Shown: in pieces, positions 1-64,000 of the stretch
Layout of the letters: the number at the start of each line of letters is the position of its first letter
Numbering within the stretch: position 1 is the first letter of the stretch
Notes under the pieces: model-generated
Told to the model about the DNA's origin: nothing
The model's input: the letters and a program-made list of their open reading frames with translations, nothing else
Database searches by the model: none
Assembly (NCBI GenBank): GCA_021228405.1
Contig: JAJQRF010000001.1
Span: 496,001 to 560,000 of the forward strand
Reading direction: 5' to 3'
Length of the DNA stretch: 64,000 nt
From: Pyrinomonadaceae bacterium
GTDB taxonomy: Bacteria; Acidobacteriota; Blastocatellia; Pyrinomonadales; Pyrinomonadaceae
Position numbers and translations under genes: made by a program

Positions 1-852
1 TTCAAATGACGTTCGGCGCGCATTTGCAAGTGTCCGGCGCGCTTGTTTTTCGATCGCACCATCGGAAGTGACGATAAGCGCGGCAGATGTGTCCAGAATA
101 ATGTTGAGCGCGGTCAGCCAGTTCGGTTTTCCCCTGTTTGCGATGCCGCTGTAGATAAATTGCGGATTAAGATAAAAAGTTACCCGAAGGTCTTCCGCCC
201 ATTTTTCCCAATCCTGCAAGATCAGCAGTAAATTATTGGAACTGTATTCCTTAAGCGAATCAGCCAGCATAAAAGGCGAGTAAAAGCCGTTCGGTTCGTG
301 TCGGATTTTATAAAGACGCGGCTGAATTTTTCGAGATTTTCGTTTCAGGACGATCAGCCAAAAGCAAATGAAGCCGAAGAAGAAAAAGCCCGTATAAAAC
401 TGAATATTGGCGATCAGAAAAATCATCGGATTTTCCAAAATCAGTTCCTGCAAGGTAAGACGAAACGAGATCGCAAAACTCAGCCGCAGGGAAGACGTAA
501 TGTCTTCCCAGTGATCGTTCGCGATCATTTCGTCCTGTGTTTGCCAGTTGATCGCCAGATATAGAAAACAAAATCCGAAGACGGTCAGAGTTTTCCAAAT
601 AAATATTTGCAGAAGCGGAATGATGAGATCAAAGCGATTCAAAATCTGCTTTTTGTATTTGGAGTTTTTGATTATTTCATTGACAAATCTAATCAACGGT
701 ACCGTCGATTGACGCAAAGCAGACGTTAGATCGCGAGGTTTTTCGCGCAGACTGCAACGGGCGGTCAACAACATATCCTTGATCGCATAAGTAATTAAAG
801 CCCATCCTGCAATCGTCAATAAGATCATTTCGGTTATTTCAAGTTCTCTCAT
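1..852 (-). CDS. Membrane protein of unknown function, C-terminus cut by window edge
   Basis: An open frame runs from ATG at 852 to base 1 with no stop, giving 284 codons. A strong ribosome binding site (GGAGG, 857-861) lies just upstream. Hydrophobic segments are visible near residues 9-24, 75-100 and 145-165, with a basic, possibly cytoplasmic stretch between the first two. The remaining visible part is mostly soluble. It follows the antiporter gene by about 20 bases on the same strand, so it is probably the last visible member of that operon and may share a role in ion homeostasis. I see no TVGYG potassium filter, so I do not call it a channel. The function is unknown and the C-terminus lies outside the window. 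Confidence 0.75.
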   Translation of the reverse strand, partial: MRELEITEMILLTIAGWALITYAIKDMLLTARCSLREKPRDLTSALRQSTVPLIRFVNEIIKNSKYKKQILNRFDLIIPLLQIFIWKTLTVFGFCFLYLAINWQTQDEMIANDHWEDITSSLRLSFAISFRLTLQELILENPMIFLIANIQFYTGFFFFGFICFWLIVLKRKSRKIQPRLYKIRHEPNGFYSPFMLADSLKEYSSNNLLLILQDWEKWAEDLRVTFYLNPQFIYSGIANRGKPNWLTALNIILDTSAALIVTSDGAIEKQARRTLANARRTSFE

Positions 853-872
853 TCCGCCTCCTTTTCGTAATC

Positions 873-2096
873 TCAACCCAACGGCAACTCTTCCTCATCG
901 ACCGAAATTTTATTTCTGCTGAAAAGTCTTGCCGAAATATCCGCGATCCGCTCGGATTCTTTGGTCAGAATCGGTCCGAGGATCGCCAATATCAGCACGT
1001 ATAAAGCCGCAAACGGCTGGATGATCGGCAACAAACCGCCTGCCTTCGCCAGATTTGCCAGAATAATCGAAAATTCACCGCGCGAAACGATCGTCAAACC
1101 GACATTCAGCGAACCCGCTTGCGACAATCCCGCGCTTCTGCCCGCCAAAATTCCCGCGATCACATTCCCGATCACGGTTAAAACAACCGCGCCGAGAGTC
1201 ATCCATACCGCACCGCCGAGTGCGAAAGGATCGATCGTCAGCCCGAACCCGAAGAAAAAGATCGCCCCGAAAAAATCCCTGAACGGCACGACCAGCTTTT
1301 CGATTCGTTCGAGATGTTCCGTTTCGGCGAGAATCAAGCCGACCAGCAATGCGCCGATCGCTTCGGCAACGTGAATCGTTTCGCCCAAACCTGCCAGTAA
1401 AAACAAACTTGCGAAAATAACCAGCACAAAAACTTCGTTTGAAGAAATTCGCAAAAGTTTGTTCAGCCACGGCGTTACCAATCTTCCGAGAAAGATCAAG
1501 CCGAGAATAAAAATGAGCGCAAACGCGCCCGAAGCCGCAATGCCCGAAAAAGAACTCGCGCCGCTCAACACGATACCCGAAACGAGCGAGAGATAAACCG
1601 CCAGAAAAACGTCCTCGAACATAATAATTCCCAAAATCATTTCGGTTTCGGGATTAGCGGTGCGGCGCAGATCGAACAAGACTTTCGCGACGATCGCGCT
1701 TGAAGAAATGGTCGTAATTCCCGCCACGACCAAAATTTCCTGATACGGCAATCCGACCGCGTAGGCATATATCAAGCTCGCCGTGAAATTAATGCCGATA
1801 TAGATGGAGCCGCCGACCGCGATCGAACGTCCGGCTTTAATCAAACGGCTGACGGAAAACTCCAATCCTAAATAAAAGAGCAGAAAAAGAACGCCGACGC
1901 GCCCCATAAATTCGATCAATTCCGCGCTTTCCACGAATCTGAAATCGAAAGGTCCGAGTTTTGGCGCGTGCGGACCGACGACCATTCCGGTCAAGATCAA
2001 AAATGGAACGATCGAAAACCTCAGCCAATTGGAAAGCAAAGCCGCACCCGCGATCAGAGTTACCGCCAAACCGATTTCCAGAACAAGATGATTCAT
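873..2096 (-). CDS. CPA2-family cation:proton antiporter (KhtU-like)
   Basis: This 407-residue protein is almost entirely hydrophobic, with about 12 membrane segments, and matches the Na+/H+ exchanger domain of CPA2 (KefB/KhtU) antiporters. Recognisable stretches are VGPHAPKLGPFDF near residue 41, FYLGLEFS near 75 and ISSSAIVAK near 130, followed by MFEDVF in the place where KefC has its conserved acidic motif. It has no C-terminal RCK_N nucleotide-binding domain. The separate gene just upstream (stop at 2101, 4 bases away) encodes an RCK_C subunit, which is the KhtT-KhtU arrangement. The likely role is exchange of K+ or another monovalent cation for H+ across the inner membrane. Ion specificity cannot be read from the sequence. 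Confidence 0.92.
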   Translation of the reverse strand: MNHLVLEIGLAVTLIAGAALLSNWLRFSIVPFLILTGMVVGPHAPKLGPFDFRFVESAELIEFMGRVGVLFLLFYLGLEFSVSRLIKAGRSIAVGGSIYIGINFTASLIYAYAVGLPYQEILVVAGITTISSSAIVAKVLFDLRRTANPETEMILGIIMFEDVFLAVYLSLVSGIVLSGASSFSGIAASGAFALIFILGLIFLGRLVTPWLNKLLRISSNEVFVLVIFASLFLLAGLGETIHVAEAIGALLVGLILAETEHLERIEKLVVPFRDFFGAIFFFGFGLTIDPFALGGAVWMTLGAVVLTVIGNVIAGILAGRSAGLSQAGSLNVGLTIVSRGEFSIILANLAKAGGLLPIIQPFAALYVLILAILGPILTKESERIADISARLFSRNKISVDEEELPLG

Positions 2097-2100
2097 CTAT

Positions 2101-2601
2101 TTAACCTCCTTTTCCATAAACAAGCAGATTTTTCAAAGCATTGATATTGCTTCGGTCGCCTGCCAGAATGAGCGTCGCGCCTTCGTTCAACAGCGTGTCG
2201 GCTTCGGGATTCGTGCGTTTGACGCGGTTCGGTTCGACAATGGAAACAATTGACGCGCCGGTTATCGTACGTGCCTGAAGCTCACGAATCGTTTTACCGA
2301 TACAATGTGCGCCGTGTTGAATGGTGAACCATTCCAGCACAAGGTCTTCAAGCACGACTTCCTGATTCGGAAGAGCTTTCGGCACATACGTCAACCCGCC
2401 GACGATGCCCGCGATCTGGCGCGCTTCGCCGTCCGACAAGGTTAAAACCGATGCCGCACGTTCTAAATTTTTTCGTGTGTAATGGTAAAGTTCGCGCCGT
2501 CCGTCGTCGTGTATAATCACGATCAAACGGTCGCCGCTCAATGTTTCAATTTGAAATTTCTGCCCGATTCCGGGCAAAGTTGCTTCGCTGATGCTCGACA
2601 T
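2101..2601 (-). CDS. RCK_C (TrkA-C) regulatory subunit, KhtT-like
   Basis: The protein has 166 residues from the ATG at 2601. The frame is open back to a TTG at 2637, but that start has no ribosome binding site, while AGAGGA precedes the ATG by about 13 bases. The N-terminal half (IGQKFQIETLSGDRLIVIIHD) resembles the regulatory domain of Bacillus KhtT. The C-terminal half (residues about 80-160) is an RCK_C fold, with HCIGKTIRELQ, TGASIVSIV and LNEGATLILAGD. RCK_C domains bind small ligands such as cyclic di-nucleotides and gate transporters. Its position directly before the antiporter gene supports a role as that antiporter's gating subunit. Confidence 0.88.
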   Translation of the reverse strand: MSSISEATLPGIGQKFQIETLSGDRLIVIIHDDGRRELYHYTRKNLERAASVLTLSDGEARQIAGIVGGLTYVPKALPNQEVVLEDLVLEWFTIQHGAHCIGKTIRELQARTITGASIVSIVEPNRVKRTNPEADTLLNEGATLILAGDRSNINALKNLLVYGKGG

Positions 2602-2642
2602 AATATGTTTTTTTTCCTCTGTATTTTTAATATTCAAATTAC

Positions 2643-2948
2643 TTATCCAAGACTTTGCATCCGCCCGGATTTCTCATAATTTCGGGCAGTGTCTGTTTTC
2701 TCATGGTCATTCGACATTGCCGCCGATGCCGTCGCAGGTTCCTCTTCGTCCATTCTTCCGACCTTTTCGAGATCGGCAAAAGCGACGATCAATAAAAGAA
2801 CTACGAGAAACAACGTCGCCAATACGTAGATCAATGCTATTTGCTCAAAATAGAGCAAAACCGTTAGTCCCGCCGCTATCAAAAGCATCCAGGCGAAAAC
2901 CTTCTGACGTTTGCTGATACCTTGTTTTTTTAATATTTTTTCATTCAT
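2643..2948 (-). CDS. Small membrane protein, unknown
   Basis: This 101-residue protein starts at ATG 2948. It has two adjacent hydrophobic segments (about residues 18-34 and 37-57) and a polar, acidic C-terminal tail containing DEEEPATASA. No known motif was recognised. It lies about 40 bases upstream of the KhtT-like gene on the same strand, so it is probably the first or second gene of the cation antiporter operon. Confidence 0.7.
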   Translation of the reverse strand: MNEKILKKQGISKRQKVFAWMLLIAAGLTVLLYFEQIALIYVLATLFLVVLLLIVAFADLEKVGRMDEEEPATASAAMSNDHEKTDTARNYEKSGRMQSLG

Positions 2949-3117
2949 TGTTTATATTCCGTGTTTTAAAAATCTCTTCCAAAGATTTCCGATAAGACAG
3001 AGCTTCGCCCTTACTGACGAACCGCCGTTTTCCAAAGATGTTTAGTAAAAAATGAGTAAACGAAATCATACCCGGAAAATCCGAGCCTGAAACGTTAACC
3101 GGAATTGAATTTAAGGT

Positions 3118-3513
3118 TTAGACGGCGGGCGGAGCGCGATCGGACGGAGATATAAAAATGTCCGAAGAAGTTGAAAATGCCGCGCGATGATAGTTTTGTT
3201 GAACCGGTGAGTAATTAAACTTTATCGTTTGCCACCGATTTTCGGCGACATCGGCACAATCGAAATATTTAGTATTTTTCTGATTTTTAGACTTGGTAAT
3301 TCCGCTGTGCGCATTGGAGTTATATACAGAAAATGCGTAGGATTTCGATTTCCCCGTTTGTAACAAATCGGCATTTCTTTCAACTTCCGTGAAATTCGCC
3401 GAAAAAGGAAAAAGCTGGATTCCTTCACCGCCGGAAAAGAAAAGTCCGGTCATCACGCCGATCACAAAGACCCAGCGCGTAAAGGATTTCACATTCTTTG
3501 AAACATCCTTCAT
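3118..3513 (-). CDS. Small membrane-anchored or exported protein, unknown
   Basis: The frame is open from a TTG at 3579, but the ATG at 3513 is a better start (131 residues) because GAGGAAG directly precedes it. An N-terminal basic segment is followed by one hydrophobic stretch (FVIGVMTGLFFSGG, about residues 17-30), then a polar region rich in Asn, Ser and Lys with no recognised motif. It could be a signal-anchored or exported protein. The coding call is uncertain: the length is small, there is no family match, and it is separated from the next gene downstream by about 170 bases. Confidence 0.45.
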   Translation of the reverse strand: MKDVSKNVKSFTRWVFVIGVMTGLFFSGGEGIQLFPFSANFTEVERNADLLQTGKSKSYAFSVYNSNAHSGITKSKNQKNTKYFDCADVAENRWQTIKFNYSPVQQNYHRAAFSTSSDIFISPSDRAPPAV

Positions 3514-3703
3514 CTTCCTCGTAGTAATTAAATTGTAGCAATTTATAAGGCTCATTGAAAGTCTTTTATTTAAATTCAAATTAAACCCGAAGCTGAAACG
3601 TCAAGACTTAACTGATCTGAAAAGTAAAATTTTGTGCGGTAAATTTTCATTTATGAGATAATTTTCGTAAACATTTGACGCGTTAATCAAGGAGGTTGAT
3701 TTT

Positions 3704-5041
3704 ATGGCGCAAAAACCAAAAGTGGTAATTATCGGCGGCGGATTCGGCGGGCTTCAGGCGGCAAAGGCGTTGGGCGGAAAAAATGTCGAGGTCGCGCTGA
3801 TCGATAAAAAAAATCATCATACGTTTCAACCGCTTCTTTACCAGGTGGCGACGGCGGTTTTGTCGCCGGGTGAGATTGCTTCTCCGATCCGACGTATTCT
3901 GCACCGTTATGAAAACGTTCAGGTCGTTTTGGGCGAAGTCGTCGGGATCGATGCGGAAAATAAAAAGGTCAAGCTTTCCGACGATTCGGAAATGCCGTTC
4001 GATTACTTGATCGTTGCCGCCGGCGCACGGCATTCTTACTTCGGTCACGACGATTGGGAAGACGACGCGCCGGGACTCAAAACGGTCGAAGACGCGCTCG
4101 AAATCCGTCGGCGCGTCCTGCTTGCCTTCGAGCTTGCCGAGCGTGAAGCGTATCTGACAGGCGTGAAAAAACATCTGAGTTTCGTCGTCATCGGCGGCGG
4201 TGCGACGGGAGTTGAGGTCGCGGGAGCGATCGCCGGGATTGCGCGAACGGCATTAGCGGGTGATTTTAATCTGATCGATACGAAACGTGCGCTCGTGATG
4301 CTTTTTGAAGGCGGCGACCGCATTTTGAATACGTTCGACCCGAAACTTTCCGAACACGCGAAGAAGGATTTGGAAGATTTGGGCGTTGAAGTTTACCTGA
4401 ACAGCTTCGTCACGAGTGTTGAAGCCGGACGCATCAAGGTCGGCGAAAAATGGATCGATTGCGACGTGGCGGTTTGGGCGACGGGCGTTGCCGCTTCGCC
4501 GCTCGGCAAACAGTTCGGCGTTGAAACCGACCGCGCCGGACGCGTTTTGGTCAACAAGGATTTGAGCGTCGGCGAACATAAAAACGTCTTCGTCATCGGC
4601 GATATGGCTTCGCTCAAACAGGAAAACGGACAGCCGATTCCGGGCGTTGCGCCCGCCGCGATGCAGATGGCTGACGCAACCGCCGCCAATATTTTACGCG
4701 ATCTGAAAGGCGAACCGCGCAAAGATTTCAAATACTTCGACAAAGGTTCGATGGCGACCATCGGACGCAACAAGGCGATCGTCGAAGCCGGACGTTTCAA
4801 GCTGACGGGTTTTATCGCGTGGCTGGCGTGGCTTTTCGTGCACGTCATTTCGCTGATCGGTTTTAAAAATCGCCTTTACGTTCTGAGCGAATGGTTCTGG
4901 GCTTACCTGACGCGTGAAAGAAGTGCGCGGCTGATTACGGGCGACGCGGAAGAATTGCAGGACGCACTTCGATTCATTGAAGGAAAACACGCGGCAAATG
5001 TCGAAATAAAAGCAAATAAAACGGCGGTTACGACGAAGTAA
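3704..5041 (+). CDS. ndh: Type II NADH dehydrogenase (NDH-2)
   Basis: A 445-residue flavoprotein with the two Rossmann motifs of NDH-2. The FAD site IIGGGFGGLQA is at residues 9-19 and the NAD(P)H site VVIGGGATGVEVAG is at about 161-174. VFVIGDMAS near 293 is the C-terminal FAD contact. HHTFQPLLYQVAT near residues 38-50 is typical of NDH-2. A hydrophobic C-terminal region (about 368-405, FIAWLAWLFVHVISLIGF) is the expected membrane anchor. The enzyme oxidises NADH and reduces quinone without pumping protons. A strong ribosome binding site (AAGGAGG, about 3690) precedes ATG 3704. It appears to be transcribed alone. Confidence 0.95.
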   Translation: MAQKPKVVIIGGGFGGLQAAKALGGKNVEVALIDKKNHHTFQPLLYQVATAVLSPGEIASPIRRILHRYENVQVVLGEVVGIDAENKKVKLSDDSEMPFDYLIVAAGARHSYFGHDDWEDDAPGLKTVEDALEIRRRVLLAFELAEREAYLTGVKKHLSFVVIGGGATGVEVAGAIAGIARTALAGDFNLIDTKRALVMLFEGGDRILNTFDPKLSEHAKKDLEDLGVEVYLNSFVTSVEAGRIKVGEKWIDCDVAVWATGVAASPLGKQFGVETDRAGRVLVNKDLSVGEHKNVFVIGDMASLKQENGQPIPGVAPAAMQMADATAANILRDLKGEPRKDFKYFDKGSMATIGRNKAIVEAGRFKLTGFIAWLAWLFVHVISLIGFKNRLYVLSEWFWAYLTRERSARLITGDAEELQDALRFIEGKHAANVEIKANKTAVTTK

Positions 5042-5149
5042 AATCATTTTCGGCAAAACTTACACGAAACTATGTTGAATTTTCTTTTTAACAAAATTTC
5101 GTGTATTTTTGTTTTTAGATAAATAGCAAACTCGTTCCGAATCTATACG

Positions 5150-7288
5150 ATGAAAAAATATCTTCTTTTCGCAATTTTCTTAATTTTATTTTCAAACACA
5201 ATCAAAGCAAGCGAACCCGCGGTCTGGTCTGTCAATTCAAAAGCAGACGTTCTGAAAGGCAATTCGCGCGGCGTTTCGATCAGCGATAACGGCACGATCA
5301 CGGTCGCGCCGAAGCTGACCGAAGTTTTCAAAACCGATCAATCCTACGTTTGGTCGAGCGCGGTTGACGATAAAGGAAACGTTTTTCTCGGCACGGGTGC
5401 AGACGGCAAAATCTTCAAAGTTGATGCAAGCGGCAAAGGAACGCTTTTTTATGACACGAACGAATTGAACGTGTCCGCGCTCGTGTCCGGCAAAAACGGC
5501 GAAATTTACGCCGGAACTTCGCCTGACGGAAAGGTTTACCGCATCGAAGCAAACGGCACGGCAAACGTTTTTTTCGAGCCGAAAGAAAAATATATCTGGT
5601 CTTTAGCAATTTTGGCAGACGGAAGCTTGGCGGTCGGAACGGGCGAAAACGGCAAGATTTACAAAGTAAAATCTGCCAATGCCGCGCCTGATGCTTCCCT
5701 TTTGTTCGACACGAGCGAAACGCACATCATCTCGCTCGCCGCCGATAAAAACGGGAATCTTTTCGCCGGAACCGATTCAAACGGCTTGGTTTTGCGCTTC
5801 GGCACGGACGGAAAGCCTTTTGCCTTACTCGATTCGACATTGAGAGAAATTCACGAACTGGCAATCGGCACGGACGGCTCGGTTTATGCGTTGGCTTTAG
5901 GCGAATCGACCGCAAATCCGACCGCAACGCCTTCCGCAACGACGGAAAACGCAACCGTTTCAGTCGAAAAACCAAACCCGTCCACGCCCGAAATGCCCGC
6001 GAAAAGCCGTTATGATCTGGCAAACGCGAAATCCGCCGTTTACCGTATTTTGCCCGACGGCGGCGCGGATATTATCTGGAGTTCGGCAACCGTTTCGGGA
6101 TTTTCGCTTTACGCACATCAAACCGGAAACGGCGTTCTGCTTGGAACCTCCGACAAAGGCAGAATCTACAGCGTGACCAACGACGGGCGCGAAACGCTCG
6201 TTCTGCAATCGGACGAAGGACAGGTTTCGACCATTAAAGCGAACGGTCAGAACATCATCGCCACGACCAGCAATCAGGGAAAACTTTATCGCTTCGGCGC
6301 GGAAACAAATGCCGAAGGAACTTACGAATCGGCGGTTTTAGACGCGAAAAACGTTTCGAGCTGGGGCAGAATCTGGTGGCGCGGAAATGGTAATATCGCC
6401 CTGCAAACCAGAAGCGGAAACACCGAAAAACCGAATGAAACGTGGAGCGCGTGGAGCGCGGCTTACGCGGACGCAAAAGGCGCGCAGATCAACAGCCCGA
6501 AAGCCAAATATCTGCAATGGCGCGCCGTTTTGAAAACTTCGGCAAGTTTAAGCGAAGCAAATGTTTCATTTTTGCCGCGGAACATCGCACCTGAAATATT
6601 GACGGTTCAGATTTTGCCGACAAATGTCGGACTTGCCGCAAATCCGCCGATCCAGATCGATCCGAATATCGAACTTTCGGGACTCGATTCGGCTCTTTTC
6701 GGAATTCCGAACGCTACCGTTCCGCCGCGCCGATTGTATCAGCGCGGTGCGACCGCCCTGCAATGGACAGCCGAAGACCGCAATGGCGATAAACTTATCT
6801 ATACGGTTTATTTTCGGGAGATCGGCGAAGCTAATTTCAAACTTTTGAAGGAAAATCTGACCGAAAGTTTCTACACGCTCGACGGTCAGTCGCTTGCGGA
6901 CGGACGCTATATTTTCAAGATCGTGGCAAAAGATTCGCTTTCAAATCCCGCCAGTCAGGTTTTATCCGGCGAGCGAATCAGCGAACCGGTTGACATCGAC
7001 AACACCGCGCCGACCGTCACGCCTTTCGGTTCGCCGCAAATTTCGGGGGAAAATGCAAAGGTAGCTTTTGACGCGACGGAAAATACGAGCTTTATCAACC
7101 GCGCCGAATACAGCATCAACGGCGGCGAATGGCAAACGGTTTATGCCGATGACGGAATTTCCGACAGCGGTAAGGAACGTTACACGGTCGAGCTGACGCT
7201 CAAAAATCCGGGCGAATATTCCGTCACGTTGCGCGTGTTCGATGCAAACGGAAACGCCGGAAATGCCCGCGTTACCGTCAGGAAATAA
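5150..7288 (+). CDS. Large secreted beta-propeller-like protein, unknown
   Basis: A 712-residue protein with a clean signal peptide (MKKYLLFAIFLILFSNTIKA). Residues about 60-400 contain a repeated unit of about 45 residues built around DxxGNVFxGTGxDGKIFKVD-type sequences (GTGADGKIFKVD, GTSPDGKVYRIE, GTGENGKIYKVK, GTDSNGLVLRFG, GTSDKGRIYSV). This is the pattern of a multi-blade propeller of SMP-30/NHL or WD40-like type. The C-terminal third includes a fibronectin/Ig-like segment near residues 520-620 (YTVYFREIGEANFKLL) and a second beta-sandwich at the end. Related proteins are seen in Acidobacteria with no assigned function. It acts outside the cytoplasm; the substrate is unknown. Confidence 0.88.
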   Translation: MKKYLLFAIFLILFSNTIKASEPAVWSVNSKADVLKGNSRGVSISDNGTITVAPKLTEVFKTDQSYVWSSAVDDKGNVFLGTGADGKIFKVDASGKGTLFYDTNELNVSALVSGKNGEIYAGTSPDGKVYRIEANGTANVFFEPKEKYIWSLAILADGSLAVGTGENGKIYKVKSANAAPDASLLFDTSETHIISLAADKNGNLFAGTDSNGLVLRFGTDGKPFALLDSTLREIHELAIGTDGSVYALALGESTANPTATPSATTENATVSVEKPNPSTPEMPAKSRYDLANAKSAVYRILPDGGADIIWSSATVSGFSLYAHQTGNGVLLGTSDKGRIYSVTNDGRETLVLQSDEGQVSTIKANGQNIIATTSNQGKLYRFGAETNAEGTYESAVLDAKNVSSWGRIWWRGNGNIALQTRSGNTEKPNETWSAWSAAYADAKGAQINSPKAKYLQWRAVLKTSASLSEANVSFLPRNIAPEILTVQILPTNVGLAANPPIQIDPNIELSGLDSALFGIPNATVPPRRLYQRGATALQWTAEDRNGDKLIYTVYFREIGEANFKLLKENLTESFYTLDGQSLADGRYIFKIVAKDSLSNPASQVLSGERISEPVDIDNTAPTVTPFGSPQISGENAKVAFDATENTSFINRAEYSINGGEWQTVYADDGISDSGKERYTVELTLKNPGEYSVTLRVFDANGNAGNARVTVRK

Positions 7289-7307
7289 TTCGTTTATCTT
7301 CAAAAAG

Positions 7308-7343
7308 AAAAGGCTGGGTTTCATCAAAACCCAACCTTTTTTC
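7308..7343 (+). terminator. Rho-independent terminator
   Basis: AAAAGGCTGGGTTT pairs with AAACCCAACCTTTT around a short loop and is followed by T residues. It lies 20 bases after the propeller gene and just before the stop of the convergent zinc-ribbon gene, so it probably serves both strands. Confidence 0.85.
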
Positions 7344-7350
7344 GTTTTTT

Positions 7351-7914
7351 CTATTTTTTCGGCAAAGCCATCGTTTCGCCTTCGGAATCCATTTTCAGAT
7401 GGCGTGTCGTGTCTTCGACCACGCTCGGCGGCACGAGGTCGCCCGTTTTATAACGCGATTCGGGATGAATATAATCGGTCTGCGTCGGTGGTAGAGCACT
7501 ATTGACAGGCGTTTGATTAAAAGTATTTTGCGATTGACTTGAGAATCCGACCTGCGATCTTTCGATTCTTTTCGATTTCAGATAATCCGAAACTCCTTTT
7601 CCCAAACAGCCGAACGCCGGAAACAGCATTGCCCACCACCAAACTCTGCCGCCCGCCACGCCCGTCGTCAAAAGCGCGATTGCCACGATCAGAAATCCGA
7701 TTCCGGTCACAATTTGTTTGATGGAATCACCGTAAAGCTCGTTGGGGTCTCGCCGCCGATGCGCTTTGTGACCGATGTGCGCCGTTCCCGCTTCGGGAAA
7801 ATTATTCGGTAAATTTCCAGACAAAGCCGCCGAAACGTTTCCCAAATCCGCGCCGCACGAACGGCAAAATCTTCCCGTTTCAGGATTTTGAGTTCCACAT
7901 TTTGGACAAAACAT
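7351..7914 (-). CDS. Zinc-ribbon membrane protein, unknown
   Basis: A 187-residue protein. The N-terminus has a double-CxxC zinc ribbon (MFCPKCGTQNPETGRFCRSC, residues 1-20). Two hydrophobic segments follow at about residues 68-85 and 90-106 (ITGIGFLIVAIALLTT-like and WWWAMLFPAFGCLG). The polar C-terminal tail ends with VPPSVVEDTTRHL, a tail seen repeatedly in acidobacterial zinc-ribbon proteins. The topology suggests a cytoplasmic ribbon followed by a membrane hairpin. The function is unknown. It is convergent with the propeller gene. Confidence 0.85.
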   Translation of the reverse strand: MFCPKCGTQNPETGRFCRSCGADLGNVSAALSGNLPNNFPEAGTAHIGHKAHRRRDPNELYGDSIKQIVTGIGFLIVAIALLTTGVAGGRVWWWAMLFPAFGCLGKGVSDYLKSKRIERSQVGFSSQSQNTFNQTPVNSALPPTQTDYIHPESRYKTGDLVPPSVVEDTTRHLKMDSEGETMALPKK

Positions 7915-7925
7915 ATATTAGGTTA

Positions 7926-7951
7926 GTTGTTCGTCGTTCGTTGTGCGTTGC
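7926..7951. repeat. Heptamer array (GTTGTTC-type)
   Basis: Tandem 7-base units GTTGTTC, GTCGTTC, GTTGTGC and GTTGC lie between the zinc-ribbon gene start and the rlmB stop. This is one member of the dispersed heptamer family described in the findings. Confidence 0.7.
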
Positions 7952-7974
7952 AAAAACAAACAAAACTCAAGACG

Positions 7975-8871
7975 TTAACTCTTCTCCTTTTCTTTTTTTT
8001 CCACTTCCCGCTTTTGTCTGACCGCTTCAAAAAGAATAACGCCGGCGGCAACCGAAACGTTCAAAGATTCGATCTTTCCGCGCATCGTGATTTTCACCAG
8101 AACGTCACAGTTTTCCGCTACCAGACGATGCAAGCCTTTGCCTTCGCTTCCTAGAACGAATGCGGTTTTGCGCGTCCAATCCCATTCGGTGTAATCGGTT
8201 TTCGCTTCGCCGCTCGTGCCGACCACCCAAAAATCGTTTTCCTTTAGTTCTTCGATCAAACGATTGATATTTGCAACTTTTGCCACTTTAACATATTCCG
8301 TTGCTCCGGCGGAAGATTTGGCGACCGTTTCGGTCAAACCGACGGCGCGGCGTTCGGGAATAAACACGCCGTCCGCGCCCGCGCATTCGACGCTTCGCAA
8401 AATCGCGCCGAGATTGCGCGGGTCTTCAACGCCGTCCAAAACCACGCAAAGCGCATCTTCCTTAGCCGAAATCTCCTGCAAAAGTTCGTCTGCGTCCGCG
8501 TAATCCGCCGCCGCCGTAAACGCGATAACGCCCTGATGATTCGCGCCCGCTTCGACGAGTTTATTCAGATTTTCACGCGGGGATTTTTGCCATAAAATCC
8601 CGTTTTGCTTTGCCAGATCGATAATTTCCGAAATGCGGTGTTCGCGTGCGCCGTCCGCGATTAAAACCTTTTCGATGCGCCGATTATTTGCGCGTAACGC
8701 TTCGAGAACGGGTAAAAGCCCGAAAATCAGATTTACGTCCTTCGGTCTGAATTCCTGTTTTTCTTCCCTGTTTCTGAAACTTAAATTTGCCGTTTTCGGC
8801 TCAATGTTTTTTTTATCGAAACGCTTAAAATCGTTCGTTCCGGATTTTTGATTTTTTCCGTGTCTTTTCAT
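7975..8871 (-). CDS. rlmB: 23S rRNA 2'-O-methyltransferase, TrmH/RlmB family
   Basis: A 298-residue SPOUT methyltransferase. A basic N-terminal extension is followed by the SpoU substrate-binding domain (IFGLLPVLEALRANNRRIEK, about residues 49-68). The catalytic domain carries motif 1 (LDGVEDPRNLGAILRSVE, about 144-161), motif 2 (LGSEGKGLHRL, about 238-248) and motif 3 (ESLNVSVAAGVILFE, about 264-278). RlmB methylates the ribose of G2251 in the 23S rRNA P loop using S-adenosylmethionine. The family also contains tRNA Gm18 methyltransferases, so the exact target is inferred. The C-terminus is highly charged. It is followed on the same strand by the small genes upstream and forms no obvious functional operon. 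Confidence 0.9.
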   Translation of the reverse strand: MKRHGKNQKSGTNDFKRFDKKNIEPKTANLSFRNREEKQEFRPKDVNLIFGLLPVLEALRANNRRIEKVLIADGAREHRISEIIDLAKQNGILWQKSPRENLNKLVEAGANHQGVIAFTAAADYADADELLQEISAKEDALCVVLDGVEDPRNLGAILRSVECAGADGVFIPERRAVGLTETVAKSSAGATEYVKVAKVANINRLIEELKENDFWVVGTSGEAKTDYTEWDWTRKTAFVLGSEGKGLHRLVAENCDVLVKITMRGKIESLNVSVAAGVILFEAVRQKREVEKKEKEKS

Positions 8872-8873
8872 TG

Positions 8874-9164
8874 TTATTGACTGTTAATGTTGAACCATTT
8901 GTTGCAATACTTGCATTTAACATCCCCGTTCGGCGAAACGTCGGCATTTTTTTCAAGCTTTGCGTCGCAATTCTTACAACCATAATTTTTTGAGGTATTT
9001 GCTTTTACATTAAAGTTTCCGAAGTTATCTAATTTTTGGGAGCCCTTGAACACTCTTCTGAAGATCGAAATATTGAAAAAAAGAACCGTTATAAACATAA
9101 TTATAAAAATCAGAAAAAATGCGATGAAGAACAAAGGGAAAATATAATTAAAAAACCACTCCAT
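8874..9164 (-). CDS. Small membrane protein with C-terminal zinc ribbon
   Basis: A 96-residue protein. The N-terminal 30 residues form a long aromatic-rich hydrophobic segment (FFNYIFPLFFIAFFLIFIIM). The C-terminus carries a zinc ribbon with CKNC near residue 62 and CKYC near residue 83. It ends 3 bases before the start of rlmB and begins 10 bases after the next gene's stop, so it is probably cotranscribed with both. No function is recognised. Confidence 0.75.
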   Translation of the reverse strand: MEWFFNYIFPLFFIAFFLIFIIMFITVLFFNISIFRRVFKGSQKLDNFGNFNVKANTSKNYGCKNCDAKLEKNADVSPNGDVKCKYCNKWFNINSQ

Positions 9165-9173
9165 TTTAACTCC

Positions 9174-10196
9174 TTAACTATTTAATAATTGCCACTGAAG
9201 GCGCGAATATTTGGTAAATTGCTGTAAATTATTGCTCGATGAAACGTTTGAAAAGTCAAACTTTCCGAAACTGTGCCGCTTTAAGCCGAAAGAATCCTTT
9301 CTTGATTCGATCTCCCAGACATTTCCCAGAATTTCTCTGACCGATAAATAATCATCAACCGTTTTCGCCTGCGGTGCAAATTCCTGAAATTTTACGGCAA
9401 GACGTTTCATATTTTCTACGGCAAGCATCGTCTTTTCCGCTCCCAAACACGAGAAATCGAAGCCTTTCGACAAAATCCTGAAACCTGTCGAATCTTGTCT
9501 GCCGTAAATATCGATGAGCATTTCGTCCGAAGCGGTTTCGCTCGCATCGAGAATTTTGCGCTCGCCTTTTTTCCGTTTTTCGATCGATTCGGTCTTTTTC
9601 TCAAAAACCGCACCGCTCACGATCAAAGCCAAATCTTCGCGCGAAATTTCAAAGATTTCGTCCTGATTGAAAAGTATCAAAATCAATTTATCGTCCGAAA
9701 ACTCGATGCCGCGCAGTCTTTTCAGGCTTTTTTCCGATGCCAGAACTTCGTCGGCGACAATGATCGTTTCCAAACCGTAACGATGCAGAATTTTCCTGAC
9801 CACTTCGGCTTCGTTTTGCGTTTCGACACGCGCCACGGGCACGCTTTTCCCGGCTTCGATTATTTTTTGGACAATCCCGCTTTCAAATCCGATATTTTTC
9901 GAGATTTCCGTCGTGTTCAGTTCGCTGAAATTTGTCGAAGCGGGTTGAATTATCAAATTGAATCCTTTTTCCCAGAGTTCGAGTTTTCGCAGAACGGGTT
10001 TAACGAGCCCGGCTTGTTCGTTGGAAAGTTTAAGATCGGCGGCGCAATAGAAGCATTTCAGACGATTGGGCGGATTGTTTCGGCGGCATTTTTCGCAGAG
10101 AATCATTTCCTCGGGTTTGAAGGCGATATTTTCCGTCTGCACGGGCAAATCTTTGAGCCATTCGTCTTGATTTATTTTTTCTTCGGGTTCCTGCAT
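9174..10196 (-). CDS. Zinc-finger protein of unknown function
   Basis: A 340-residue soluble protein. A four-cysteine zinc finger is present at about residues 33-55 (CEKCRRNNPPNRLKCFYCAA). The spacing resembles RanBP2-type fingers or a short ribbon that inserts in place of other tRNA or protein contacts. The rest is mixed alpha/beta without a recognised catalytic motif; residues about 60-200 include two possible repeats of a small ferredoxin-like unit (WEKGFNLIIQPA, RVETQNEAEVVRKILHR). The function is unknown. It is the first gene of a minus-strand group with the small zinc-ribbon membrane protein and rlmB. Confidence 0.8.
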   Translation of the reverse strand: MQEPEEKINQDEWLKDLPVQTENIAFKPEEMILCEKCRRNNPPNRLKCFYCAADLKLSNEQAGLVKPVLRKLELWEKGFNLIIQPASTNFSELNTTEISKNIGFESGIVQKIIEAGKSVPVARVETQNEAEVVRKILHRYGLETIIVADEVLASEKSLKRLRGIEFSDDKLILILFNQDEIFEISREDLALIVSGAVFEKKTESIEKRKKGERKILDASETASDEMLIDIYGRQDSTGFRILSKGFDFSCLGAEKTMLAVENMKRLAVKFQEFAPQAKTVDDYLSVREILGNVWEIESRKDSFGLKRHSFGKFDFSNVSSSNNLQQFTKYSRLQWQLLNS

Positions 10197-10494
10197 AACT
10201 TTTTGATTATACGCTGAAATGTTATCATTTAGTTAAACAATTTGCTTGACCGCAAGGTATTCGGAAAGGCAAACTATTATCGGTTGAATTGGCAAAAACC
10301 GGATCGGAACATTTAACGGAAATCCATTTTTAATATTTTATTTCCAGTAAACAAAGGTATTTTATAAAACAATAATCGATTGTAATTATAAACTTAGCCG
10401 TATTTTTAATTAAACTTTAACCTTCTTTCGTTTCATTTTCCGTCTTTTTACTGCCAAGACCCGACCGTAAATTTTACCAAAGGGTTTACATAAA
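10197..10494. other. Intergenic region between divergent genes
   Basis: About 300 bases, AT-rich, between the divergent zinc-finger and NYN genes. It must hold both promoters, but I could not place a convincing -35/-10 pair. No repeat, hairpin or small gene was seen. Confidence 0.5.
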
Positions 10495-11211
10495 ATGCAG
10501 TTTGATACGACGACTAGTTCATCTTGGCAGTTTGGACATCGCGGGCGTGTGGCTGTCTTTATCGACGGCAATAATCTGTTTCACGCGGCGCGTTTTCACA
10601 ACATAGACATTGATTACAACAAACTTCTGCGCGTTCTTTTGGGCGACGGTCGTTTGCTTCGGGCTTTTTTTTACACGGGCGTTGACGCGGGCGCAGAACG
10701 TCAGCAAGGCTTTCTCTTATGGATGCGCCGCAACGGTTTCCGCGTCGTACAAAAGGAACTGAAAACCTTTTACGACGGAACGCGCAAGGCAAATCTCGAC
10801 GTTGAAATCGCGGTCGATATGCTCAGTTTGGCAGGACGCTACGACACGGCGGTGCTCGTTTCAGGCGATGAAGATTTCGTTTACGCGATAAATGCCGTAG
10901 CGTATAAGGGTTGCCGCGTCGAAGTTGCGGGATTTCGCTCTAATACCGCGCCGCGCTTGATCGACGTAGCCGATTTCTTTATCGATCTCGGCGATATTGC
11001 GGAATTGATCCGTAAAGATATGACGCAAACCGGCGATTACGACATTCCGTCGTTTATTCCGCCCGAAGAGATGCCGCCGCCTGAAATCATACGCGGCGGC
11101 GGAAACGATAATTTTCCGAGAATTCCGCCGAAAGTTCCGTTTGACACGGCTTTTACGGAAGAAGAAACCGACGATTACAACGATCTGATCAGAGTGACCG
11201 ACGAACGATGA
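10495..11211 (+). CDS. NYN-domain (LabA/DUF88-like) putative ribonuclease
   Basis: A 238-residue protein with an NYN domain of the PIN-like nuclease fold at about residues 18-170. The expected acidic positions are present: FIDGNNLF (about 22-29), LDVEIAVDML (about 100-109) and SGDEDFVYAI (about 122-131), followed by GCRVEVAGF. NYN proteins of this group are metal-dependent RNases or RNA-binding proteins. The C-terminal 60 residues are acidic, Pro-rich and probably disordered. The stop overlaps the start of the next gene (ATGA), so translation of the two is coupled. Confidence 0.9.
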   Translation: MQFDTTTSSSWQFGHRGRVAVFIDGNNLFHAARFHNIDIDYNKLLRVLLGDGRLLRAFFYTGVDAGAERQQGFLLWMRRNGFRVVQKELKTFYDGTRKANLDVEIAVDMLSLAGRYDTAVLVSGDEDFVYAINAVAYKGCRVEVAGFRSNTAPRLIDVADFFIDLGDIAELIRKDMTQTGDYDIPSFIPPEEMPPPEIIRGGGNDNFPRIPPKVPFDTAFTEEETDDYNDLIRVTDER

Positions 11212-11582
11212 AAATTTTTACCGTTCAGGAAGCCAATGCGCTTTTGCCGATAATTGTTCCGAAACTGCGAACGTTAAAAAATCGTTACGCCCTCATCAAT
11301 TCGATGCGCCATTCCGCAAAAGCGGCGGCGGTCGCGTCCGAATTCGGCGGAGGTATGGAGGGCGGGTCAAATTATGTCCGGAATCTTTACGAGATCGGTA
11401 GAATCACGACCGAACTGAACGATCTCGGTATCCAATTAAAAGATTACACTCGCGGGCTGATCGATTTTCCCTCTCTCAGAGAAGGACGGATAGTTTTGCT
11501 GTGTTGGCAATTGGGCGAAAACGAGCAAATAGAATGGTGGCACGAACAAGACGGCGGTTTTGCGGGAAGAAAACCTTTGTAA
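11208..11582 (+). CDS. DUF2203 family protein
   Basis: A 124-residue soluble protein. It starts with KIFTVQEANALLPIIVPKL, a long helical centre follows, and it ends with GRIVLLCWQLGENEQIEWWH and a Gly/Lys tail. This is the characteristic pattern of DUF2203, whose members often sit beside other housekeeping genes and have no assigned function. The start overlaps the NYN gene by 4 bases, which suggests related roles or at least coordinated translation. Confidence 0.88.
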   Translation: MKIFTVQEANALLPIIVPKLRTLKNRYALINSMRHSAKAAAVASEFGGGMEGGSNYVRNLYEIGRITTELNDLGIQLKDYTRGLIDFPSLREGRIVLLCWQLGENEQIEWWHEQDGGFAGRKPL

Positions 11583-11660
11583 TCTATTATTTCCACAGGC
11601 TGAAATATCTTTTTTGAAGTCCTAAAATCAAAAAAGTTTAAATTTCGCTTAAATTTACTA

Positions 11661-11690
11661 TTGACGACTTAAAGTAACTTCTGATAAGAT
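11661..11690 (+). promoter_or_regulatory. Putative sigma-70-type promoter
   Basis: TTGACG (11661-11666) and TAAGAT (11685-11690) are separated by 18 bases, about 80 bases upstream of the RDD protein start. This is a visual match only. Confidence 0.35.
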
Positions 11691-11771
11691 TTCCACAGTT
11701 TTGTTCAAATCGTTTGGATATTCCTTAAAAAACTCGCAGAAAGACTTTCAGCATTATAATCTTTAACAATT

Positions 11772-13109
11772 ATGAATTGCCCTGTTTGTAATAAAACTTT
11801 AGCAACTACATTGTCAATTTGCCCCGGCTGCGGTGCGATGATGAACGATTCCGTCCGTGAAGAATTAGAAGTAAAATCAGCCCCTTTGGTTAAACCCGTA
11901 AATTTTGAACCGCCAGGAGCATCTTTGATGTCCAACAGTAAGCCGAATCAAATTAAACTTTCCGAGCCGAAGCCCTTGTTGCTTGCCAAACCGAAAACGG
12001 CAGATTTACCGCCGATTTTACCGTCTGCCGTTGCCGAAGCCAAACCGGAACCGGCGCACACGCTGGTTGAATTTCAAAGTAAAAATTCGACGCTTCCCGA
12101 TTGGCGTTTGAAAATGCAGAACGCCGTTCGCCAGAGAATCGAAACCAAAAATACCGAAACGCCGATCCCGGCACCGACCTTACGGCGCAAACAAGCCCCG
12201 ATAAGCGGTGCGAATGCGTTAAAGGTCGAAATGATCGAGGAAGAACCGAAACCTTTTCTCGAAAACGACAAGGTTGCGGCGGCTTTAAGACGCATCGAAT
12301 TATCGCGCCGGACTTTTCTGGTCGAAGAAAAACCCGAAATTGCGAATCAAGAAATTCACACGTCGGACAGCAAGAATTACCCGTTTTATATCGCGGCGCG
12401 GACAAATGAACCGCCCGTCAAAGCGCAACCGGCAAAAGCGACGGTGAATCCTTCGCCGAAGCCGAAACTCGTTCCGCAAGCCAGAAACGCGAACGGCGAT
12501 CTCGATACGAATAAGCTTCCGCAATTGCAGAAACCCGCGACGATCGTTTCAAGTTTCGACAAGCCTTTGACAATGCCGATGCCGCCGGAACTTCTCGAAA
12601 CGAAAGCGGAAGAAACTGCCGACATTCACAAAACGAAGGAAGCGGTAATCGAAGAAAATATTATCGCCGTCGAGGAAACGGAAGTCGAAGAAATTGAGGA
12701 CATTGCACCGTTTGCGATGCGTTTCAACGCCGGAATTTTCGACGTTCTGATCGGTTCCTTCGTCAGTTTGATCCTGCTTGCCCCGTTTATGATTTCCGGC
12801 ACGGGAAGCTGGTTTACATTTACCGGACTTTTGGCTTTTCTCGCTGTCACGTCGGTCGTGATGTTCATTTATATGACGACCGCGATCGGAACGTTCGGTA
12901 AAACTCTGGGAATGCGGCTTTTCTCGCTCGAACTCGTGGACATCGAAGAAAACGAATATCCGACTTTTCATCAAGCCGCGGTCAGTTCGTCGGTTTATCT
13001 TTTGTCGCTTGCTTTCGGCGGTCTGGGTTTTCTGACGATTCTGTTCAATGAAGAAAAACGTGCCGTTCACGATATTGTTTCAAACACGATCGTCGTCAAG
13101 GAAGACTGA
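11772..13109 (+). CDS. RDD family membrane protein with N-terminal zinc ribbon
   Basis: A 445-residue protein in three parts. Residues 1-20 form a zinc ribbon (CPVC, CPGC). Residues about 30-310 are a long polar Pro/Lys/Glu-rich region that is probably disordered. Residues about 315-440 form an RDD domain with three or four membrane segments, including FAMRFNAGIFDVLIGSF, GTFGKTLGMRLFSLELVD and AVHDIVSNTIVV. RDD domains carry conserved Arg and Asp residues in membrane helices; some act as Na+ or Li+/H+ transporters, but most are uncharacterised. It probably has its own promoter (11661-11690) and terminator (13141-13174). Confidence 0.88.
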   Translation: MNCPVCNKTLATTLSICPGCGAMMNDSVREELEVKSAPLVKPVNFEPPGASLMSNSKPNQIKLSEPKPLLLAKPKTADLPPILPSAVAEAKPEPAHTLVEFQSKNSTLPDWRLKMQNAVRQRIETKNTETPIPAPTLRRKQAPISGANALKVEMIEEEPKPFLENDKVAAALRRIELSRRTFLVEEKPEIANQEIHTSDSKNYPFYIAARTNEPPVKAQPAKATVNPSPKPKLVPQARNANGDLDTNKLPQLQKPATIVSSFDKPLTMPMPPELLETKAEETADIHKTKEAVIEENIIAVEETEVEEIEDIAPFAMRFNAGIFDVLIGSFVSLILLAPFMISGTGSWFTFTGLLAFLAVTSVVMFIYMTTAIGTFGKTLGMRLFSLELVDIEENEYPTFHQAAVSSSVYLLSLAFGGLGFLTILFNEEKRAVHDIVSNTIVVKED

Positions 13110-13110
13110 G

Positions 13111-13145
13111 AAAGTAAAAGTTAAACATTAAAAATTAAAAGTTCA
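13111..13145. repeat. Heptamer array (NNNTTAA-type)
   Basis: Units AAAGTAA, AAGTTAA, ACATTAA, AAATTAA and AAGTTCA follow the RDD gene stop directly and run into the terminator stem. The units are degenerate, but the period of 7 is clear. Confidence 0.6.
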
Positions 13146-13174
13146 GAGTTGTGAAATTGCTCTGAACTTTTTTT
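13141..13174 (+). terminator. Rho-independent terminator
   Basis: GTTCAGAG pairs with CTCTGAAC around an 11-base loop and is followed by seven T residues. It terminates the RDD protein gene. Confidence 0.85.
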
Positions 13175-13181
13175 ATTTAAT

Positions 13182-13216
13182 CGGACTTTGGACTTTGGAC
13201 TTTGGACTATAGACTA
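13182..13216. repeat. Heptamer array (TTTGGAC-type)
   Basis: Five units CGGACTT, TGGACTT, TGGACTT, TGGACTA and TAGACTA lie directly before rqcH. They overlap the upstream TTG start candidate at 13202. Confidence 0.8.
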
Positions 13217-13222
13217 TTTCCT

Positions 13223-14671
13223 GTGAACGAATTAACACTCGAAAAAATCAGAGCGGAAATCGAAAATGAACTGGTCGGAAAAAAATTCGGCAAGATATTT
13301 CCGCTTTCAAGATTGCAATTGGCGATAGATTTCCGCGCCCCGAACGCCAAATTTCTTTTCATCAGCCTTGAGCCTTCCGCGCCGCGAGTTTACCTGATAA
13401 ACCGCCGTCTGCGCGATCTCGAAAAACTTTCGCTGAATCCTTCCGCCTTAGTGATGATTTTGCGAAAACGTCTTTCAAATGCCGTCTTGCAAGCGGTCGA
13501 AAAGTTTGCGGACGAAAGAATTTTGCGTTTCTCATTTATCAATCAAAACGACCTCGGCGAAACCGAACATTATTCGATAATCGTTCAAATCACGGGTCGT
13601 TCGGCAAATCTTTTCCTGCTTGACAATAAAGATTTTGTGATCGATGCGATTCGCGAAACGAACGGAAACGGGCAGGAAATAGGCACGAAATATGCGCCGC
13701 CTGTCAGAGAAAACGAAAGCAGAAAAGCAGTCGAAGAAAGGATTTTTCCGCAAGACGGTTTTCAAAATTTGTCCGAGGCTTTGGATCATTTTTATCTTGA
13801 AAAGGAAGCCGAACGCGATTTTTTGCAGAAAACAAAATCCGCGCAATCGAAATTAAAACAGGAAATCTCAAAGCGTGAGAAACTTGCGAAAAAACTTGAA
13901 AACGACCTTCAAAATCACGGTGAAGCGGAAAAATGGAAACGTTTCGGCGACCTGATTCTGGCGAATCTGGCGGACGCGATTCGCGAGGAAAATAAAGTTT
14001 TGGTGATCGATTATTTCGATGAAAATGTTCCGACGCTCGAAATCGAAGTCGACGAAAACGATTCGCTCACCGAAGCGGCGGAAAAATTTTTCAAACGTTA
14101 CACGAAAGCGCGAAATGCAAAGGAAGAGATCACAAAACGGCTTGGAATTCTTCAAAGCGAACTTGCGGAATTAAAAGTCGGATCGGAAAGATTGAATCGG
14201 GCAATCGAAGCAAAGGACGAGGATATTTTAGCCGAATTCGTCGAAACGAAGAACGAAAAAACGCCGACGAGATCGAAGGAAAAAACTGCGGACAATTTCA
14301 AGGGCGCGCGCCGTTTCATATCGAGCGAAGGTTATGAGATTTTAGTCGGCAAAGGCGCAAAGGATAATGATTTTCTCACATTTCGGATCGCTAAATCTTT
14401 AGATACGTGGCTTCACGCCGCCGATTATCCGGGTTCGCACGTCGTCGTTCGCAACCCGAATCGTCAGGAAATCCCGCAGAAAACTTTGCTCGAAGCCGCG
14501 CAATTAGCGGCATTTTACAGCCACGCAAGGCAACAGCCGAAAGTCGCCGTTCATTACACGCAGAAAAAATTTGTGAATAAACCAAAAGGTTCAAATCTGG
14601 GATTGGTGAGTTTGTCGAGCTTCAAAACGATTCTGGTCGAACCGAAGATCGAAATAGAAATGGAAACTTAA
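13223..14671 (+). CDS. rqcH: RqcH/NFACT family ribosome quality control protein
   Basis: About 482 residues. An NFACT-N domain (ELTLEKIRAEIENELVGKKF and LQLAIDFRAPNAKFLF) is followed by a long coiled coil (about residues 195-340) and an NFACT-R domain near the C-terminus. The latter has the signature ISSEGYEILVGKGAKDNDFL, DTWLHAADYPGSHVVVRNP and ARQQPKVAVHYTQKKFVNKP. RqcH binds obstructed 50S subunits and recruits tRNA-Ala to add C-terminal alanine tails that mark stalled chains for degradation. I prefer GTG 13223 because NFACT proteins begin near ELTLEKI; a TTG at 13202 is in frame but lies within the heptamer repeat. Older annotations call this a fibronectin-binding protein. Confidence 0.93.
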   Translation: MNELTLEKIRAEIENELVGKKFGKIFPLSRLQLAIDFRAPNAKFLFISLEPSAPRVYLINRRLRDLEKLSLNPSALVMILRKRLSNAVLQAVEKFADERILRFSFINQNDLGETEHYSIIVQITGRSANLFLLDNKDFVIDAIRETNGNGQEIGTKYAPPVRENESRKAVEERIFPQDGFQNLSEALDHFYLEKEAERDFLQKTKSAQSKLKQEISKREKLAKKLENDLQNHGEAEKWKRFGDLILANLADAIREENKVLVIDYFDENVPTLEIEVDENDSLTEAAEKFFKRYTKARNAKEEITKRLGILQSELAELKVGSERLNRAIEAKDEDILAEFVETKNEKTPTRSKEKTADNFKGARRFISSEGYEILVGKGAKDNDFLTFRIAKSLDTWLHAADYPGSHVVVRNPNRQEIPQKTLLEAAQLAAFYSHARQQPKVAVHYTQKKFVNKPKGSNLGLVSLSSFKTILVEPKIEIEMET

Positions 14672-14762
14672 GTGGAAAATGGAAAACGGAAAGTGAAAAA
14701 GTAAGGTTTGAATTGTTTTAAGAGCCAACATTCCTTATTTTCCGTTTTCAGTTTTCAGTTAT
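14671..14762. repeat. Inverted pair of heptamer arrays
   Basis: The left arm AGTGGAA, AATGGAA, AACGGAA and AGTGAAA (14671-14698) faces the right arm CCGTTTT, CAGTTTT and CAGTTAT (14742-14762). The arms can pair between the convergent rqcH and TlpA-like genes, and the stop codon of the latter lies in the last unit. It may act as a bidirectional terminator. Confidence 0.65.
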
Positions 14763-15373
14763 TCCGCAACTACTTTTTCGACGTTTTCTCTTAATTGAAG
14801 TTGCACTTTGCGGCTTCCGCCGGTAAAGATTCCGCGCAGATGTCCTTCGCGGTCGATCAGGAAACTTTGCGGAATTCCGTTGAATTTGCTGACTTTTAGG
14901 AGTTCGCGGTAAAGATTTTCGTCTGCCCACGCGATTTCATAGTTGAGCTTCATTTCTTCGACAAAAGGCTTGATCTGCGCTTCGGTTTCGTCGTCAACGT
15001 TCAGACCGATGATCTTGAATCCTTTGTCCTTCAGTTCGCTTTCGAGCGCGACCAATTCGGGCATTTCAGCGCGGCAAGGTCCGCACCAGGTCGCCCATAG
15101 ATTCAGCAAGACAACTGTTCCTTTCAAGTCGTTGACCTTGAAAACGCTGTTGTCCAAACGCTTAACTTCCGCCTGCAAAACTCCCGCCGGTGCCGGCGGA
15201 TATTCGGAAGATTTACTCGTTTTTCCCGCCGGCGAATTTGCGTTCGATGTTTGAGCATTATTTTCGGCAACGTCCATTTTTTGCGAATTCGTCTTTGTTT
15301 CGCACCCCGTCAAGCCTGAAAAGATAATTGCCGCAAAAAGAAATAGCCCGATATTTTGTAAAAATTGCTTCAT
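14759..15373 (-). CDS. TlpA-like thioredoxin-fold lipoprotein
   Basis: 204 residues from ATG 15373; the frame is open further upstream but overlaps the preceding gene. A lipoprotein signal peptide (FLFAAIIFSGLTGCETK, lipobox LTGC) is followed by a short polar linker and a redoxin/AhpC-TSA domain with the active-site motif WATWCGPCRAEMPEL. The late conserved NGIPQSFLIDREGHL contains the cis-proline. It should act as a membrane-tethered extracytoplasmic thiol-disulfide reductase, for example in cytochrome c maturation. The substrate is unknown. It starts 5 bases after the FHA-ABC gene and is probably cotranscribed with it. Confidence 0.92.
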   Translation of the reverse strand: MKQFLQNIGLFLFAAIIFSGLTGCETKTNSQKMDVAENNAQTSNANSPAGKTSKSSEYPPAPAGVLQAEVKRLDNSVFKVNDLKGTVVLLNLWATWCGPCRAEMPELVALESELKDKGFKIIGLNVDDETEAQIKPFVEEMKLNYEIAWADENLYRELLKVSKFNGIPQSFLIDREGHLRGIFTGGSRKVQLQLRENVEKVVAE

Positions 15374-15378
15374 AAAAA

Positions 15379-18300
15379 TTAACCGACATCCTGCAATCGC
15401 AAAATGATGAGCGTTGCAATGACCAATATAAAAAACATTAGCATTAAAACTAACTGATTCAAAATCTCGTGCATCCACGGATGCAAAAACGTCACATAAT
15501 TGCTCAAATTTTCGGGAATTTTGACCGCTTCGGCGATCTTCGGAGGTTCGTCCAACTTCGGCGCGGAAGCATTTTGCCCGTTGCGCACGTTGTCCGAAAA
15601 TTCTTCCACTTTCTTCTCCGAATCCTTTCTATAATCGTCTAAATCCCGTTTCGCGTCGGCGATTATGCGGTCGTTTTCGGATTCGATAAACTTGTAAAGC
15701 CCTGAACCTCTGGTCTTTCCGTTCGGGTCTGCGCCTTCTTTTTCGAGCGTGTCGAGCGTCGAAAAACGCTTCATCGTATCGAAAGACCACGCCGCCGGCA
15801 TCGCCAGACTGATGACTTTATTCATTCCCGACGGAACACCGACCAAACCCGAAAAAAGAATCTGCGGGATCAATATCAAAGGAACCAAACTGGTCGCCAT
15901 TTCCGAAGTTTTCACGAGCGCGGAAATCAACAAACCGAGCGCGATGCCGACCCCAGCCGTCAAAAGCATCGCCCAAAACTGCGGAATTCCGAGCAATTCG
16001 CCCGGCATCGGCATCAAGCCGACAAGATCGAGCAATTTCAAAGGAACAAACAGCAAAATACATTGGATGCCGACAATTATTCCGAGAACGAATAATTTTG
16101 AAGCAAGATACGGAAGGATGCCGAGGTTGACCATTCGCTCGCGTTTGTAGACGGCATTTTCGCGAATGATCTCACGCGCCGAAACAGACGTGCCGAACCA
16201 AACCGCGACGAGCGATAAAACGAAATAGACAAAATCGCGCGGCTGATTTGCGCCCATCACGAAAAACGTCAGAACGGCGATGATCGGGGCTTGCGCGAAA
16301 AGAATGAAAAGATTCAGCTTGTCTTTGAAAAGAACTTCCGCGTAACGGCGCGAAAGCGTCAGAAATTGACGAACTGCGCCGAAAATCCCGAGCCTTCGTT
16401 TCTTCTGCACGCCCGCGCTCTGAACTTTGCCGAGTTCCTTCAAAGGTTCGTAAACGTTCTGGCGGTATTGCGGCGTATTCGTAAATTTCTGTTTCCATTC
16501 TTCCGCCGTCTGTTCGGTGATCTGCTGGCGGTTCGCGTTCGAGCTTTGATTAATTTTCTGCTCGATCGGCTCTTCGAGTTTGTCGTAAAGTTCCTTGAAA
16601 CTTTTCGCGTTCAGATGCTTCAGGGCTTCGTCGGGTGTTCCGTAAAACGCGAGTTTTCCGCGCATCAGCACGACGATCTTATCGAAAAGTTTGACGTTTT
16701 CCATCGCGTGCGTCGTCAAGATCACGGTTCTGCCCGATTCGGCGATCTGGCGGAAAAGTTTCATAATCTTTTCTTCCGTCGCCGGATCGAGTCCCGAGGT
16801 CGGTTCGTCCAGAAAGATCACGGACGGTTTTGTAATAAGTTCGACCGCGATCGAAACACGTTTGCGCTGTCCGCCCGAAAGCTGGTTGATCGGGACGTTT
16901 TTGCGTTCGGTCAACCCCGTCACGTCCAACACTTCTTCGATGATCTGATTTATCTCCTTAGAAGAAACGTCGCGTGAAAGACGGAGTTTCGCCACGTAGT
17001 AAAGCGTTCGGTAAACGGTCAGCTCGCGGTGAATGATGTCGTCCTGCGGAACGTAGCCGATGGATTGTTTGAGCGCGTCGAGATTTTGGTAAAGGTCGAG
17101 ATTATTTATCAAAACACTGCCCGACGAAGCCGGACGCATCCCGTTGAGCGCGTCCATAAACGTCGATTTTCCTGCGCCCGACGGTCCGAGAAGCCCGATA
17201 AATTCGTTCGGCTGAATCGACAGCGAAACGTTGTCGAGCAAGCGGATTTTCCCGCCGCCCGCCCGATTTTTTACGTCTTTGGTAATGTTTACCGAATCGA
17301 TGCGCGTTTTCGAGCGCGTATCGAAAACACCGATGTTTCCGCTCGTGTCGATCTGAATGAGAAACGAACCGATCTGCACCGCATCGCCCGGCGTGATCGC
17401 CGATTTTGAAAGGCGGTTGCCGTTGACGTAAACGCCGTTCGTCGAGCCTAAATCCTCGACGGCGATCCCCGAATTCGTGCGCGTGATGCGTGCGTGACGG
17501 TTTGAAATCTGCAAACCGTCGAGGCTGATGTCGTTTTTCTCGTCGCGTCCGATGGTCAATTCCTTTTTGTCGCCGAACGCGAGCGACATTAAAAGCTGAG
17601 GCTTTGCCGATTCGTCCGTGCGGCGTTTTCCCGAAATATTCCCGAGATTTATCGCCATCGTTTTGGAACCGATCCCGGCGTGATTTTCGGGCAGATTTCC
17701 GAGCTGACCGAGCGCGATCGAACGTTGTCCCGCCAGACTCGCGCCTTTCGGCGCAACCCGTGCCGGCGAATCGAACAGCAGAACGGGTCCGCCCATTCCG
17801 AGTTCGATCTTATCGCCGTGATAAAGCGGTGTCGGCGCGGAAATTCGTTGTTCGTTGACCAGCGTTCCGTTGAAACTGCCGTTGTCATACAGCACGAAAC
17901 TGCCGTTTTCCTGCCTGATCTCCGCGTGTTTGCGCGAAACCATCACGGCTGTCGATTCGATCACGACATCGCAATGAGTTTCGCGTCCGAGCCAGAAATT
18001 GTTTTTCTGAATCTTGATCGGCGGTTGGTTGCGGTCGATAAATTCAAGCTGTGGAACTTCGTTCTTGTGCGACGGGTGAAGCTGGCTGTTCGATTTCGGC
18101 GTGGTGTCGAAAGTCGGGATCGGCGGCTTCGGCGATTTCGGCTGATTGATTGGCTGAAACGGCGGAATTTTCGGTTCGGCGACGGGCTGAAAGTCAGACT
18201 GTGCCGAATTCTGTTTTTGTTGAAAATTATAGCCCGATTCGGTTACTTCAAACCAAACAACCCGAAAAATCGGACCGTTGATGCCGAATTGCAGAGTACT

Positions 18301-18558
18301 GCCGACCGAGATCATCGCCGGAGCAGAGATTTTTTGTCCGTCCAAAAACGTCCCGTAACTCGATTGCAGATCGACTAAAAACCATTTGCCGTCCTGACTG
18401 CGAATTTCGGCGTGTTTGCGCGAAACCATCGGAAACTGCGCATTGTCGAACGCGATTTCGCATTCGTTACGGTCACGTCCGAAACGAATAACGTTTTGAT
18501 TAAATGATTGTTCGGGAATATTTTCGCCCTTGCGCTCTTCGGCTAAAACGATTTTCAT
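15379..18558 (-). CDS. Triple-FHA ABC transporter, fused ATPase and permease
   Basis: A 1059-residue protein in five parts. FHA1 is near residues 20-80 (FGRDRNECEI, SRKHAEI, SYGTFLDG). FHA2 is near 185-260 (LGRETHCDV, SRKHAEI, SFNGTLVN). FHA3 is near 335-400 (IGRDEKNDISL, SNRHARI, STNGVYVN). The ABC ATPase domain (about 430-650) has LLGPSGAGKSTF, LSGGQRKRVSIA and VIFLDEPTSGLD. The C-terminal ABC2/ABCG-type permease has about six membrane segments (about 760-1059). FHA domains bind phosphothreonine, so the pump may respond to the serine/threonine kinase encoded nearby (23032-25266). The transported substrate is unknown. The G-subfamily half-transporter layout implies a dimer. Confidence 0.95.
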   Translation of the reverse strand: MKIVLAEERKGENIPEQSFNQNVIRFGRDRNECEIAFDNAQFPMVSRKHAEIRSQDGKWFLVDLQSSYGTFLDGQKISAPAMISVGSTLQFGINGPIFRVVWFEVTESGYNFQQKQNSAQSDFQPVAEPKIPPFQPINQPKSPKPPIPTFDTTPKSNSQLHPSHKNEVPQLEFIDRNQPPIKIQKNNFWLGRETHCDVVIESTAVMVSRKHAEIRQENGSFVLYDNGSFNGTLVNEQRISAPTPLYHGDKIELGMGGPVLLFDSPARVAPKGASLAGQRSIALGQLGNLPENHAGIGSKTMAINLGNISGKRRTDESAKPQLLMSLAFGDKKELTIGRDEKNDISLDGLQISNRHARITRTNSGIAVEDLGSTNGVYVNGNRLSKSAITPGDAVQIGSFLIQIDTSGNIGVFDTRSKTRIDSVNITKDVKNRAGGGKIRLLDNVSLSIQPNEFIGLLGPSGAGKSTFMDALNGMRPASSGSVLINNLDLYQNLDALKQSIGYVPQDDIIHRELTVYRTLYYVAKLRLSRDVSSKEINQIIEEVLDVTGLTERKNVPINQLSGGQRKRVSIAVELITKPSVIFLDEPTSGLDPATEEKIMKLFRQIAESGRTVILTTHAMENVKLFDKIVVLMRGKLAFYGTPDEALKHLNAKSFKELYDKLEEPIEQKINQSSNANRQQITEQTAEEWKQKFTNTPQYRQNVYEPLKELGKVQSAGVQKKRRLGIFGAVRQFLTLSRRYAEVLFKDKLNLFILFAQAPIIAVLTFFVMGANQPRDFVYFVLSLVAVWFGTSVSAREIIRENAVYKRERMVNLGILPYLASKLFVLGIIVGIQCILLFVPLKLLDLVGLMPMPGELLGIPQFWAMLLTAGVGIALGLLISALVKTSEMATSLVPLILIPQILFSGLVGVPSGMNKVISLAMPAAWSFDTMKRFSTLDTLEKEGADPNGKTRGSGLYKFIESENDRIIADAKRDLDDYRKDSEKKVEEFSDNVRNGQNASAPKLDEPPKIAEAVKIPENLSNYVTFLHPWMHEILNQLVLMLMFFILVIATLIILRLQDVG

Positions 18559-18636
18559 CTTTTTATGGTCGAAACTGAAAGTTGCGATAATTTTAACGCA
18601 TCAAATGTTTTATTAGAAGAGAGAAAATGACAAAAT

Positions 18637-18760
18637 CGTCATCTGACTGACGTTTTCGTCATTTATATGAAGTTCAACCGCATCTGAGTGACATTTTCGT
18701 CATCTGTATAAGGTTTTCGTCATCTGAGCGAGGTTTTCGTCACCTGAGCGAGGTTTCAGC
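18637..18760. repeat. Tandem array, about 20-bp period
   Basis: Six to seven degenerate units, each close to CGTCATCTGAGCGAGGTTTT, with a period of 19-22 bases. It lies upstream of the FHA-ABC gene and downstream of the pseudokinase gene (both minus strand). It shares GACTGACGTTT with the array at 51629-51868. Confidence 0.75.
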
Positions 18761-18771
18761 CTTTAAAGGAA

Positions 18772-18815
18772 GAAAAAGGCGATAAGTTTCCAAACCTTCG
18801 CCTTTTTCCTTTTTC
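18772..18815 (-). terminator. Rho-independent terminator
   Basis: GAAAAAGGCGA pairs with TCGCCTTTTTC and is flanked by A and T runs on both sides. It lies 10 bases downstream of the pseudokinase stop. Confidence 0.8.
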
Positions 18816-18825
18816 GTTTTTACTT

Positions 18826-21306
18826 TTAATAATTCTGAATCGGCTCGAACGTTTCCAGGATCGTTGCCAGTTCGCCTTTTACGCCGACATCGTCAACGCT
18901 TTTGACATCGTTCGATTTCGACGTTGCCAGCATCGTGATCTCATAACCGTTTTTCACGCCCGGACGCGAAACGGGAATGAATAATCTTCTGCCCCAAACG
19001 ATCAATTTCTCGCCCGTTGCGGTTTCGCCCGCGCCCTGAAACTTGATCTCGTATGCCTTCCAACCGTTAACTTTCGTTTCGTTCTCGGAAAACATCATAT
19101 AATTCGGAATGATCTTGCTCAGAGTTTCGTTCGTTTCCCTGACCAATTTCGGGAAATTAGCTTTATCTTCGTTAAAGGTTCCCTTGCTGTCGTAATAACT
19201 GACGAGCATATTTTCAACCGGAACGCCGCTTTCGGTCTTACGCGAAACGTCTAAAAATTTGCTTCGTGTTCCCACTTTCTCGCCCGGTAAATTTTCGCTC
19301 ACCTTCCAGTCCTTCGGATAATAGAGCGTAAAGCCGAGAAAATTTTTCACCAGATCGCCTTTTGCTTCCTGTTTGCTGTTTTGAAAATAAACCGTGTTCG
19401 GCGGTTGCGAAATCTGGCGCGGCAACGGCGGAACTTCGAGATCGTGGATCGCCAGATCGGGGTTTTGCTTTGTTTCGGGCGTAACCGAAGTTTGCGTGTT
19501 TGCCGCAACCTGATTGACGATCTCAGGCTGATTGGGACGGCTTAAAAAATAATACCAAACCCAGATTCCGGTCATAATCAACGCCAAACCGAGCATCGAG
19601 ATCAAAAACAACGGCGCGACCGACGTTTTCGGCGGTTCCGGCGAACGGCGCGTCCACGTCGCTTCGCTCATTCGTTTCGGTTCGACCGTTTCTTCTGTAA
19701 ATTCTTCCGTTTCATTCATCTCAGCGTCACGCGGCGTGATATGAATATCGCCGAGAATCGGAAGCTCCGGCGTTTCGGCTTCCCGCTCGGTTTCTTCGAT
19801 TTCATTTTCAGCCTTTTCCGCCGATTCGACGACTTCTTGTTTTATTTCAGGCTTTTCGTCAACGATCGGCAAAAGAAAGATTTCATTTTTCTTCGGCGGG
19901 AGAAGCTCGATCTTTTCGGCGGTCGTTTCCTCTTTTTTATCCCAGGCGGCGGCGGTCGTCAGCGCATTGAAAAATGCGTCGCCGAAATCGCGGGCTTTCG
20001 GGTAACGCGCCGTCGGGTCGTAGGCAAGAGCTTTTTCCAGAACTTCATCGGCAAACGGCGGCAGATCGAGCCGCAGATTGGTCGGATGAACCGTCAAACC
20101 TTCGCGTTCGCGCCTGAGCAGATCGTTCGTGTTTTCACCCTGAAACGGCAAACGGTTGGTCAGCATCTCATAAGCGATCACCGCCAACGAAAAAATGTCG
20201 CCTGCAAAGGTTGCCGTTTTGCCTTCTAAAATTTCGGGTGCTTTGTATGAAACATTTTCCTTCGTTTTACTGTTCGAGATTCCGAAATTCGTGATCTTGA
20301 CCTGCTCGGTTCCCGCTTCGGAAACGGACAAAAGAATATTTTCGGGTTTTAGATTGCGGTGCAGAATTCCGTTTTGATGAACTTCGCTCAGGGCGTAAGC
20401 GGTTTGGCGAATGATGCGCGCCGTCCGCAGAACATTAAGCTGACCGTTTTTTTGTAAAAGATTTCTGATTGAACCCGATTCGGTATATTCCGTGACAACG
20501 AACGGTTTTCCTTCGGGAAGCTCGCCCGAATCGACCACTCTCGCAATGTTCGGATGATTTATCAATGAAAGCGACGTGCGCTCCTCGGCATAGATCGCAC
20601 GCGTAAATTCGTCGGTTGCGCCTTCGTCCATCAAAACGCGCAGGAAAACTTTTTTATTATGCGCGAGTTTGTCTTCGGCAAGATACGCAAGATTTGAATC
20701 GTTCGCGCCGACGATTTCAACGATCTGATAACGTCCTTTGACGACCTGACCGACCAAAACGCGCGGATTTTCCAAAGTCAGCGCAAGTCTGCCCGTCGGA
20801 TGTGTTTGACGGTCGCCGAGTTTTGCCTGTCCGCTCGGAATTTCTTCGGGTTTGACGGTGCGCGGTAACGGTTTCGGCAATTCCTGATCTTTCGGAACTT
20901 CCTGAACCTTTAGTGTTTCCTGAGGCTTCGGGATTTCCCGGTTGATCGGCGGAAAAATAGATTTCGGCTTTTCGATCGGTTTGACGGGTTCGAGTTCTAA
21001 CTCGATCTCGTTTTCGTCTTTAAATAATTTATTATCCTTCGGCGGTTGAAAACTCGGCAGAGGCGTTTGTTCCGATCTCACGAAACGCGGGATCGAAGCG
21101 AGTTTTTCATCGTGTTCACTGCGCGGTTCGATGCGTCCGAGCAGATTCGTAAAAACGCCCGTCTGTTTATTTTCCGCTTTCGAGAGATTCTGTGCAGGCA
21201 ATAAACGTCCGCCGTCATTGATACAAAATCTCTGCGACCCGTCCTCGTAAGTTTTTTGACATTTGGGACAATAAAGCATCTTTTTTCTAACTGCTGCAAC
21301 TGACAT
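18826..21306 (-). CDS. Transmembrane serine/threonine pseudokinase with zinc ribbon
   Basis: 826 residues. A zinc ribbon (YCPKCQKTYEDGSQRFC, about 12-28) and a Pro/Lys/Glu-rich linker precede a kinase-like domain at about 190-450. The fold markers APE (KAPEIL, about 355) and FAGDIFSLAVIAYEML are intact, but every catalytic site is altered. The glycine loop reads VGANDSNLAYLA, the VAIK lysine is Arg (KVFLRVL, about R223), HRD reads HRN (HRNLKPEN, N318) and DFG reads NFG (N340). After an acidic linker there is one membrane helix (LISMLGLALIMTGIWVWYYF) and an extracytoplasmic domain of about 200 residues with a PsbP/DcrB-like look (GFTLYYPKDWKVSE). It probably binds rather than phosphorylates. 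The ribosome binding site GAGAGG supports ATG 21306. Confidence 0.93.
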   Translation of the reverse strand: MSVAAVRKKMLYCPKCQKTYEDGSQRFCINDGGRLLPAQNLSKAENKQTGVFTNLLGRIEPRSEHDEKLASIPRFVRSEQTPLPSFQPPKDNKLFKDENEIELELEPVKPIEKPKSIFPPINREIPKPQETLKVQEVPKDQELPKPLPRTVKPEEIPSGQAKLGDRQTHPTGRLALTLENPRVLVGQVVKGRYQIVEIVGANDSNLAYLAEDKLAHNKKVFLRVLMDEGATDEFTRAIYAEERTSLSLINHPNIARVVDSGELPEGKPFVVTEYTESGSIRNLLQKNGQLNVLRTARIIRQTAYALSEVHQNGILHRNLKPENILLSVSEAGTEQVKITNFGISNSKTKENVSYKAPEILEGKTATFAGDIFSLAVIAYEMLTNRLPFQGENTNDLLRREREGLTVHPTNLRLDLPPFADEVLEKALAYDPTARYPKARDFGDAFFNALTTAAAWDKKEETTAEKIELLPPKKNEIFLLPIVDEKPEIKQEVVESAEKAENEIEETEREAETPELPILGDIHITPRDAEMNETEEFTEETVEPKRMSEATWTRRSPEPPKTSVAPLFLISMLGLALIMTGIWVWYYFLSRPNQPEIVNQVAANTQTSVTPETKQNPDLAIHDLEVPPLPRQISQPPNTVYFQNSKQEAKGDLVKNFLGFTLYYPKDWKVSENLPGEKVGTRSKFLDVSRKTESGVPVENMLVSYYDSKGTFNEDKANFPKLVRETNETLSKIIPNYMMFSENETKVNGWKAYEIKFQGAGETATGEKLIVWGRRLFIPVSRPGVKNGYEITMLATSKSNDVKSVDDVGVKGELATILETFEPIQNY

Positions 21307-21435
21307 TTGCCTGAAAACCTCTCGTAAAATTATTCGCTGTTCGCGTATCGTTTTACAACTAATACACTTAATGCCGATAGGTTTTCAGTAAAATTTATAG
21401 TTATAGATAAAAAACTTGTTAAGCGCGGGAAAACC

Positions 21436-21480
21436 GGAAATCCGCAACCCATCTCTTCAGATGCAAAAGTCCGGATTTCC
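21436..21480 (-). terminator. Hairpin, probable terminator of the TPR gene
   Basis: GGAAATCCG (21436-21444) pairs with CGGATTTCC (21472-21480), with a second small stem, CATCT/AGATG, in the loop. It lies about 95 bases downstream of the TPR protein stop on the minus strand. Confidence 0.55.
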
Positions 21481-21573
21481 AATCTTGATTGTAACTTTTT
21501 CACGCAATTCTGCCAACAATTTTTCCGGTGAAAAAATGACTGACTTTTTATTCTCGAATTTTATTTTTTTGAT

Positions 21574-23010
21574 CTAGCTTCCCTGCGCTTTCGCAAGTTT
21601 GCCGGACAAGCTCGATTTGTCGCTGTCGAGTTCGATCGCCTGACGGTAAACCCGTGCCGCGTCACGCGATTTTCCGCTTTTCAGATAGCCGTCGCCGACC
21701 GCTTCAAACTCCTGTGCGAGTCGTTTTTTCTCGTTCTGCGAAACAACGCGCAAGGCTTTTCGCAGAGCGTTCTCGGCGTTGTCGAATTTGTTTTGACGCG
21801 CATAAAGCGAGCCTAAAAGCATATAAGACACAAAGCTGTTCGGGCTGACTTCCGCGCTTTTGTTCAAAACTTTTTCGGCTTCGTCAAAGCTTCCGCGGGT
21901 TGTCAAAGCGCGTCCGAGCAGGAAAAGCGCGGTCGGATTTTTCGGGTCTTGCCGGAGTGCGCGGCGCAAAAGTTGTTCGGATTCGAGATAACGCTGTTGC
22001 GACTGCATCACGTCGGCGACGAGAATCATCGTCGGAACGTCGGTCGAAAGCGTGATCGCGTTACGATATGCACCCGAAGATTCATTGATCTGACCTTTGC
22101 GGCGGTAAAGTCTGCCGAGATGCGCGTAAGCCAGCGCAAATTCGGGGTCGAGCGCGATTGCGCGTTTGTAGGCATTGAGAGTTTCATCGGAAATTATTCC
22201 GCGAAGTTCGAGCGCAACGCCGAGTTGGTCGTAAGCAAGCGCATTCTGATTATCGAGTTGAATCGCCTGCCGCGCCATTTTTTCGGCTTCTGCATAACGT
22301 TCCGAAAGCGTCGTGCCGACGATCGGCTGGGTCAAAACAAAACTCAAAGCGATATACGGTTCGGGCGCGTTCGGTTCGAGCCTGATCGCCGTACGATACG
22401 CATTTTCGGCTTCTTCCCAACGCTGTTGATCGCTGAACAGATTTCCGAGCCCGTAAACGGCGCGCGAATCCGAAGATTTCAGACTTTGTGCACGCAGATA
22501 AGCGGCTTCGGCTTTGGTATATTCGCGGTCGTCGCGGGCAATATTGCCTTCTTCGATGGCTTTTTCAAATTGTTCGTTGTAATCGGGTGTCGGCTGTCCG
22601 ACCGTAATCACGATGTTTTCTTCGGGAACGGTTCTGACGGGCTGTTTCGCCGCCGTTTGCGAAGGTTGAATGTTTACGACCTTAGCCGGTTTCACAACCG
22701 TTTTCGGCGTTGTGGTTTTCGCGGACGTTGCGGATTTTGCGCCTGTTTTTGTTTTAATCGAAGTCGATTTTGCGGTCGCGGCAGGTTTGTTCGATTTTGA
22801 AGTCGTCGTTTTCTTTGCCGCAGATGAATTGGATTTTGACGAGGTTGCTTTCGATGCGGTCGATTTTGCCGTTGATTTGGTTGAAGATTTCGGATTCGGC
22901 GAACGGAATAAACCGTTACTGCTTCCCAAATCTTGCCCGACAGCCGAACCTGTCAAAACTAATAACCCGAACGCTAAAAAAACTATGCCGTAAAAAGAAA
23001 ATCCTTTCAT
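21574..23010 (-). CDS. Secreted TPR-repeat protein with Lys/Ser/Thr/Ala-rich linker
   Basis: 478 residues. A signal peptide (FYGIVFLAFGLLVLTGSAVG) is followed by about 90 residues of nearly pure Lys, Ser, Thr and Ala, then about eight tetratricopeptide repeats (about residues 150-470). Typical units are AVYGLGNLFSDQQRWEEAEN, AYAHLGRLYRRKGQINESSG and ALFLLGRALTTRGSFDEAEK. TPR arrays form protein-binding solenoids; the basic linker could bind peptidoglycan or the membrane surface. It lies between the active kinase gene (23032) and the pseudokinase gene, all on the minus strand, so it may act in the same signalling unit. No enzymatic motif was seen. Confidence 0.9.
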   Translation of the reverse strand: MKGFSFYGIVFLAFGLLVLTGSAVGQDLGSSNGLFRSPNPKSSTKSTAKSTASKATSSKSNSSAAKKTTTSKSNKPAATAKSTSIKTKTGAKSATSAKTTTPKTVVKPAKVVNIQPSQTAAKQPVRTVPEENIVITVGQPTPDYNEQFEKAIEEGNIARDDREYTKAEAAYLRAQSLKSSDSRAVYGLGNLFSDQQRWEEAENAYRTAIRLEPNAPEPYIALSFVLTQPIVGTTLSERYAEAEKMARQAIQLDNQNALAYDQLGVALELRGIISDETLNAYKRAIALDPEFALAYAHLGRLYRRKGQINESSGAYRNAITLSTDVPTMILVADVMQSQQRYLESEQLLRRALRQDPKNPTALFLLGRALTTRGSFDEAEKVLNKSAEVSPNSFVSYMLLGSLYARQNKFDNAENALRKALRVVSQNEKKRLAQEFEAVGDGYLKSGKSRDAARVYRQAIELDSDKSSLSGKLAKAQGS

Positions 23011-23031
23011 TTAATTAACTCCTGCCGCATT

Positions 23032-25266
23032 TCAATCGGAACGAACCAGCCGAAAACCGAGCGTTTTCTCTTTCTGTTTGACGAAAACATCGGCTCGATA
23101 CGTTGACGTAATATTAATTTTTGCCGGATTTTCATGTGCCGAACCACCTCTTACCACGATCTTTTTTTCTGTCGTTTTCGGAACTTCACCGCCGTTTCCC
23201 GGATACGGAGCAATTTCCGTCGAAGTCCATTCCCAGACATTTCCGATCAGATCGACCACGCCCCACATATTTCGCCCGTTCGGTTTTGAACCGACGATCG
23301 CGGGTTCGGAATCTGCAATATTCATCACGGTGTTTGCATCTTCAAACTTGTCGCCCCACGGATACAAATTGTTCTTGCTTCCGTTGCGCGCCGCATATTC
23401 CCATTCTTCCTCGCTCGGCAGACGATAAGTTACGCCGTCGCGGGTTGAACGCCATTTGGCGAAAGTTTCGGCATCGTCGAATGAAACGAACCTGACGGGA
23501 AACCTTTCCGTTCCCTGCACGGGTTTTCCTTCTACCCAATGATTCGGTGCAGGATGATTGGTTTCAGTGATAAATGCGAGATATTCTTCATTCGTCACTT
23601 CGGTTTTATCCATCCAAAAATCCTTGACCGTCACATTATGTTCGGGATGTTCTTTAGGCTCGCCGTCATTGCGACCCATCTTAAACGTTCCGCCCGTGAT
23701 TTTCACCATTTCGGCTTTCGGAATATTTGTCAAAATCGGCGAACTGCCCGGAGTCGGTGTCGTGTTATTTCCTGTCACGATGGGCTTGCCGATCAAACCG
23801 AGCAGATAAGCACCTGTAAATCCACCTATAACAAGTATGAATAAACCGGCAATTCCAATAATTCCTAAAAGAACGGGTGAAAATCCCGATTTTTTAGGCG
23901 TATCGGGTTCGACGAAAACTTCGGAGTTTCCCTTTTGCCAAGTTTGCGGGTTGGTTTGATTAAATTCGTTCTGCACCGCCTGTGTTTTCGCAAAGTTCGG
24001 CGGCGTTTGATTATTCGGAGGTGCGGTCAAAATCTGCGGTTTCGGAATCGCAAATTCATCCTTTTTCGCGGCGCGGAGCTCGGCAACGACCTGCCGCGGT
24101 TTGCCGTCGCAGAAAATTTCGTCTTCCCAGTCTTCAAAACCGTCGTGGCTGACGCGCAGATGATGATTTCCCGTCTGGATGCCTTCGAGAAACAGCAGTC
24201 CGTCAGGCTTACTTTGTCCGACTGCAATGTTGTTGATGAAAACCTTCGATTTCGGCGGATTCGTCAAAACGCTTAATGAAGCGACGGAAATCGCCGCATT
24301 TGCCAGCGAACCCGTATTTTGCAACGGCAGACCGAGCGCGTTACGCAGTTCGGCAACCATTATTTCGACGGTCGCGGTGCGTTTTTTCGGGTCTTTTTCA
24401 AGCGTATGACGAACGGCAAGCTCGATCTGCGGCGAAAGGCTCACGCCCATTTCGGCAAAAGTCGGCGGCGGATCGTAGAGATGTTTTTTCATAATTGCGG
24501 GAATCGAAGAACCTTTGAAAGGAACATCGCCCGTCAGCATCTGAAAAAGCATCACGCCCAAACTGTAAATATCCGAACGCGCGTCGGGGTCTTCGTCCGA
24601 CCATTGTTCGGGAGCCATATAATAGGGCGACCCCATCAATCCGGTCGTCTGCGCTTGGATAAATGACCCGAGAAGTTCGCCCGATTTGATCTTTGCCAGT
24701 CCGAAATCGAGAATCTTGACGGCATCGGCAAGGTTCGGCTTGTCCTTGCAAATCATTATATTCAAGGGCTTTAAGTCACGGTGAACGATTCCCTGCTGAT
24801 GCGCCGCACCGATTCCCGCACAGATCGCCGAGATCAACTCCAAAGCCTTTTCAGGGGCAAGACGTTTTTCGCGCTGAAGCAGATCGTGAAGCGATTCGCC
24901 CTCGACATACTCCATTACAAGGAACGGCATTTTGCCGTTTACGACACCGTAATCGGTCGTGCCGACGACGTTGTGATGGCGGATCGCGGCGGCGGCAAGT
25001 GCTTCCTGGCGAAATCTCGTGACCAGTTGCGGATCGTTTCCGACGAGATCGGGAAGAATGACCTTGATCGCGTGCTGAGTTTTCAGATAAGCGTGTTTCG
25101 CACAGTAAACAACGCCCATTCCGCCCTGACCGAGCCTTTTTTCGAGATGATATTTTCCTTCCAGGACCGGCTCGCCGCTGATCGTATGAAGTGTAGGCAT
25201 CCCGTCTGTCGGACAGACGTTCACCTCATCCGTATAACACTTTTTGCAATGCTGGCACTCTTTCAT
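23032..25266 (-). CDS. Serine/threonine kinase with PEGA and FGE-like domains
   Basis: 744 residues. A cysteine-rich N-terminus (CQHCKKCYTDEVNVCPTDG) leads into an intact Hanks-type kinase domain (about 40-310): GQGGMGVVY, HAIKVIL (K68), HRDLKPLN (D164), DFG (D187), MAPEQW. A PEGA domain follows (TNPPKSKVFINNIAVGQS, about 335-400), then a membrane helix (VLLGIIGIAGLFILVIGGF) and a C-terminal FGE/sulfatase-modifying-like domain (about 520-744) with KITGGTFKMG, DKTEVTNEEYLAF, YRLPSEEEWEYAAR, NVWEWTS and GFRLVRS. The FGE-like part contains no cysteine, so formylglycine formation is unlikely; it may be a sensor or ligand-binding module. It is probably the active partner of the neighbouring pseudokinase. 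Confidence 0.95.
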   Translation of the reverse strand: MKECQHCKKCYTDEVNVCPTDGMPTLHTISGEPVLEGKYHLEKRLGQGGMGVVYCAKHAYLKTQHAIKVILPDLVGNDPQLVTRFRQEALAAAAIRHHNVVGTTDYGVVNGKMPFLVMEYVEGESLHDLLQREKRLAPEKALELISAICAGIGAAHQQGIVHRDLKPLNIMICKDKPNLADAVKILDFGLAKIKSGELLGSFIQAQTTGLMGSPYYMAPEQWSDEDPDARSDIYSLGVMLFQMLTGDVPFKGSSIPAIMKKHLYDPPPTFAEMGVSLSPQIELAVRHTLEKDPKKRTATVEIMVAELRNALGLPLQNTGSLANAAISVASLSVLTNPPKSKVFINNIAVGQSKPDGLLFLEGIQTGNHHLRVSHDGFEDWEDEIFCDGKPRQVVAELRAAKKDEFAIPKPQILTAPPNNQTPPNFAKTQAVQNEFNQTNPQTWQKGNSEVFVEPDTPKKSGFSPVLLGIIGIAGLFILVIGGFTGAYLLGLIGKPIVTGNNTTPTPGSSPILTNIPKAEMVKITGGTFKMGRNDGEPKEHPEHNVTVKDFWMDKTEVTNEEYLAFITETNHPAPNHWVEGKPVQGTERFPVRFVSFDDAETFAKWRSTRDGVTYRLPSEEEWEYAARNGSKNNLYPWGDKFEDANTVMNIADSEPAIVGSKPNGRNMWGVVDLIGNVWEWTSTEIAPYPGNGGEVPKTTEKKIVVRGGSAHENPAKINITSTYRADVFVKQKEKTLGFRLVRSD

Positions 25267-25467
25267 TTTCGATCTTCGGGGGTTTAACTGAAAATCAGCT
25301 CGGATTTTCCATTAACAAATTAGATACCGCAAATAATACAACAGTCGAACATTTTTATGACAGTTGATTTTAAGTTTTTTGTGACCGTCAATCAAGGTAA
25401 AAGGCGAAAACGCGGTCGAGTTCCAAGAAAACCCGCTCCGCGTCCGCATTTTTTCGATGAATTTTGC

Positions 25468-28206
25468 CTAGCCTTTCACGACGATATTGACCAGACGTTT
25501 CGGCACGACCACGACTTTGACGATTTCCTTTCCGTTTGTCCATTCCCGGACTTTTTCATCTTCCAAAGCCATTTTCTGCAATTCGTCGTTCGACGCTTCG
25601 GGCGAAGCGATCAGGCGCGAACGCAGTTTGCCGTTGATCTGCACCGGAATTTCGATCTCGTCGGATTTCGCCAATTCCGCGCTGAATTCGGGAAATCGCG
25701 CACGGTTGGCGAGCATTCCGTTTTCGTTGCCGACCAAAACCGAATACAATTCTTCCGCCGCGTGCGGCGCAAACGGCGCAAGCATCAAGATCAAACTTTC
25801 GACCGCTTCACGAATCGCAAAAACATCCGCGTCGCTTGCCGTTTCGGGTTCGCCCTTGAAATCGTAAAGCGCATTCGACAATTCCATCAGCGCGGCAACC
25901 GGCGTGTTAAATTGCAAAGATTCAAAGTTTTCCGTCACGCGTTTGATCGATTGGTGTGTTTTCTGACGCAATTTCCGACTGTCAGAACCGCCTGTGGTAG
26001 CGGGCGGGTTTTCATTAGCATTTGAGTTTGTCGAGTTCAACCCATCCACTACCGCAGATGGTTCTGACAATTTCGCCTGCCATTTATGAACAAACCGCCA
26101 GACTCTCTGCAAAAATCGCGTCGTGCCTTCGATTCCCGATTCATTCCAGACAAGCTCGTTTTCGGCGGGCGCGGCAAACAGCACGAACAGGCGCGAAGCG
26201 TCCGCGCCGTAGATTTCGACCATTTCATCGGGATCGACACCGTTTCCCTTCGATTTCGACATTCTTTCGATTGCCGATTTCAAAACGATTCCGTCCGCCG
26301 ATTTTGCCGAAATTATCTTTCCTTTCGCGTCGCGTTCGACCGTCACGCTCGAAGGCGGAAAATACTGGCGTTTGCCCGCGCTTTCAGGTTCTTCCGGGTT
26401 CGGAATCATATCGAAAAACGTTTCGCCGACGACCATTCCCTGCGTCAAAAGACGTTTGACGGGTTCGTTAAATTTTACCAGCCCGATGTCGCGCATTACT
26501 TTTGTCCAGAAACGCGTGTAGATCAGGTGCATTACGGCGTGATCGTCGCCGCCGATATATTGGTCAACGGGTGTCCAGTATTCCGCGACCTTCGGATCGA
26601 ACGGCAAATCCCCGTTCTGCGGATCGGTGTAACGAAAATAATACCAGCACGAATCGACAAACGTATCCATCGTGTCGGTTTCGCGTTTGGCGGGTTCACC
26701 GCAGTTCGGACAAACCGTATTTACGAAATTTTCATCCTTCGCAAGCGGCGAAGTCCCCGCGATGTCATCGCTCAAAACCATATTTTGCGGCAACTCGATC
26801 GGCAGATTCTCGTATTTTTCGGGAACGATTCCGCATTTTTCGCAATACACGACCGGAATCGGCGCACCCCAGAATCTTTGTCGCGAAATTCCCCAATCGC
26901 GCAAACGATACGTTGTCGCGCCTTCGCCGAAACCGTGTTTGACGGCATATTCGGTCATCGCTTTTTTCGCATCGTCCGAAGTTTTTCCGTTCCAATTGTC
27001 CGAATGAACCAGAACGCCGTAATCGGTGAACGCCTGTTCCAAAGACATTGTCTGCATCTGATGATGTTCGTGAGCGAGATGCGGTTCGGAAATGACCTGA
27101 CGGATCGGCAAATGATATTTTCTCGCAAATTCAAAATCGCGTTCGTCGTGCGCCGGAACGCTCATCACCGCGCCCGTTCCGTATTCGATCATCACGTAAT
27201 TGCCGACCCAAATCGGTAATTCTTCGCCGGAAAAAGGATTGACCGCCTCTAATCCGGTGTCAACGCCTTCTTTTTCGATCTCGGCATCGTGGTCGGTAAC
27301 TTTCAATTTATCGGCTTTGATATTTTCGATAATAACTTTCGTTTCATCCGAAAAATGCTCATAATTCGCTTCAACAATCGGATGTTCAGCCGCGACGACA
27401 ATCGCGTTCGCACCGTAAATCGTGTCGATTCTTGTCGTAAATACTTTAATTCGGTCGCTCGAATCAGAACTTCGGACTTTGGACTTTGGACTTTGGACTT
27501 CAAAATCCACAAATGCGCCTTCGCTTCTGCCGATCCAGTCGCGCTGACGTTTCAGGACTTTTTCCGCCCAGCCCGTTTCGATTTCCGCCATATCGTCGAG
27601 CAATTGGTCGGCGTAATTGGTCGTTTTCAAAAACCATTGTTCCAAATCGCGCTTCGTGACGGGGTTTCCGCAACGCCAGCACAAACCGCCGCTCGCTTGT
27701 TCGTTCGACAAAACGGCTTTGTCCGTTTCGCACCAGTTGACCTGCGTTTTCTTTTTATACGCCAAGCCCATTTCATACATTTTGATGAAAAACCACTGGT
27801 CGAATTTGTAATAATCGGGACGATGCGCCGCCATCTGACGCGACCAATCATAGCTCAAACCCAAACGCTGAAGCTGTCCCGTCATATGTTGAATGTTGGC
27901 TTCCGTCCAGTCACGCGGATTCGCGCCGCGTTTGATCGCCGCGTCTTCCGCCGGCTGACCGAACGAATCCCAACCGATCGGATGCAAAACATTGAATCCC
28001 TTCAAACGCTTATACCAAGCCAACGCATCACCGATCGAATAATTGCGAACGTGTCCCATATGCAGATTGCCTGACGGATACGGCAACATTTCCAGCGCGT
28101 AAAACTTCGGTTTCGTATCATCAACGTCGGCTTCAAACGCGCCGGTTTCGCGCCATTTCGTCTGCCATTTATCTTCTATCTTTTGTGCAAAATATTTCTC
28201 GTCCAT
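25468..28206 (-). CDS. leuS: Leucyl-tRNA synthetase
   Basis: 912 residues, a class I synthetase that charges tRNA-Leu. Motifs visible are PYPSGNLHMGHVRNYSIGD (HIGH motif, about 42-60), IGWDSFGQPAEDAA, the zinc region CWRCGNPVTKRDLEQWF (about 177), the CP1 editing domain (FTTRIDTIYGANA and GTGAVMSVPAHDERDFEFA), GWDWTR-like DWGISRQRFWGAPIPV, and RMSKSKGNGVDPDEM (KMSKS, about 660). The C-terminal anticodon-binding domain is complete. A heptamer array (27471-27498) encodes an in-frame loop of about 14 residues (QSPKSKVRSSDSSD) at the CP1 entry, where bacterial homologues have a shorter turn. The gene seems intact despite this. Confidence 0.97.
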   Translation of the reverse strand: MDEKYFAQKIEDKWQTKWRETGAFEADVDDTKPKFYALEMLPYPSGNLHMGHVRNYSIGDALAWYKRLKGFNVLHPIGWDSFGQPAEDAAIKRGANPRDWTEANIQHMTGQLQRLGLSYDWSRQMAAHRPDYYKFDQWFFIKMYEMGLAYKKKTQVNWCETDKAVLSNEQASGGLCWRCGNPVTKRDLEQWFLKTTNYADQLLDDMAEIETGWAEKVLKRQRDWIGRSEGAFVDFEVQSPKSKVRSSDSSDRIKVFTTRIDTIYGANAIVVAAEHPIVEANYEHFSDETKVIIENIKADKLKVTDHDAEIEKEGVDTGLEAVNPFSGEELPIWVGNYVMIEYGTGAVMSVPAHDERDFEFARKYHLPIRQVISEPHLAHEHHQMQTMSLEQAFTDYGVLVHSDNWNGKTSDDAKKAMTEYAVKHGFGEGATTYRLRDWGISRQRFWGAPIPVVYCEKCGIVPEKYENLPIELPQNMVLSDDIAGTSPLAKDENFVNTVCPNCGEPAKRETDTMDTFVDSCWYYFRYTDPQNGDLPFDPKVAEYWTPVDQYIGGDDHAVMHLIYTRFWTKVMRDIGLVKFNEPVKRLLTQGMVVGETFFDMIPNPEEPESAGKRQYFPPSSVTVERDAKGKIISAKSADGIVLKSAIERMSKSKGNGVDPDEMVEIYGADASRLFVLFAAPAENELVWNESGIEGTTRFLQRVWRFVHKWQAKLSEPSAVVDGLNSTNSNANENPPATTGGSDSRKLRQKTHQSIKRVTENFESLQFNTPVAALMELSNALYDFKGEPETASDADVFAIREAVESLILMLAPFAPHAAEELYSVLVGNENGMLANRARFPEFSAELAKSDEIEIPVQINGKLRSRLIASPEASNDELQKMALEDEKVREWTNGKEIVKVVVVPKRLVNIVVKG
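27471..27498. repeat. Heptamer array inside leuS
   Basis: Four units, TTCGGAC then TTTGGAC three times, lie in frame within leuS and encode VQSPKSKVRSS on the minus strand. TTTGGAC has no stop codon in any of the six frames. Confidence 0.9.
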
Positions 28207-28216
28207 ATTTCTAAAA

Positions 28217-28250
28217 GTCCTGAGTTCCGAGTCTTGAGTCGTAAGTCAAT
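28217..28250. repeat. Heptamer array upstream of leuS
   Basis: Units GTCCTGA, GTTCCGA, GTCTTGA, GTCGTAA and GTCAAT lie immediately upstream of the leuS start. A more degenerate stretch of the same period (GGATTAT, GGACTAT, AGACTAT) follows to about 28297. Confidence 0.65.
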
Positions 28251-28497
28251 TTCTAAAATCCATTTCGGATTATGGACTATGAAGTTCAGACTATAGCCTC
28301 AAAAAGTCTAAGTTTAGCGAATAAATAAAAATCTATCCACCAACATTCGTAATTCGTAAATTTGTAATTGAAACGGTATGCGCCGCGTCGCCAAAACAGT
28401 AAGTTTCCGCGAGCGGCTATCTAAGGGCGAGATTTTTCTGGAAAAAATACATATTGAAATTCTATTTCAAATAAATTAATCTGTCCAATAAAATATT

Positions 28498-28971
28498 ATG
28501 GAACGCAAGATTTCTTCTTCCCTGACGGAAGTGAACAAGGTTTTGAGTGCGGTTACATTTATCGCTTTTCTCATTGTTTACGCATATATTCTGATAAATT
28601 ATTTCAGTTTGCCCACCGCCTTTTTCTCGCTTCTTTTGGGTGCGGCGTATGCGTTCGCCGTTTATGAAGCGTGGCGAATGAAGGATGTCGAAGCGACCGA
28701 TTCGGGCTTGATTATCAGCAAAAGATTGCTTTTCAAGCAAAAACACATCTTCGTTCCGTTTGAAAATATCGAATCCGTCAAAAACAAATTTCTGCTTTTT
28801 GAAAATACGAACCAAGTCCGCGTCAGATTTCACGAAACTACCGAATTCGGAAAAGAAGTCAGTTTTACAAGCAAAGATTACAAATTTTTCTCTGAAAGCA
28901 GGCTCGTCAAAGATTTGCATCAAAGAGCAGTTGAAAGCAAAAATGCAGAGCCGATAGTTCTGCATTTTTAA
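28498..28971 (+). CDS. Small membrane protein with PH-like domain, unknown
   Basis: 157 residues. Two hydrophobic segments (about residues 16-35 and 39-57) are followed by a soluble domain with a bacterial PH-like pattern (DSGLIISKRLLFKQKHIFVP, then ENIESVKNKFLLF). Proteins of this shape usually sit in the inner membrane with the PH domain in the cytoplasm. No function is known. It stands alone, and the inverted repeat at 28983-29069 separates it from the convergent esterase gene. Confidence 0.75.
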   Translation: MERKISSSLTEVNKVLSAVTFIAFLIVYAYILINYFSLPTAFFSLLLGAAYAFAVYEAWRMKDVEATDSGLIISKRLLFKQKHIFVPFENIESVKNKFLLFENTNQVRVRFHETTEFGKEVSFTSKDYKFFSESRLVKDLHQRAVESKNAEPIVLHF

Positions 28972-28982
28972 TATTTTTGGAG

Positions 28983-29069
28983 CAACGATTGACGTGAATT
29001 TTCACTGATTTTCACAGATAACTTAGTCATTCTTTAATGATAATCTGTGTAAATCCGCGTCAATCGTTG
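28983..29069. repeat. Intergenic inverted repeat
   Basis: CAACGATTGACGTGAATTTT (28983 onward) pairs with the reverse complement in 29041-29069 (AATCCGCGTCAATCGTTG), with a short insertion in the left arm. It lies between two convergent genes and could form a bidirectional terminator or a dispersed palindromic element. Confidence 0.75.
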
Positions 29070-29081
29070 TTTCAGACTCTC

Positions 29082-30107
29082 TTAAACCGTCCGTCCTTTT
29101 CTTTTCAGTTCAAAAACTTCCTTCAAACCGTCAGCCGCAAATTCGACCGCGTCAGCCGCTTTTGAAACCGCGCCCGCAAGTCCGAAAAATTCGTGAACAA
29201 CGCCTTCAAAACGCTGGAATTTTACCGAAACTCCCGAATCAGCCAGTTTTTTCGCGTATTGTTCGCCCTCGTCACGAAGCGGATCGAATTCTGCTGTAAT
29301 AACGATCGCGGGCGGAAGTCCGCTCAGATCGTCGGCGTGAAGCGGCGCAACGTATTTATTTGTCTTGTCCGATTCGTCTTCGAGATAATATTTCATAAAC
29401 CACGGCATCATCGAAGTATGAAGCGGTATTGTGTCCTGATTTTCCGCGTAAGACGGCTGCGACATCGAAGTGTCGGTCACGGGATAAACAAGAAGTTGTG
29501 CGACCGGCATCAAACCGCCTTTATCTTTTGCCTGAATGCAAGTTACGGTCGCCATATTTCCACCAGCCGATTCGCCTGCGATCGCGACTCGCGATGCGTC
29601 GCCGCCGATCTCCGAAGCATTTTGTAAAACCCATTGTGTCGCGTCGTAAGCGTCATTGACTGCCGCCGGAAACTTTGCTTCGGGTGCCTGTCGGTAATTT
29701 ACCGAAACGACAATCGCCTCCGCCGCATTGCACAGAGCGCGGCACGAAGATTCGTAAACGTCCAGATTTGCGATCACCCAACCGCCGCCGTGAAAATAAA
29801 CGATAACGGGCAAATTTCTGTCGTCGCCCGGATAATAAACTCTCGCTAAAACTTCGCCGTCACGCGTCGGAATCCGGATGTGCAGAACCTTTTCGACGGG
29901 TTCGGGCATCGCGGGCATTACCACGTTTGCCGCCCGCGTCGTCGTGCTGTTTGAACCCATTTCTTCGACCGCGTTCTTAAACGTCGGGGTCGCCCGCGCA
30001 TTCGCAAAATCCAAAGTTTCAAGCGGCGGAGCATTAAATTTTATAAGCTGTTCGACCACACCCTGCATATCGGAATCTAAATTCTCGTAATTTTCAAAAT
30101 ATTTCAT
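29082..30107 (-). CDS. Alpha/beta hydrolase, hormone-sensitive lipase family
   Basis: 341 residues. The HSL oxyanion motif HGGGWVIANLD (about 105-115), the nucleophile elbow GESAGG (about 178-183), the acid region EFDPLRDEG (about 278) and the histidine in GVVHEFFGL (about 307) make up the Ser-Asp-His triad of this family. It should hydrolyse small carboxyl esters in the cytoplasm; the natural substrate is unknown. The start overlaps the end of the sigma-like gene by 14 bases, so the two are translationally linked. Confidence 0.93.
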   Translation of the reverse strand: MKYFENYENLDSDMQGVVEQLIKFNAPPLETLDFANARATPTFKNAVEEMGSNSTTTRAANVVMPAMPEPVEKVLHIRIPTRDGEVLARVYYPGDDRNLPVIVYFHGGGWVIANLDVYESSCRALCNAAEAIVVSVNYRQAPEAKFPAAVNDAYDATQWVLQNASEIGGDASRVAIAGESAGGNMATVTCIQAKDKGGLMPVAQLLVYPVTDTSMSQPSYAENQDTIPLHTSMMPWFMKYYLEDESDKTNKYVAPLHADDLSGLPPAIVITAEFDPLRDEGEQYAKKLADSGVSVKFQRFEGVVHEFFGLAGAVSKAADAVEFAADGLKEVFELKRKGRTV

Positions 30108-30465
30108 TGTTTTTTCCCTTGTTCGTTTTATTCAATGTTCGCCGCAAAAGTAATCCCGCGATAAAAGTTTTTTCATCCGAGTTTTCCGCGTCAAATCTTT
30201 CTGCATTTTTCCAAATATCGAAGAAAATTTTCTGCACTAATTCTTCTGTTTCAATCTGATCTTTACAGCATTTTTTCGCCATTGCCCAAATATAATTTCC
30301 GTAATTTTCCAGACACTCGTTGACGGCGGTTTGATCGGATTCGGCAATTCTCTGCAAAATGGTTTTCGGTTTGGCAGTCGGCTCTTTTTTATATTTCGGC
30401 ACTTCGAGCCTGAAAACGTCCGAAATCGGTTCGTTTAGTATGTTCGTGAGTGTTTTTTCAGACAT
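30094..30465 (-). CDS. Sigma-70 region 2-like protein lacking region 4
   Basis: 123 residues. After an N-terminal arm of about 45 residues, residues about 46-110 match sigma-70 region 2 of ECF factors: NYIWAMAKKCCKDQIETEEL (usually AEDL), VQKIFFDIWKN and a final TFIAGLLLRRTLNKTNK. The protein stops where region 2.4 ends; region 4, needed for -35 recognition, is absent and no second frame encodes it because the esterase coding sequence follows directly. It may be a degenerate sigma factor, or a regulator that binds core polymerase or an anti-sigma factor. The function is inferred from one weak domain match. Confidence 0.7.
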   Translation of the reverse strand: MSEKTLTNILNEPISDVFRLEVPKYKKEPTAKPKTILQRIAESDQTAVNECLENYGNYIWAMAKKCCKDQIETEELVQKIFFDIWKNAERFDAENSDEKTFIAGLLLRRTLNKTNKGKNNEIF

Positions 30466-30751
30466 TGTTTCTTCTTCGCTCTCAGATATTGCCTATTTTC
30501 GATACAGCAAATTGATCTTTCATTAACTATGGGCGAATCTTGTGCCAAGATCGGAAGTTCAAAATTCGGCGAGGACGGTCTTAAATTCTTGTAAAACCGA
30601 ATGGTTTTATGCTAATTTTATAGTTGATTCAAAATCAGGAGATTTAATCAAAAAAGAATTGATGGTAAACAAAAAAGTATTGCAGACAGAAATAACTTGA
30701 GCCGTTGAGTTTGCGTTTGACTGTCTGCCCGATTCAAAGGAGGAAACGGAG
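30466..30751. other. Intergenic region between divergent genes
   Basis: 286 bases, AT-rich. The only clear element is a strong ribosome binding site (AGGAGG, about 30739) for the small gene at 30752. No hairpin or repeat array was seen, and the minus-strand open frame at 30607-30792 looks random. Confidence 0.5.
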
Positions 30752-30997
30752 ATGGTCAAAAATAACGCTAAAAATGTCGCCAACGAAATCAAAAAATTAA
30801 ACGAAAACGAAACAATTGCAGTATTAGATTATATTTCCGATATACTTACCAACCGCACCGCAACTCCAAAATCAAAAGAAAATTCAATTAACGACGATCT
30901 CATCGTGTCGCTTTCGGATGCTTACGAAAACAAGCGCGCCCGTCAGGTTTTTGAATGGGAAAAAACGCGCCGACAAAACATTCAGCGGGCGGCTTAA
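30752..30997 (+). CDS. Small hypothetical protein
   Basis: 81 residues, supported by a strong ribosome binding site (AAAGGAGG) before ATG 30752. Residues 1-35 are predicted amphipathic helix (NVANEIKKLNENETIAVLDY) and the C-terminus is rich in Arg (KRARQVFEWEKTRRQ). It resembles small antitoxin-like or scaffold proteins, but no partner toxin gene is adjacent, so I leave the function open. Confidence 0.6.
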   Translation: MVKNNAKNVANEIKKLNENETIAVLDYISDILTNRTATPKSKENSINDDLIVSLSDAYENKRARQVFEWEKTRRQNIQRAA

Positions 30998-31021
30998 CTT
31001 TTGATTCATAAAGTTTTAATC

Positions 31022-31125
31022 TGGAAAAGTGAAAAATTTTAAAGGTGAAAAAGTCAGACCGTTTTTTAAGACCCGAAATCTGACCTTTTCACTTTTTTTA
31101 CTTTTAATCCTTTTCACATTTCCCG
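31022..31125. repeat. Degenerate repeat and inverted repeat over a signal peptide
   Basis: GTGAAAAAGTCAGA (31045-31058) pairs with TCTGACCTTTTCAC (31079-31092). The surrounding sequence repeats TTTTCAC-type units at steps of 7 and 9 bases. It covers the start and the signal peptide of the HEAT-repeat protein. Confidence 0.65.
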
Positions 31126-31931
31126 CTTCCGCGCAAGACCTTGAACAGCTTTCAACTCAGATTCGGTTCGGAACGATCGAAGTAAAACGCGAAACGCTTT
31201 TTCAGATCAGAAATTACCAGCGCGCCGAAACTTCGCGAGTTGCCGTTCCCGCGCTCAAGGATTCAAACGAAACCGTCCGCGCAACCGCCGCGTTTTCCGT
31301 AGTTTATCTGCCAAAGGAAGAAGCATTTGGCGCGCTTTTGCCGAATCTGGCGGACAGATCGGAAATGGTGCGCCGCGAAACCGCTTACGCGCTCGGGAAA
31401 GTTCAAAATCCGAAAGCGGTCTTTCCGCTTATTCAACTTTTACAGAAAGACAAAATTCTCGAAGTCAGAAACGCCGTGATCGTCGCACTGGGCGAGATCG
31501 GCGACGCTTCAGCAATTGAAACATTGACGAAGATTTTCGCGCAAAAGCCGTCTGACTATAACGAATTTACGCGCCGTTCAGCCGCGCATTCGATCGGTCA
31601 GATCGCGCAAATCATTCAAATTCAAAGTTCTTACACCGTCACGCCCGAAAATTTTCTGCCCGAAAAATATAAAACTTTTTCTCTCGAAAGATATGAAAAT
31701 CTTTCCGAAAAGCTTCCGCAATTTCGCACTGCCGTTCAGGTTTTAATAAAAATCCTGCAAAACAAAAACGAATCCGACGACACCAAACGCGAAACGGCTT
31801 TCGCGCTCGGTGCAATCGGCGATTCGTCGGCAGTTCAAATTCTGCGGCAAAATCTCAACTCAAAAGACGTGTATCTAGCTGAAATATGCAAAGAAGCACT
31901 GACGAAATTCTCGAACAAACTCCCGGAATAA
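31029..31931 (+). CDS. Exported HEAT-repeat protein
   Basis: 300 residues from GTG 31029. A signal peptide (FSLFLLLILFTFPASAQD) is followed by HEAT/PBS-lyase-type repeats (about residues 60-170 and 245-295), such as VRRETAYALGKVQNPKAVFP, EVRNAVIVALGEIGDASAIE and KRETAFALGAIGDSSAVQIL. These alpha-solenoids bind proteins; here the export signal places it in the periplasm. The DNA of the signal peptide is made of degenerate repeats (see 31022-31125), so the start is less certain than the body. No function is known. Confidence 0.8.
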   Translation: MKNFKGEKVRPFFKTRNLTFSLFLLLILFTFPASAQDLEQLSTQIRFGTIEVKRETLFQIRNYQRAETSRVAVPALKDSNETVRATAAFSVVYLPKEEAFGALLPNLADRSEMVRRETAYALGKVQNPKAVFPLIQLLQKDKILEVRNAVIVALGEIGDASAIETLTKIFAQKPSDYNEFTRRSAAHSIGQIAQIIQIQSSYTVTPENFLPEKYKTFSLERYENLSEKLPQFRTAVQVLIKILQNKNESDDTKRETAFALGAIGDSSAVQILRQNLNSKDVYLAEICKEALTKFSNKLPE

Positions 31932-32008
31932 ATTTCATATAATCCTGCCTTTAAATAAGTTATTAAAAAAGTTTTGTCTTATCGGCGCAAATTTGTTTTA
32001 ATAAAGAT

Positions 32009-33190
32009 ATGCAAGGAACATTTCAACAAAAGTCCGAAACCGACTTATTGCAATCTTTTAAAGAAGTTCGCGCCTATACGGAAAAGCTTTGCGAACCGCT
32101 CGAAACGGAAGATTATGTCCCGCAACCGAGCGTTGACGTTTCGCCTGCCAAGTGGAACATCGCGCATACAACGTGGTTTTTTGAGGAAATGATCCTCAAA
32201 AAACACGTCGGAAACTACAAGGTTTTCGACGAAAATTTCGCTTTTCTTTTTAACAGCTATTACAATTCGGTCGGCACACGAACCTTGCGTCACAAACGCG
32301 GCGATCTGTCGCGTCCGACGGTCAAACGCGTTTTTGAATATCGTCGATTCATTGACGAAAAAATGTGCGATCTGCTGTCGCAGGATTTACCGGAAGAAAT
32401 TCGTGAACTCGTCATTCTCGGACTCAATCACGAACAACAACATCAGGAACTTTTTATTACCGACCTGAAATATACCTTGAGCGTTAATCCGCTCTTTCCC
32501 GTTTATCGTGAAAATTACGCGGTCGAAGAAATTTGTGAACTTCCGTCAAAAGATTTCGTGAAGATTGATGAAGGAATTTATGAAATCGGTTTTGCCGGAG
32601 AAGGCTTTTATTTTGACAATGAACGCGGTCGTCACAAAGTTTTTCTACACGATTTCGAGATTCGTAATTCTTTGACAACAAACGCCGAATTTATCGAATT
32701 TGTCGAAGACGGCGGTTATCGAAATCATTTTTTGTGGCATTCGGAAGGTTGGGATTGGGTCAATCAAAACGAAATTTCCGCGCCGCTTTACTGGTATAAA
32801 AAAGACGGCGAATGGATGAATTTCACGCTTTCGGGTTTGCGAAAGATCAACCTTGATGCACCCGTTTGCCACGTTTCGCTCTATGAGGCTTCGGCATTTG
32901 CGGAATGGAAAGGTTTACGGCTTCCGACCGAGTTTGAATGGGAAATCGCCTCGGAAAAATTCGGTTGGGGCTTGCGTTGGGAATGGACGAATTCGGCTTA
33001 TCTGCCGTATCCGAATTTTACGAAACCCGCCGGCGCGGTCGGCGAATATAATGGTAAATTTATGATGAATCAGATGGTTTTACGCGGTGCGAGCGTGGCA
33101 ACGCCCGAAAATCACAGCCGTAAAACTTACCGAAATTTCTTTCATCCGCATCTGCGTTGGCAGTTTAACGGAATCAGATTGGCGAAATGA
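32009..33190 (+). CDS. egtB: Ergothioneine sulfoxide synthase EgtB
   Basis: 393 residues. An N-terminal DinB-like domain supplies the iron ligands: H53 in AHTTWFFEE and H141 and H145 in NHEQQHQE. The C-terminal FGE-sulfatase-like domain runs from about 175 to 393 (KIDEGIYEIGFAGEG, RLPTEFEWEIAS, WEWTNSAYLPYP, KTYRNFFHPHLRWQF). EgtB is a non-haem iron enzyme that joins a thiol (cysteine or gamma-glutamylcysteine) to hercynine with O2. Two adjacent tyrosines (NSYYNSVGTR, Y84-Y85) match the alternative active site of the Chloracidobacterium enzyme. egtD follows directly, which supports ergothioneine synthesis. Confidence 0.96.
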   Translation: MQGTFQQKSETDLLQSFKEVRAYTEKLCEPLETEDYVPQPSVDVSPAKWNIAHTTWFFEEMILKKHVGNYKVFDENFAFLFNSYYNSVGTRTLRHKRGDLSRPTVKRVFEYRRFIDEKMCDLLSQDLPEEIRELVILGLNHEQQHQELFITDLKYTLSVNPLFPVYRENYAVEEICELPSKDFVKIDEGIYEIGFAGEGFYFDNERGRHKVFLHDFEIRNSLTTNAEFIEFVEDGGYRNHFLWHSEGWDWVNQNEISAPLYWYKKDGEWMNFTLSGLRKINLDAPVCHVSLYEASAFAEWKGLRLPTEFEWEIASEKFGWGLRWEWTNSAYLPYPNFTKPAGAVGEYNGKFMMNQMVLRGASVATPENHSRKTYRNFFHPHLRWQFNGIRLAK

Positions 33191-33192
33191 GA

Positions 33193-33288
33193 TTTGCCCA
33201 CGAAATACACGAAAAGCACGAAATACAAAACAAAATGAAAATTAACTTTTTTCTTTTTTTCGTTTCTTTCGTGTGTTTCGTGGGCAAA
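33193..33288. repeat. Inverted repeat between egtB and egtD
   Basis: TTTGCCCACGAAA (33193-33205) pairs with TTTCGTGGGCAAA at 33276-33288. The arms contain CACGAAATA-type units with a 9-base period. The same arm core, with one base changed, recurs at 56926-57002. Confidence 0.8.
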
Positions 33289-33302
33289 ATAAAATAAAAT
33301 TT

Positions 33303-34271
33303 ATGCAAACATCAAGCGGGAAAAAGCACGATACATTTGCCGAAGACGTTTTGAAAGGGCTGTCTGCTCAACCGAAATTTCTTTCGTCCAAATATTTTTA
33401 CGACGACGAAGGCTCGCGGCTCTTCCAACAGATAATGGATTTGCCCGAATATTATTTGACGCGGAGCGAATTTGAGATTTTCTCAACGAAAACGAACGAG
33501 ATTTTCGAGGCGTTTACAAAAAATTCTAAAGAATTTGACCTGATCGAACTCGGGGCGGGCGACGGCACGAAAACCGCCGTTCTGATCGAATATTTTCTCA
33601 AACAAAACGTCGATTTCACATATTCGCCGATCGATATTTCGCAGGAAGCGGTCGGTGTTTTGACGACAAAATTCAAAGCGGAATTTCCCGATTTGAAGAT
33701 GAAGGCGAAAACGGGCGATTATTTTCGGATTTTGGAAACTTTGAAAAGCGAATCGGCGCGACCGAAAATTTTGATGTTTTTAGGCTCGAACATCGGCAAT
33801 TTCAGCGCGGAAGATTCTATTGCGTTCTTCAAAAATCTGCGCGGTGTGATGAACGAAGGCGATCTGCTGTTTGTCGGTTTCGATCTGCAAAAAGACCCGC
33901 GTGTGATCTTAGCCGCCTACGACGACGCGCAAGGCGTAACGGCGGAATTTAACCTGAATCTTTTACGAAGGATCAACCGCGAGCTCGGTGCGAATTTCGA
34001 TCTCGAAAAATTTTCTCATTATGCGATCTATCGTCCCAACGAATGCGCGGCGCGTTCGTTTTTGATAAGCCGTGCCGACCAGAATGTTTTTGTCGAAATA
34101 TTGAACCGAACCTTTCATTTTAATGCTTGGGAACCGATCTTTATGGAGATTTCGCAGAAATACAGCCTTGAAATGATCGAAGATTTGGCAGAAAACTGCG
34201 GTTTTGAAGTTTCTGAAAACTTTTTCGATTCCCAACGATTCTTTGTGGATTCGCTTTGGAAAGTGTTCTGA
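33303..34271 (+). CDS. egtD: L-histidine N(alpha)-methyltransferase EgtD
   Basis: 322 residues from ATG 33303; the open frame reaches 33273 but lies in the repeat there. EgtD_methyltransf features are SSKYFYDDEGSRLFQQIMDL, LPEYYLTRSEFEIF, the SAM-binding LIELGAGDGTKTAVLIEYF (about residues 78-96), MFLGSNIGNFSAEDS and FHFNAWEPIFMEISQKYSL. It trimethylates histidine to hercynine, the substrate of EgtB, in the cytoplasm. The stop TGA overlaps the next gene's ATG (TGATG). Confidence 0.96.
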   Translation: MQTSSGKKHDTFAEDVLKGLSAQPKFLSSKYFYDDEGSRLFQQIMDLPEYYLTRSEFEIFSTKTNEIFEAFTKNSKEFDLIELGAGDGTKTAVLIEYFLKQNVDFTYSPIDISQEAVGVLTTKFKAEFPDLKMKAKTGDYFRILETLKSESARPKILMFLGSNIGNFSAEDSIAFFKNLRGVMNEGDLLFVGFDLQKDPRVILAAYDDAQGVTAEFNLNLLRRINRELGANFDLEKFSHYAIYRPNECAARSFLISRADQNVFVEILNRTFHFNAWEPIFMEISQKYSLEMIEDLAENCGFEVSENFFDSQRFFVDSLWKVF

Positions 34272-35014
34272 TGAATTTCACGATCTTACGTTTCGATACG
34301 CTCGAATCAACCAATACCGAAGCCCTCAATCAGGCAAAAAAAGGAGCGGCTGAAGGCTTGTGTGTCGTTGCCGACAGGCAAACCTCGGGACGCGGCAGAC
34401 ACGGGCGCGTCTGGGTTTCGGAAAAAAATGCCGGACTTTATTTCAGTTTGATATTGCAACCGCAAACGGAAATGCGTTTTCTGCCACTCATCACGCTGAT
34501 GAGTGCGGTTGCGGTTTTTGAAACGCTTAAAAATATCGGCTTGAATCCCGACATAAAATGGGTCAACGATATTCACATCAGCGGCAGAAAAATTTGCGGA
34601 ATATTAGCCGAAACGACGGAAACCGCAAAAGGGTTAGCCGTCGTCGTCGGCATCGGCATTAATCTTAAATCTTCAAACTTTCCGCCCGAAATTTCGGAAA
34701 TAGCGACATCCGTCGAAGCCGAACTCGGAAAAATCTGCGACAGGGAAATTGTTCTCGAAAAGCTGACGCATTTTCTGCAAATTTATTATGAAATCCTGAC
34801 AGGTGAAAACGGCGCGGAAAAAATCCGTTCCGAATGGATCGCGCGTTCGAGTTATGCTTTCGGCAAATCCGTCAAAGTAAGCCTCGAAAACGAAACGATT
34901 TTCGGAACCACTTGCGGAATCGAGGAAAACGGCGCGTTGCGGGTTGAAACGGAAACGGGCGAAATCCACGTCATCAATGCCGGTGATGTCGAGAATTTGC
35001 GCCCGCAAATTTGA
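34271..35014 (+). CDS. birA: Biotin--[acetyl-CoA-carboxylase] ligase
   Basis: 247 residues. Motifs of the BirA/LplA family are present: FDTLESTNTEALNQAK, GRGRHGRVWVSE (ATP/biotin loop), IKWVNDIHISGRKICGIL and VVVGIGINLKS. There is no N-terminal helix-turn-helix, so it is a monofunctional ligase and not a repressor. It attaches biotin to the acetyl-CoA carboxylase carrier protein (BCCP). The start at 34271 overlaps the egtD stop by one base, so the two are translationally coupled, although the functional link is unclear. Confidence 0.95.
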   Translation: MNFTILRFDTLESTNTEALNQAKKGAAEGLCVVADRQTSGRGRHGRVWVSEKNAGLYFSLILQPQTEMRFLPLITLMSAVAVFETLKNIGLNPDIKWVNDIHISGRKICGILAETTETAKGLAVVVGIGINLKSSNFPPEISEIATSVEAELGKICDREIVLEKLTHFLQIYYEILTGENGAEKIRSEWIARSSYAFGKSVKVSLENETIFGTTCGIEENGALRVETETGEIHVINAGDVENLRPQI

Positions 35015-35029
35015 TATTTCTATGTAAAA

Positions 35030-35959
35030 TTAAACGCCGAGCGCGGCAAGACCTGCTGGCGCGGCAATGTCGTCGAAACTGAGATTGCTCGCAGGAATAT
35101 TCAATCCGACATCTTCGGGACGTAAAATCTTCAGAGTTTGTCCGAGTGCTTCGACAGAGATTTCACGAATCTTTTGCGGCACGAAATCTTTGCCGATAAC
35201 GAGAATCTTTTCAAGCCAGTTTCCGCTTTGTTCATTTGCCAAACGGTCGCGGTAAAACATCAGCAAGCGGAAAATCTCGTCGTCGCGTTCGTTTTCCTGA
35301 CAGGTAACGTTTCGCACGACGGTCGGTTCGTTTCCGCGAATCAGAAGCGCGGTAAAACCGTCAAACTGCGAACTTATCAAAAGCGAATCGCTTTTATCCG
35401 AATTCATCAGCCAGTTTGCTTCGCTGACCACACGCGGCAGGATCAATCCCGCTTTCCACCCCTTCGATTCAAACAGTGTTTCATATTCATCGACGATCGA
35501 AAGCTTGACGGCGGTCGCAAAATATCTCGCTTTCCCTTCGCTGTCAGGCGAGATTTTCTGCCGTGAAATACGCATTTCACCCGCAGGTGCGCCGAAAACC
35601 TGTTCCGATTTCCAATCCAGAATTGCTTCAAGTTCCTGTTTTGAAACGGGTTCGTTTTCCAGAGTCAGAATTCCCGTCCGCGCGCTGTTCGAAGGCAACG
35701 CAACCGACCAGTTTTTCTGGTTGACCATTCCGGCATTTATCAATGCTTCATCGATCAGCGCATTTAGCTGGACGGAATCGGCAATATTTCTTTCAACAAA
35801 ATTCGGAGTAAGAAGGCGTTTCGGAAGTTCGACGGTGGCGGCTTGTTTGATGCTGTATTGACCTCTTCCTTCCTTTTGCAAAGCCAGTGCCGTCACGCCG
35901 GATTGTTCCAAACCGAGAGCCGCTTTCGGATAATTTGGTTTTGTTAATGCTGATAACAT
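35030..35959 (-). CDS. PilM-like actin-fold protein of secretion/pilus operon
   Basis: 309 residues. The PilM pattern is visible: ALGLEQSGVTALALQKEG near the N-terminus, ALPSNSARTGILTLENEP, KQELEAILDWKSEQVFG and a late ILVIGKDFVPQKI. PilM is an actin-like ATPase that bridges PilN/PilO and the assembly ATPase of type IV pili. The nucleotide-binding residues are less conserved than in PilM, so the call is at family level. It is the last gene of the operon; PilN and PilO homologues are not present in the window. Confidence 0.8.
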   Translation of the reverse strand: MLSALTKPNYPKAALGLEQSGVTALALQKEGRGQYSIKQAATVELPKRLLTPNFVERNIADSVQLNALIDEALINAGMVNQKNWSVALPSNSARTGILTLENEPVSKQELEAILDWKSEQVFGAPAGEMRISRQKISPDSEGKARYFATAVKLSIVDEYETLFESKGWKAGLILPRVVSEANWLMNSDKSDSLLISSQFDGFTALLIRGNEPTVVRNVTCQENERDDEIFRLLMFYRDRLANEQSGNWLEKILVIGKDFVPQKIREISVEALGQTLKILRPEDVGLNIPASNLSFDDIAAPAGLAALGV

Positions 35960-35975
35960 CTTACGATTTATTTAT

Positions 35976-36449
35976 TTAGAGTTCGCTGTATGGTTTTCCT
36001 TCGGAGCTTTCGCCGTCAGCCATACTTTTCACGTCTTTGATGCCTTGCGCGCCGTCGGGAGAATTCGGGTCGTCGCCCTGAACGGATTGCCATTCGGGTT
36101 TTTCGAGAATCGGATCGACCGGAATTTCCCGCAAATATTTTCCTTCCACGAGATTGTCAAGCGATTGCGGAAGTTTGCCTTTGTCGGTCGCATATTGGTC
36201 GATTGCGCGGCGCATTTGCCAGAGATTTTCCTTCAGAACCATTTCGCGCGCGTGCTGAACGGTTCGCTGGTAGGTCGGCAAGGCGACCGAGATAAGAATA
36301 ATGATGATAAACATCGCGATCATCAATTCAAACAGCGAGAAACCTTGTTCGCCCCCGGATTTCGGATTTCGGATTTCGGATATTAGATCATTTCCCGGTT
36401 TTCCTCTTTTCCAATTCTTAAATTTACCAATCACTGTATTTCTCTCCAT
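35976..36449 (-). CDS. GspG/PilE-like pseudopilin
   Basis: 157 residues. The prepilin cleavage site and hydrophobic helix GEQG/FSLFELMIAMFIIIIL (about residues 34-53) are clear, with the conserved Glu at position +5. The C-terminal GspG-like region contains GKLPQSLDNLV, YLREIPVDPILEKPEW and GIKDVKSM. The 35-residue leader is unusually long and is partly encoded by a heptamer array (36357-36383: SEIRNPKSGG). The start overlaps the upstream pseudopilin gene by 26 bases. Confidence 0.9.
   Translation of the reverse strand: MERNTVIGKFKNWKRGKPGNDLISEIRNPKSGGEQGFSLFELMIAMFIIIILISVALPTYQRTVQHAREMVLKENLWQMRRAIDQYATDKGKLPQSLDNLVEGKYLREIPVDPILEKPEWQSVQGDDPNSPDGAQGIKDVKSMADGESSEGKPYSEL
36357..36383. 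repeat. Heptamer array in pseudopilin leader
   Basis: Three perfect GGATTTC units and a partial fourth (GGATAT) encode SEIRNPKSGG on the minus strand, just before the prepilin cleavage site. GGATTTC has no stop in any frame. Confidence 0.85.
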
Positions 36450-37068
36450 TTAAAGCTTCTTCTTCCGACGCTGAACGAACATCGAAAACATTAATGTCAT
36501 CCCAGCTTTCCGAGCCTTTTTCCTGGTAAGACGAACGTAAAATCCAGTCGGACTCACCCGTCATCGGGTCGATCGGCAATTCGCGCAGATAAACTTTTGT
36601 GACTTCCTTATCTTCATTCAGTTCCGATGCGTTCTTCTCGTCGAAAGCCCTGCCCGAACCGAGATTGATCCCGCGCTGTTTGACGCGGACACCGTCAACC
36701 AAAGTTTGCAGATCGGGCGGATAACGGTCGAGATTTTCACCGTCGAAAATCTTGCAGTCATCGATCACGACACGGCTTCGCGGATCAGGAATCGCATTTC
36801 CGGTTGTTTGCCTACTGGTCGTCCCGCGCACTGGGTTTGCATCACCCTGCGAACACGCGCCGACCGTATCGCGTTTGAACTCATCAATCGCCGAACGAAT
36901 CTGACGCAGAGTTTCGCGCAAACGGATTTCCTTCTGGCGTTTGACCGCGTTTTGCGAAAGCGGGATCGTTCCCATTATCAGGATCGAAAGCACGGTCAGC
37001 GTTATCACCAATTCTAGAAGTGAATAACCGTTTTCCGTGCTTAATTTTAGAAACTGCGACTTTTTCAT
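36424..37068 (-). CDS. Pseudopilin, type II secretion/type IV pilus family
   Basis: 214 residues. A short leader ends at ENG, followed by YSLLELVITLTVLSILIMG (cleavage after Gly; Glu at +5). The soluble part includes KRQKEIRLRETLRQIRSAID and KVYLRELPIDPMTGESDW, typical of GspG-type pseudopilins, but it has an insertion of about 70 residues (CSQGDANPV to RYPPDLQTL) compared with the next pseudopilin. It follows the secretin gene by 5 bases. Confidence 0.9.
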   Translation of the reverse strand: MKKSQFLKLSTENGYSLLELVITLTVLSILIMGTIPLSQNAVKRQKEIRLRETLRQIRSAIDEFKRDTVGACSQGDANPVRGTTSRQTTGNAIPDPRSRVVIDDCKIFDGENLDRYPPDLQTLVDGVRVKQRGINLGSGRAFDEKNASELNEDKEVTKVYLRELPIDPMTGESDWILRSSYQEKGSESWDDINVFDVRSASEEEALNGEKYSDW

Positions 37069-37073
37069 TTCGA

Positions 37074-39617
37074 TTAAAACTTAACTGCAAAATTCTTGCC
37101 GTCGGCGGTCAGCAGATTGACCACATCCGAATCGAACGCGACCTCATGTTTGCCGTCCGTTAAGGCTTCGATCTCGATAAAAGCTAAAACTCCCGAAGCG
37201 TTTTGCGCCGAATCCTTTGAAGATGACAACGAAACATACATCTTTCCGCCCTGATTCAGGAAAGGCGTTGAAACCGTGTTCGTCAAATCCGCTCCGAATG
37301 CGTCACCGAACGAAACTGCCCGAACCGCGATCTTTTTATCGTCAAATTTCAAGCCCAAAACTGCCGAACGAAACGCCGTTGCACTTCTGACCATTACGGC
37401 AAGTTTCGTTTTTTCACCTTTTTTCAGTTCCGGCAGATTCGATAAAAACTTGATTTCCGCTTTCGGCGAAGCGGCTCGCGGCAAATCTTCATCGGTCGTT
37501 TCAGGCGTTTTCAGCGAAGTTTCCTGAACCGGCAAAGAACCTTGAATCAATTCCGAAGTCTGCCCGATATTTAACGTTTTGACGCTCGAATCGATCGGTT
37601 TCAGACTCGACAAATTCAATTCGGAACCTGTTTTTTCAGTCGTTCCCGTTTTCGGTTCGGTTGCCGTTCCCGTATTTTGCGAAACCGTTTGCTGTTGTTC
37701 ACCCGATTTCACATAAACGGGTGCATCTTCAACTTTTTGATCGGGCAATTGAACCGCTGTTTCGGTCGGCAGACGACGGGCGGCGGCAAGCAATTCTTCA
37801 CGCTCTTCCTGCACGATCATAGCTTCGAGCGAACCGCTGGTCGGCGTTGCCAAACTTCCCGTCGGGCGTTCTTCTTCGTCCTCGGGCAAGATCGCCGGAG
37901 AGCGTATCACGCGCGGCGTAACGGCGATAACAATATCGACCTGACGATTATCTTTCGTCGGTGCGGTGAAAAGTCTTCCCAAAATCGGAATCAAACCGAG
38001 CAAAGGCAAACCTGCGCGCCCGTCGCTTTCCACATTTTGAGCAACGCTGGCTAAGAGCAAAGTTTTGTTATTCTGCACCCGCGCCGTGCCTTTGATCGTT
38101 CGTTCGGTAAATGTCGGCGTTAAAGTTTGCGCCCCGGCAACGTCTTTCGATTCGATCTCCATTGCTACCTGCACGTCTTGATTCGGAAAAACGAGCGGTT
38201 TGAATTTCAAGGTCAAACCGACTTGTTCATAGTTGATAACGTCCGAAACCACGCCGCCGTTTCCGGTTCCGTTGTTGACTCCGGTATTGAAGGTCGCCGA
38301 CCGCACCGGAACACGTTGCCCGATTCTTGCCGAAGAATCTTCATTATTGAAAGCGTGAATCTGTGTCGAAGCGAGCAATTTCGTATTCGTTTTCGATTGC
38401 AGTGCTGTAATGTTACTGATCGGTAGCCCCAGAGCGATACTGGCGACATCGGTTCCCTTGAAAGGCAGGCTGGAAGTAATGTTCTGCGTCGAGCCAACTA
38501 CGACGTTAGACAAACCGACTCCGCCCAAATTTCTCAAAGTGCCGTTTTCGCCCGTCGTCCCGATCTGATTACCGAATTGAAGCAAATCGTTTTTATTGAC
38601 TTCATAGATCGCCACGTCCATCACGACTTCGGCGCGGTCTTTGTCGAGCGACGAGATGAGTTTTCCGATCAGACGAATGTTTTCTTCCGTATCGCGGATC
38701 GTCACGCTGTTGGTCGCGTCGTCGGTCAAAACGATCGTCGGCGTTCTGCCGGGTTGCGCGGGAATCGCCGTCTGCACGACTTTGGCGACATCCTTCGGCG
38801 CGGCATTTGCCAGGTAAAACGTTCTCAAAACCAACTGTTGGAAATTTTGACGGCGTTGCTGGTTGGCAACCAAAATCGTGCGTGGACCGACCTTCTGGAA
38901 AAACAAACCTTCCTGTAAAAAGATGTAATCAAGGGCTTTTGCGGCAGTCACGTTTTTGAGTTCGATGTAAACTTTTCTTGATGATCCCGTCTGACGGAAC
39001 GATTCGGTTTCAAATAAAACATTCAAATCCAAATCTTTCGCCAGTTCCCTGATGATGAATTGCAGATCGACACCGCTCGGAAACGGCAGATCGCGCAGTT
39101 TTTCGAGTTTTTGCGGAACCTGCACATCCTGCGGAGCGGCGGTTCCGTAATTTGTTTTGACCAGTTTCACGTCCGCGTTCGGCGAATTTTTATCTCTTTT
39201 TTCTTTTTCTTCGGGATTTTCGCCGTTTAAAAGAGCTTCCTGCAATCGGAGCATTCGCGCCATTTCCGACTTTGCGAGTTCGTTGGTCGGATCGTAAGCA
39301 TAAGCGCGGCGAAAAGCATTGTATGCGCCTTCGTAATCTTTCTCGTTTGCCTGCGTCGCGCCCTTTTTCATATAAAGCTGTGAAGCATTAAAGAGCGCAC
39401 GGGTATAATGAAGCCGATATTCGGGATTTTTCGGACTTTCCGCGACGGCAAGTGCAAAATGCTCAACGGCTTTATCCCATTGTTCGGCTTGCTCGGCTTT
39501 CATTCCTTCTTTGAATTGCTTTTTGCCGTCACCGACAGCCAGCACCGCAACCGGTGAAAGCATCGAAAACATCAACAAAAATGCGAGCGAAAAGCGAACG
39601 TAAACTGATTTTTTCAT
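37074..39617 (-). CDS. Secretin (GspD/PilQ-like) with TPR and cohesin-like ends
   Basis: 847 residues from ATG 39617 (signal peptide VRFSLAFLLMFSMLSPVAVLA). TPR-like repeats occupy about 40-130. An STN-like segment (DLDLNVLFETES, SSRKVYIELKNVTAAKALDY) and NolW-like N domains follow. The secretin pore domain spans about 390-600 (VGLTLKFKPLVFP, IKGTARVQNNKTLLLASV, GLPLLGLIPILGRLFTAP, DIVIAVTPRVI). A cohesin-like beta-sandwich ends the protein (KTKLAVMVRSATAFRSAVL to AFIEIEAL). It forms the outer-membrane channel of the secretion system. A cohesin-type C-terminus is seen in acidobacterial secretins but not in the classical proteins. Confidence 0.95.
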   Translation of the reverse strand: MKKSVYVRFSLAFLLMFSMLSPVAVLAVGDGKKQFKEGMKAEQAEQWDKAVEHFALAVAESPKNPEYRLHYTRALFNASQLYMKKGATQANEKDYEGAYNAFRRAYAYDPTNELAKSEMARMLRLQEALLNGENPEEKEKRDKNSPNADVKLVKTNYGTAAPQDVQVPQKLEKLRDLPFPSGVDLQFIIRELAKDLDLNVLFETESFRQTGSSRKVYIELKNVTAAKALDYIFLQEGLFFQKVGPRTILVANQQRRQNFQQLVLRTFYLANAAPKDVAKVVQTAIPAQPGRTPTIVLTDDATNSVTIRDTEENIRLIGKLISSLDKDRAEVVMDVAIYEVNKNDLLQFGNQIGTTGENGTLRNLGGVGLSNVVVGSTQNITSSLPFKGTDVASIALGLPISNITALQSKTNTKLLASTQIHAFNNEDSSARIGQRVPVRSATFNTGVNNGTGNGGVVSDVINYEQVGLTLKFKPLVFPNQDVQVAMEIESKDVAGAQTLTPTFTERTIKGTARVQNNKTLLLASVAQNVESDGRAGLPLLGLIPILGRLFTAPTKDNRQVDIVIAVTPRVIRSPAILPEDEEERPTGSLATPTSGSLEAMIVQEEREELLAAARRLPTETAVQLPDQKVEDAPVYVKSGEQQQTVSQNTGTATEPKTGTTEKTGSELNLSSLKPIDSSVKTLNIGQTSELIQGSLPVQETSLKTPETTDEDLPRAASPKAEIKFLSNLPELKKGEKTKLAVMVRSATAFRSAVLGLKFDDKKIAVRAVSFGDAFGADLTNTVSTPFLNQGGKMYVSLSSSKDSAQNASGVLAFIEIEALTDGKHEVAFDSDVVNLLTADGKNFAVKF

Positions 39618-39758
39618 ATTATTTGAATCGGTTTGGATCAAGTTTGAAACCAAAAGTGTGTTACCGAAAACCTTACACGCCGACAGCTCTGTAAAGTTTC
39701 AAAAGATTTGCCGAAAAATCTTGGAATTATCGGCAAAACACGCTAAATTCTGCACTAT

Positions 39759-41441
39759 TTAGACAATTTCTTCAACAAATGTGACGCGGTTTATCTCGTG
39801 CAGAGTTGTCTGACCGTTATAAACTTTCTTCAGCGCGGAAACCCGCAGACTCGACAAGCCTTCTTTCTCGGCGGCGCGGCGAATCTCCGAACCCGGACGG
39901 CGTTCGACGATCATTTCACGGATTTTGTCCGACATATCGAGCAATTCGTGAATCGCCGTTCTGCCGCGATAACCCGTGTGATTACACGCATCACAGCCGA
40001 CGCTCATATAAAATTCGTGTTTTTGACGAACTTCGGGTTTCAATCCCGAAATCGCGATTTCCTCATCTGACGGGGTGTAATGGCGTTTGCAGGTCGGACA
40101 GAGTTTGCGGACAAGTCTTTGCGCCAAAACGCAGTTAAGCGCGGCGACGAAGTTGTAAAGATCGACGTTCATATTTAAAAAACGCCCGATCACGTCGATC
40201 ACGTTGTTGGCGTGAACCGTCGTAAAAACCAAGTGACCTGTCAAAGCGGAGTTGATCGCAATTTGCGCCGTTTCTTCGTCGCGGATTTCGCCGACCATTA
40301 CTTTGTCGGGATCGTGGCGAAGAATCGAACGAAGTCCGCGCGCAAAAGTCAGACCTTTCTTTTCATTAACGGGAATCTGCATAATTCCCTGCAATTGATA
40401 TTCGACCGGGTCCTCGATCGTGATAATTTTATCTTCGATGTTGCGGATTTCGTTCAAAGCACCGTAAAGCGTCGTCGTTTTTCCCGAACCCGTCGGACCT
40501 GTCACGAGAACCATCCCGTAAGGCTCCTTGATGTAAAGCCGAAAACGTTTGACATCGTCGGGATCGAAACCGACGACATCGAGGCTCAGATTTTTGAATT
40601 CTTCGGAAATCTGTTCTTTATCCAAAATACGGATCACGCAGTTTTCACCGAACACGGCGGGCAGGATCGAAACACGAAAATCGACCGTTCTGCCTTTGTA
40701 GCGGACTCTGAACCTGCCGTCCTGCGGAATTCGGCGTTCGGCGATGTCGAGTTCCGACATAACTTTGATACGCGAAATGAGCGTTTGATGATAAGCAATG
40801 TCGATCGGGTCAACCTTCTGATAAAGCGCACCGTCGATGCGGAATTTGACGGCAACATCGCGGTCGCCGGCTTCGATGTGAATATCCGAAGCGCGTGATT
40901 CCATCGCGTTGTAAACGATCGTGTCGACCAATTTAATGATCGGCGACATATCCGAATCGGACGCGAGCCTGTCCAGATCGAGAACTTCTTCGCCCTGATC
41001 GGTTTCCTTGACAAGCGAGATTTTGAATCCCGAAGCCGCTTCCTGCAAAACGCGTTGGGTCGCATCGCCTTTTTTCAAAACAACGTCGATCGCGCCTTGC
41101 GTTGCGACATACGGAACGATGCGGACATTCAAAACGTTTTCGAGTTCGTCCAGCAATTCCAAATTCGTCGGGTCAGCCATCGCCGTGTGCAGATTTCTGC
41201 CTTCGCGTTTGAGCGGCACGAAATGGTTGCGAAGCATCAGATCGACCGGAATTTTGGTCAATTCTTCATAATCGATCGGCGATTCCTTATCGGGCGGAAG
41301 GAGATCGATATAAGGCAGGCGGTAACGCCGCGCAAGAGATTTTGCCGCAACGACTTCGGGCGGTTCATTCTCCAAAAAATCGGTCGAAATTGTCGGAGCA
41401 CTTGTCACAGTCGAAACTGTTCCGTTTGTCTGGTTTTCCAT
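39759..41441 (-). CDS. GspE/PilB-type secretion ATPase
   Basis: 560 residues. An N-terminal MshEN domain (about 30-150) precedes a type II/IV secretion ATPase with Walker A GPTGSGKTTTLYGAL (about 315), the Asp box ITIEDPVEYQL, Walker B-region VMVGEIRDEETAQIA and the His box TGHLVFTTVHANN. The zinc-binding cysteines CPTC and CDAC near residues 440-470 are those of GspE/PilB. It powers pseudopilin assembly at the inner membrane. It is followed by the secretin gene on the same strand. Confidence 0.96.
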   Translation of the reverse strand: MENQTNGTVSTVTSAPTISTDFLENEPPEVVAAKSLARRYRLPYIDLLPPDKESPIDYEELTKIPVDLMLRNHFVPLKREGRNLHTAMADPTNLELLDELENVLNVRIVPYVATQGAIDVVLKKGDATQRVLQEAASGFKISLVKETDQGEEVLDLDRLASDSDMSPIIKLVDTIVYNAMESRASDIHIEAGDRDVAVKFRIDGALYQKVDPIDIAYHQTLISRIKVMSELDIAERRIPQDGRFRVRYKGRTVDFRVSILPAVFGENCVIRILDKEQISEEFKNLSLDVVGFDPDDVKRFRLYIKEPYGMVLVTGPTGSGKTTTLYGALNEIRNIEDKIITIEDPVEYQLQGIMQIPVNEKKGLTFARGLRSILRHDPDKVMVGEIRDEETAQIAINSALTGHLVFTTVHANNVIDVIGRFLNMNVDLYNFVAALNCVLAQRLVRKLCPTCKRHYTPSDEEIAISGLKPEVRQKHEFYMSVGCDACNHTGYRGRTAIHELLDMSDKIREMIVERRPGSEIRRAAEKEGLSSLRVSALKKVYNGQTTLHEINRVTFVEEIV

Positions 41442-41480
41442 CTATCTTAAAATTTTTACTTTTTAACTTTATAACCTTAC

Positions 41481-42716
41481 TTATCGTTTTCCGCCGAAAG
41501 GTCCCGACGAAATCGTTTGAATGATCGGCAGATAAATCGCCATCAGGATCGTCACGACGATGCCCGCCATAAATAAAAGAATTAGAGGTTCGAGAAGCGT
41601 CGTGAGTTGCTCCAGACGAACTTCCGATTCGGCATCGTAGAAATTGGCGACTTCATCGAGCATTTCGCGCAAACTTCCCGATTTTTCGCCGATCCCGATC
41701 ATATCGAGCGCGAGTTCGGGCAACCAATTTGCCTTTTCCAACGCCTCGGTAAACCCGCGCCCTTCACGAATCAGCGGCAAAACCGCCTGACTCCGGCGGC
41801 GGAGTTCGAGATTATTGATCGCCTGTGAAGCGATGTCCCACGAATCGGGAACGGTGATGCCGCCCGAAAGAAGCGTCGAGATCGAACGCGCAAGCTGGGC
41901 GGTCGTCATCTGGCGAATCAACGCGCCGCCGATCGGAAGTTTGAGCAGAAATTTATGAAATAAAAGTTTCCCGCCCGGCGTTCTGAGCCAAATGTATAAT
42001 CCGAAGAGAAAAACCAAAACCAACGGCAAAAGCCACCAGATATTGTTCGCAACCGCCGTCGAAATGCCTAAAACGACGACGGTTACGGTCGGCAAACCCT
42101 GGTTTGAATTGATGCTTTTGAAAAGGTCGGACATTCGCGGAACGATGTATAGCGACAAAAACGCGATCATAAAAAACGCCGCGACCAGCAGAAAAGCCGG
42201 GTAAGCAAGCGCACCGCGAAGTTTGCGCGCCATTCCGACGCTTCGTTTTAAATAGTTGACGAAACGCGCTAAAACATCATCCAGCGCACCCGATTTTTCG
42301 CCCGAAAGAATCGAAGCCGTGTAGATTTTCGGAAAGATTCCCTGCGCTTCAAAAGCCTCGGACAGCGGAATCCCGCTTTTAATTTTCTCCTCGATGTCCG
42401 CTAAAACATTTCTCAGGTTTTCCGAAGCCGAACGATTTTTCAGCAGTGTAATCGACTGCAAAACCGGAATTCCCGCGCGCAAAAGAGCAGAAAATTGTTG
42501 GTTGAAAAGCAGAAAATCGGCTTGTTTGACCTTCGCTTTTTTGTTTCCGCCGCCCGGCAGTATTGCCGAAAGCCCTTTGTCGGCGGACGAAACGGCAAAC
42601 ACCTTGAAGCCTTCGCTTTCCAATTGCGATTTTGCTTCGGTCATTGCGGTTGCTTCGACAATGCGGGTTATAACTTCGCCGCTCGGGGTTCCCAAACGAC
42701 AGATAAATTCAGCCAT
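41481..42716 (-). CDS. GspF/PilC-type inner-membrane platform protein
   Basis: 411 residues. Two T2SSF domains (about 70-195 and 275-395) carry FNQQFSALLRAGIPVLQSI and QMTTAQLARSISTLLSGGIT, with three hydrophobic segments (FLLVAAFFMIAFLSLYIVP, VFLFGLYIWLRTP-like, LILLFMAGIVVTILMAIYLP). It is the integral-membrane platform that the GspE ATPase drives. It is the first gene of a six-gene minus-strand operon: GspF, GspE, secretin, two pseudopilins and PilM-like. Confidence 0.95.
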   Translation of the reverse strand: MAEFICRLGTPSGEVITRIVEATAMTEAKSQLESEGFKVFAVSSADKGLSAILPGGGNKKAKVKQADFLLFNQQFSALLRAGIPVLQSITLLKNRSASENLRNVLADIEEKIKSGIPLSEAFEAQGIFPKIYTASILSGEKSGALDDVLARFVNYLKRSVGMARKLRGALAYPAFLLVAAFFMIAFLSLYIVPRMSDLFKSINSNQGLPTVTVVVLGISTAVANNIWWLLPLVLVFLFGLYIWLRTPGGKLLFHKFLLKLPIGGALIRQMTTAQLARSISTLLSGGITVPDSWDIASQAINNLELRRRSQAVLPLIREGRGFTEALEKANWLPELALDMIGIGEKSGSLREMLDEVANFYDAESEVRLEQLTTLLEPLILLFMAGIVVTILMAIYLPIIQTISSGPFGGKR

Positions 42717-42739
42717 AATGTAAGAATTTAAGGGAAAAT

Positions 42740-42786
42740 GTTCAGAGGCTTAGAATCCGAAAATCTCGTTTTCGCTGCCTCTGAAC
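42740..42786. other. Hairpin in divergent promoter region
   Basis: GTTCAGAGGC (42740-42749) pairs with GCCTCTGAAC (42777-42786). No T run follows. It lies between the divergent secretion operon and VWA genes; its stem shares GTTCAGAG with the hairpins at 13141 and 53187. Confidence 0.6.
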
Positions 42787-42960
42787 GTCAACTTTCTCGC
42801 AAATTATATCACGCTTTTTTCGCCGAAAGGTTGCATAAGGAAAATAATTCACAAATATTTTCGGGTAAACCAACGTAATTGCGTGTTTATACATCAAAAA
42901 TATATCTTGCGAAAATCTGATTCAGTAGCATAAAATTAAAGTAAATTTACCAGGAGATAT

Positions 42961-43977
42961 TTGGCTGTGGAAGTTTTCAATAAATTCAGCCGATTGAGCA
43001 CTTTGCATCGGTTTAGTCTTTTCGTCGCAATCCTTCTTTTTTCTTCATCAGTTTTGCTTGGACAACAGGCTCAACCGACTCCGACTCCGTCCTCGACACC
43101 GGAAATTATCAATAACGACGACGACCGCCCGATCAATGTTAAAACCGATCTTGTGACGCTCACCTTGACCGTCACGGACGTTTACGGTCGTTATGTTTCG
43201 GGCTTGTCGAAAAATGCTTTCAGTGTTACAGACAACGGGCAGGAACAGGAAATTACATATTTCAGCGATACCGACGCGCCTGTTTCGCTCGGCATTTTGT
43301 TCGACGTTTCCGATTCGATGAGCGGCGAAAAGATCAGAAAAGCCCGCAAAGCTCTCGAAAGGTTTATCAACACCAGCCACCCGATGGACGAATATTTCCT
43401 GATCGCCTTTAACAGCCGCGCCCAGCTTTTGCTCGACCGCACCCGCGACGGCGAAGCGGTTTTGCAAAAACTCACGCTGGTTCAGCCGAAAAACAATACC
43501 GCGCTTTACGATGCCTGTTATCTCGGCGTTGAACGTGTTACGCGTGGGACGCACCAGAAAAAAGCGATGCTCATCATCAGCGACGGTCAGGACAATTCTT
43601 CGCGCTATAATTTCAACGAAGTGCGCCGTTTGATGAAAGAATCCGATGTCGTGACCTACGCGGTCGGCATTATGGACGGTGCGGATTCGGGAAGTATGAT
43701 GGGAATGCAGGGACAGGCTTTTCTCGACGAATTGACCAGCGTGACGGGCGGAAAATCATTCTACCCGCAAACCGATGTCGAAATGGATGAAATTTTTGAA
43801 CGCATCGCGCTCGAACTTCGTCATCAATATTCGATCGGATATACGCCCAAGAACTTTGAGCCGGACGGAAAATGGCATAAATTAAAAGTTAAGGTCAAAC
43901 CTCCGCGCGGTTTGCCGCGTCTAACGGTTCGCAGTCGGGAAGGCTATTATGCTACACCGACCACGACATTTCGTTAG
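42961..43977 (+). CDS. Exported VWA protein, acidobacterial VWFA-related type
   Basis: 338 residues from TTG 42961 (AGGAG at 42952-42956; GTG 42967 is an alternative). A signal peptide (LFVAILLFSSSVLLGQQ) and a short Pro/Thr linker precede a VWFA-related domain. VNVKTDLVTLTLTVTD-like and SGLSKNAFSVTDNGQEQEI are followed by the MIDAS motif LFDVSDSMSG (DxSxS) and LIISDGQDNSSRY. YSIGYTPKNFEPDGKWHKLK is the usual C-terminus of this family, which is expanded in Acidobacteria. It probably binds protein through a metal ion outside the cytoplasm; the partner is unknown. Confidence 0.92.
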   Translation: MAVEVFNKFSRLSTLHRFSLFVAILLFSSSVLLGQQAQPTPTPSSTPEIINNDDDRPINVKTDLVTLTLTVTDVYGRYVSGLSKNAFSVTDNGQEQEITYFSDTDAPVSLGILFDVSDSMSGEKIRKARKALERFINTSHPMDEYFLIAFNSRAQLLLDRTRDGEAVLQKLTLVQPKNNTALYDACYLGVERVTRGTHQKKAMLIISDGQDNSSRYNFNEVRRLMKESDVVTYAVGIMDGADSGSMMGMQGQAFLDELTSVTGGKSFYPQTDVEMDEIFERIALELRHQYSIGYTPKNFEPDGKWHKLKVKVKPPRGLPRLTVRSREGYYATPTTTFR

Positions 43978-43997
43978 AAACGTTTTCAGGAAAATAG

Positions 43998-45101
43998 ATG
44001 AGAAGAAAAATTTCGTTGATTTTATCGCTTGTTTTTTGTTTTGCTTTAGCTTTTGCGTTTGCCGGTCTTGACTCGGCAAACGCCCAAACCGAACAAAACA
44101 ACCGGGTGCGTCAGGTCGCGTCGCCGACCCCGACCCCGATCACAAAAACAGCAACTCCCGCGCCTACTGCACAACCGACTCCGAATCCTGACGACGAAAT
44201 TATCAAAGTAGATACGGAACTGGTCAATTTAAGCGTGCGCGTGATCGACCGCAACAATCGTCCGATCAATAATCTCGCGCAAAAAGATTTCACGATTTTG
44301 GAAGACAACGTTGCTCAACCGATCGAATTTTTCTCCCGCGCCGAAGTTCCGACCAATTATTCGCTCGTGATCGACAATTCAGGTTCGCTTCGTCAACAGC
44401 TCGAAAAAGTCATCGAAGCCGGAAAGATCATCACGAATACGAACCGGGCGGACGACGAAACGAGCATTATTCGTTTTGTCAGTTCGGATAAGATCGAAAT
44501 CGTTCAGGATTTTACGGCAAACAAGACGGACATCAACGACGCGCTCGATAATCTTTACATCGAAGGCGGACAAACCGCGATCATCGATGCGGTTTATCTC
44601 GCGGCTGAAAAAGTCACGGAATACGAAAAGAAGGACGGAAGCGACCGCAAACGCCGCGCTCTGATACTTGTTTCGGACGGCGAAGACCGCGACAGTTATT
44701 ACAAAGAGCAACAACTGTTTGAACTCTTACGTGAAACGGACGTGCAGATTTACGTTATCGGTTTTGTCGGAGATTTGAGCAAAGACGGCGGCTTTATCAG
44801 TAAAAGTCCGCAAGCAAAAGCAAAAGCGTTTCTCGAAAAACTGGCGGTCGAAACCGGCGGAAAGTCATATTTTCCCGAATCGATCAACGAATTGACGAGA
44901 ATCGCGCAGGACATTTCGAGCGAACTCCGCACACAATATTCGATCGGCTACATTCCGACCAATGACCGCCGCGACGGAAGCTACCGAAACATCAAAGTTC
45001 AGGTTGCGGACGGTCCGAACAAACAAAAAAGAATCGCCGTCACCCGAGCAGGCAGAACGGCTGACCCTGAAGGCGGAAAACCGAACTTACAGAAAAACTG
45101 A
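43998..45101 (+). CDS. Exported VWA protein, acidobacterial VWFA-related type, second copy
   Basis: 367 residues. The signal peptide is ISLILSLVFCFALAFAFAG, followed by a Thr/Pro-rich linker. The domain follows the order of the preceding protein: NLAQKDFTILEDNVAQPIEF, MIDAS VIDNSGSLRQQ (DxSxS), ALILVSDGEDRDSYYKEQQL and TQYSIGYIPTNDRRDGSYRN. The two are paralogous and lie 20 bases apart in one operon. A strong terminator follows. Confidence 0.92.
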   Translation: MRRKISLILSLVFCFALAFAFAGLDSANAQTEQNNRVRQVASPTPTPITKTATPAPTAQPTPNPDDEIIKVDTELVNLSVRVIDRNNRPINNLAQKDFTILEDNVAQPIEFFSRAEVPTNYSLVIDNSGSLRQQLEKVIEAGKIITNTNRADDETSIIRFVSSDKIEIVQDFTANKTDINDALDNLYIEGGQTAIIDAVYLAAEKVTEYEKKDGSDRKRRALILVSDGEDRDSYYKEQQLFELLRETDVQIYVIGFVGDLSKDGGFISKSPQAKAKAFLEKLAVETGGKSYFPESINELTRIAQDISSELRTQYSIGYIPTNDRRDGSYRNIKVQVADGPNKQKRIAVTRAGRTADPEGGKPNLQKN

Positions 45102-45118
45102 GCCGTTTCAAAAAACAA

Positions 45119-45159
45119 AAAAGAAGGACTTTTCAAAATTGAAAAGTCCTTCTTTTTTT
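45119..45159. terminator. Bidirectional terminator
   Basis: AAAGAAGGACTTTTC pairs with GAAAAGTCCTTCTTT and is flanked by A and T runs. It lies between the VWA genes (plus) and the BMC operon (minus). Confidence 0.9.
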
Positions 45160-45175
45160 GCTGAGCTTAATAAAT

Positions 45176-45496
45176 TTACTTTTCAGGAACCGAGCCGGAA
45201 ATTTTCTTGCGCGTCGTTTCGCCTGTTTCGATCACGGGAATTCCGTCGGAAACTTCTTCGTGCGGACGCGGAATAACGTGGACTGCCGTAACCGTGCCGA
45301 TCCGCCGCGCCGCCGCCGCACCTGCTTCAACCGCCGCTTTGACCGCGCCGACCTCACCGCGCACGATTGCCGTGACCAATCCCGCATCGATCTTTTCGTA
45401 ACCGACCAGCCGCACATTGGCAGATTTGACCATCGCGTCCGCCGCTTCGATCATCGCCACCAATCCCATACATTCAACCATTCCCAATGCTTCCAT
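45176..45496 (-). CDS. BMC-H shell protein (hexamer)
   Basis: 106 residues, one BMC domain. [20 protein letters not shown] at the N-terminus, [20 protein letters not shown] (with the conserved sheet-edge Lys replaced), [20 protein letters not shown] and [11 protein letters not shown] are the signature of PduA/EutM-type hexamers, which tile the facets of microcompartments. The C-terminus has a polar tail of about 20 residues. It is the last gene of the BMC operon. Confidence 0.96.
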
Positions 45497-45529
45497 AATT
45501 CTACTCTACAAAACTTTCCCGCTTAAAAT

Positions 45530-46027
45530 CTAATCCCAACTCGAACTACTGCTCGACGAATCACTGCTCGAACTATTGCTCGATGAATCGTAAGACGAAG
45601 ACGAATCCGAGTAACTGCTCGGCGAATCGTATGAAGATGTCGAAGAATCCGAATAAACGCTTTCCGTGTAAGACGAATATTCCGTCGCGCTTCCCGCGCC
45701 GCCGCTCGCTTCGGAATAATTTGCCGGAGCCTCATTCATCGAATTATCCGTTAAAGAACCGCCGAGCGAAGCTTCTGCGCCCGCTTCGCTCCTGCCTGAA
45801 TTCGTTTCTCCATTCGAGGCAAAATACATCGGCTGGTAATCTTCAAAGTCATTTGAATCATCCGAATCATTCACAGTTCCAACGCCCGCATAATTACCTG
45901 CACCGACAAACGGCTTTCGTCCCGATTGTTTGCCTTTGACGATTTGCCGAATAATGAAAACAGCAAATGCCAACACGCCGAGCGCGATAAACGCACCGAT
46001 AAAAAATATGATGATCGCAATTGTCAT
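45530..46027 (-). CDS. Membrane protein with Ser/Asp/Tyr-rich tail, unknown
   Basis: 165 residues. One N-terminal hydrophobic segment (IIIFFIGAFIALGVLAFAVFI) is followed by a linker and a tail of about 60 residues of mostly Ser, Asp and Tyr ending in SSSSSSWD. The tail is probably disordered. It lies in the BMC operon between the shell gene (33 bases away) and a zinc-ribbon gene. No homologous microcompartment role is known to me. Confidence 0.8.
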   Translation of the reverse strand: MTIAIIIFFIGAFIALGVLAFAVFIIRQIVKGKQSGRKPFVGAGNYAGVGTVNDSDDSNDFEDYQPMYFASNGETNSGRSEAGAEASLGGSLTDNSMNEAPANYSEASGGAGSATEYSSYTESVYSDSSTSSYDSPSSYSDSSSSYDSSSNSSSSDSSSSSSSWD

Positions 46028-46037
46028 AGCTTTTCGA

Positions 46038-46493
46038 TTATTTCAGGTAAAAAGCGATTCCGACGAGCGCACCGGCAAAGATTAAAAGCAGAATTGCGGC
46101 TGCGATCAATTTCGCATTTGAAACGCTTTCCGCATCTTCCCAGACTACTTCGATCTGTTTCTGCTGATAAGACTTAGCTTTTTGCCGCATCGCGGAAGCA
46201 GATTTCAATTTGCCTTCTTCGAGTTTTGCCGCCGCTTTTTCAGATTCGCTTTCCTTCAAAACAATATTCGGCTTAACGATTTCGGGTTCTTTTTCATCAA
46301 CTTTTTCTGCTTCTTCAGCAGTTTCATCTGCTTCTTCGGCAATATTTTCACGAAGCCAAACGTCGCTAATTTCATCGTTCCCGTTCTCCTCCACAGAAAC
46401 CGGCTTTCCGCAGTTGTAGCAAAACAAAGAGTTCGGACGCACATCCACGCCGCACGCTTTGCAAACTTTTTGTTGAACGGTTGTTTCAGCCAT
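46038..46493 (-). CDS. Zinc-ribbon protein with C-terminal membrane anchor
   Basis: 151 residues. An N-terminal zinc ribbon (VCKACGVDVRPNSLFCYNCG) is followed by a Glu/Lys-rich acidic middle and a C-terminal membrane segment (LIAAAILLLIFAGALVGIAF). The tail-anchored layout places the ribbon in the cytoplasm. It lies between the BMC aldehyde dehydrogenase (33 bases) and the Ser-rich membrane protein (11 bases), so it is cotranscribed with the microcompartment genes. No function is known. Confidence 0.82.
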   Translation of the reverse strand: MAETTVQQKVCKACGVDVRPNSLFCYNCGKPVSVEENGNDEISDVWLRENIAEEADETAEEAEKVDEKEPEIVKPNIVLKESESEKAAAKLEEGKLKSASAMRQKAKSYQQKQIEVVWEDAESVSNAKLIAAAILLLIFAGALVGIAFYLK

Positions 46494-46526
46494 TTATAAA
46501 CCTTTTATTCCGTAATTTTTTAATTG

Positions 46527-48281
46527 CTAAACCTTTGCAAAAACTTCCCTTTCCTCGCCCAGATCACGTGCCGAGGGCGTGATTATCGTCTTCGCCGAAA
46601 TAAAAATCTTCTCGCCTTTTTCAATCGCGCTCCGCACGTCCGTTTCGCTCACAAAATCAACAGTTTTCGGTTTATTATTCGCAGACACAGGCGGTTTTAT
46701 CTCGTGAATGATCGTTTTCACGGGCGAATCATTTGCGATTTGCGATTTGCCGTTTGCGATTTCATTCGACGTTTCCGATTTATTTTCTTTCGGCTTTTCG
46801 GTCAACTTTTGACTCAAAAACTTATCGACAATCGCGGCAATTTCAGCACGTTTGGGATTTTGCCTGGTCGTTGGTCGTCGGTCGCTGTTCGTTGCCGAAA
46901 TCGCCGGACTCTGGACTTTGGACTTCGGACTTCGGACTGACTTCGTTTCAAACGCGACCCGTTTAATGTCCATTAAATGAATCGGGGAAACGTTGTCGCT
47001 CGTCACATTTCCGCCCCACGAACCGCAGCCTAATGTCATCGAAGGCGAAAGATCGGTCGAAAAACCGATCGCGCCGTGCGTCGTCGGCGAATTGATGATA
47101 ACGCGTGATGCCGGCATCTGTTCGCCGTATTTTATCGCCGCTTCACGCGACTGCGTGTGCATTCCGGCGGTGTGCCCCATTCCGCCGAACTGCAAAATTT
47201 CCAAACATTTCTGCGCACCCTGCTCGATACCGTCAACTACGAAAAATGCCAGTGTCGGCGAAAGCTTTTCAAACGACCAAGGATAATCGCGCCCGACTCC
47301 GCCGCAATCGGCGATCAAACAACGTGTTCCCGACGGAACGGAAATCCCGGCGAGATTCGCGATATATTCGGCGGATTTGCCGACGATTTTTGCGTTTAAA
47401 GTTCTCTGCGGCGTAATCAAAACCGCGCCGACCTTTTCCGCTTCTTCCTTATTTAAAAAATGTCCGCCTTGTTTCGTAAACTCTTCGCGGACTTGATTTG
47501 CGATCGGCGCGTCAGCAATGACGGCTTGTTCGGAAGCACAGATCGTGCCGTTATCGAAACAGGTTCCCGTCAAAATATCTGCGACCGCTTTTTCGACATT
47601 TGCCGTTCTTTCGACAAAAACCGGAACGTTTCCCGGTCCGACACCGAAAGCGGGTTTGCCCGAAGAATACGCGGCACGAACCAAACCCGTTCCGCCCGTC
47701 GCCAGAATGACGGCGGTTTTCTTATGCTTCATCAGCGTTTCCGTGCCTTCCAGAGCGGAAGTCGTCAGGCACTGGATCGCATCGGGCGGCAAACCTTCGC
47801 GCACGCCGACTTCCTTCATTATGCGCGCCGTTTCCGCGATGGAACGAGCGGCGGACGGATGCGGCGAAAGCACGATCGTGTTACGCGATTTGATGGCGAT
47901 AATAATTTTGAAAATTGCCGTCGAGGTCGGATTCGTCGAAGGAATGATCGCCGCCACAACTCCGCGCGGTGAAGCGATCTCGACGACATTTCCGTTATCG
48001 CGCACGACTCCGACCGTTTTCAGATTTTTGAAATGATTCCAAACGTCTTCCGCCGCGAAACGGTTTTTCTCGCGTTTGTCTTCCGCTTTGCCGAAACCCG
48101 TTTCCTCGTTCGCCATCACGCCGAGCCGAGCAGACTCGGCAAGCGCGGCATTTGCCATCGCTTCGCAGATTCGGTCGATCTTCGCCTGGTCAAATTTCGC
48201 CACCATCGTCCACGCCAAATGCGCGGCTTCCACCGCGTCACGCGCTTCCTGTTGCGAAATTAAATCTTTATCTTGCGACAT
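46527..48281 (-). CDS. BMC-associated CoA-acylating aldehyde dehydrogenase with extended tail
   Basis: 584 residues, longer than the usual PduP/EutE length of about 460. Residues 1-446 are the catalytic core: [59 protein letters not shown], the catalytic Cys248 in NGTICASEQ and [14 protein letters not shown]. It makes acyl-CoA from an aldehyde and CoA with NAD+. The tail has four parts: a repeat-encoded linker (448-478), the amphipathic helix [15 protein letters not shown] (479-493, probable encapsulation peptide), a second repeat-encoded linker (494-540) and a conserved-looking end with [20 protein letters not shown] followed by [13 protein letters not shown] (about 549-581). Its BMC shell genes flank it. 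Confidence 0.95.
46731..46764. repeat. Heptamer array in BMC aldehyde dehydrogenase tail (second linker)
   Basis: Units ATTTGCG, ATTTGCG, ATTTGCC and GTTTGCG encode [13 protein letters not shown] on the minus strand. The heptamer has no stop codon in any frame. Confidence 0.85.
46866..46940. repeat. Two heptamer arrays in BMC aldehyde dehydrogenase tail (first linker)
   Basis: GGTCGTT, GGTCGTC, GGTCGCT and GTTCGTT (46866-46893) encode [30 protein letters not shown] twice and GGACTGA (46906-46940) encode [12 protein letters not shown]. Both are read in frame on the minus strand. Confidence 0.88.
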
Positions 48282-48284
48282 CTT

Positions 48285-48379
48285 GGTTTTTGGTTTTTGG
48301 TCTTCGGCTTTTGATCTTCGGCTTTTTCACTCAATCTGAATGTAGAAACCAAAAACCAAAAACCAAAGACCAAAGACCG
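48285..48379. repeat. Inverted pair of heptamer arrays
   Basis: The left arm GGTTTTT, GGTTTTT, GGTCTTC, GGCTTTT, GATCTTC and GGCTTTT (48285-48326) faces the right arm CCAAAAA, CCAAAAA, CCAAAGA and CCAAAGA (48349-48376). It lies between the shell gene and the aldehyde dehydrogenase gene of the BMC operon. Confidence 0.85.
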
Positions 48380-48388
48380 TTTTCAAAA

Positions 48389-48784
48389 CTATTTATTTCT
48401 TGATTTATTTCTGTCGTTTACCGAAATTTCGCTCGAACCGCCGCCCGAACCTAATTGTCCGCGACCGCTTTCCTGCAATGCTTTTTCGTCAGGACTGTAA
48501 CCGACTGCGCCGCCTTTCGGGAGAACTCTTTCGACTTCGCCGTGCGGACGCGGAATGACGTGAACCGAGATCAGTTCGCCGACCCGACGAGCCGCCGCCG
48601 CACCTGCGTCCGTTGCCGCCTTGACCGCGCCGACATCGCCGCGCACAAAGATCGTGACATAGCCCGCGCCGATATATTCTTTGCCGACAAGCTGAACGTT
48701 TGCCGCTTTTACCATCGCGTCAGCCGCTTCGACCGCACCGACAAAACCTTTGGTTTCCACCATTCCGAGTGCTTCTAAACTCAT
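48389..48784 (-). CDS. BMC-H shell protein (hexamer), first gene of the operon
   Basis: 131 residues. A complete BMC domain in residues 1-92 ([60 protein letters not shown]) is followed by a 35-residue polar C-terminal tail with a Gly/Ser stretch. It differs from the second shell protein mainly in this tail. The ribosome binding site GAGAGGA precedes ATG 48784. It forms facet hexamers with a pore for small substrates. Confidence 0.96.
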
Positions 48785-48852
48785 TATAAATTCCTCTCTT
48801 TCAGATTACTTTTCAGATTTTAATATAAGACTTGAATAATCCATAAACGTAA

Positions 48853-48881
48853 CACGCGCCAAATCAATAATCAAGCGCGTG
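48853..48881. promoter_or_regulatory. Palindrome in the divergent promoter region
   Basis: CACGCGC and GCGCGTG are separated by 15 bases, between the BMC operon and the RodZ-like gene, about 70 bases upstream of the first shell gene. It could be an operator for an unlinked regulator. No T run follows, so a terminator is less likely. Confidence 0.4.
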
Positions 48882-48996
48882 CAATTGCTTAAAAAAGATT
48901 GAAACGATTGACATTTCGGGATTAACAAAGCTATATTTCAACTTTAAGTCCGTTTTCGTTTGTCAGTCCCCTAAAAGCGGCAAACCAATAAAAATA

Positions 48997-49845
48997 ATGT
49001 CATTAACCTTAGGCGAAAAATTGCGGCAAGCTCGTGAAGAGCGAGGTATTTCCATAGCTGAAGTGGCGGAACAAACGCGTATCTCTCCGCATTATCTGGA
49101 ATTTATCGAAAACGACGATTACCGGACATTACCGGGCGGAATTTTTAATAAGGGCTTTGTAAAATCTTATGCAAAATATGTCGGGATTGACGAAAACGAA
49201 GCCTTGCAGGATTATTCAAAACTAATTTCCAGTCAGGACAGTGAAATCTCGGAAGAACCGAAAACCTATCGTCCCGAAGTCTTGACCGATGACCGTTCGA
49301 GTTCTTCGATTCTGCCGACGCTGATTATCGCCGCGATCATTCTCGGTTTGATGACGTGGGGCGTTCTCGAACTCGTCAAATACGTTCAAAATAACCCGTC
49401 GGCACTGACCACGGCAAATACGAACACGGCGGCGAATTCAAATTCGGCGAACGCAAATGCGGCAAATTCAAATTCGGCAACAAACGCGAATACTGCCGCG
49501 CCAATGCCTTCGATAAACGAGATCAAATTGGAATTCAAAACATCCGAAGAAGTTTCGGTCGAGGCTACCGTTGACGGCAAGAAGGCAAGTAAAGTGGTGA
49601 AGGTCGAAACACCCGAAACATATACGGCGACGCAGAGTTTGAAACTGCGTTATTATCGCGGTTTTGCCGACAAGGTTCAGCTTACCTTGAACGGCAAACA
49701 AATCACTGCACCGCCTGCACCGCCGAAAGGAAACGGCATCGAATTTGAAATAACCAAGGAAAACATTGCGCAGATTCTGCAAAGCGGTCAGCTTTCCGCG
49801 CCGGGTGCGCCGAACGCAAATACGGCAAACACGGCTCCGAGATAA
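48997..49845 (+). CDS. RodZ-like helix-turn-helix membrane protein
   Basis: 282 residues. An Xre-type HTH_25 domain (LGEKLRQAREERGISIAEVA, EQTRISPHYLEFIENDD, residues 1-85) precedes one membrane segment (LPTLIIAAIILGLMTWGVLE). A linker made only of Asn, Ala, Thr and Ser follows, then a DUF4115-like periplasmic domain (FKTSEEVSVEATVDGKKA). This is the RodZ layout; RodZ links MreB to the cell envelope. The HTH may not bind DNA. It stands before guaB and divergent from the BMC operon. Confidence 0.92.
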   Translation: MSLTLGEKLRQAREERGISIAEVAEQTRISPHYLEFIENDDYRTLPGGIFNKGFVKSYAKYVGIDENEALQDYSKLISSQDSEISEEPKTYRPEVLTDDRSSSSILPTLIIAAIILGLMTWGVLELVKYVQNNPSALTTANTNTAANSNSANANAANSNSATNANTAAPMPSINEIKLEFKTSEEVSVEATVDGKKASKVVKVETPETYTATQSLKLRYYRGFADKVQLTLNGKQITAPPAPPKGNGIEFEITKENIAQILQSGQLSAPGAPNANTANTAPR

Positions 49846-49902
49846 ATTATGAGGCTTTTCAAAAAGCGAAATTTGATTATTGAAATCTAAAGCGAAATTC
49901 GC

Positions 49903-49929
49903 GCCCGCAAGCTAAATGCGGGCTTTTTT
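49903..49929 (+). terminator. Rho-independent terminator
   Basis: GCCCGCA pairs with TGCGGGC around a 7-base loop, followed by TTTTTT. It terminates the RodZ-like gene. Confidence 0.85.
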
Positions 49930-49934
49930 ATTAA

Positions 49935-51482
<1,548 letters not shown>

Positions 51483-51504
51483 AAAACAGTCAATTAAACG
51501 AAGC

Positions 51505-51558
51505 GCGGGCGGCGTTGAATGAATAAAATTACAATTCATTCGATGCCGCCCGCATTTT
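51505..51558 (+). terminator. Terminator after guaB
   Basis: GCGGGCGGC (51505-51513) pairs with GCCGCCCGC (51545-51553), with an inner stem GAATGAAT/ATTCATTC, followed by TTTTCTT. Confidence 0.85.
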
Positions 51559-51628
51559 CTTGAATAAAAACCGGCTTTTTGCCCTCTCGAACCGTTAATA
51601 AAACCACAAATACCGCTTGAACGACCTC

Positions 51629-51868
51629 GCGGACTGAGCTTTAACCCTTGCGGACTGAGCTTTAAATCTTGCGGACTGAACTTTAACCCTTGCGGACTGA
51701 CGTTTCAGCGAGCGGACTGAGCTTTAGACCTTGCGGACTGCGTTTATTTTTTTGCGGACTGACGTTTCGAGCCGGCGGACATAATATTAACTAATCATAC
51801 TGGATTTTTAATAATGCGGACTTAGTGCAAAATCGAGCGGACTGACGTTCAAACTCTGCGAACTGAGA
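51629..51868. repeat. Tandem array, about 21-bp period
   Basis: Nine to eleven units begin with GCGGACTG and continue AGCTTTAACCCTT or ACGTTTCAGCGA, spaced 20-22 bases. One stretch near 51785-51830 is degenerate. It is intergenic, between guaB and a convergent gene. It shares GACTGACGTTT with the array at 18637-18760. Confidence 0.85.
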
Positions 51869-51950
51869 ATAACAGATAACTGATAACTGATAACTGATAA
51901 CGATCAGCAAAGAACTATCCACTATCAACTATCCACTATCACTTATCAAC
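51869..51950. repeat. Two adjacent heptamer arrays
   Basis: ATAACAG, ATAACTG three times and ATAACGA (51869-51903), then ACTATCC, ACTATCA, ACTATCC, ACTATCA and CTTATCA (51914-51948). The second array contains the stop codon of the next gene. The two arms are partly complementary. Confidence 0.85.
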
Positions 51951-52971
51951 GGTTGTCCCGATACCAGGGGAGTTTGAAACGGGTCAGATTTGCCATCGTG
52001 CGCGTCGGGTTGAGCAACATCCGGCTGAAGATTTTAAGGTAATAATTATTAAAGTTTTGTTCGATTCTTTTGACCAGATATTTATCGGCGGCATCTTCGG
52101 CGACCATCATCGCAAATCCGGCGGTTGGGGTCATCACAATATCGACCCAGGTTTGTTTGCCGCTCAGACCGACGTTGCCGATGGAAGCCTGGCTGATCGG
52201 TCCGATCTCAAACTGCGTGCTCCACGCCGCCGACCACGCCAGAGCCTTCAAACGGCTGTGCCAGTAAGTTTTCGACGTGCCGAACTCGGCTTGTCTGCCC
52301 TTGCGGTCGTTCTGAACGAGAATAAAACCAGTGAACGAACCCTGCATCGGGTGTGCGATATAATTCGTAAAAAATCTGCCGCCGTCTTCCCAACCGTGGA
52401 GCGATTTTACCGAATCGACGTAATCCTTGAAAAAATTCCCTTTCAAAGCGCGGCGCGTTTTCGCTTGCGTAAAAGCATAGCCGTGCTGAATGCCGAGAAA
52501 CAAAAGCGATTGATTGAACGCGGATTTCCAGTCGATGCCGTTTTCAATATCGGCGGCATCAGAAGTTTTTGAATCATAATTTCGGACATTTTTTCCGTCC
52601 GACGCTTTTTTTCGACCGAAAATGCTCGGCGGTTGAAATTCGTTCGCGCCGAAACTCTTTTTTTCAAAGATCGCCTTATCGATAGTGACCTTTTCCGTAA
52701 CCGCGACGCTTTCGGCATTTGCCCCGGTGTCAGCGAGCTTATCGCTTTCCGCAATCTCGTTTTCTGAAGTTTTTAAGGCTTCGGTTTTCCCTGCAACATC
52801 TTCGGATTTTTTATCTTCGATCTTTTGTTCAATTCCGGTCGGTGAGCCGTTGTTGATGAGTTCCTTTCGTTCCCTGACCTGTGCCGCGAGCGTGGAAACC
52901 GCCAAAAGCAGCAAAAAAGATAAAATAAAAACCCGTTTTCCCTTGTTCGTATAATTGCTTGATTTAGTCAT
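51946..52971 (-). CDS. Exported protein, unknown
   Basis: 341 residues from ATG 52971. A signal peptide (VFILSFLLLLAVSTLAAQ) is followed by an acidic, low-complexity N-terminal half. The C-terminal half has conserved-looking segments with aromatic and Gly residues: LFLGIQHGYAFTQAKTRRAL, FFTNYIAHPMQGSFTGFILV, WSTQFEIGPISQASIGNVGL and a final MLLNPTRTMANLTRFKLPWY. The NYIAHPMQGS part recalls outer-membrane proteins of the DUF3943 kind, but the match is weak. The function is unknown. Confidence 0.85.
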   Translation of the reverse strand: MTKSSNYTNKGKRVFILSFLLLLAVSTLAAQVRERKELINNGSPTGIEQKIEDKKSEDVAGKTEALKTSENEIAESDKLADTGANAESVAVTEKVTIDKAIFEKKSFGANEFQPPSIFGRKKASDGKNVRNYDSKTSDAADIENGIDWKSAFNQSLLFLGIQHGYAFTQAKTRRALKGNFFKDYVDSVKSLHGWEDGGRFFTNYIAHPMQGSFTGFILVQNDRKGRQAEFGTSKTYWHSRLKALAWSAAWSTQFEIGPISQASIGNVGLSGKQTWVDIVMTPTAGFAMMVAEDAADKYLVKRIEQNFNNYYLKIFSRMLLNPTRTMANLTRFKLPWYRDNR

Positions 52972-53118
52972 AAAAATAGCCCTTTGAAAACAAATTTCCA
53001 ACCGAAATTTCGTAAAACTTCGATTGGAACGTTCTTCAAATATATTTAATTGTAACTTAAACAGGCTCTAACGGCTAGATTTTTTTAGAAAATCGTTCGG
53101 AATTCCTTCTTCATAAAG

Positions 53119-53252
53119 TTCAGAATCCCGCCTTCAGGCGGCAAATTGCTAGACAGGAAGCCTGCTAAAGCAGAAACTCAAAGCGCGTTCAGAGTCCCGC
53201 CTTCAGGCGGCTTCACGCTAAACGAAAGCCTTCTAAAGAATGGACTCTGAAC
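53119..53252. repeat. Two tandem copies of a ~60-bp palindromic element inside a large hairpin
   Basis: Two copies of TTCAGARTCCCGCCTTCAGG-type sequence (53119 and 53189) each contain CCGCCTTCAGGCGG. The second copy lies in a 21-base inverted repeat (53177-53197 with 53232-53252: CTCAAAGCGCGTTCAGAGTC and its complement). It follows the ABC-F gene stop on the minus strand and could be its terminator or a dispersed element. Confidence 0.85.
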
Positions 53253-53264
53253 GCGCTTTGAGCC

Positions 53265-55172
53265 TTAGAGCATTTCGCTGAGGTTTTCCCATTCGTCGTA
53301 GAGCGATTGGATTTTTTGTTCGATCTGCCGGTATTGTTCGTTTTTTTCCTGTAATTTGGCGTGATCGGCGGCAATTTCGGGCAAAGACATCTCGAACGTG
53401 AGTTTTTTCAGTTCCTCTTCAAATTTCGGAATCTCTTTTTCTTCGATCTCCGCGATGCGGGTTTCGATCTTTTGCAGTTGGTTTTTGCTTAAGTCGGTCT
53501 TTGGTCTTTGGTCTTTGGTCTTCGGTTCGTTTTCCGTCACCGTTTCTTTTTCGGCTTCGGGCGATGAAACAACGGAAGAATTACGCATTTTCCATTCGTG
53601 CGTTTCGGAATAGTTTCCGTCATAGATTTCGACTTTGCCGTTCGTTTCAAACGACATTATCTGCGTCGAAACCTTGTCGAGAAAAAAACGGTCGTGGCTG
53701 ACGGTGATGATCGTGCCCTGATATTCGTCGAGCGCGTTTTCCAGAGCCTCGCGCGAAGGAATGTCCAGATGGTTCGTCGGTTCGTCTAAAACAAGCACGT
53801 TTTTGTTCGAGTAGATCAATTTTGAAAGCGCGAGTCTGCCTTTCTCGCCGCCCGAAAGGTCTTTGACCGATTTGAAAACGTCTTCGCCCGTAAATAAAAA
53901 CCGCGCCAGAAACGAACGAAGCTCGCCGTTTTCCGCGCCCGGCGCAACGCGCCGGAGTTCCTGTATCACCTCGTTGCGGTCGTCCAAATCTTCAAGATTC
54001 TGCGAATAATAGCCGATGTCGGTTTTCGGTCCCCAGATAATTTTGCCCGAAATTTCACGAATATTTCCGAGCACGGTTTTCAAAAACGTCGTTTTGCCCG
54101 TCCCGTTTCCGCCGATCACACCTAACGCTTCGCCGCGTGTGAGCGTAAAATTGATGTTTTTCGCGAGAATTTTTTCGCCGTAACCGATCGCCAAATCTTC
54201 CGTCATCAAAACGTTTTGTCCGGCGCGCTCGACCTTTTTAAGATTGAAATTTCCCTGCGGTCGGTCGGCGACGACGGCTTCGACGCGTTCCAGCCGTTGA
54301 AGCATATTGCGTCTTGATTTCGCCTGTTTCGTCTTTTGTCCTTCGAGATTTTTGCGGACAAAAGCCTCGGTGTTTTTGATGAACGCCTGCTGATTTTCAA
54401 ATTCGCGCCGCTGAATCTCGCGCCGTTCTTCGCGTTCGACCAGAAATTGCGAATAATTGCCCTTATACGTCACCGCCTTGCCGTTTTCGATCTCGATGAT
54501 GCGGTTAGTCGTGCGGTCAAGAAAATAACGGTCGTGGCTGATGATGACGTAACTTTTATCGTAAGTTTGAAGAAAATTTTCGAGCCATTCGACCGCTTCA
54601 ACGTCGAGATGGTTGGTCGGTTCGTCCAATAAAAGCACGTCGGGCGAGGAAAGAAGCAAGCGCGCCATTCCCAAACGGTTCTTCTGTCCGCCCGAAAGAC
54701 TTTTCGTTTCGAGCGTCCACATCGTTTTCGGAAATCCCAAACCTAACAGAATCGCTTCGGCTTTCGCGGCGTAGGAAAAACCGTCTTCGGCTTCAAATTC
54801 AAGCTGAAGCTCGCCGTATCGTTCGAGAACTTCCTCGTTTGCATCGGTTTCCATCTGCTTTTCCAGACGCTTCATCTCGGCTTCGATGTCGTGAATTTTC
54901 TTAAATGCGGAAAGCGCGGCGGTGTGAACCGTTTCGTTCTCGGAAAAATCGACGTGCTGTTGAAGCAGTCCGAGTTTGAGGCTGTTGATTTTAATGACAT
55001 CGCCCGAATCCGCCGATTCTTCGCCCGTAATGATGCGGAAAACTGTCGTCTTGCCCGCACCGTTTCTGCCGACCAGCCCGATCTTTTCGTTCGGGTTGAC
55101 CTGAAACGAAACCCCGCGCAAAACTTCGTGCGCACTGTAAGATTTTTTAACGTCTGAAAGTCTGAAAAGCAT
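53265..55172 (-). CDS. ABC-F family ATPase (Uup/YheS-like)
   Basis: 635 residues, two ABC domains in one chain without membrane segments. Walker A GRNGAGKTT (about 35) and GGNGTGKTT (about 350), signatures LSGGQKNRLGMA and LSGGEKGRLALS, Walker B VLLLDEPTNHLD and VLVLDEPTNHLD. A C-terminal coiled coil (about 565-635) is typical of Uup. ABC-F proteins act on the ribosome, at the E site. The linker before the coiled coil contains a heptamer-encoded stretch (EPKTKDQRPKTDLSKN, about 543-560). Confidence 0.95.
   Translation of the reverse strand: MLFRLSDVKKSYSAHEVLRGVSFQVNPNEKIGLVGRNGAGKTTVFRIITGEESADSGDVIKINSLKLGLLQQHVDFSENETVHTAALSAFKKIHDIEAEMKRLEKQMETDANEEVLERYGELQLEFEAEDGFSYAAKAEAILLGLGFPKTMWTLETKSLSGGQKNRLGMARLLLSSPDVLLLDEPTNHLDVEAVEWLENFLQTYDKSYVIISHDRYFLDRTTNRIIEIENGKAVTYKGNYSQFLVEREERREIQRREFENQQAFIKNTEAFVRKNLEGQKTKQAKSRRNMLQRLERVEAVVADRPQGNFNLKKVERAGQNVLMTEDLAIGYGEKILAKNINFTLTRGEALGVIGGNGTGKTTFLKTVLGNIREISGKIIWGPKTDIGYYSQNLEDLDDRNEVIQELRRVAPGAENGELRSFLARFLFTGEDVFKSVKDLSGGEKGRLALSKLIYSNKNVLVLDEPTNHLDIPSREALENALDEYQGTIITVSHDRFFLDKVSTQIMSFETNGKVEIYDGNYSETHEWKMRNSSVVSSPEAEKETVTENEPKTKDQRPKTDLSKNQLQKIETRIAEIEEKEIPKFEEELKKLTFEMSLPEIAADHAKLQEKNEQYRQIEQKIQSLYDEWENLSEML
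53496..53523. repeat. Heptamer array inside the ABC-F gene
   Basis: Three GGTCTTT units and GGTCTTC encode PKTKDQRPKTD on the minus strand, in the linker before the C-terminal coiled coil. Confidence 0.9.
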
Positions 55173-55179
55173 TTCTTTT

Positions 55180-55265
55180 AAAAGTAAAAAGTAAAAAGTA
55201 AAAGGTAAAAATCGAAATTATTTCCCCAATTTTTTACCTTTGCCTTTTTACCCTTTACTTTGTTT
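55180..55265. repeat. Inverted pair of heptamer arrays
   Basis: Left arm AAAAGTA three times and AAAGGTA-like (55180-55207); right arm TTTTACC, TTTGCCT, TTTTACC and TTTACTT (55232-55260). It lies between the SurA-like gene and the ABC-F gene. AAAAGTA contains a TAA stop when repeated. Confidence 0.85.
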
Positions 55266-55273
55266 ACGTTTAA

Positions 55274-56527
55274 TTATTTATTCGCGTTTCCCGTCGCATT
55301 CGCCGGTTTTGCATTCGCGGTGTTTGCCGTCGTGTTGGCAGGTTTCGCGTTCGCATTCGCCGTATTTGCGTTGGCGGTATTGGCATTTGCCGTGTTTGCA
55401 TTCGCGGCAGTGTTCGTGTTTGCCGTGTTTGCATTCGCGGGCTGTGCCGGACGCGCTCCGCTCAGTTCATTCGGATTGTCAACGACGTTCTGTGCCAGAT
55501 TGTTGACGATCTTTGCTTCGTTCATCGCAATAACCGTGTAAGACTGGCTCAAAAGCTGTTTGCGCGAATTGATAAGCTGATCGGTAACTTGCTGACGAAC
55601 GCCGGGTGTATCCAAAGTTACGTCTTCGTCTTTGTCGCTTCTTTCCTGAAGTTTGAAGATGTAAAATTTGCCCTGCATCGGGGTCGGCAAAATTTGTCCG
55701 ACTTTGAAGTTCGGGTTCATCAGGGTTGCGGTAACTTGTTGCGGAAAGGTCTGCTTCATTTCTTCTTCCGAGATATAGCCGAGGTCGCCGCCCTGCAATT
55801 TACTTTGCGGGTCTTCGCTCTTTTCACGCGCGACGGTCGCAAAATCTGCGCCTGTCTGCAATTGTTTGATAATCTCGTTGCCCTTCAAAACTGCCGATTG
55901 CTCGTCGGTCGTCGTATCGCCTTCACCGTTGTTTGCCGGATCGATCACGATCGCCGCCAGTTTAACGCCTTTTTTCTTTACGAATGCCGCTTTGTTGCCG
56001 TTGTAGAAAGCCTCTACTTCGCTGTCCTTCGGCGGTTCGATCTTTGCCGTTACTTTGTCGATCAGGTTTTTGATGGCTAAGGATTTTCTGATCGTTTCAC
56101 GCGCTGAGGCTTCGGTTTGTCCGCTTTCCTGCATCACTTTCTCAAACTGCTCCTGCGTCATTCCGCTCTGCTGTTTAGTTTTGTTGAATTCGGCGGTGAC
56201 ATCTTCATCCTTCGGAACCGAACCTTCTTTCTCCGCTCTTTGGAACATCACTTCCTGTTGGATCAGATTTTCAAGAATGGTCAAACGTGCGCTGGCAAGT
56301 TCGAGCGGCGACAATTTCGATTCCTGTCCCTGCGCCTGCTGTTTCAAAGCACGTTCGACTTCTTCCATCTTGATCTCTTTACCATTAACGGTCGCAGCAA
56401 CTTTGTTCGGATCGACTCCGCTTGCCGTATTGGAATTCGGCGTTGACGGTGTTTCACATCCGCTGAAAAGAGCGATTATCGCTGCTAAAATAGTTACCGT
56501 TAAAAATTTGAATTTAAAATTTTGCAC
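55274..56527 (-). CDS. PpiC/SurA-type peptidyl-prolyl isomerase lipoprotein
   Basis: 417 residues from GTG 56527, which has AAGGAG about 11 bases upstream; an ATG at 56566 is in frame but would add an acidic leader. A lipoprotein signal (FLTVTILAAIIALFSGC) is followed by a SurA N-terminal chaperone segment (VAATVNGKEIKMEEVERALK, FNKTKQQSGMTQEQFEKVMQ) and a parvulin-like rotamase domain (LAAIVIDPA, FATVAREKSEDPQSKLQGGD, LGYISEEEM). It should fold outer-membrane or exported proteins. The last 50 residues are almost only Asn, Ala and Thr. Confidence 0.92.
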   Translation of the reverse strand: MQNFKFKFLTVTILAAIIALFSGCETPSTPNSNTASGVDPNKVAATVNGKEIKMEEVERALKQQAQGQESKLSPLELASARLTILENLIQQEVMFQRAEKEGSVPKDEDVTAEFNKTKQQSGMTQEQFEKVMQESGQTEASARETIRKSLAIKNLIDKVTAKIEPPKDSEVEAFYNGNKAAFVKKKGVKLAAIVIDPANNGEGDTTTDEQSAVLKGNEIIKQLQTGADFATVAREKSEDPQSKLQGGDLGYISEEEMKQTFPQQVTATLMNPNFKVGQILPTPMQGKFYIFKLQERSDKDEDVTLDTPGVRQQVTDQLINSRKQLLSQSYTVIAMNEAKIVNNLAQNVVDNPNELSGARPAQPANANTANTNTAANANTANANTANANTANANAKPANTTANTANAKPANATGNANK

Positions 56528-56664
56528 TGTGGCTTCTACTCCTTCAAAAGTATCAATCTGTATCATTACTTGACTAAACCTAAGTTTATTTGTTATAAAT
56601 TTTGTTTTTGAGTTTTACGAAAACTCAATTCTACCTCGTTATTATTTTTAGGAGGCTTTTAATT

Positions 56665-56859
56665 ATGGCAAAACGATGCGATGTATGCGGAAAAGGTCCG
56701 CAATTTGGTAACAACGTTTCACACGCGAACAACAAAACGCGCCGTCGCTTTAATCCGAATCTGCAATCAATCCGTGTTCAACTGCCGACCGGCGGCAACG
56801 GACGCAAGAAAGTTTGCACTCGCTGTATTAAATCGGGCAAGATTGTCAAAGCTGTGTAA
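56665..56859 (+). CDS. rpmB: 50S ribosomal protein L28
   Basis: 64 residues from ATG 56665 with AGGAGG upstream at 56650. [36 protein letters not shown] and [16 protein letters not shown] are standard L28. It has the zinc-binding CxxC pairs (CDVC, CTRC). It stands alone with its own terminator. Confidence 0.98.
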
Positions 56860-56888
56860 TCTTTGAGATTTATCTCGTTAATTTAGTT

Positions 56889-56924
56889 GCCAAACGCTTG
56901 ATTTTTTAAGTGTTTGGCTTTTCT
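56889..56924 (+). terminator. Terminator after rpmB
   Basis: GCCAAACGCTT pairs with AAGTGTTTGGC, followed by TTTTC. It lies 30 bases after the rpmB stop. Confidence 0.85.
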
Positions 56925-56925
56925 T

Positions 56926-57002
56926 TTTGCCCGCGAAACAAACTAGGGAAACGAAAACTTTTCTCATATTTTTTCGTTGCTTTCGTTTGTTTCGCGGGCA
57001 AA
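56926..57002. repeat. Intergenic inverted repeat
   Basis: TTTGCCCGCGAAACAAAC (56926-56943) pairs with GTTTGTTTCGCGGGCAAA (56985-57002), 18 of 18 bases. It has the same arm core as the element at 33193-33288 and ends 3 bases before the RidA gene stop. Confidence 0.9.
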
Positions 57003-57005
57003 TTA

Positions 57006-57383
57006 CTAAACCACAGCAATACATTCGATCTCGACACGCGCATCACGCGGAAGCCGTGCCGCTTGCACGGTCGCCCGCGCAGGTTTATTGTCGCTGAAAT
57101 ATTTTGCGTAAACTTCGTTAAAAACGGCGAAATCATTCATATCCGCCAGAAAAACGGTCGTTTTCACGACATTTCCCAAGTTTGTTCCTGCCGCTTCCAA
57201 AACCGCGCTCAGGTTTTTCAAAACCTGTTCGGTTTGTTCGGCAACGTCATTTGAAACGAATTCGCCCGTCGCGGGATCGATCGGGATTTGCCCCGAACAG
57301 AAAACCATATTTCCCGTTTTGACAGCCTGCGAATAAGGTCCGATTGCGCCCGGCGCATTTTCGGTTGAAACTATTTCTTTCAT
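57006..57383 (-). CDS. ridA: RidA family reactive-imine deaminase
   Basis: 125 residues. Typical RidA segments are [46 protein letters not shown] and [20 protein letters not shown] with the substrate-binding Arg. RidA hydrolyses reactive 2-aminoacrylate and related imines released by PLP enzymes. It is a single gene. Confidence 0.95.
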
Positions 57384-57622
57384 TGTTTTCTTCCTGATTA
57401 TTCAAGCAAAAGGCGAATTTTAACAGATTGAGATGGAAAAGAAAAGTTTAGTGAGGTTTTTGCGCTTCAAATAGCAAGTTTATTCAGAGCTTCTGGCTTT
57501 CACATCCGGTTCGATTTCAATTTTTTTTATATTATGAAGCGTTTGCGGTTTATTTTTAGTTTATTCCCGAGCGAAATCGAATGGAATATTATCCCCAGGA
57601 AGAGATTGATGAATTAAAATCA

Positions 57623-57655
57623 AACGGGAACCCGACGAACGATCAGGTTCCCGTT
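57623..57655 (-). terminator. Terminator after the peptidoglycan-binding gene
   Basis: AACGGGAACC pairs with GGTTCCCGTT around a 13-base loop, 20 bases downstream of the stop on the minus strand. The rest of the 57384-57674 gap holds no recognised feature. Confidence 0.7.
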
Positions 57656-57674
57656 ACTTTAGCCCGTTTCGGAC

Positions 57675-58598
57675 TTATTTTTCTTGCCACTCAATGCCTA
57701 AAGCCTGTGCCGTGACGGGACCGACAACGCCGTCGTCTTCCATCGGACCGAAATGGACGGTTTGAAAATTCATCACGGCTCGCCACGTTCTTTCCTTGAA
57801 ATCGTCATCTAGTTCGCCCTCGTAATGACCGCCTTTTTGGAGAGCTTTCTGAAGTGTTGTAACCATCGCGCTTTTTGAACCGAATCTTAAGCGAATCGTT
57901 AATTTTTTCGATTCGTTCAAAGCCGCCCGTTCCGCGTCTTTCCCGTCAAGCAATACGTAGGGAAAGCTTTTTTGCGCCAGATCGTAGGCATTTTTCTGAA
58001 AAATCTTCCAGGGTCCGACATTTTCCTTGTGATTGGGTTTGCTGCATTTCGGAAATCCGACGACAACCTGACAACCTGCGCTGGCAAAACTTACGCCGCT
58101 GACGCTTTGACACCAAGCGGCGTGAAAATTATCGAAAGGATTTGAAAACTCAACGCGGTCATCATTTTGAAAATCGAAATCGTCGGCAGTCCGGCGAATG
58201 GGTCGCCCTTCGGTTTGGCGAAAAGCGTCGTGTGCGGTCAGAGTGCCGGCTTTGTGCACGCCCTTGCGGTAATCCCTGTAATAACCTGTCGCCATCTGAT
58301 TTGCGCCAACCCCGTTTTTGCTCAACGCTTTTTGAATATAGGTGCGATGCGGCACGGTACTGCCGGGGAAAAGTGCGATCAAGCCCTCTTTCGGCAGCCA
58401 TTGTCCGAGCGTACAGCGCGGGTTTGTATGATTTATGTCTTTGATTATCAAACCGTGCTCATTGGCAAATTTCGATTCGTCAACATCGGACGGCAAACAG
58501 CCGCGTAGTCCGAAAAAAACCATTCCCTCCTGCGGAACGGGAAAGGAATTTAACTCACACAAACGCCTTAAATGCTTTTCTTTGAATACAAAACTCAT
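57675..58598 (-). CDS. Peptidoglycan-binding domain protein, unknown catalytic part
   Basis: 307 residues without a signal peptide. The C-terminal third (about 235-300) is a PG_binding_1 domain (SAMVTTLQKALQKGGHYEGE, WRAVMNFQTVHFGPMEDDGV). The N-terminal 200 residues have conserved-looking segments (FFGLRGCLPSDV, CTLGQWLPKEGLIALFPGST, NFHAAWCQSVSGVSFASAGC) that could be a hydrolase or an L,D-transpeptidase-like fold, but no complete catalytic motif was recognised. Confidence 0.82.
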   Translation of the reverse strand: MSFVFKEKHLRRLCELNSFPVPQEGMVFFGLRGCLPSDVDESKFANEHGLIIKDINHTNPRCTLGQWLPKEGLIALFPGSTVPHRTYIQKALSKNGVGANQMATGYYRDYRKGVHKAGTLTAHDAFRQTEGRPIRRTADDFDFQNDDRVEFSNPFDNFHAAWCQSVSGVSFASAGCQVVVGFPKCSKPNHKENVGPWKIFQKNAYDLAQKSFPYVLLDGKDAERAALNESKKLTIRLRFGSKSAMVTTLQKALQKGGHYEGELDDDFKERTWRAVMNFQTVHFGPMEDDGVVGPVTAQALGIEWQEK

Positions 58599-58946
58599 AT
58601 TTCCTCCAAATATTATTTATTTTTCTCCGAATAAAAAAAGCCGGACGCGCAACTAACTACAGCGTCCGGCTTTGATATTTTTTTCCGCAAACACGTTTTT
58701 TAAGCCGTGTTCAATCGAATATTGAATGATTTCCCTAAACGAAATTACTCGTTTTTCACAGAAGATTTCCGACATATTTTTCTGCTTACACCTTTATATT
58801 CAAAAACATCTGTTTCTGAATACACATCATTTTGCTGAATGACGACTTTGCGTTTTTATTTTTTTATGTCGGTTGTTTGCAGAAGTATAGCAACTTTCCC
58901 GAATATGTCAAAGAAAATCGCGCTTAAGGTTTTTTATTAAAGGCGG
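58599..58946. other. Intergenic region, 348 bases
   Basis: The only clear element is the terminator at 58637-58673. The rest is AT-rich and shows no repeat or gene that I can support. The promoter of the peptidoglycan-binding gene may lie within it. Confidence 0.6.
58637..58673 (-). terminator. Rho-independent terminator
   Basis: AAAGCCGGACGC pairs with GCGTCCGGCTTT, followed on the minus strand by seven T residues. It lies about 275 bases downstream of the relA/spoT stop. Confidence 0.9.
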
Positions 58947-61154
58947 TCAGGCATTCACTCTTTCAACGTCGATCACGCCCGGGACGTTTCCGATCGAGCT
59001 GATTACGCGGTCAAGATGTTTTTTGTCGAAAACCTCAACCGTTACTTCGATCAACCCCTGATCGTCCTTTGAAACTTCTGCGTGCGCATCACGGATTCCC
59101 GTTTTGATTTCAGCGATCGCATTCGTAATTCCCGCAAGCATTCCCGTGCGGTTTTCGGTAGTTGCCAGAATTCTGACCGATTGGATTTCTTCTTTTTCGG
59201 ACTTTGCCCATTCGACATCAACTATCCGGTCGCGGTTGACCATCAGCGATTTGACGTTCTTGCAGTTTTTATTGTGAATGACGATGCCTTTACCGAGCGA
59301 AATGTAGCCGATGATCGGTTCGCCCCGAAGCGGATTGCAACAGCGTCCGCGGGTTGTCATCAGATTATCGACTCCTTTGACGACGATCGCGTCCTCGCCT
59401 AAACCGATCAGTTTTTTGACCGCTTTGAAACCCGTTCGTAAGGTCGTTTCCTTTTTCTTTTCAGGATCGAGCGCAGCAAATTTTTCGGCACCTAAATGTT
59501 TCGCTAAAACATTACGCGGGAAGGTTTTACCATATCCGATCGAAGCCAGTAAATCTTCCGGTCTGCCAAGTCCGTATTCGCCGGCGATGCGCTTCATTTC
59601 CACTTCATTGGTCAAAAGTTTTTTCGGGGAAATACTAAATTTAACCAATTCCTTTTCCAAAAGTTTCCGCCCTATTTCGATAGATTCGGCGCGTTGTTGC
59701 GCGGAAATCCAGTGACGGATTCTGTTTTTGGCGCGTGAGGTAACGACGTAATTGAGCCAGTCACGCGACGGTTTTGAATTTGAAGTTGTTAAGATTTCAA
59801 CGACATCGCCGTTCTGTATTTCCGTTTTAAGCTGAACGATGCGCCCGTTTATTTTCGCTCCCGTGCAATTATCGCCGACCTCGGAGTGAATCGCATAAGC
59901 AAAATCGACCGGAGTTGCGCCGCGCGGAAGCTGAATAACCTTTCCGAGCGGCGTAAAGGCATAAACGTCCTTCGGATACAGATCGAGCTTGAGCGATTCG
60001 ATGAAATCTTCCGAATCTTCGGTTTCCTCGGTTGATTCGACCAAAGGAAGAAGCAGTTTCTCGACCGTTTTTCTCAATTCGTCAAGCGTCGCGTCATCTT
60101 CCTGCTTGCCTAATTTCTTTTCTTTATATTTCCAATGCGCCGCAACGCCTTCTTCCGCGATCTGGTGCATTTCTTCGGTTCTTATCTGAACCTCAAAGGC
60201 GTGCCCTCTATCGCCGACAACGGAAGTGTGAAGCGATTGATAAAGATTGTCGCGCGGAATGGCGATCCAGTCCTTAAAACGCTCGGGAACAGGTGTCCAG
60301 ATGTCGTGGACAACGCTCAACGCGAGATAACAATTCTTTTTATCGTTTTGTGTAATGATTCGGGCGGCGATCAGATCATAAACCCGATCAATCGTAATCT
60401 TTTGTTTCTTAAGTTTTTTCCAAAGCGAGTAGAGCCGTTTTACGCGTCCTTGAACCTTGACGAACGGAACGTCGTTTTCCGTTAATTTTTCCTCGATCGT
60501 ATGCGTGATCTTTTCAAGCGCATCTTCGAGTTCGGGGCGGCGCGTGTCAACTTCGGCGGCGAGCCGTTTATACTCTTCGGGATATAAATTCTGAAAAGAT
60601 AAATCTTCGAGTTCACTGCGGATTTTACCCATCCCGAGCCGGTGGGCGATCGGTGCGTAAATATCGAGCGTTTCCTGCGATATACGGGCACGTTTTTCGG
60701 GTTTGAGAAACTGCATCGTCCGCATATTATGCAAACGGTCGGCAAGTTTTATCAAAACGACGCGAACGTCCGTAATCATTGCCAGAACCATTTTGCGGAC
60801 GTTTTCAGCTTGCTGACGCTCTTTTGAAAGATTGCTGATATGTGCGATCTTGGTCAACCCGTCAACCAGACTCGTGATCTCATCTCCGAAATACGAGCGG
60901 ATCGTGTCCAGATCGATCAAGGTGTCTTCAACTACATCGTGCAAAAGTCCGGTCGAAACACTTACTTCATCGAGCCGCATTTCCGCCAGAATATGTGCGA
61001 CCTCCAACGGATGAACTAAATAAGGTTCGCCCGAAGCGCGTTTTTGTCCGCGATGATGAAGCGCAGAAAAAAGATACGCCCGACGAATCAGGTCAACATC
61101 TGATTCCGGTCTGTTACTCTCGACAGTTTCGATGATGTCTTCGATACGAATCAT
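58947..61154 (-). CDS. Bifunctional (p)ppGpp synthetase/hydrolase (Rel)
   Basis: 735 residues. The HD hydrolase domain (about 40-190) has HHRGQKRASGEPYLVHPLEV and LLHDVVEDT with intact HD. The synthetase domain (about 235-350) has DLIAARIIT, ERFKDWIAIPRDNLYQSLHT and FEVQIRTEEMHQIAEEGVAA. The TGS domain (VYAFTPLGKVIQLPRGAT, about 395) and an ACT domain at the C-terminus (RILATTENRTGMLAGITNAI) complete the long Rel layout. It makes and degrades the stringent-response alarmone. It stands after the ExbBD/TPR genes on the minus strand. Confidence 0.97.
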   Translation of the reverse strand: MIRIEDIIETVESNRPESDVDLIRRAYLFSALHHRGQKRASGEPYLVHPLEVAHILAEMRLDEVSVSTGLLHDVVEDTLIDLDTIRSYFGDEITSLVDGLTKIAHISNLSKERQQAENVRKMVLAMITDVRVVLIKLADRLHNMRTMQFLKPEKRARISQETLDIYAPIAHRLGMGKIRSELEDLSFQNLYPEEYKRLAAEVDTRRPELEDALEKITHTIEEKLTENDVPFVKVQGRVKRLYSLWKKLKKQKITIDRVYDLIAARIITQNDKKNCYLALSVVHDIWTPVPERFKDWIAIPRDNLYQSLHTSVVGDRGHAFEVQIRTEEMHQIAEEGVAAHWKYKEKKLGKQEDDATLDELRKTVEKLLLPLVESTEETEDSEDFIESLKLDLYPKDVYAFTPLGKVIQLPRGATPVDFAYAIHSEVGDNCTGAKINGRIVQLKTEIQNGDVVEILTTSNSKPSRDWLNYVVTSRAKNRIRHWISAQQRAESIEIGRKLLEKELVKFSISPKKLLTNEVEMKRIAGEYGLGRPEDLLASIGYGKTFPRNVLAKHLGAEKFAALDPEKKKETTLRTGFKAVKKLIGLGEDAIVVKGVDNLMTTRGRCCNPLRGEPIIGYISLGKGIVIHNKNCKNVKSLMVNRDRIVDVEWAKSEKEEIQSVRILATTENRTGMLAGITNAIAEIKTGIRDAHAEVSKDDQGLIEVTVEVFDKKHLDRVISSIGNVPGVIDVERVNA

Positions 61155-61205
61155 AAATGGAAGACAAATACCCTTACTTTATCTGTTACTCTATAAATAA
61201 AAAGA

Positions 61206-61240
61206 GATGCTCAATAACATTGTAATTGAGCATCCTATCT
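61206..61240 (-). terminator. Terminator after the TPR lipoprotein gene
   Basis: GATGCTCAAT pairs with ATTGAGCATC, 20 bases downstream of the TPR gene stop, followed on the minus strand by TCTTTTTATTT. Confidence 0.85.
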
Positions 61241-61258
61241 TTTGAAAACAAAATTTGA

Positions 61259-62125
61259 TTATTTTTTGTTTGCGGCTTCTTCTTCCGCCTTTTTCTTGGC
61301 GGCGGCTTCCTCTTCTTTCTTACGTTTCGCTTCGGCTAACTCGGTAAATCTAGCCTTGGCGGTATCCGATTCTTTCTTAAACTGTTCCTGCTGTTCTTTA
61401 TTGCCTTCCATTTCGGCAACACGCATTTTCTGAACCAGCAAACTTGTTTTATAAGACCACGCAGAATCGGAATTGGGGTCGAGCTCAACCGCTTTGTTCG
61501 CTAATGCCAAACCCTCATCGGCACATTTCTTCAAAGTATCGAAATCTGCCGCATTTTCAGGCTTAACAAATTCAAAGACTTGTTTTCCTTCCTTTGTAAC
61601 CGTCTTTTTCGTCTTGTCCGTATCCGAAATATCGTTTGCGCAAGTATTTTTCTTAGCGGCTAACGATGAGAAAGCTTCAGCCCGATTGACGGCGGAAACA
61701 GTTTCGTTATTTGAACGATCGGTAACCCACTGAAGAGCTTCATCCTTACGATCCAGATTTTCCAAAAGATTTGCGACCGCCTTGAACGAACTTTGATCGT
61801 TCTGATCTATCGCCAACACTTTTTTATACTCTTCAATCGCTTTTTCAGCCAAATCTTTCTGCTGACGATCACCGATAAACTCCGAGTGCAACGTTCTGGC
61901 TAAGAACAATTGCGCCATTTTGCCTTCGGTGGTTTTAAGCTGTGGATCGCGCGCAACTGCATTGCGAAACATTTGTTCAGCCGCCTTAAACTTTCTTTCC
62001 TGATAAGCAGTGGCACCGTCGACCAGATTTTTTCTGGCAATAATTTGATTATAATAAGAACAATTCGTTCCGAACAGAACGGTTAATGTTAATAAAACCA
62101 ATATCCCTAAACGAGAGAATCTCAT
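61259..62125 (-). CDS. TPR-repeat lipoprotein
   Basis: 288 residues. A lipoprotein signal (LGILVLLTLTVLFGTNC) is followed by TPR-like helices (DGATAYQERKFKAAEQMFRN, LAEKAIEEYKKVLAIDQNDQ, EGLALANKAVELDPNSDSAW). A C-terminal charged coiled coil of Lys, Glu and Ala ends the protein. It resembles outer-membrane assembly lipoproteins in layout, but the function is unknown. It lies after the ExbD genes on the same strand. Confidence 0.88.
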   Translation of the reverse strand: MRFSRLGILVLLTLTVLFGTNCSYYNQIIARKNLVDGATAYQERKFKAAEQMFRNAVARDPQLKTTEGKMAQLFLARTLHSEFIGDRQQKDLAEKAIEEYKKVLAIDQNDQSSFKAVANLLENLDRKDEALQWVTDRSNNETVSAVNRAEAFSSLAAKKNTCANDISDTDKTKKTVTKEGKQVFEFVKPENAADFDTLKKCADEGLALANKAVELDPNSDSAWSYKTSLLVQKMRVAEMEGNKEQQEQFKKESDTAKARFTELAEAKRKKEEEAAAKKKAEEEAANKK

Positions 62126-62146
62126 TTTTTGACTCCATATAACTAC

Positions 62147-62195
62147 TCAAAAAATAACAGAAACAAGTGATTTTAAGTTTCTGTTATTTTTTGAG
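62147..62195. terminator. Perfect 19-bp inverted repeat, bidirectional terminator
   Basis: CTCAAAAAATAACAGAAAC (62147-62165) is the exact complement of GTTTCTGTTATTTTTTGAG (62177-62195). It lies directly downstream of the second ExbD gene. Confidence 0.9.
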
Positions 62196-62201
62196 ATGAA
62201 T

Positions 62202-62681
62202 TTAATTTGCTAAATCATCAATCTGCAATCCGATCGGTTGCGCTCCGGCTGTTTTGGCGGCATCGATAACTCTAACAACTTCACCATATTTTGCCGAACG
62301 CGGGGCTTTGACGAAAACCGTCTTTTCCACCTCGTTCGTTCCTTCGCGGAAAGTTCCGTTGTTGGTACGTTCCGTAAAAACCTGATTCAATTTATTGGTC
62401 AAATCTTCGGTATTCGTTACGTCGCCATACTTTTCGTTGTTCAAGGTAACTGATTTATCGGTATTATTGATAGCAATTACCAAGGTCAACGGGTTCGGTT
62501 TTACAATCGCGTCTTTTTCTTCCGGTTTCGGTTCCGCCGGTACTTTTGCCTCAAATCGGCTCGGCTTTAATGGCGTGATGACCATAAAGATGATTAAAAG
62601 CACCAACAAAACGTCAATCAATGGTGTTACGTTAATAGAAGGTGTTGCTCCGCCTTTCGAGCCACCTGTTGACATTCCCAT
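62202..62681 (-). CDS. ExbD/TolR family protein, second copy
   Basis: 159 residues. INVTPLIDVLLVLLIIFMVI (about 18-37) is the family's N-terminal membrane helix with the proton-path Asp in LIDVLLV. A periplasmic domain follows (LTLVIAINNTDKSVTLNNEK, VFVKAPRSAKYGEVVRVIDA). It is the stator-type partner of ExbB/TolQ. Confidence 0.95.
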   Translation of the reverse strand: MGMSTGGSKGGATPSINVTPLIDVLLVLLIIFMVITPLKPSRFEAKVPAEPKPEEKDAIVKPNPLTLVIAINNTDKSVTLNNEKYGDVTNTEDLTNKLNQVFTERTNNGTFREGTNEVEKTVFVKAPRSAKYGEVVRVIDAAKTAGAQPIGLQIDDLAN

Positions 62682-62722
62682 ATTTACACACTCCCAACAC
62701 TAAATATTTCAAGTGTCCAAGG

Positions 62723-63166
62723 TTATTTTGCTGCTGCCGCTCCCTTTTTCTTGTCGGCAACTAACCCGATTTTATCAATGTCCTGTTTACGGATCGTGTC
62801 GATCGCTTCGACCACTTTTCCGTAATCAACATCAATTCCGCTTTTGATGTAAACAATTCTCTTTTCGGGAGTTTTGTCTTTCATCAGAGTTTGGACTTTT
62901 TCCCCTAAGGTCGAAAGCGGATACGGGTCTTTTCCTATGTAGAAATTGTTGTTATCGGGTATTGCAATAATCACGGATGTGTCTTTTGCAATATCTGCGT
63001 CCTCATCCGGGCTTACCATATCCCGCGGAAGATTTACCGAAACCCCTTGTTGAAGAAGCGGTGTGACGATCATGAAGATGATCAAAAGCACCAGCATCAC
63101 ATCAACCATCGGAGTTACGTTAATTTCCGAATTATACTCATCGGTTCCCCCGACTGCCATTCCCAT
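62723..63166 (-). CDS. ExbD/TolR family protein, first copy
   Basis: 147 residues. INVTPMVDVMLVLLIIFMIV carries the conserved Asp in MVDVMLV. The periplasmic domain (SVIIAIPDNNNFYIGKDPYP, RIVYIKSGIDVDYGKVVEAI) is typical. It follows the ExbB gene by 41 bases and shares about half of its membrane helix residues with the second ExbD. Confidence 0.95.
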   Translation of the reverse strand: MGMAVGGTDEYNSEINVTPMVDVMLVLLIIFMIVTPLLQQGVSVNLPRDMVSPDEDADIAKDTSVIIAIPDNNNFYIGKDPYPLSTLGEKVQTLMKDKTPEKRIVYIKSGIDVDYGKVVEAIDTIRKQDIDKIGLVADKKKGAAAAK

Positions 63167-63207
63167 ATTAACTTTTCTCCTTTCCTAAAATGCAGGACTT
63201 TAAGGAA

Positions 63208-63948
63208 TTAACCTTTTAACTGTTTGGTTCTTTGTTTGATGAAATAGTCAACCAACTCCGAAGCCGAGTTTTCCATTTCAACGCTGAAGCTGGTTACTTT
63301 GTTCGTAAAATAGTTGAACAACCAAACTGCCGGAACCGCTACAGCGATACCGAAAGCCGTAGCTACGAGAGCTTCAGCGATAGCACCGCCGACCGCGCCG
63401 ATACCGGCTGTTTCATTCGATCTCAAAGCCTGGAAAGCACCGATAATACCGACGACCGTTCCGAACAATCCGACGAACGGAGCCGTTGAGCCAACCGTTG
63501 CAAGCCCCGACAAACCGCGTTTCAATTCGGCAGTTTTAACGGCGATCGCACGTTCCAAAGCACGTTTTGACGCTTCCATTTCGTCAGCCGAAATGTCGGA
63601 ATTACCCTGATGTGCATTAAACTCTTTCAAGCCGGAAGAAACAACCATCGCAAGGTGCGAGTCCTTATGTTTGTCGCTGATGCTGATTGCTTCATCAATA
63701 TTGCTGTTCTTCAATGCCTGAGCAACCTTCGGTGCATACTGACGTGATTGTTGTTTGGCTTTGTTGTAGGTCAACCAACGCTCGATACCGACCGCGATCA
63801 TATAAACTGATTCGATAATAAGCGTGATAATGACGACCCAACCGGGAATGGTCAAACTTTTGGCGATGTCATAGATACCGAAAGAAATTGCCTTTTCGCC
63901 TTCGGCAAATAATAAGAATAAGCCCAGAAGGCTAGCTAAAAATGTCAT
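63208..63948 (-). CDS. ExbB/TolQ/MotA family proton channel protein
   Basis: 246 residues. A first membrane segment (about 2-16) and a second (WVVIITLIIESVYMIAVGIE) are followed by a cytoplasmic loop and the conserved ExbB block: LSGLATVGSTAPFVGLFGTV, VGIIGAFQAL and IGAVGGAIAEALVATAFGIA VAVPAVWLFNYF. With ExbD it uses the proton motive force to energise an outer-membrane or motility complex. No TonB gene is in the window. A ribosome binding site (GGAGGAAAAATC) precedes ATG 63948. Confidence 0.95.
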   Translation of the reverse strand: MTFLASLLGLFLLFAEGEKAISFGIYDIAKSLTIPGWVVIITLIIESVYMIAVGIERWLTYNKAKQQSRQYAPKVAQALKNSNIDEAISISDKHKDSHLAMVVSSGLKEFNAHQGNSDISADEMEASKRALERAIAVKTAELKRGLSGLATVGSTAPFVGLFGTVVGIIGAFQALRSNETAGIGAVGGAIAEALVATAFGIAVAVPAVWLFNYFTNKVTSFSVEMENSASELVDYFIKQRTKQLKG

Positions 63949-64000
63949 GATTTTTCCTCCAAAGAAATCAAAAAAAATTTATTATTGCAGATTTTTATGA

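Follow-up and report, generated by a model that had tools for sequence, protein, structure and literature searches.

The analysed window, a 64-kb stretch on a contig of a 5.7-Mb draft genome (G000, contig C4), contains a gene for a CoA-acylating aldehyde dehydrogenase that is flanked by two BMC-H shell protein genes and forms an ACI-type BMC satellite locus (Table 1). The named relatives of the enzyme belong to the Pyrinomonadaceae/Blastocatellia of the Acidobacteriota, which places the organism in the family Pyrinomonadaceae. One relative carries two dehydrogenase genes of this type in tandem (L092, G066:C51:24647-27660). Beside a shell gene, positions 45530-46027 (-) encode a small membrane-anchored-looking protein with a Ser/Asp-rich low-complexity tail and a 27-bp repeat (45532-45589). 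The main locus lies apart from the dehydrogenase on contig C6 (246.8–249.7 kb), where three PF03319 proteins (a BMC-P triplet) and one PF00936 protein (a third BMC-H) are grouped with a class II aldolase. The published ACI description (Sutter 2021, PMC8217296) places the dehydrogenase consistently on a satellite locus and shares with our genome the acidobacterial host, the class II aldolase, the BMC-P triplet and the BMC-H proteins. As a satellite dehydrogenase together with this grouping matches the published layout, we assign the compartment to the ACI type. The ACI type also features a hydroxyacid dehydrogenase in its main locus and an encapsulation peptide at the C-terminus of the aldolase. 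A by-eye look at the protein list revealed no hydroxyacid dehydrogenase near the aldolase, and the aldolase carboxy-terminal helix was not significantly amphipathic by hydrophobic moment.

Table 1 Features of the dehydrogenase locus and of the ABC-F linker array, in window coordinates.
Feature	Position	Strand	Evidence and remarks
CoA-acylating aldehyde dehydrogenase (EutE/AdhE-type), 584 aa	46527..48281	-	TIGR02518 570.6 bits (cut-off 620.1), PF00171; PDB 5j78 E 5e-149
Catalytic core, aa 1-446	46944..48281	-	1320 bp core without heptamer arrays in all 112 homologues
Linker 1, aa 445-477	46851..46949	-	Variable across all homologues; pLDDT <50 over 403-474, where values before aa 445 belong to a core part with shallow alignment
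Conserved helix, aa 478-492, candidate encapsulation peptide	46806..46850	-	Conservation and model
Linker 2, aa 493-541	46659..46805	-	pLDDT <50 over 496-535; SPVKTIIHE motif kept in close relatives
C-terminal module, aa 542-584, EutT/EutQ N-terminus-like	46530..46658	-	Model mean pLDDT 86.8; hhalign
Heptamer array 1, AGTCCRA x 4.7	46906..46938	-	12-aa product; lag-7 score 20
Heptamer array 2, CGACCAA x 3	46865..46884	-	Product DRRPTT; lag-7 score 10, expected 0.3 per 64-kb shuffle
Heptamer array 3, CGCAAAT x 3.9	46731..46757	-	Product ANGKSQIAN; lag-7 score 14; TRF 46731-46762
Inverted heptamer-array pair (hairpin) between BMC-H and dehydrogenase start codon	48283..48378	-	RNA MFE -49.5 kcal/mol, z -9.6
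BMC-H shell protein	48389..48784	-	PF00936 E 3.6e-29
BMC-H shell protein	45176..45496	-	PF00936 E 1.8e-28
Heptamer array in ABC-F ATPase linker (gene 53265-55172)	53496..53526	-	Product EPKTKDQRPKTD; 8/30 orthologues with array here

All 112 homologues share one arrangement, in which the core is followed by linker 1, the helix, linker 2 and the C-terminal module; helix and module are conserved, the two linkers variable. The tail does not stop at the second linker; it runs on through the SPVKTIIHE motif into the folded module. In an alignment of 31 proteins, residues V485, D486 and L489 of the helix (IVDxFL) are invariant, as are F, V, E, D, T, P and R positions of the module, and the linkers contain zero invariant columns. 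Across the 112 homologues the helix V is invariant, with D, F and L nearly so. The AlphaFold model based on the 31 sequences yielded pLDDT values of about 28–37 over most of both linkers, a helix at residues 478-494 at modest confidence and a compact C-terminal module, which folded alone with a mean pLDDT of ~87. Based on this shallow model and a propensity scale, both linkers are predicted to be disordered. Encapsulation peptides are amphipathic helices of 15–20 aa, attached through a flexible linker, that target cargo to the shell or to a cargo condensate. The 11-residue helix core showed a hydrophobic moment of 0.58 (p 0.04), whereas the whole 16-mer gave p 0.40; the Eisenberg scale lent no support to amphipathicity of the full helix, and the core alone was supported, with another scale.

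Comparing the module with N-termini of known compartment proteins by hhalign gave P values of 2e-6 for E. coli EutT and 2e-5 for EutQ, against 0.62 and 0.12 for two control N-termini. The similarity spans the ITPSAR segment, with NCBIfam values of 0.0012 for EutT, 0.09 for EutQ and 5e-4 for TIGR02536. Pfam contains no family for the module, and Foldseek with its model returned nothing below E 0.3. A PDB hmmsearch with the module profile returned mainly designed helical repeats, which we rejected as summed weak matches. In Salmonella EutQ, the only such protein reported to associate with the shell, residues 9–41 make this contact, a flexible region (42–61) is needed, and the helices that follow bind cargo encapsulation peptides (PMC12487888). 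This shell-cargo adaptor resembles the dehydrogenase tail in that a small module is joined by a flexible region to helices, whereas here the module is C-terminal and sits on the dehydrogenase itself, the likeness being one of profile (P 2e-5). The dehydrogenase tail may, if the analogy holds, unite a cargo-type helix with a shell-binding module, linker 2 taking the place of the EutQ flexible region, so that helix and module would bind cargo and shell. The available portions of the ACI description (PMC8217296) mention neither an internal helix, a second linker and a EutT/EutQ-like module nor repeats.

Three heptamer types flanking the helix within about 210 bases had been described, and we confirmed all three arrays on the coding strand, including the peptides proposed for them. 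At lag-7 scores of at least 10, 14 and 20 the window contained 17, 9 and 7 occurrences, respectively, where dinucleotide shuffles led us to expect 0.30, 0.05 and 0.00. Across the 210-bp region the lag-7 match was 48.3%, whereas 1000 shuffles averaged 26.8% and never exceeded 36.9%. The units of arrays 1 and 3 (AGTCCAA and CGCAAAT) are also present in the nearest relative (G023), at the same place and with about the same copy numbers.

We found heptamer arrays in 14 of the 112 homologues, sampled at one genome per species; 14 carry them in linker 1 and 11 in linker 2, amounting to 30 arrays in 14 genomes, and cores contain none. The remaining homologues possess Ala/Pro/Ser/Gln-rich linkers of similar length. 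No homologue combined the same linker with a lack of repeat character: close ones bear repeats, and the linkers of distant ones are different and non-repetitive. On a quick tree of the cores, which omits one array-bearing fragment, the genomes with arrays fall into two groups and two isolated cases, requiring at least five changes. Part of array 1 appears to be ancestral: several genomes share the position at which its 12-aa product begins.

The same pattern was observed in two further genes. In the ABC-F ATPase, arrays are confined to the linker that separates the second ATPase domain from the C-terminal domain, which starts at about aa 577, and in a 109-aa BMC protein an array occurs in 11 of 30 relatives, only in the linker joining its two halves. 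The latter protein, encoded in the ACI main locus (L172:8452-8781, -), matches no Pfam family and has a conserved Cys-rich end, CPYEPTGKPCDHCAMCSSRGF. Unrelated units fill one and the same linker in different species: at the three linkers, 7 of 10, 10 of 11 and 7 of 8 units were distinct. Unit identity was 0.94 within an array versus 0.68 between species for dehydrogenase linker 2, with corresponding values of 0.91 and 0.66 for the 109-aa protein and 0.90 and 0.66 for ABC-F. The linker device is a property of the lineage that extends to other genes, wider in scope than in the preliminary description, and not specific to the compartment enzyme. The leucyl-tRNA synthetase gene carries a heptamer array close to where the editing domain begins (27469-27500), and that of a pilin-like protein has one just ahead of the N-terminal methylation motif (36356-36381).

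Statistics for the genome itself cover the window and a further 400 kb of sampled sequence. These 464 kb contain 46 period-7 arrays and a single dinucleotide shuffle none, indicating that the repeats are a genome-wide property. Arrays at periods of 4–6 and 8–13 numbered 0–1 over the same sequence, with the multiples 14 and 21 following period 7. Intergenic DNA, 16% of the sequence, holds 33 of the 46 arrays. Regardless of the unit, array lengths cluster around 31 bp (median 31 for 87 arrays from the window, L123-L149 and L172), longer ones being rare, and this length is common to coding and intergenic DNA. Genomes with arrays in the dehydrogenase linkers are mostly repeat-rich, with 6–39 arrays per 100 kb (G026, G000, G005, G075), compared with 0–2.5 per 100 kb in genomes without; the exception, G031, has linker arrays, yet 0 arrays in the 19 kb sampled.

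Each strand of a heptamer unit encodes one cyclic heptapeptide, identical in all three frames; since 7 and 3 are coprime, the choice of frame has no effect on the peptide, and the strand alone matters. AGTCCAA, for example, yields SPKSKVQ on one strand and LDFGLWT on the other. Both strands are open in about half of all heptamers. Among the coding arrays, which comprise 33 distinct units that are mostly A-rich on the coding strand, 52 of 54 use the more hydrophilic strand. Restricting the count to arrays open on both strands gave 41 of 42, or 39 of 40 once three arrays close to N-termini (L123, L127, L142:19908) are left out, where longest-ORF calls may have taken in 5' untranslated arms. The main weakness of these counts is that orthologous arrays are not fully independent, so that they overstate the number of events, although distinct oriented units still use the hydrophilic strand in 21 of 22 cases. 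For intergenic arrays between co-directional genes the hydrophilic strand was the sense strand in 11 of 25, so a general effect of transcription on strand does not account for the coding bias. Selection on the mRNA instead of the peptide could also produce such a bias; the intergenic arrays speak against it. The proposal that heptamer DNA supplies polar, flexible linkers is supported by the almost exclusive use of the hydrophilic strand and by the disorder indicated by the modelled pLDDT values.

Heptanucleotide repeats are known from Xanthomonas and Nostoc, with the unit GGGNATC and, in Xanthomonas, inverted pairs of one heptamer (Rehm 2015, PMC4692102), and as TAACTGA repeats from Beggiatoaceae, cyanobacteria and Bacteroidetes (MacGregor 2015, PMC4679880). 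They resemble the present arrays in their period of 7, their typical number of about four units and their mostly intergenic location near start and stop codons, and Xanthomonas shares the inverted pairs. TAACTGA arrays are also present in our genome (window positions 51869-51901); this unit class accounts for 4 of the 46 arrays in the 464 kb. Each of the published systems has one unit sequence and is mainly intergenic, whereas here at least 33 units lie in coding sequence with one strand chosen; the single conserved G-rich unit of Xanthomonas and Nostoc contrasts with our 33 distinct, mostly A-rich ones. For TAACTGA within open reading frames, limits on reading direction were reported, linker formation was not (PMC4679880). 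A further comparison is offered by the Borg tandem repeats (Schoelmerich 2023, PMC9879509), which likewise produce disordered stretches within genes and differ between homologous proteins; all unit lengths of the Borg ORF repeats are, however, divisible by three, whereas a unit of 7 makes the frame irrelevant and leaves only the strand to count.

Outside genes, the arrays tend to pair. In 15 of 23 neighbouring array pairs both members have the same unit in inverted orientation, and in 0 they are direct copies, where 1.5 of each would be expected; the inverted pairs fold into intergenic stems, often of 20–30 bp. The hairpins often begin right after a stop codon and finish right before a start codon; further inverted pairs lie at L127:7851-7963, L129:13539-13620, L131:1530-1603, L134:1939-2018 and L149:7341-7406. 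In the gap between BMC-H and the dehydrogenase, the hairpin exceeds all shuffles at 23 of 84 homologous loci, 19 of which have period-7 arms of differing sequence. This gap hairpin recurs with a different heptamer per lineage (e.g. L024, L026, L044, L065 and L070), the structure being kept and the sequence rewritten. The only Rfam matches, to eukaryotic miRNA hairpins and to a Phe leader, fell below gathering scores and were rejected as generic long-stem matches. At a guess, the hairpin might set the ratio of BMC-H and dehydrogenase products. It is possible, though on balance doubtful, that an active and sequence-indifferent process in Pyrinomonadaceae writes heptamer arrays of ~31 bp with varying units, often as inverted pairs, yielding both RNA hairpins and protein linkers; we found no literature report of inverted pairs with freely varying units.

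The preponderance of intergenic arrays and their hairpins beside start and stop codons would fit a reading in which the tail arrays, too, are kept as DNA or RNA elements such as protein-binding sites or arms of RNA structures, the peptide being a by-product. We consider this unlikely for the tail, as the two detected arrays there are not inverted partners and all three share one orientation. Moreover, peptide hydrophilicity explains a strand bias that intergenic arrays lack, and the units turn over freely.

Two further readings concern copy number. According to the first, which the preliminary description had suggested, array copy number differs between strains, sets the reach of the helix and thereby tunes cargo loading. 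Linker lengths do differ between species (17–65 aa for linker 1 and 27–115 aa for linker 2 among the 112 homologues), and linker 1 is somewhat longer with arrays than without, with medians of 38 and 30 aa (p 0.004, uncorrected for phylogeny). Such wide variation, however, also occurs without repeats, copy numbers at both arrays are roughly unchanged in the nearest relative, and computed changes of one or two units shift the frame, which is restored only when three units are added or lost. In addition, very different units all form arrays of ~31 bp in coding and intergenic DNA, so that length appears to be set by array formation and not by function. Tuning by repeat number is thus very improbable; our literature search found no paper addressing linker length in relation to loading.

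The frameshifts themselves raise the second reading, a phase switch in which one-unit slippage in array 1 would produce a catalytically complete enzyme without helix and module, which would then stay outside the compartment in part of the population. Computed gains or losses of one or two units in array 1 truncate the protein after 30–49 tail residues with loss of helix and module, and those in array 3 keep the helix and lose the module. The arrays are nevertheless short and imperfect, which disfavours slippage, and no frameshifted allele was seen at any array, the single frameshifted tail (G082, L113) being located in a linker without heptamers. With arrays absent from most homologues, a switch cannot serve as a conserved function, and we regard it as highly unlikely.

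Taken together, the tail arrays are probably inert spacer material for a flexible tether, kept on the polar strand and having no tuning role. The tail would act as this tether, running from the core through linker 1, the encapsulation-type helix and linker 2 to the folded C-terminal module. Because the linkers would only need polarity and disorder, their sequence would be free to change. In repeat-rich lineages, arrays of 4–5 units would have entered or formed in the linkers and then been kept; fitting a frame would be easy, as the heptapeptide does not depend on which frame of a strand is read. Selection would retain the strand encoding polar peptides (KVQSPKS, NPKSKIQ) and remove the hydrophobic one (GLWTLDF). 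Elsewhere, too, encapsulation peptides are attached through disordered linkers of low conservation (PMC12339742), which makes an inert spacer the default expectation, and we infer that the spacer has no further role. The idea of ready-made linkers is supported in a general form that is not restricted to compartments.

Linkers tend to be described just as poorly conserved, whereas here their raw material is recognisable by its period. The resulting rule, that a unit length coprime to three frees a repeat from the reading frame and leaves only its strand to be selected, predicts where such repeats can enter genes. For the compartment, the data suggest an ACI dehydrogenase bearing both an encapsulation-type helix and a EutQ/EutT-like, possibly shell-binding module, with a linker of this kind connecting the two, by which compartment assembly becomes testable. 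If the proposed array-writing process is real, intergenic hairpin structure would be kept in Pyrinomonadaceae while each species rewrites its sequence, and within genes a single arm on the polar strand would become a new interdomain linker.
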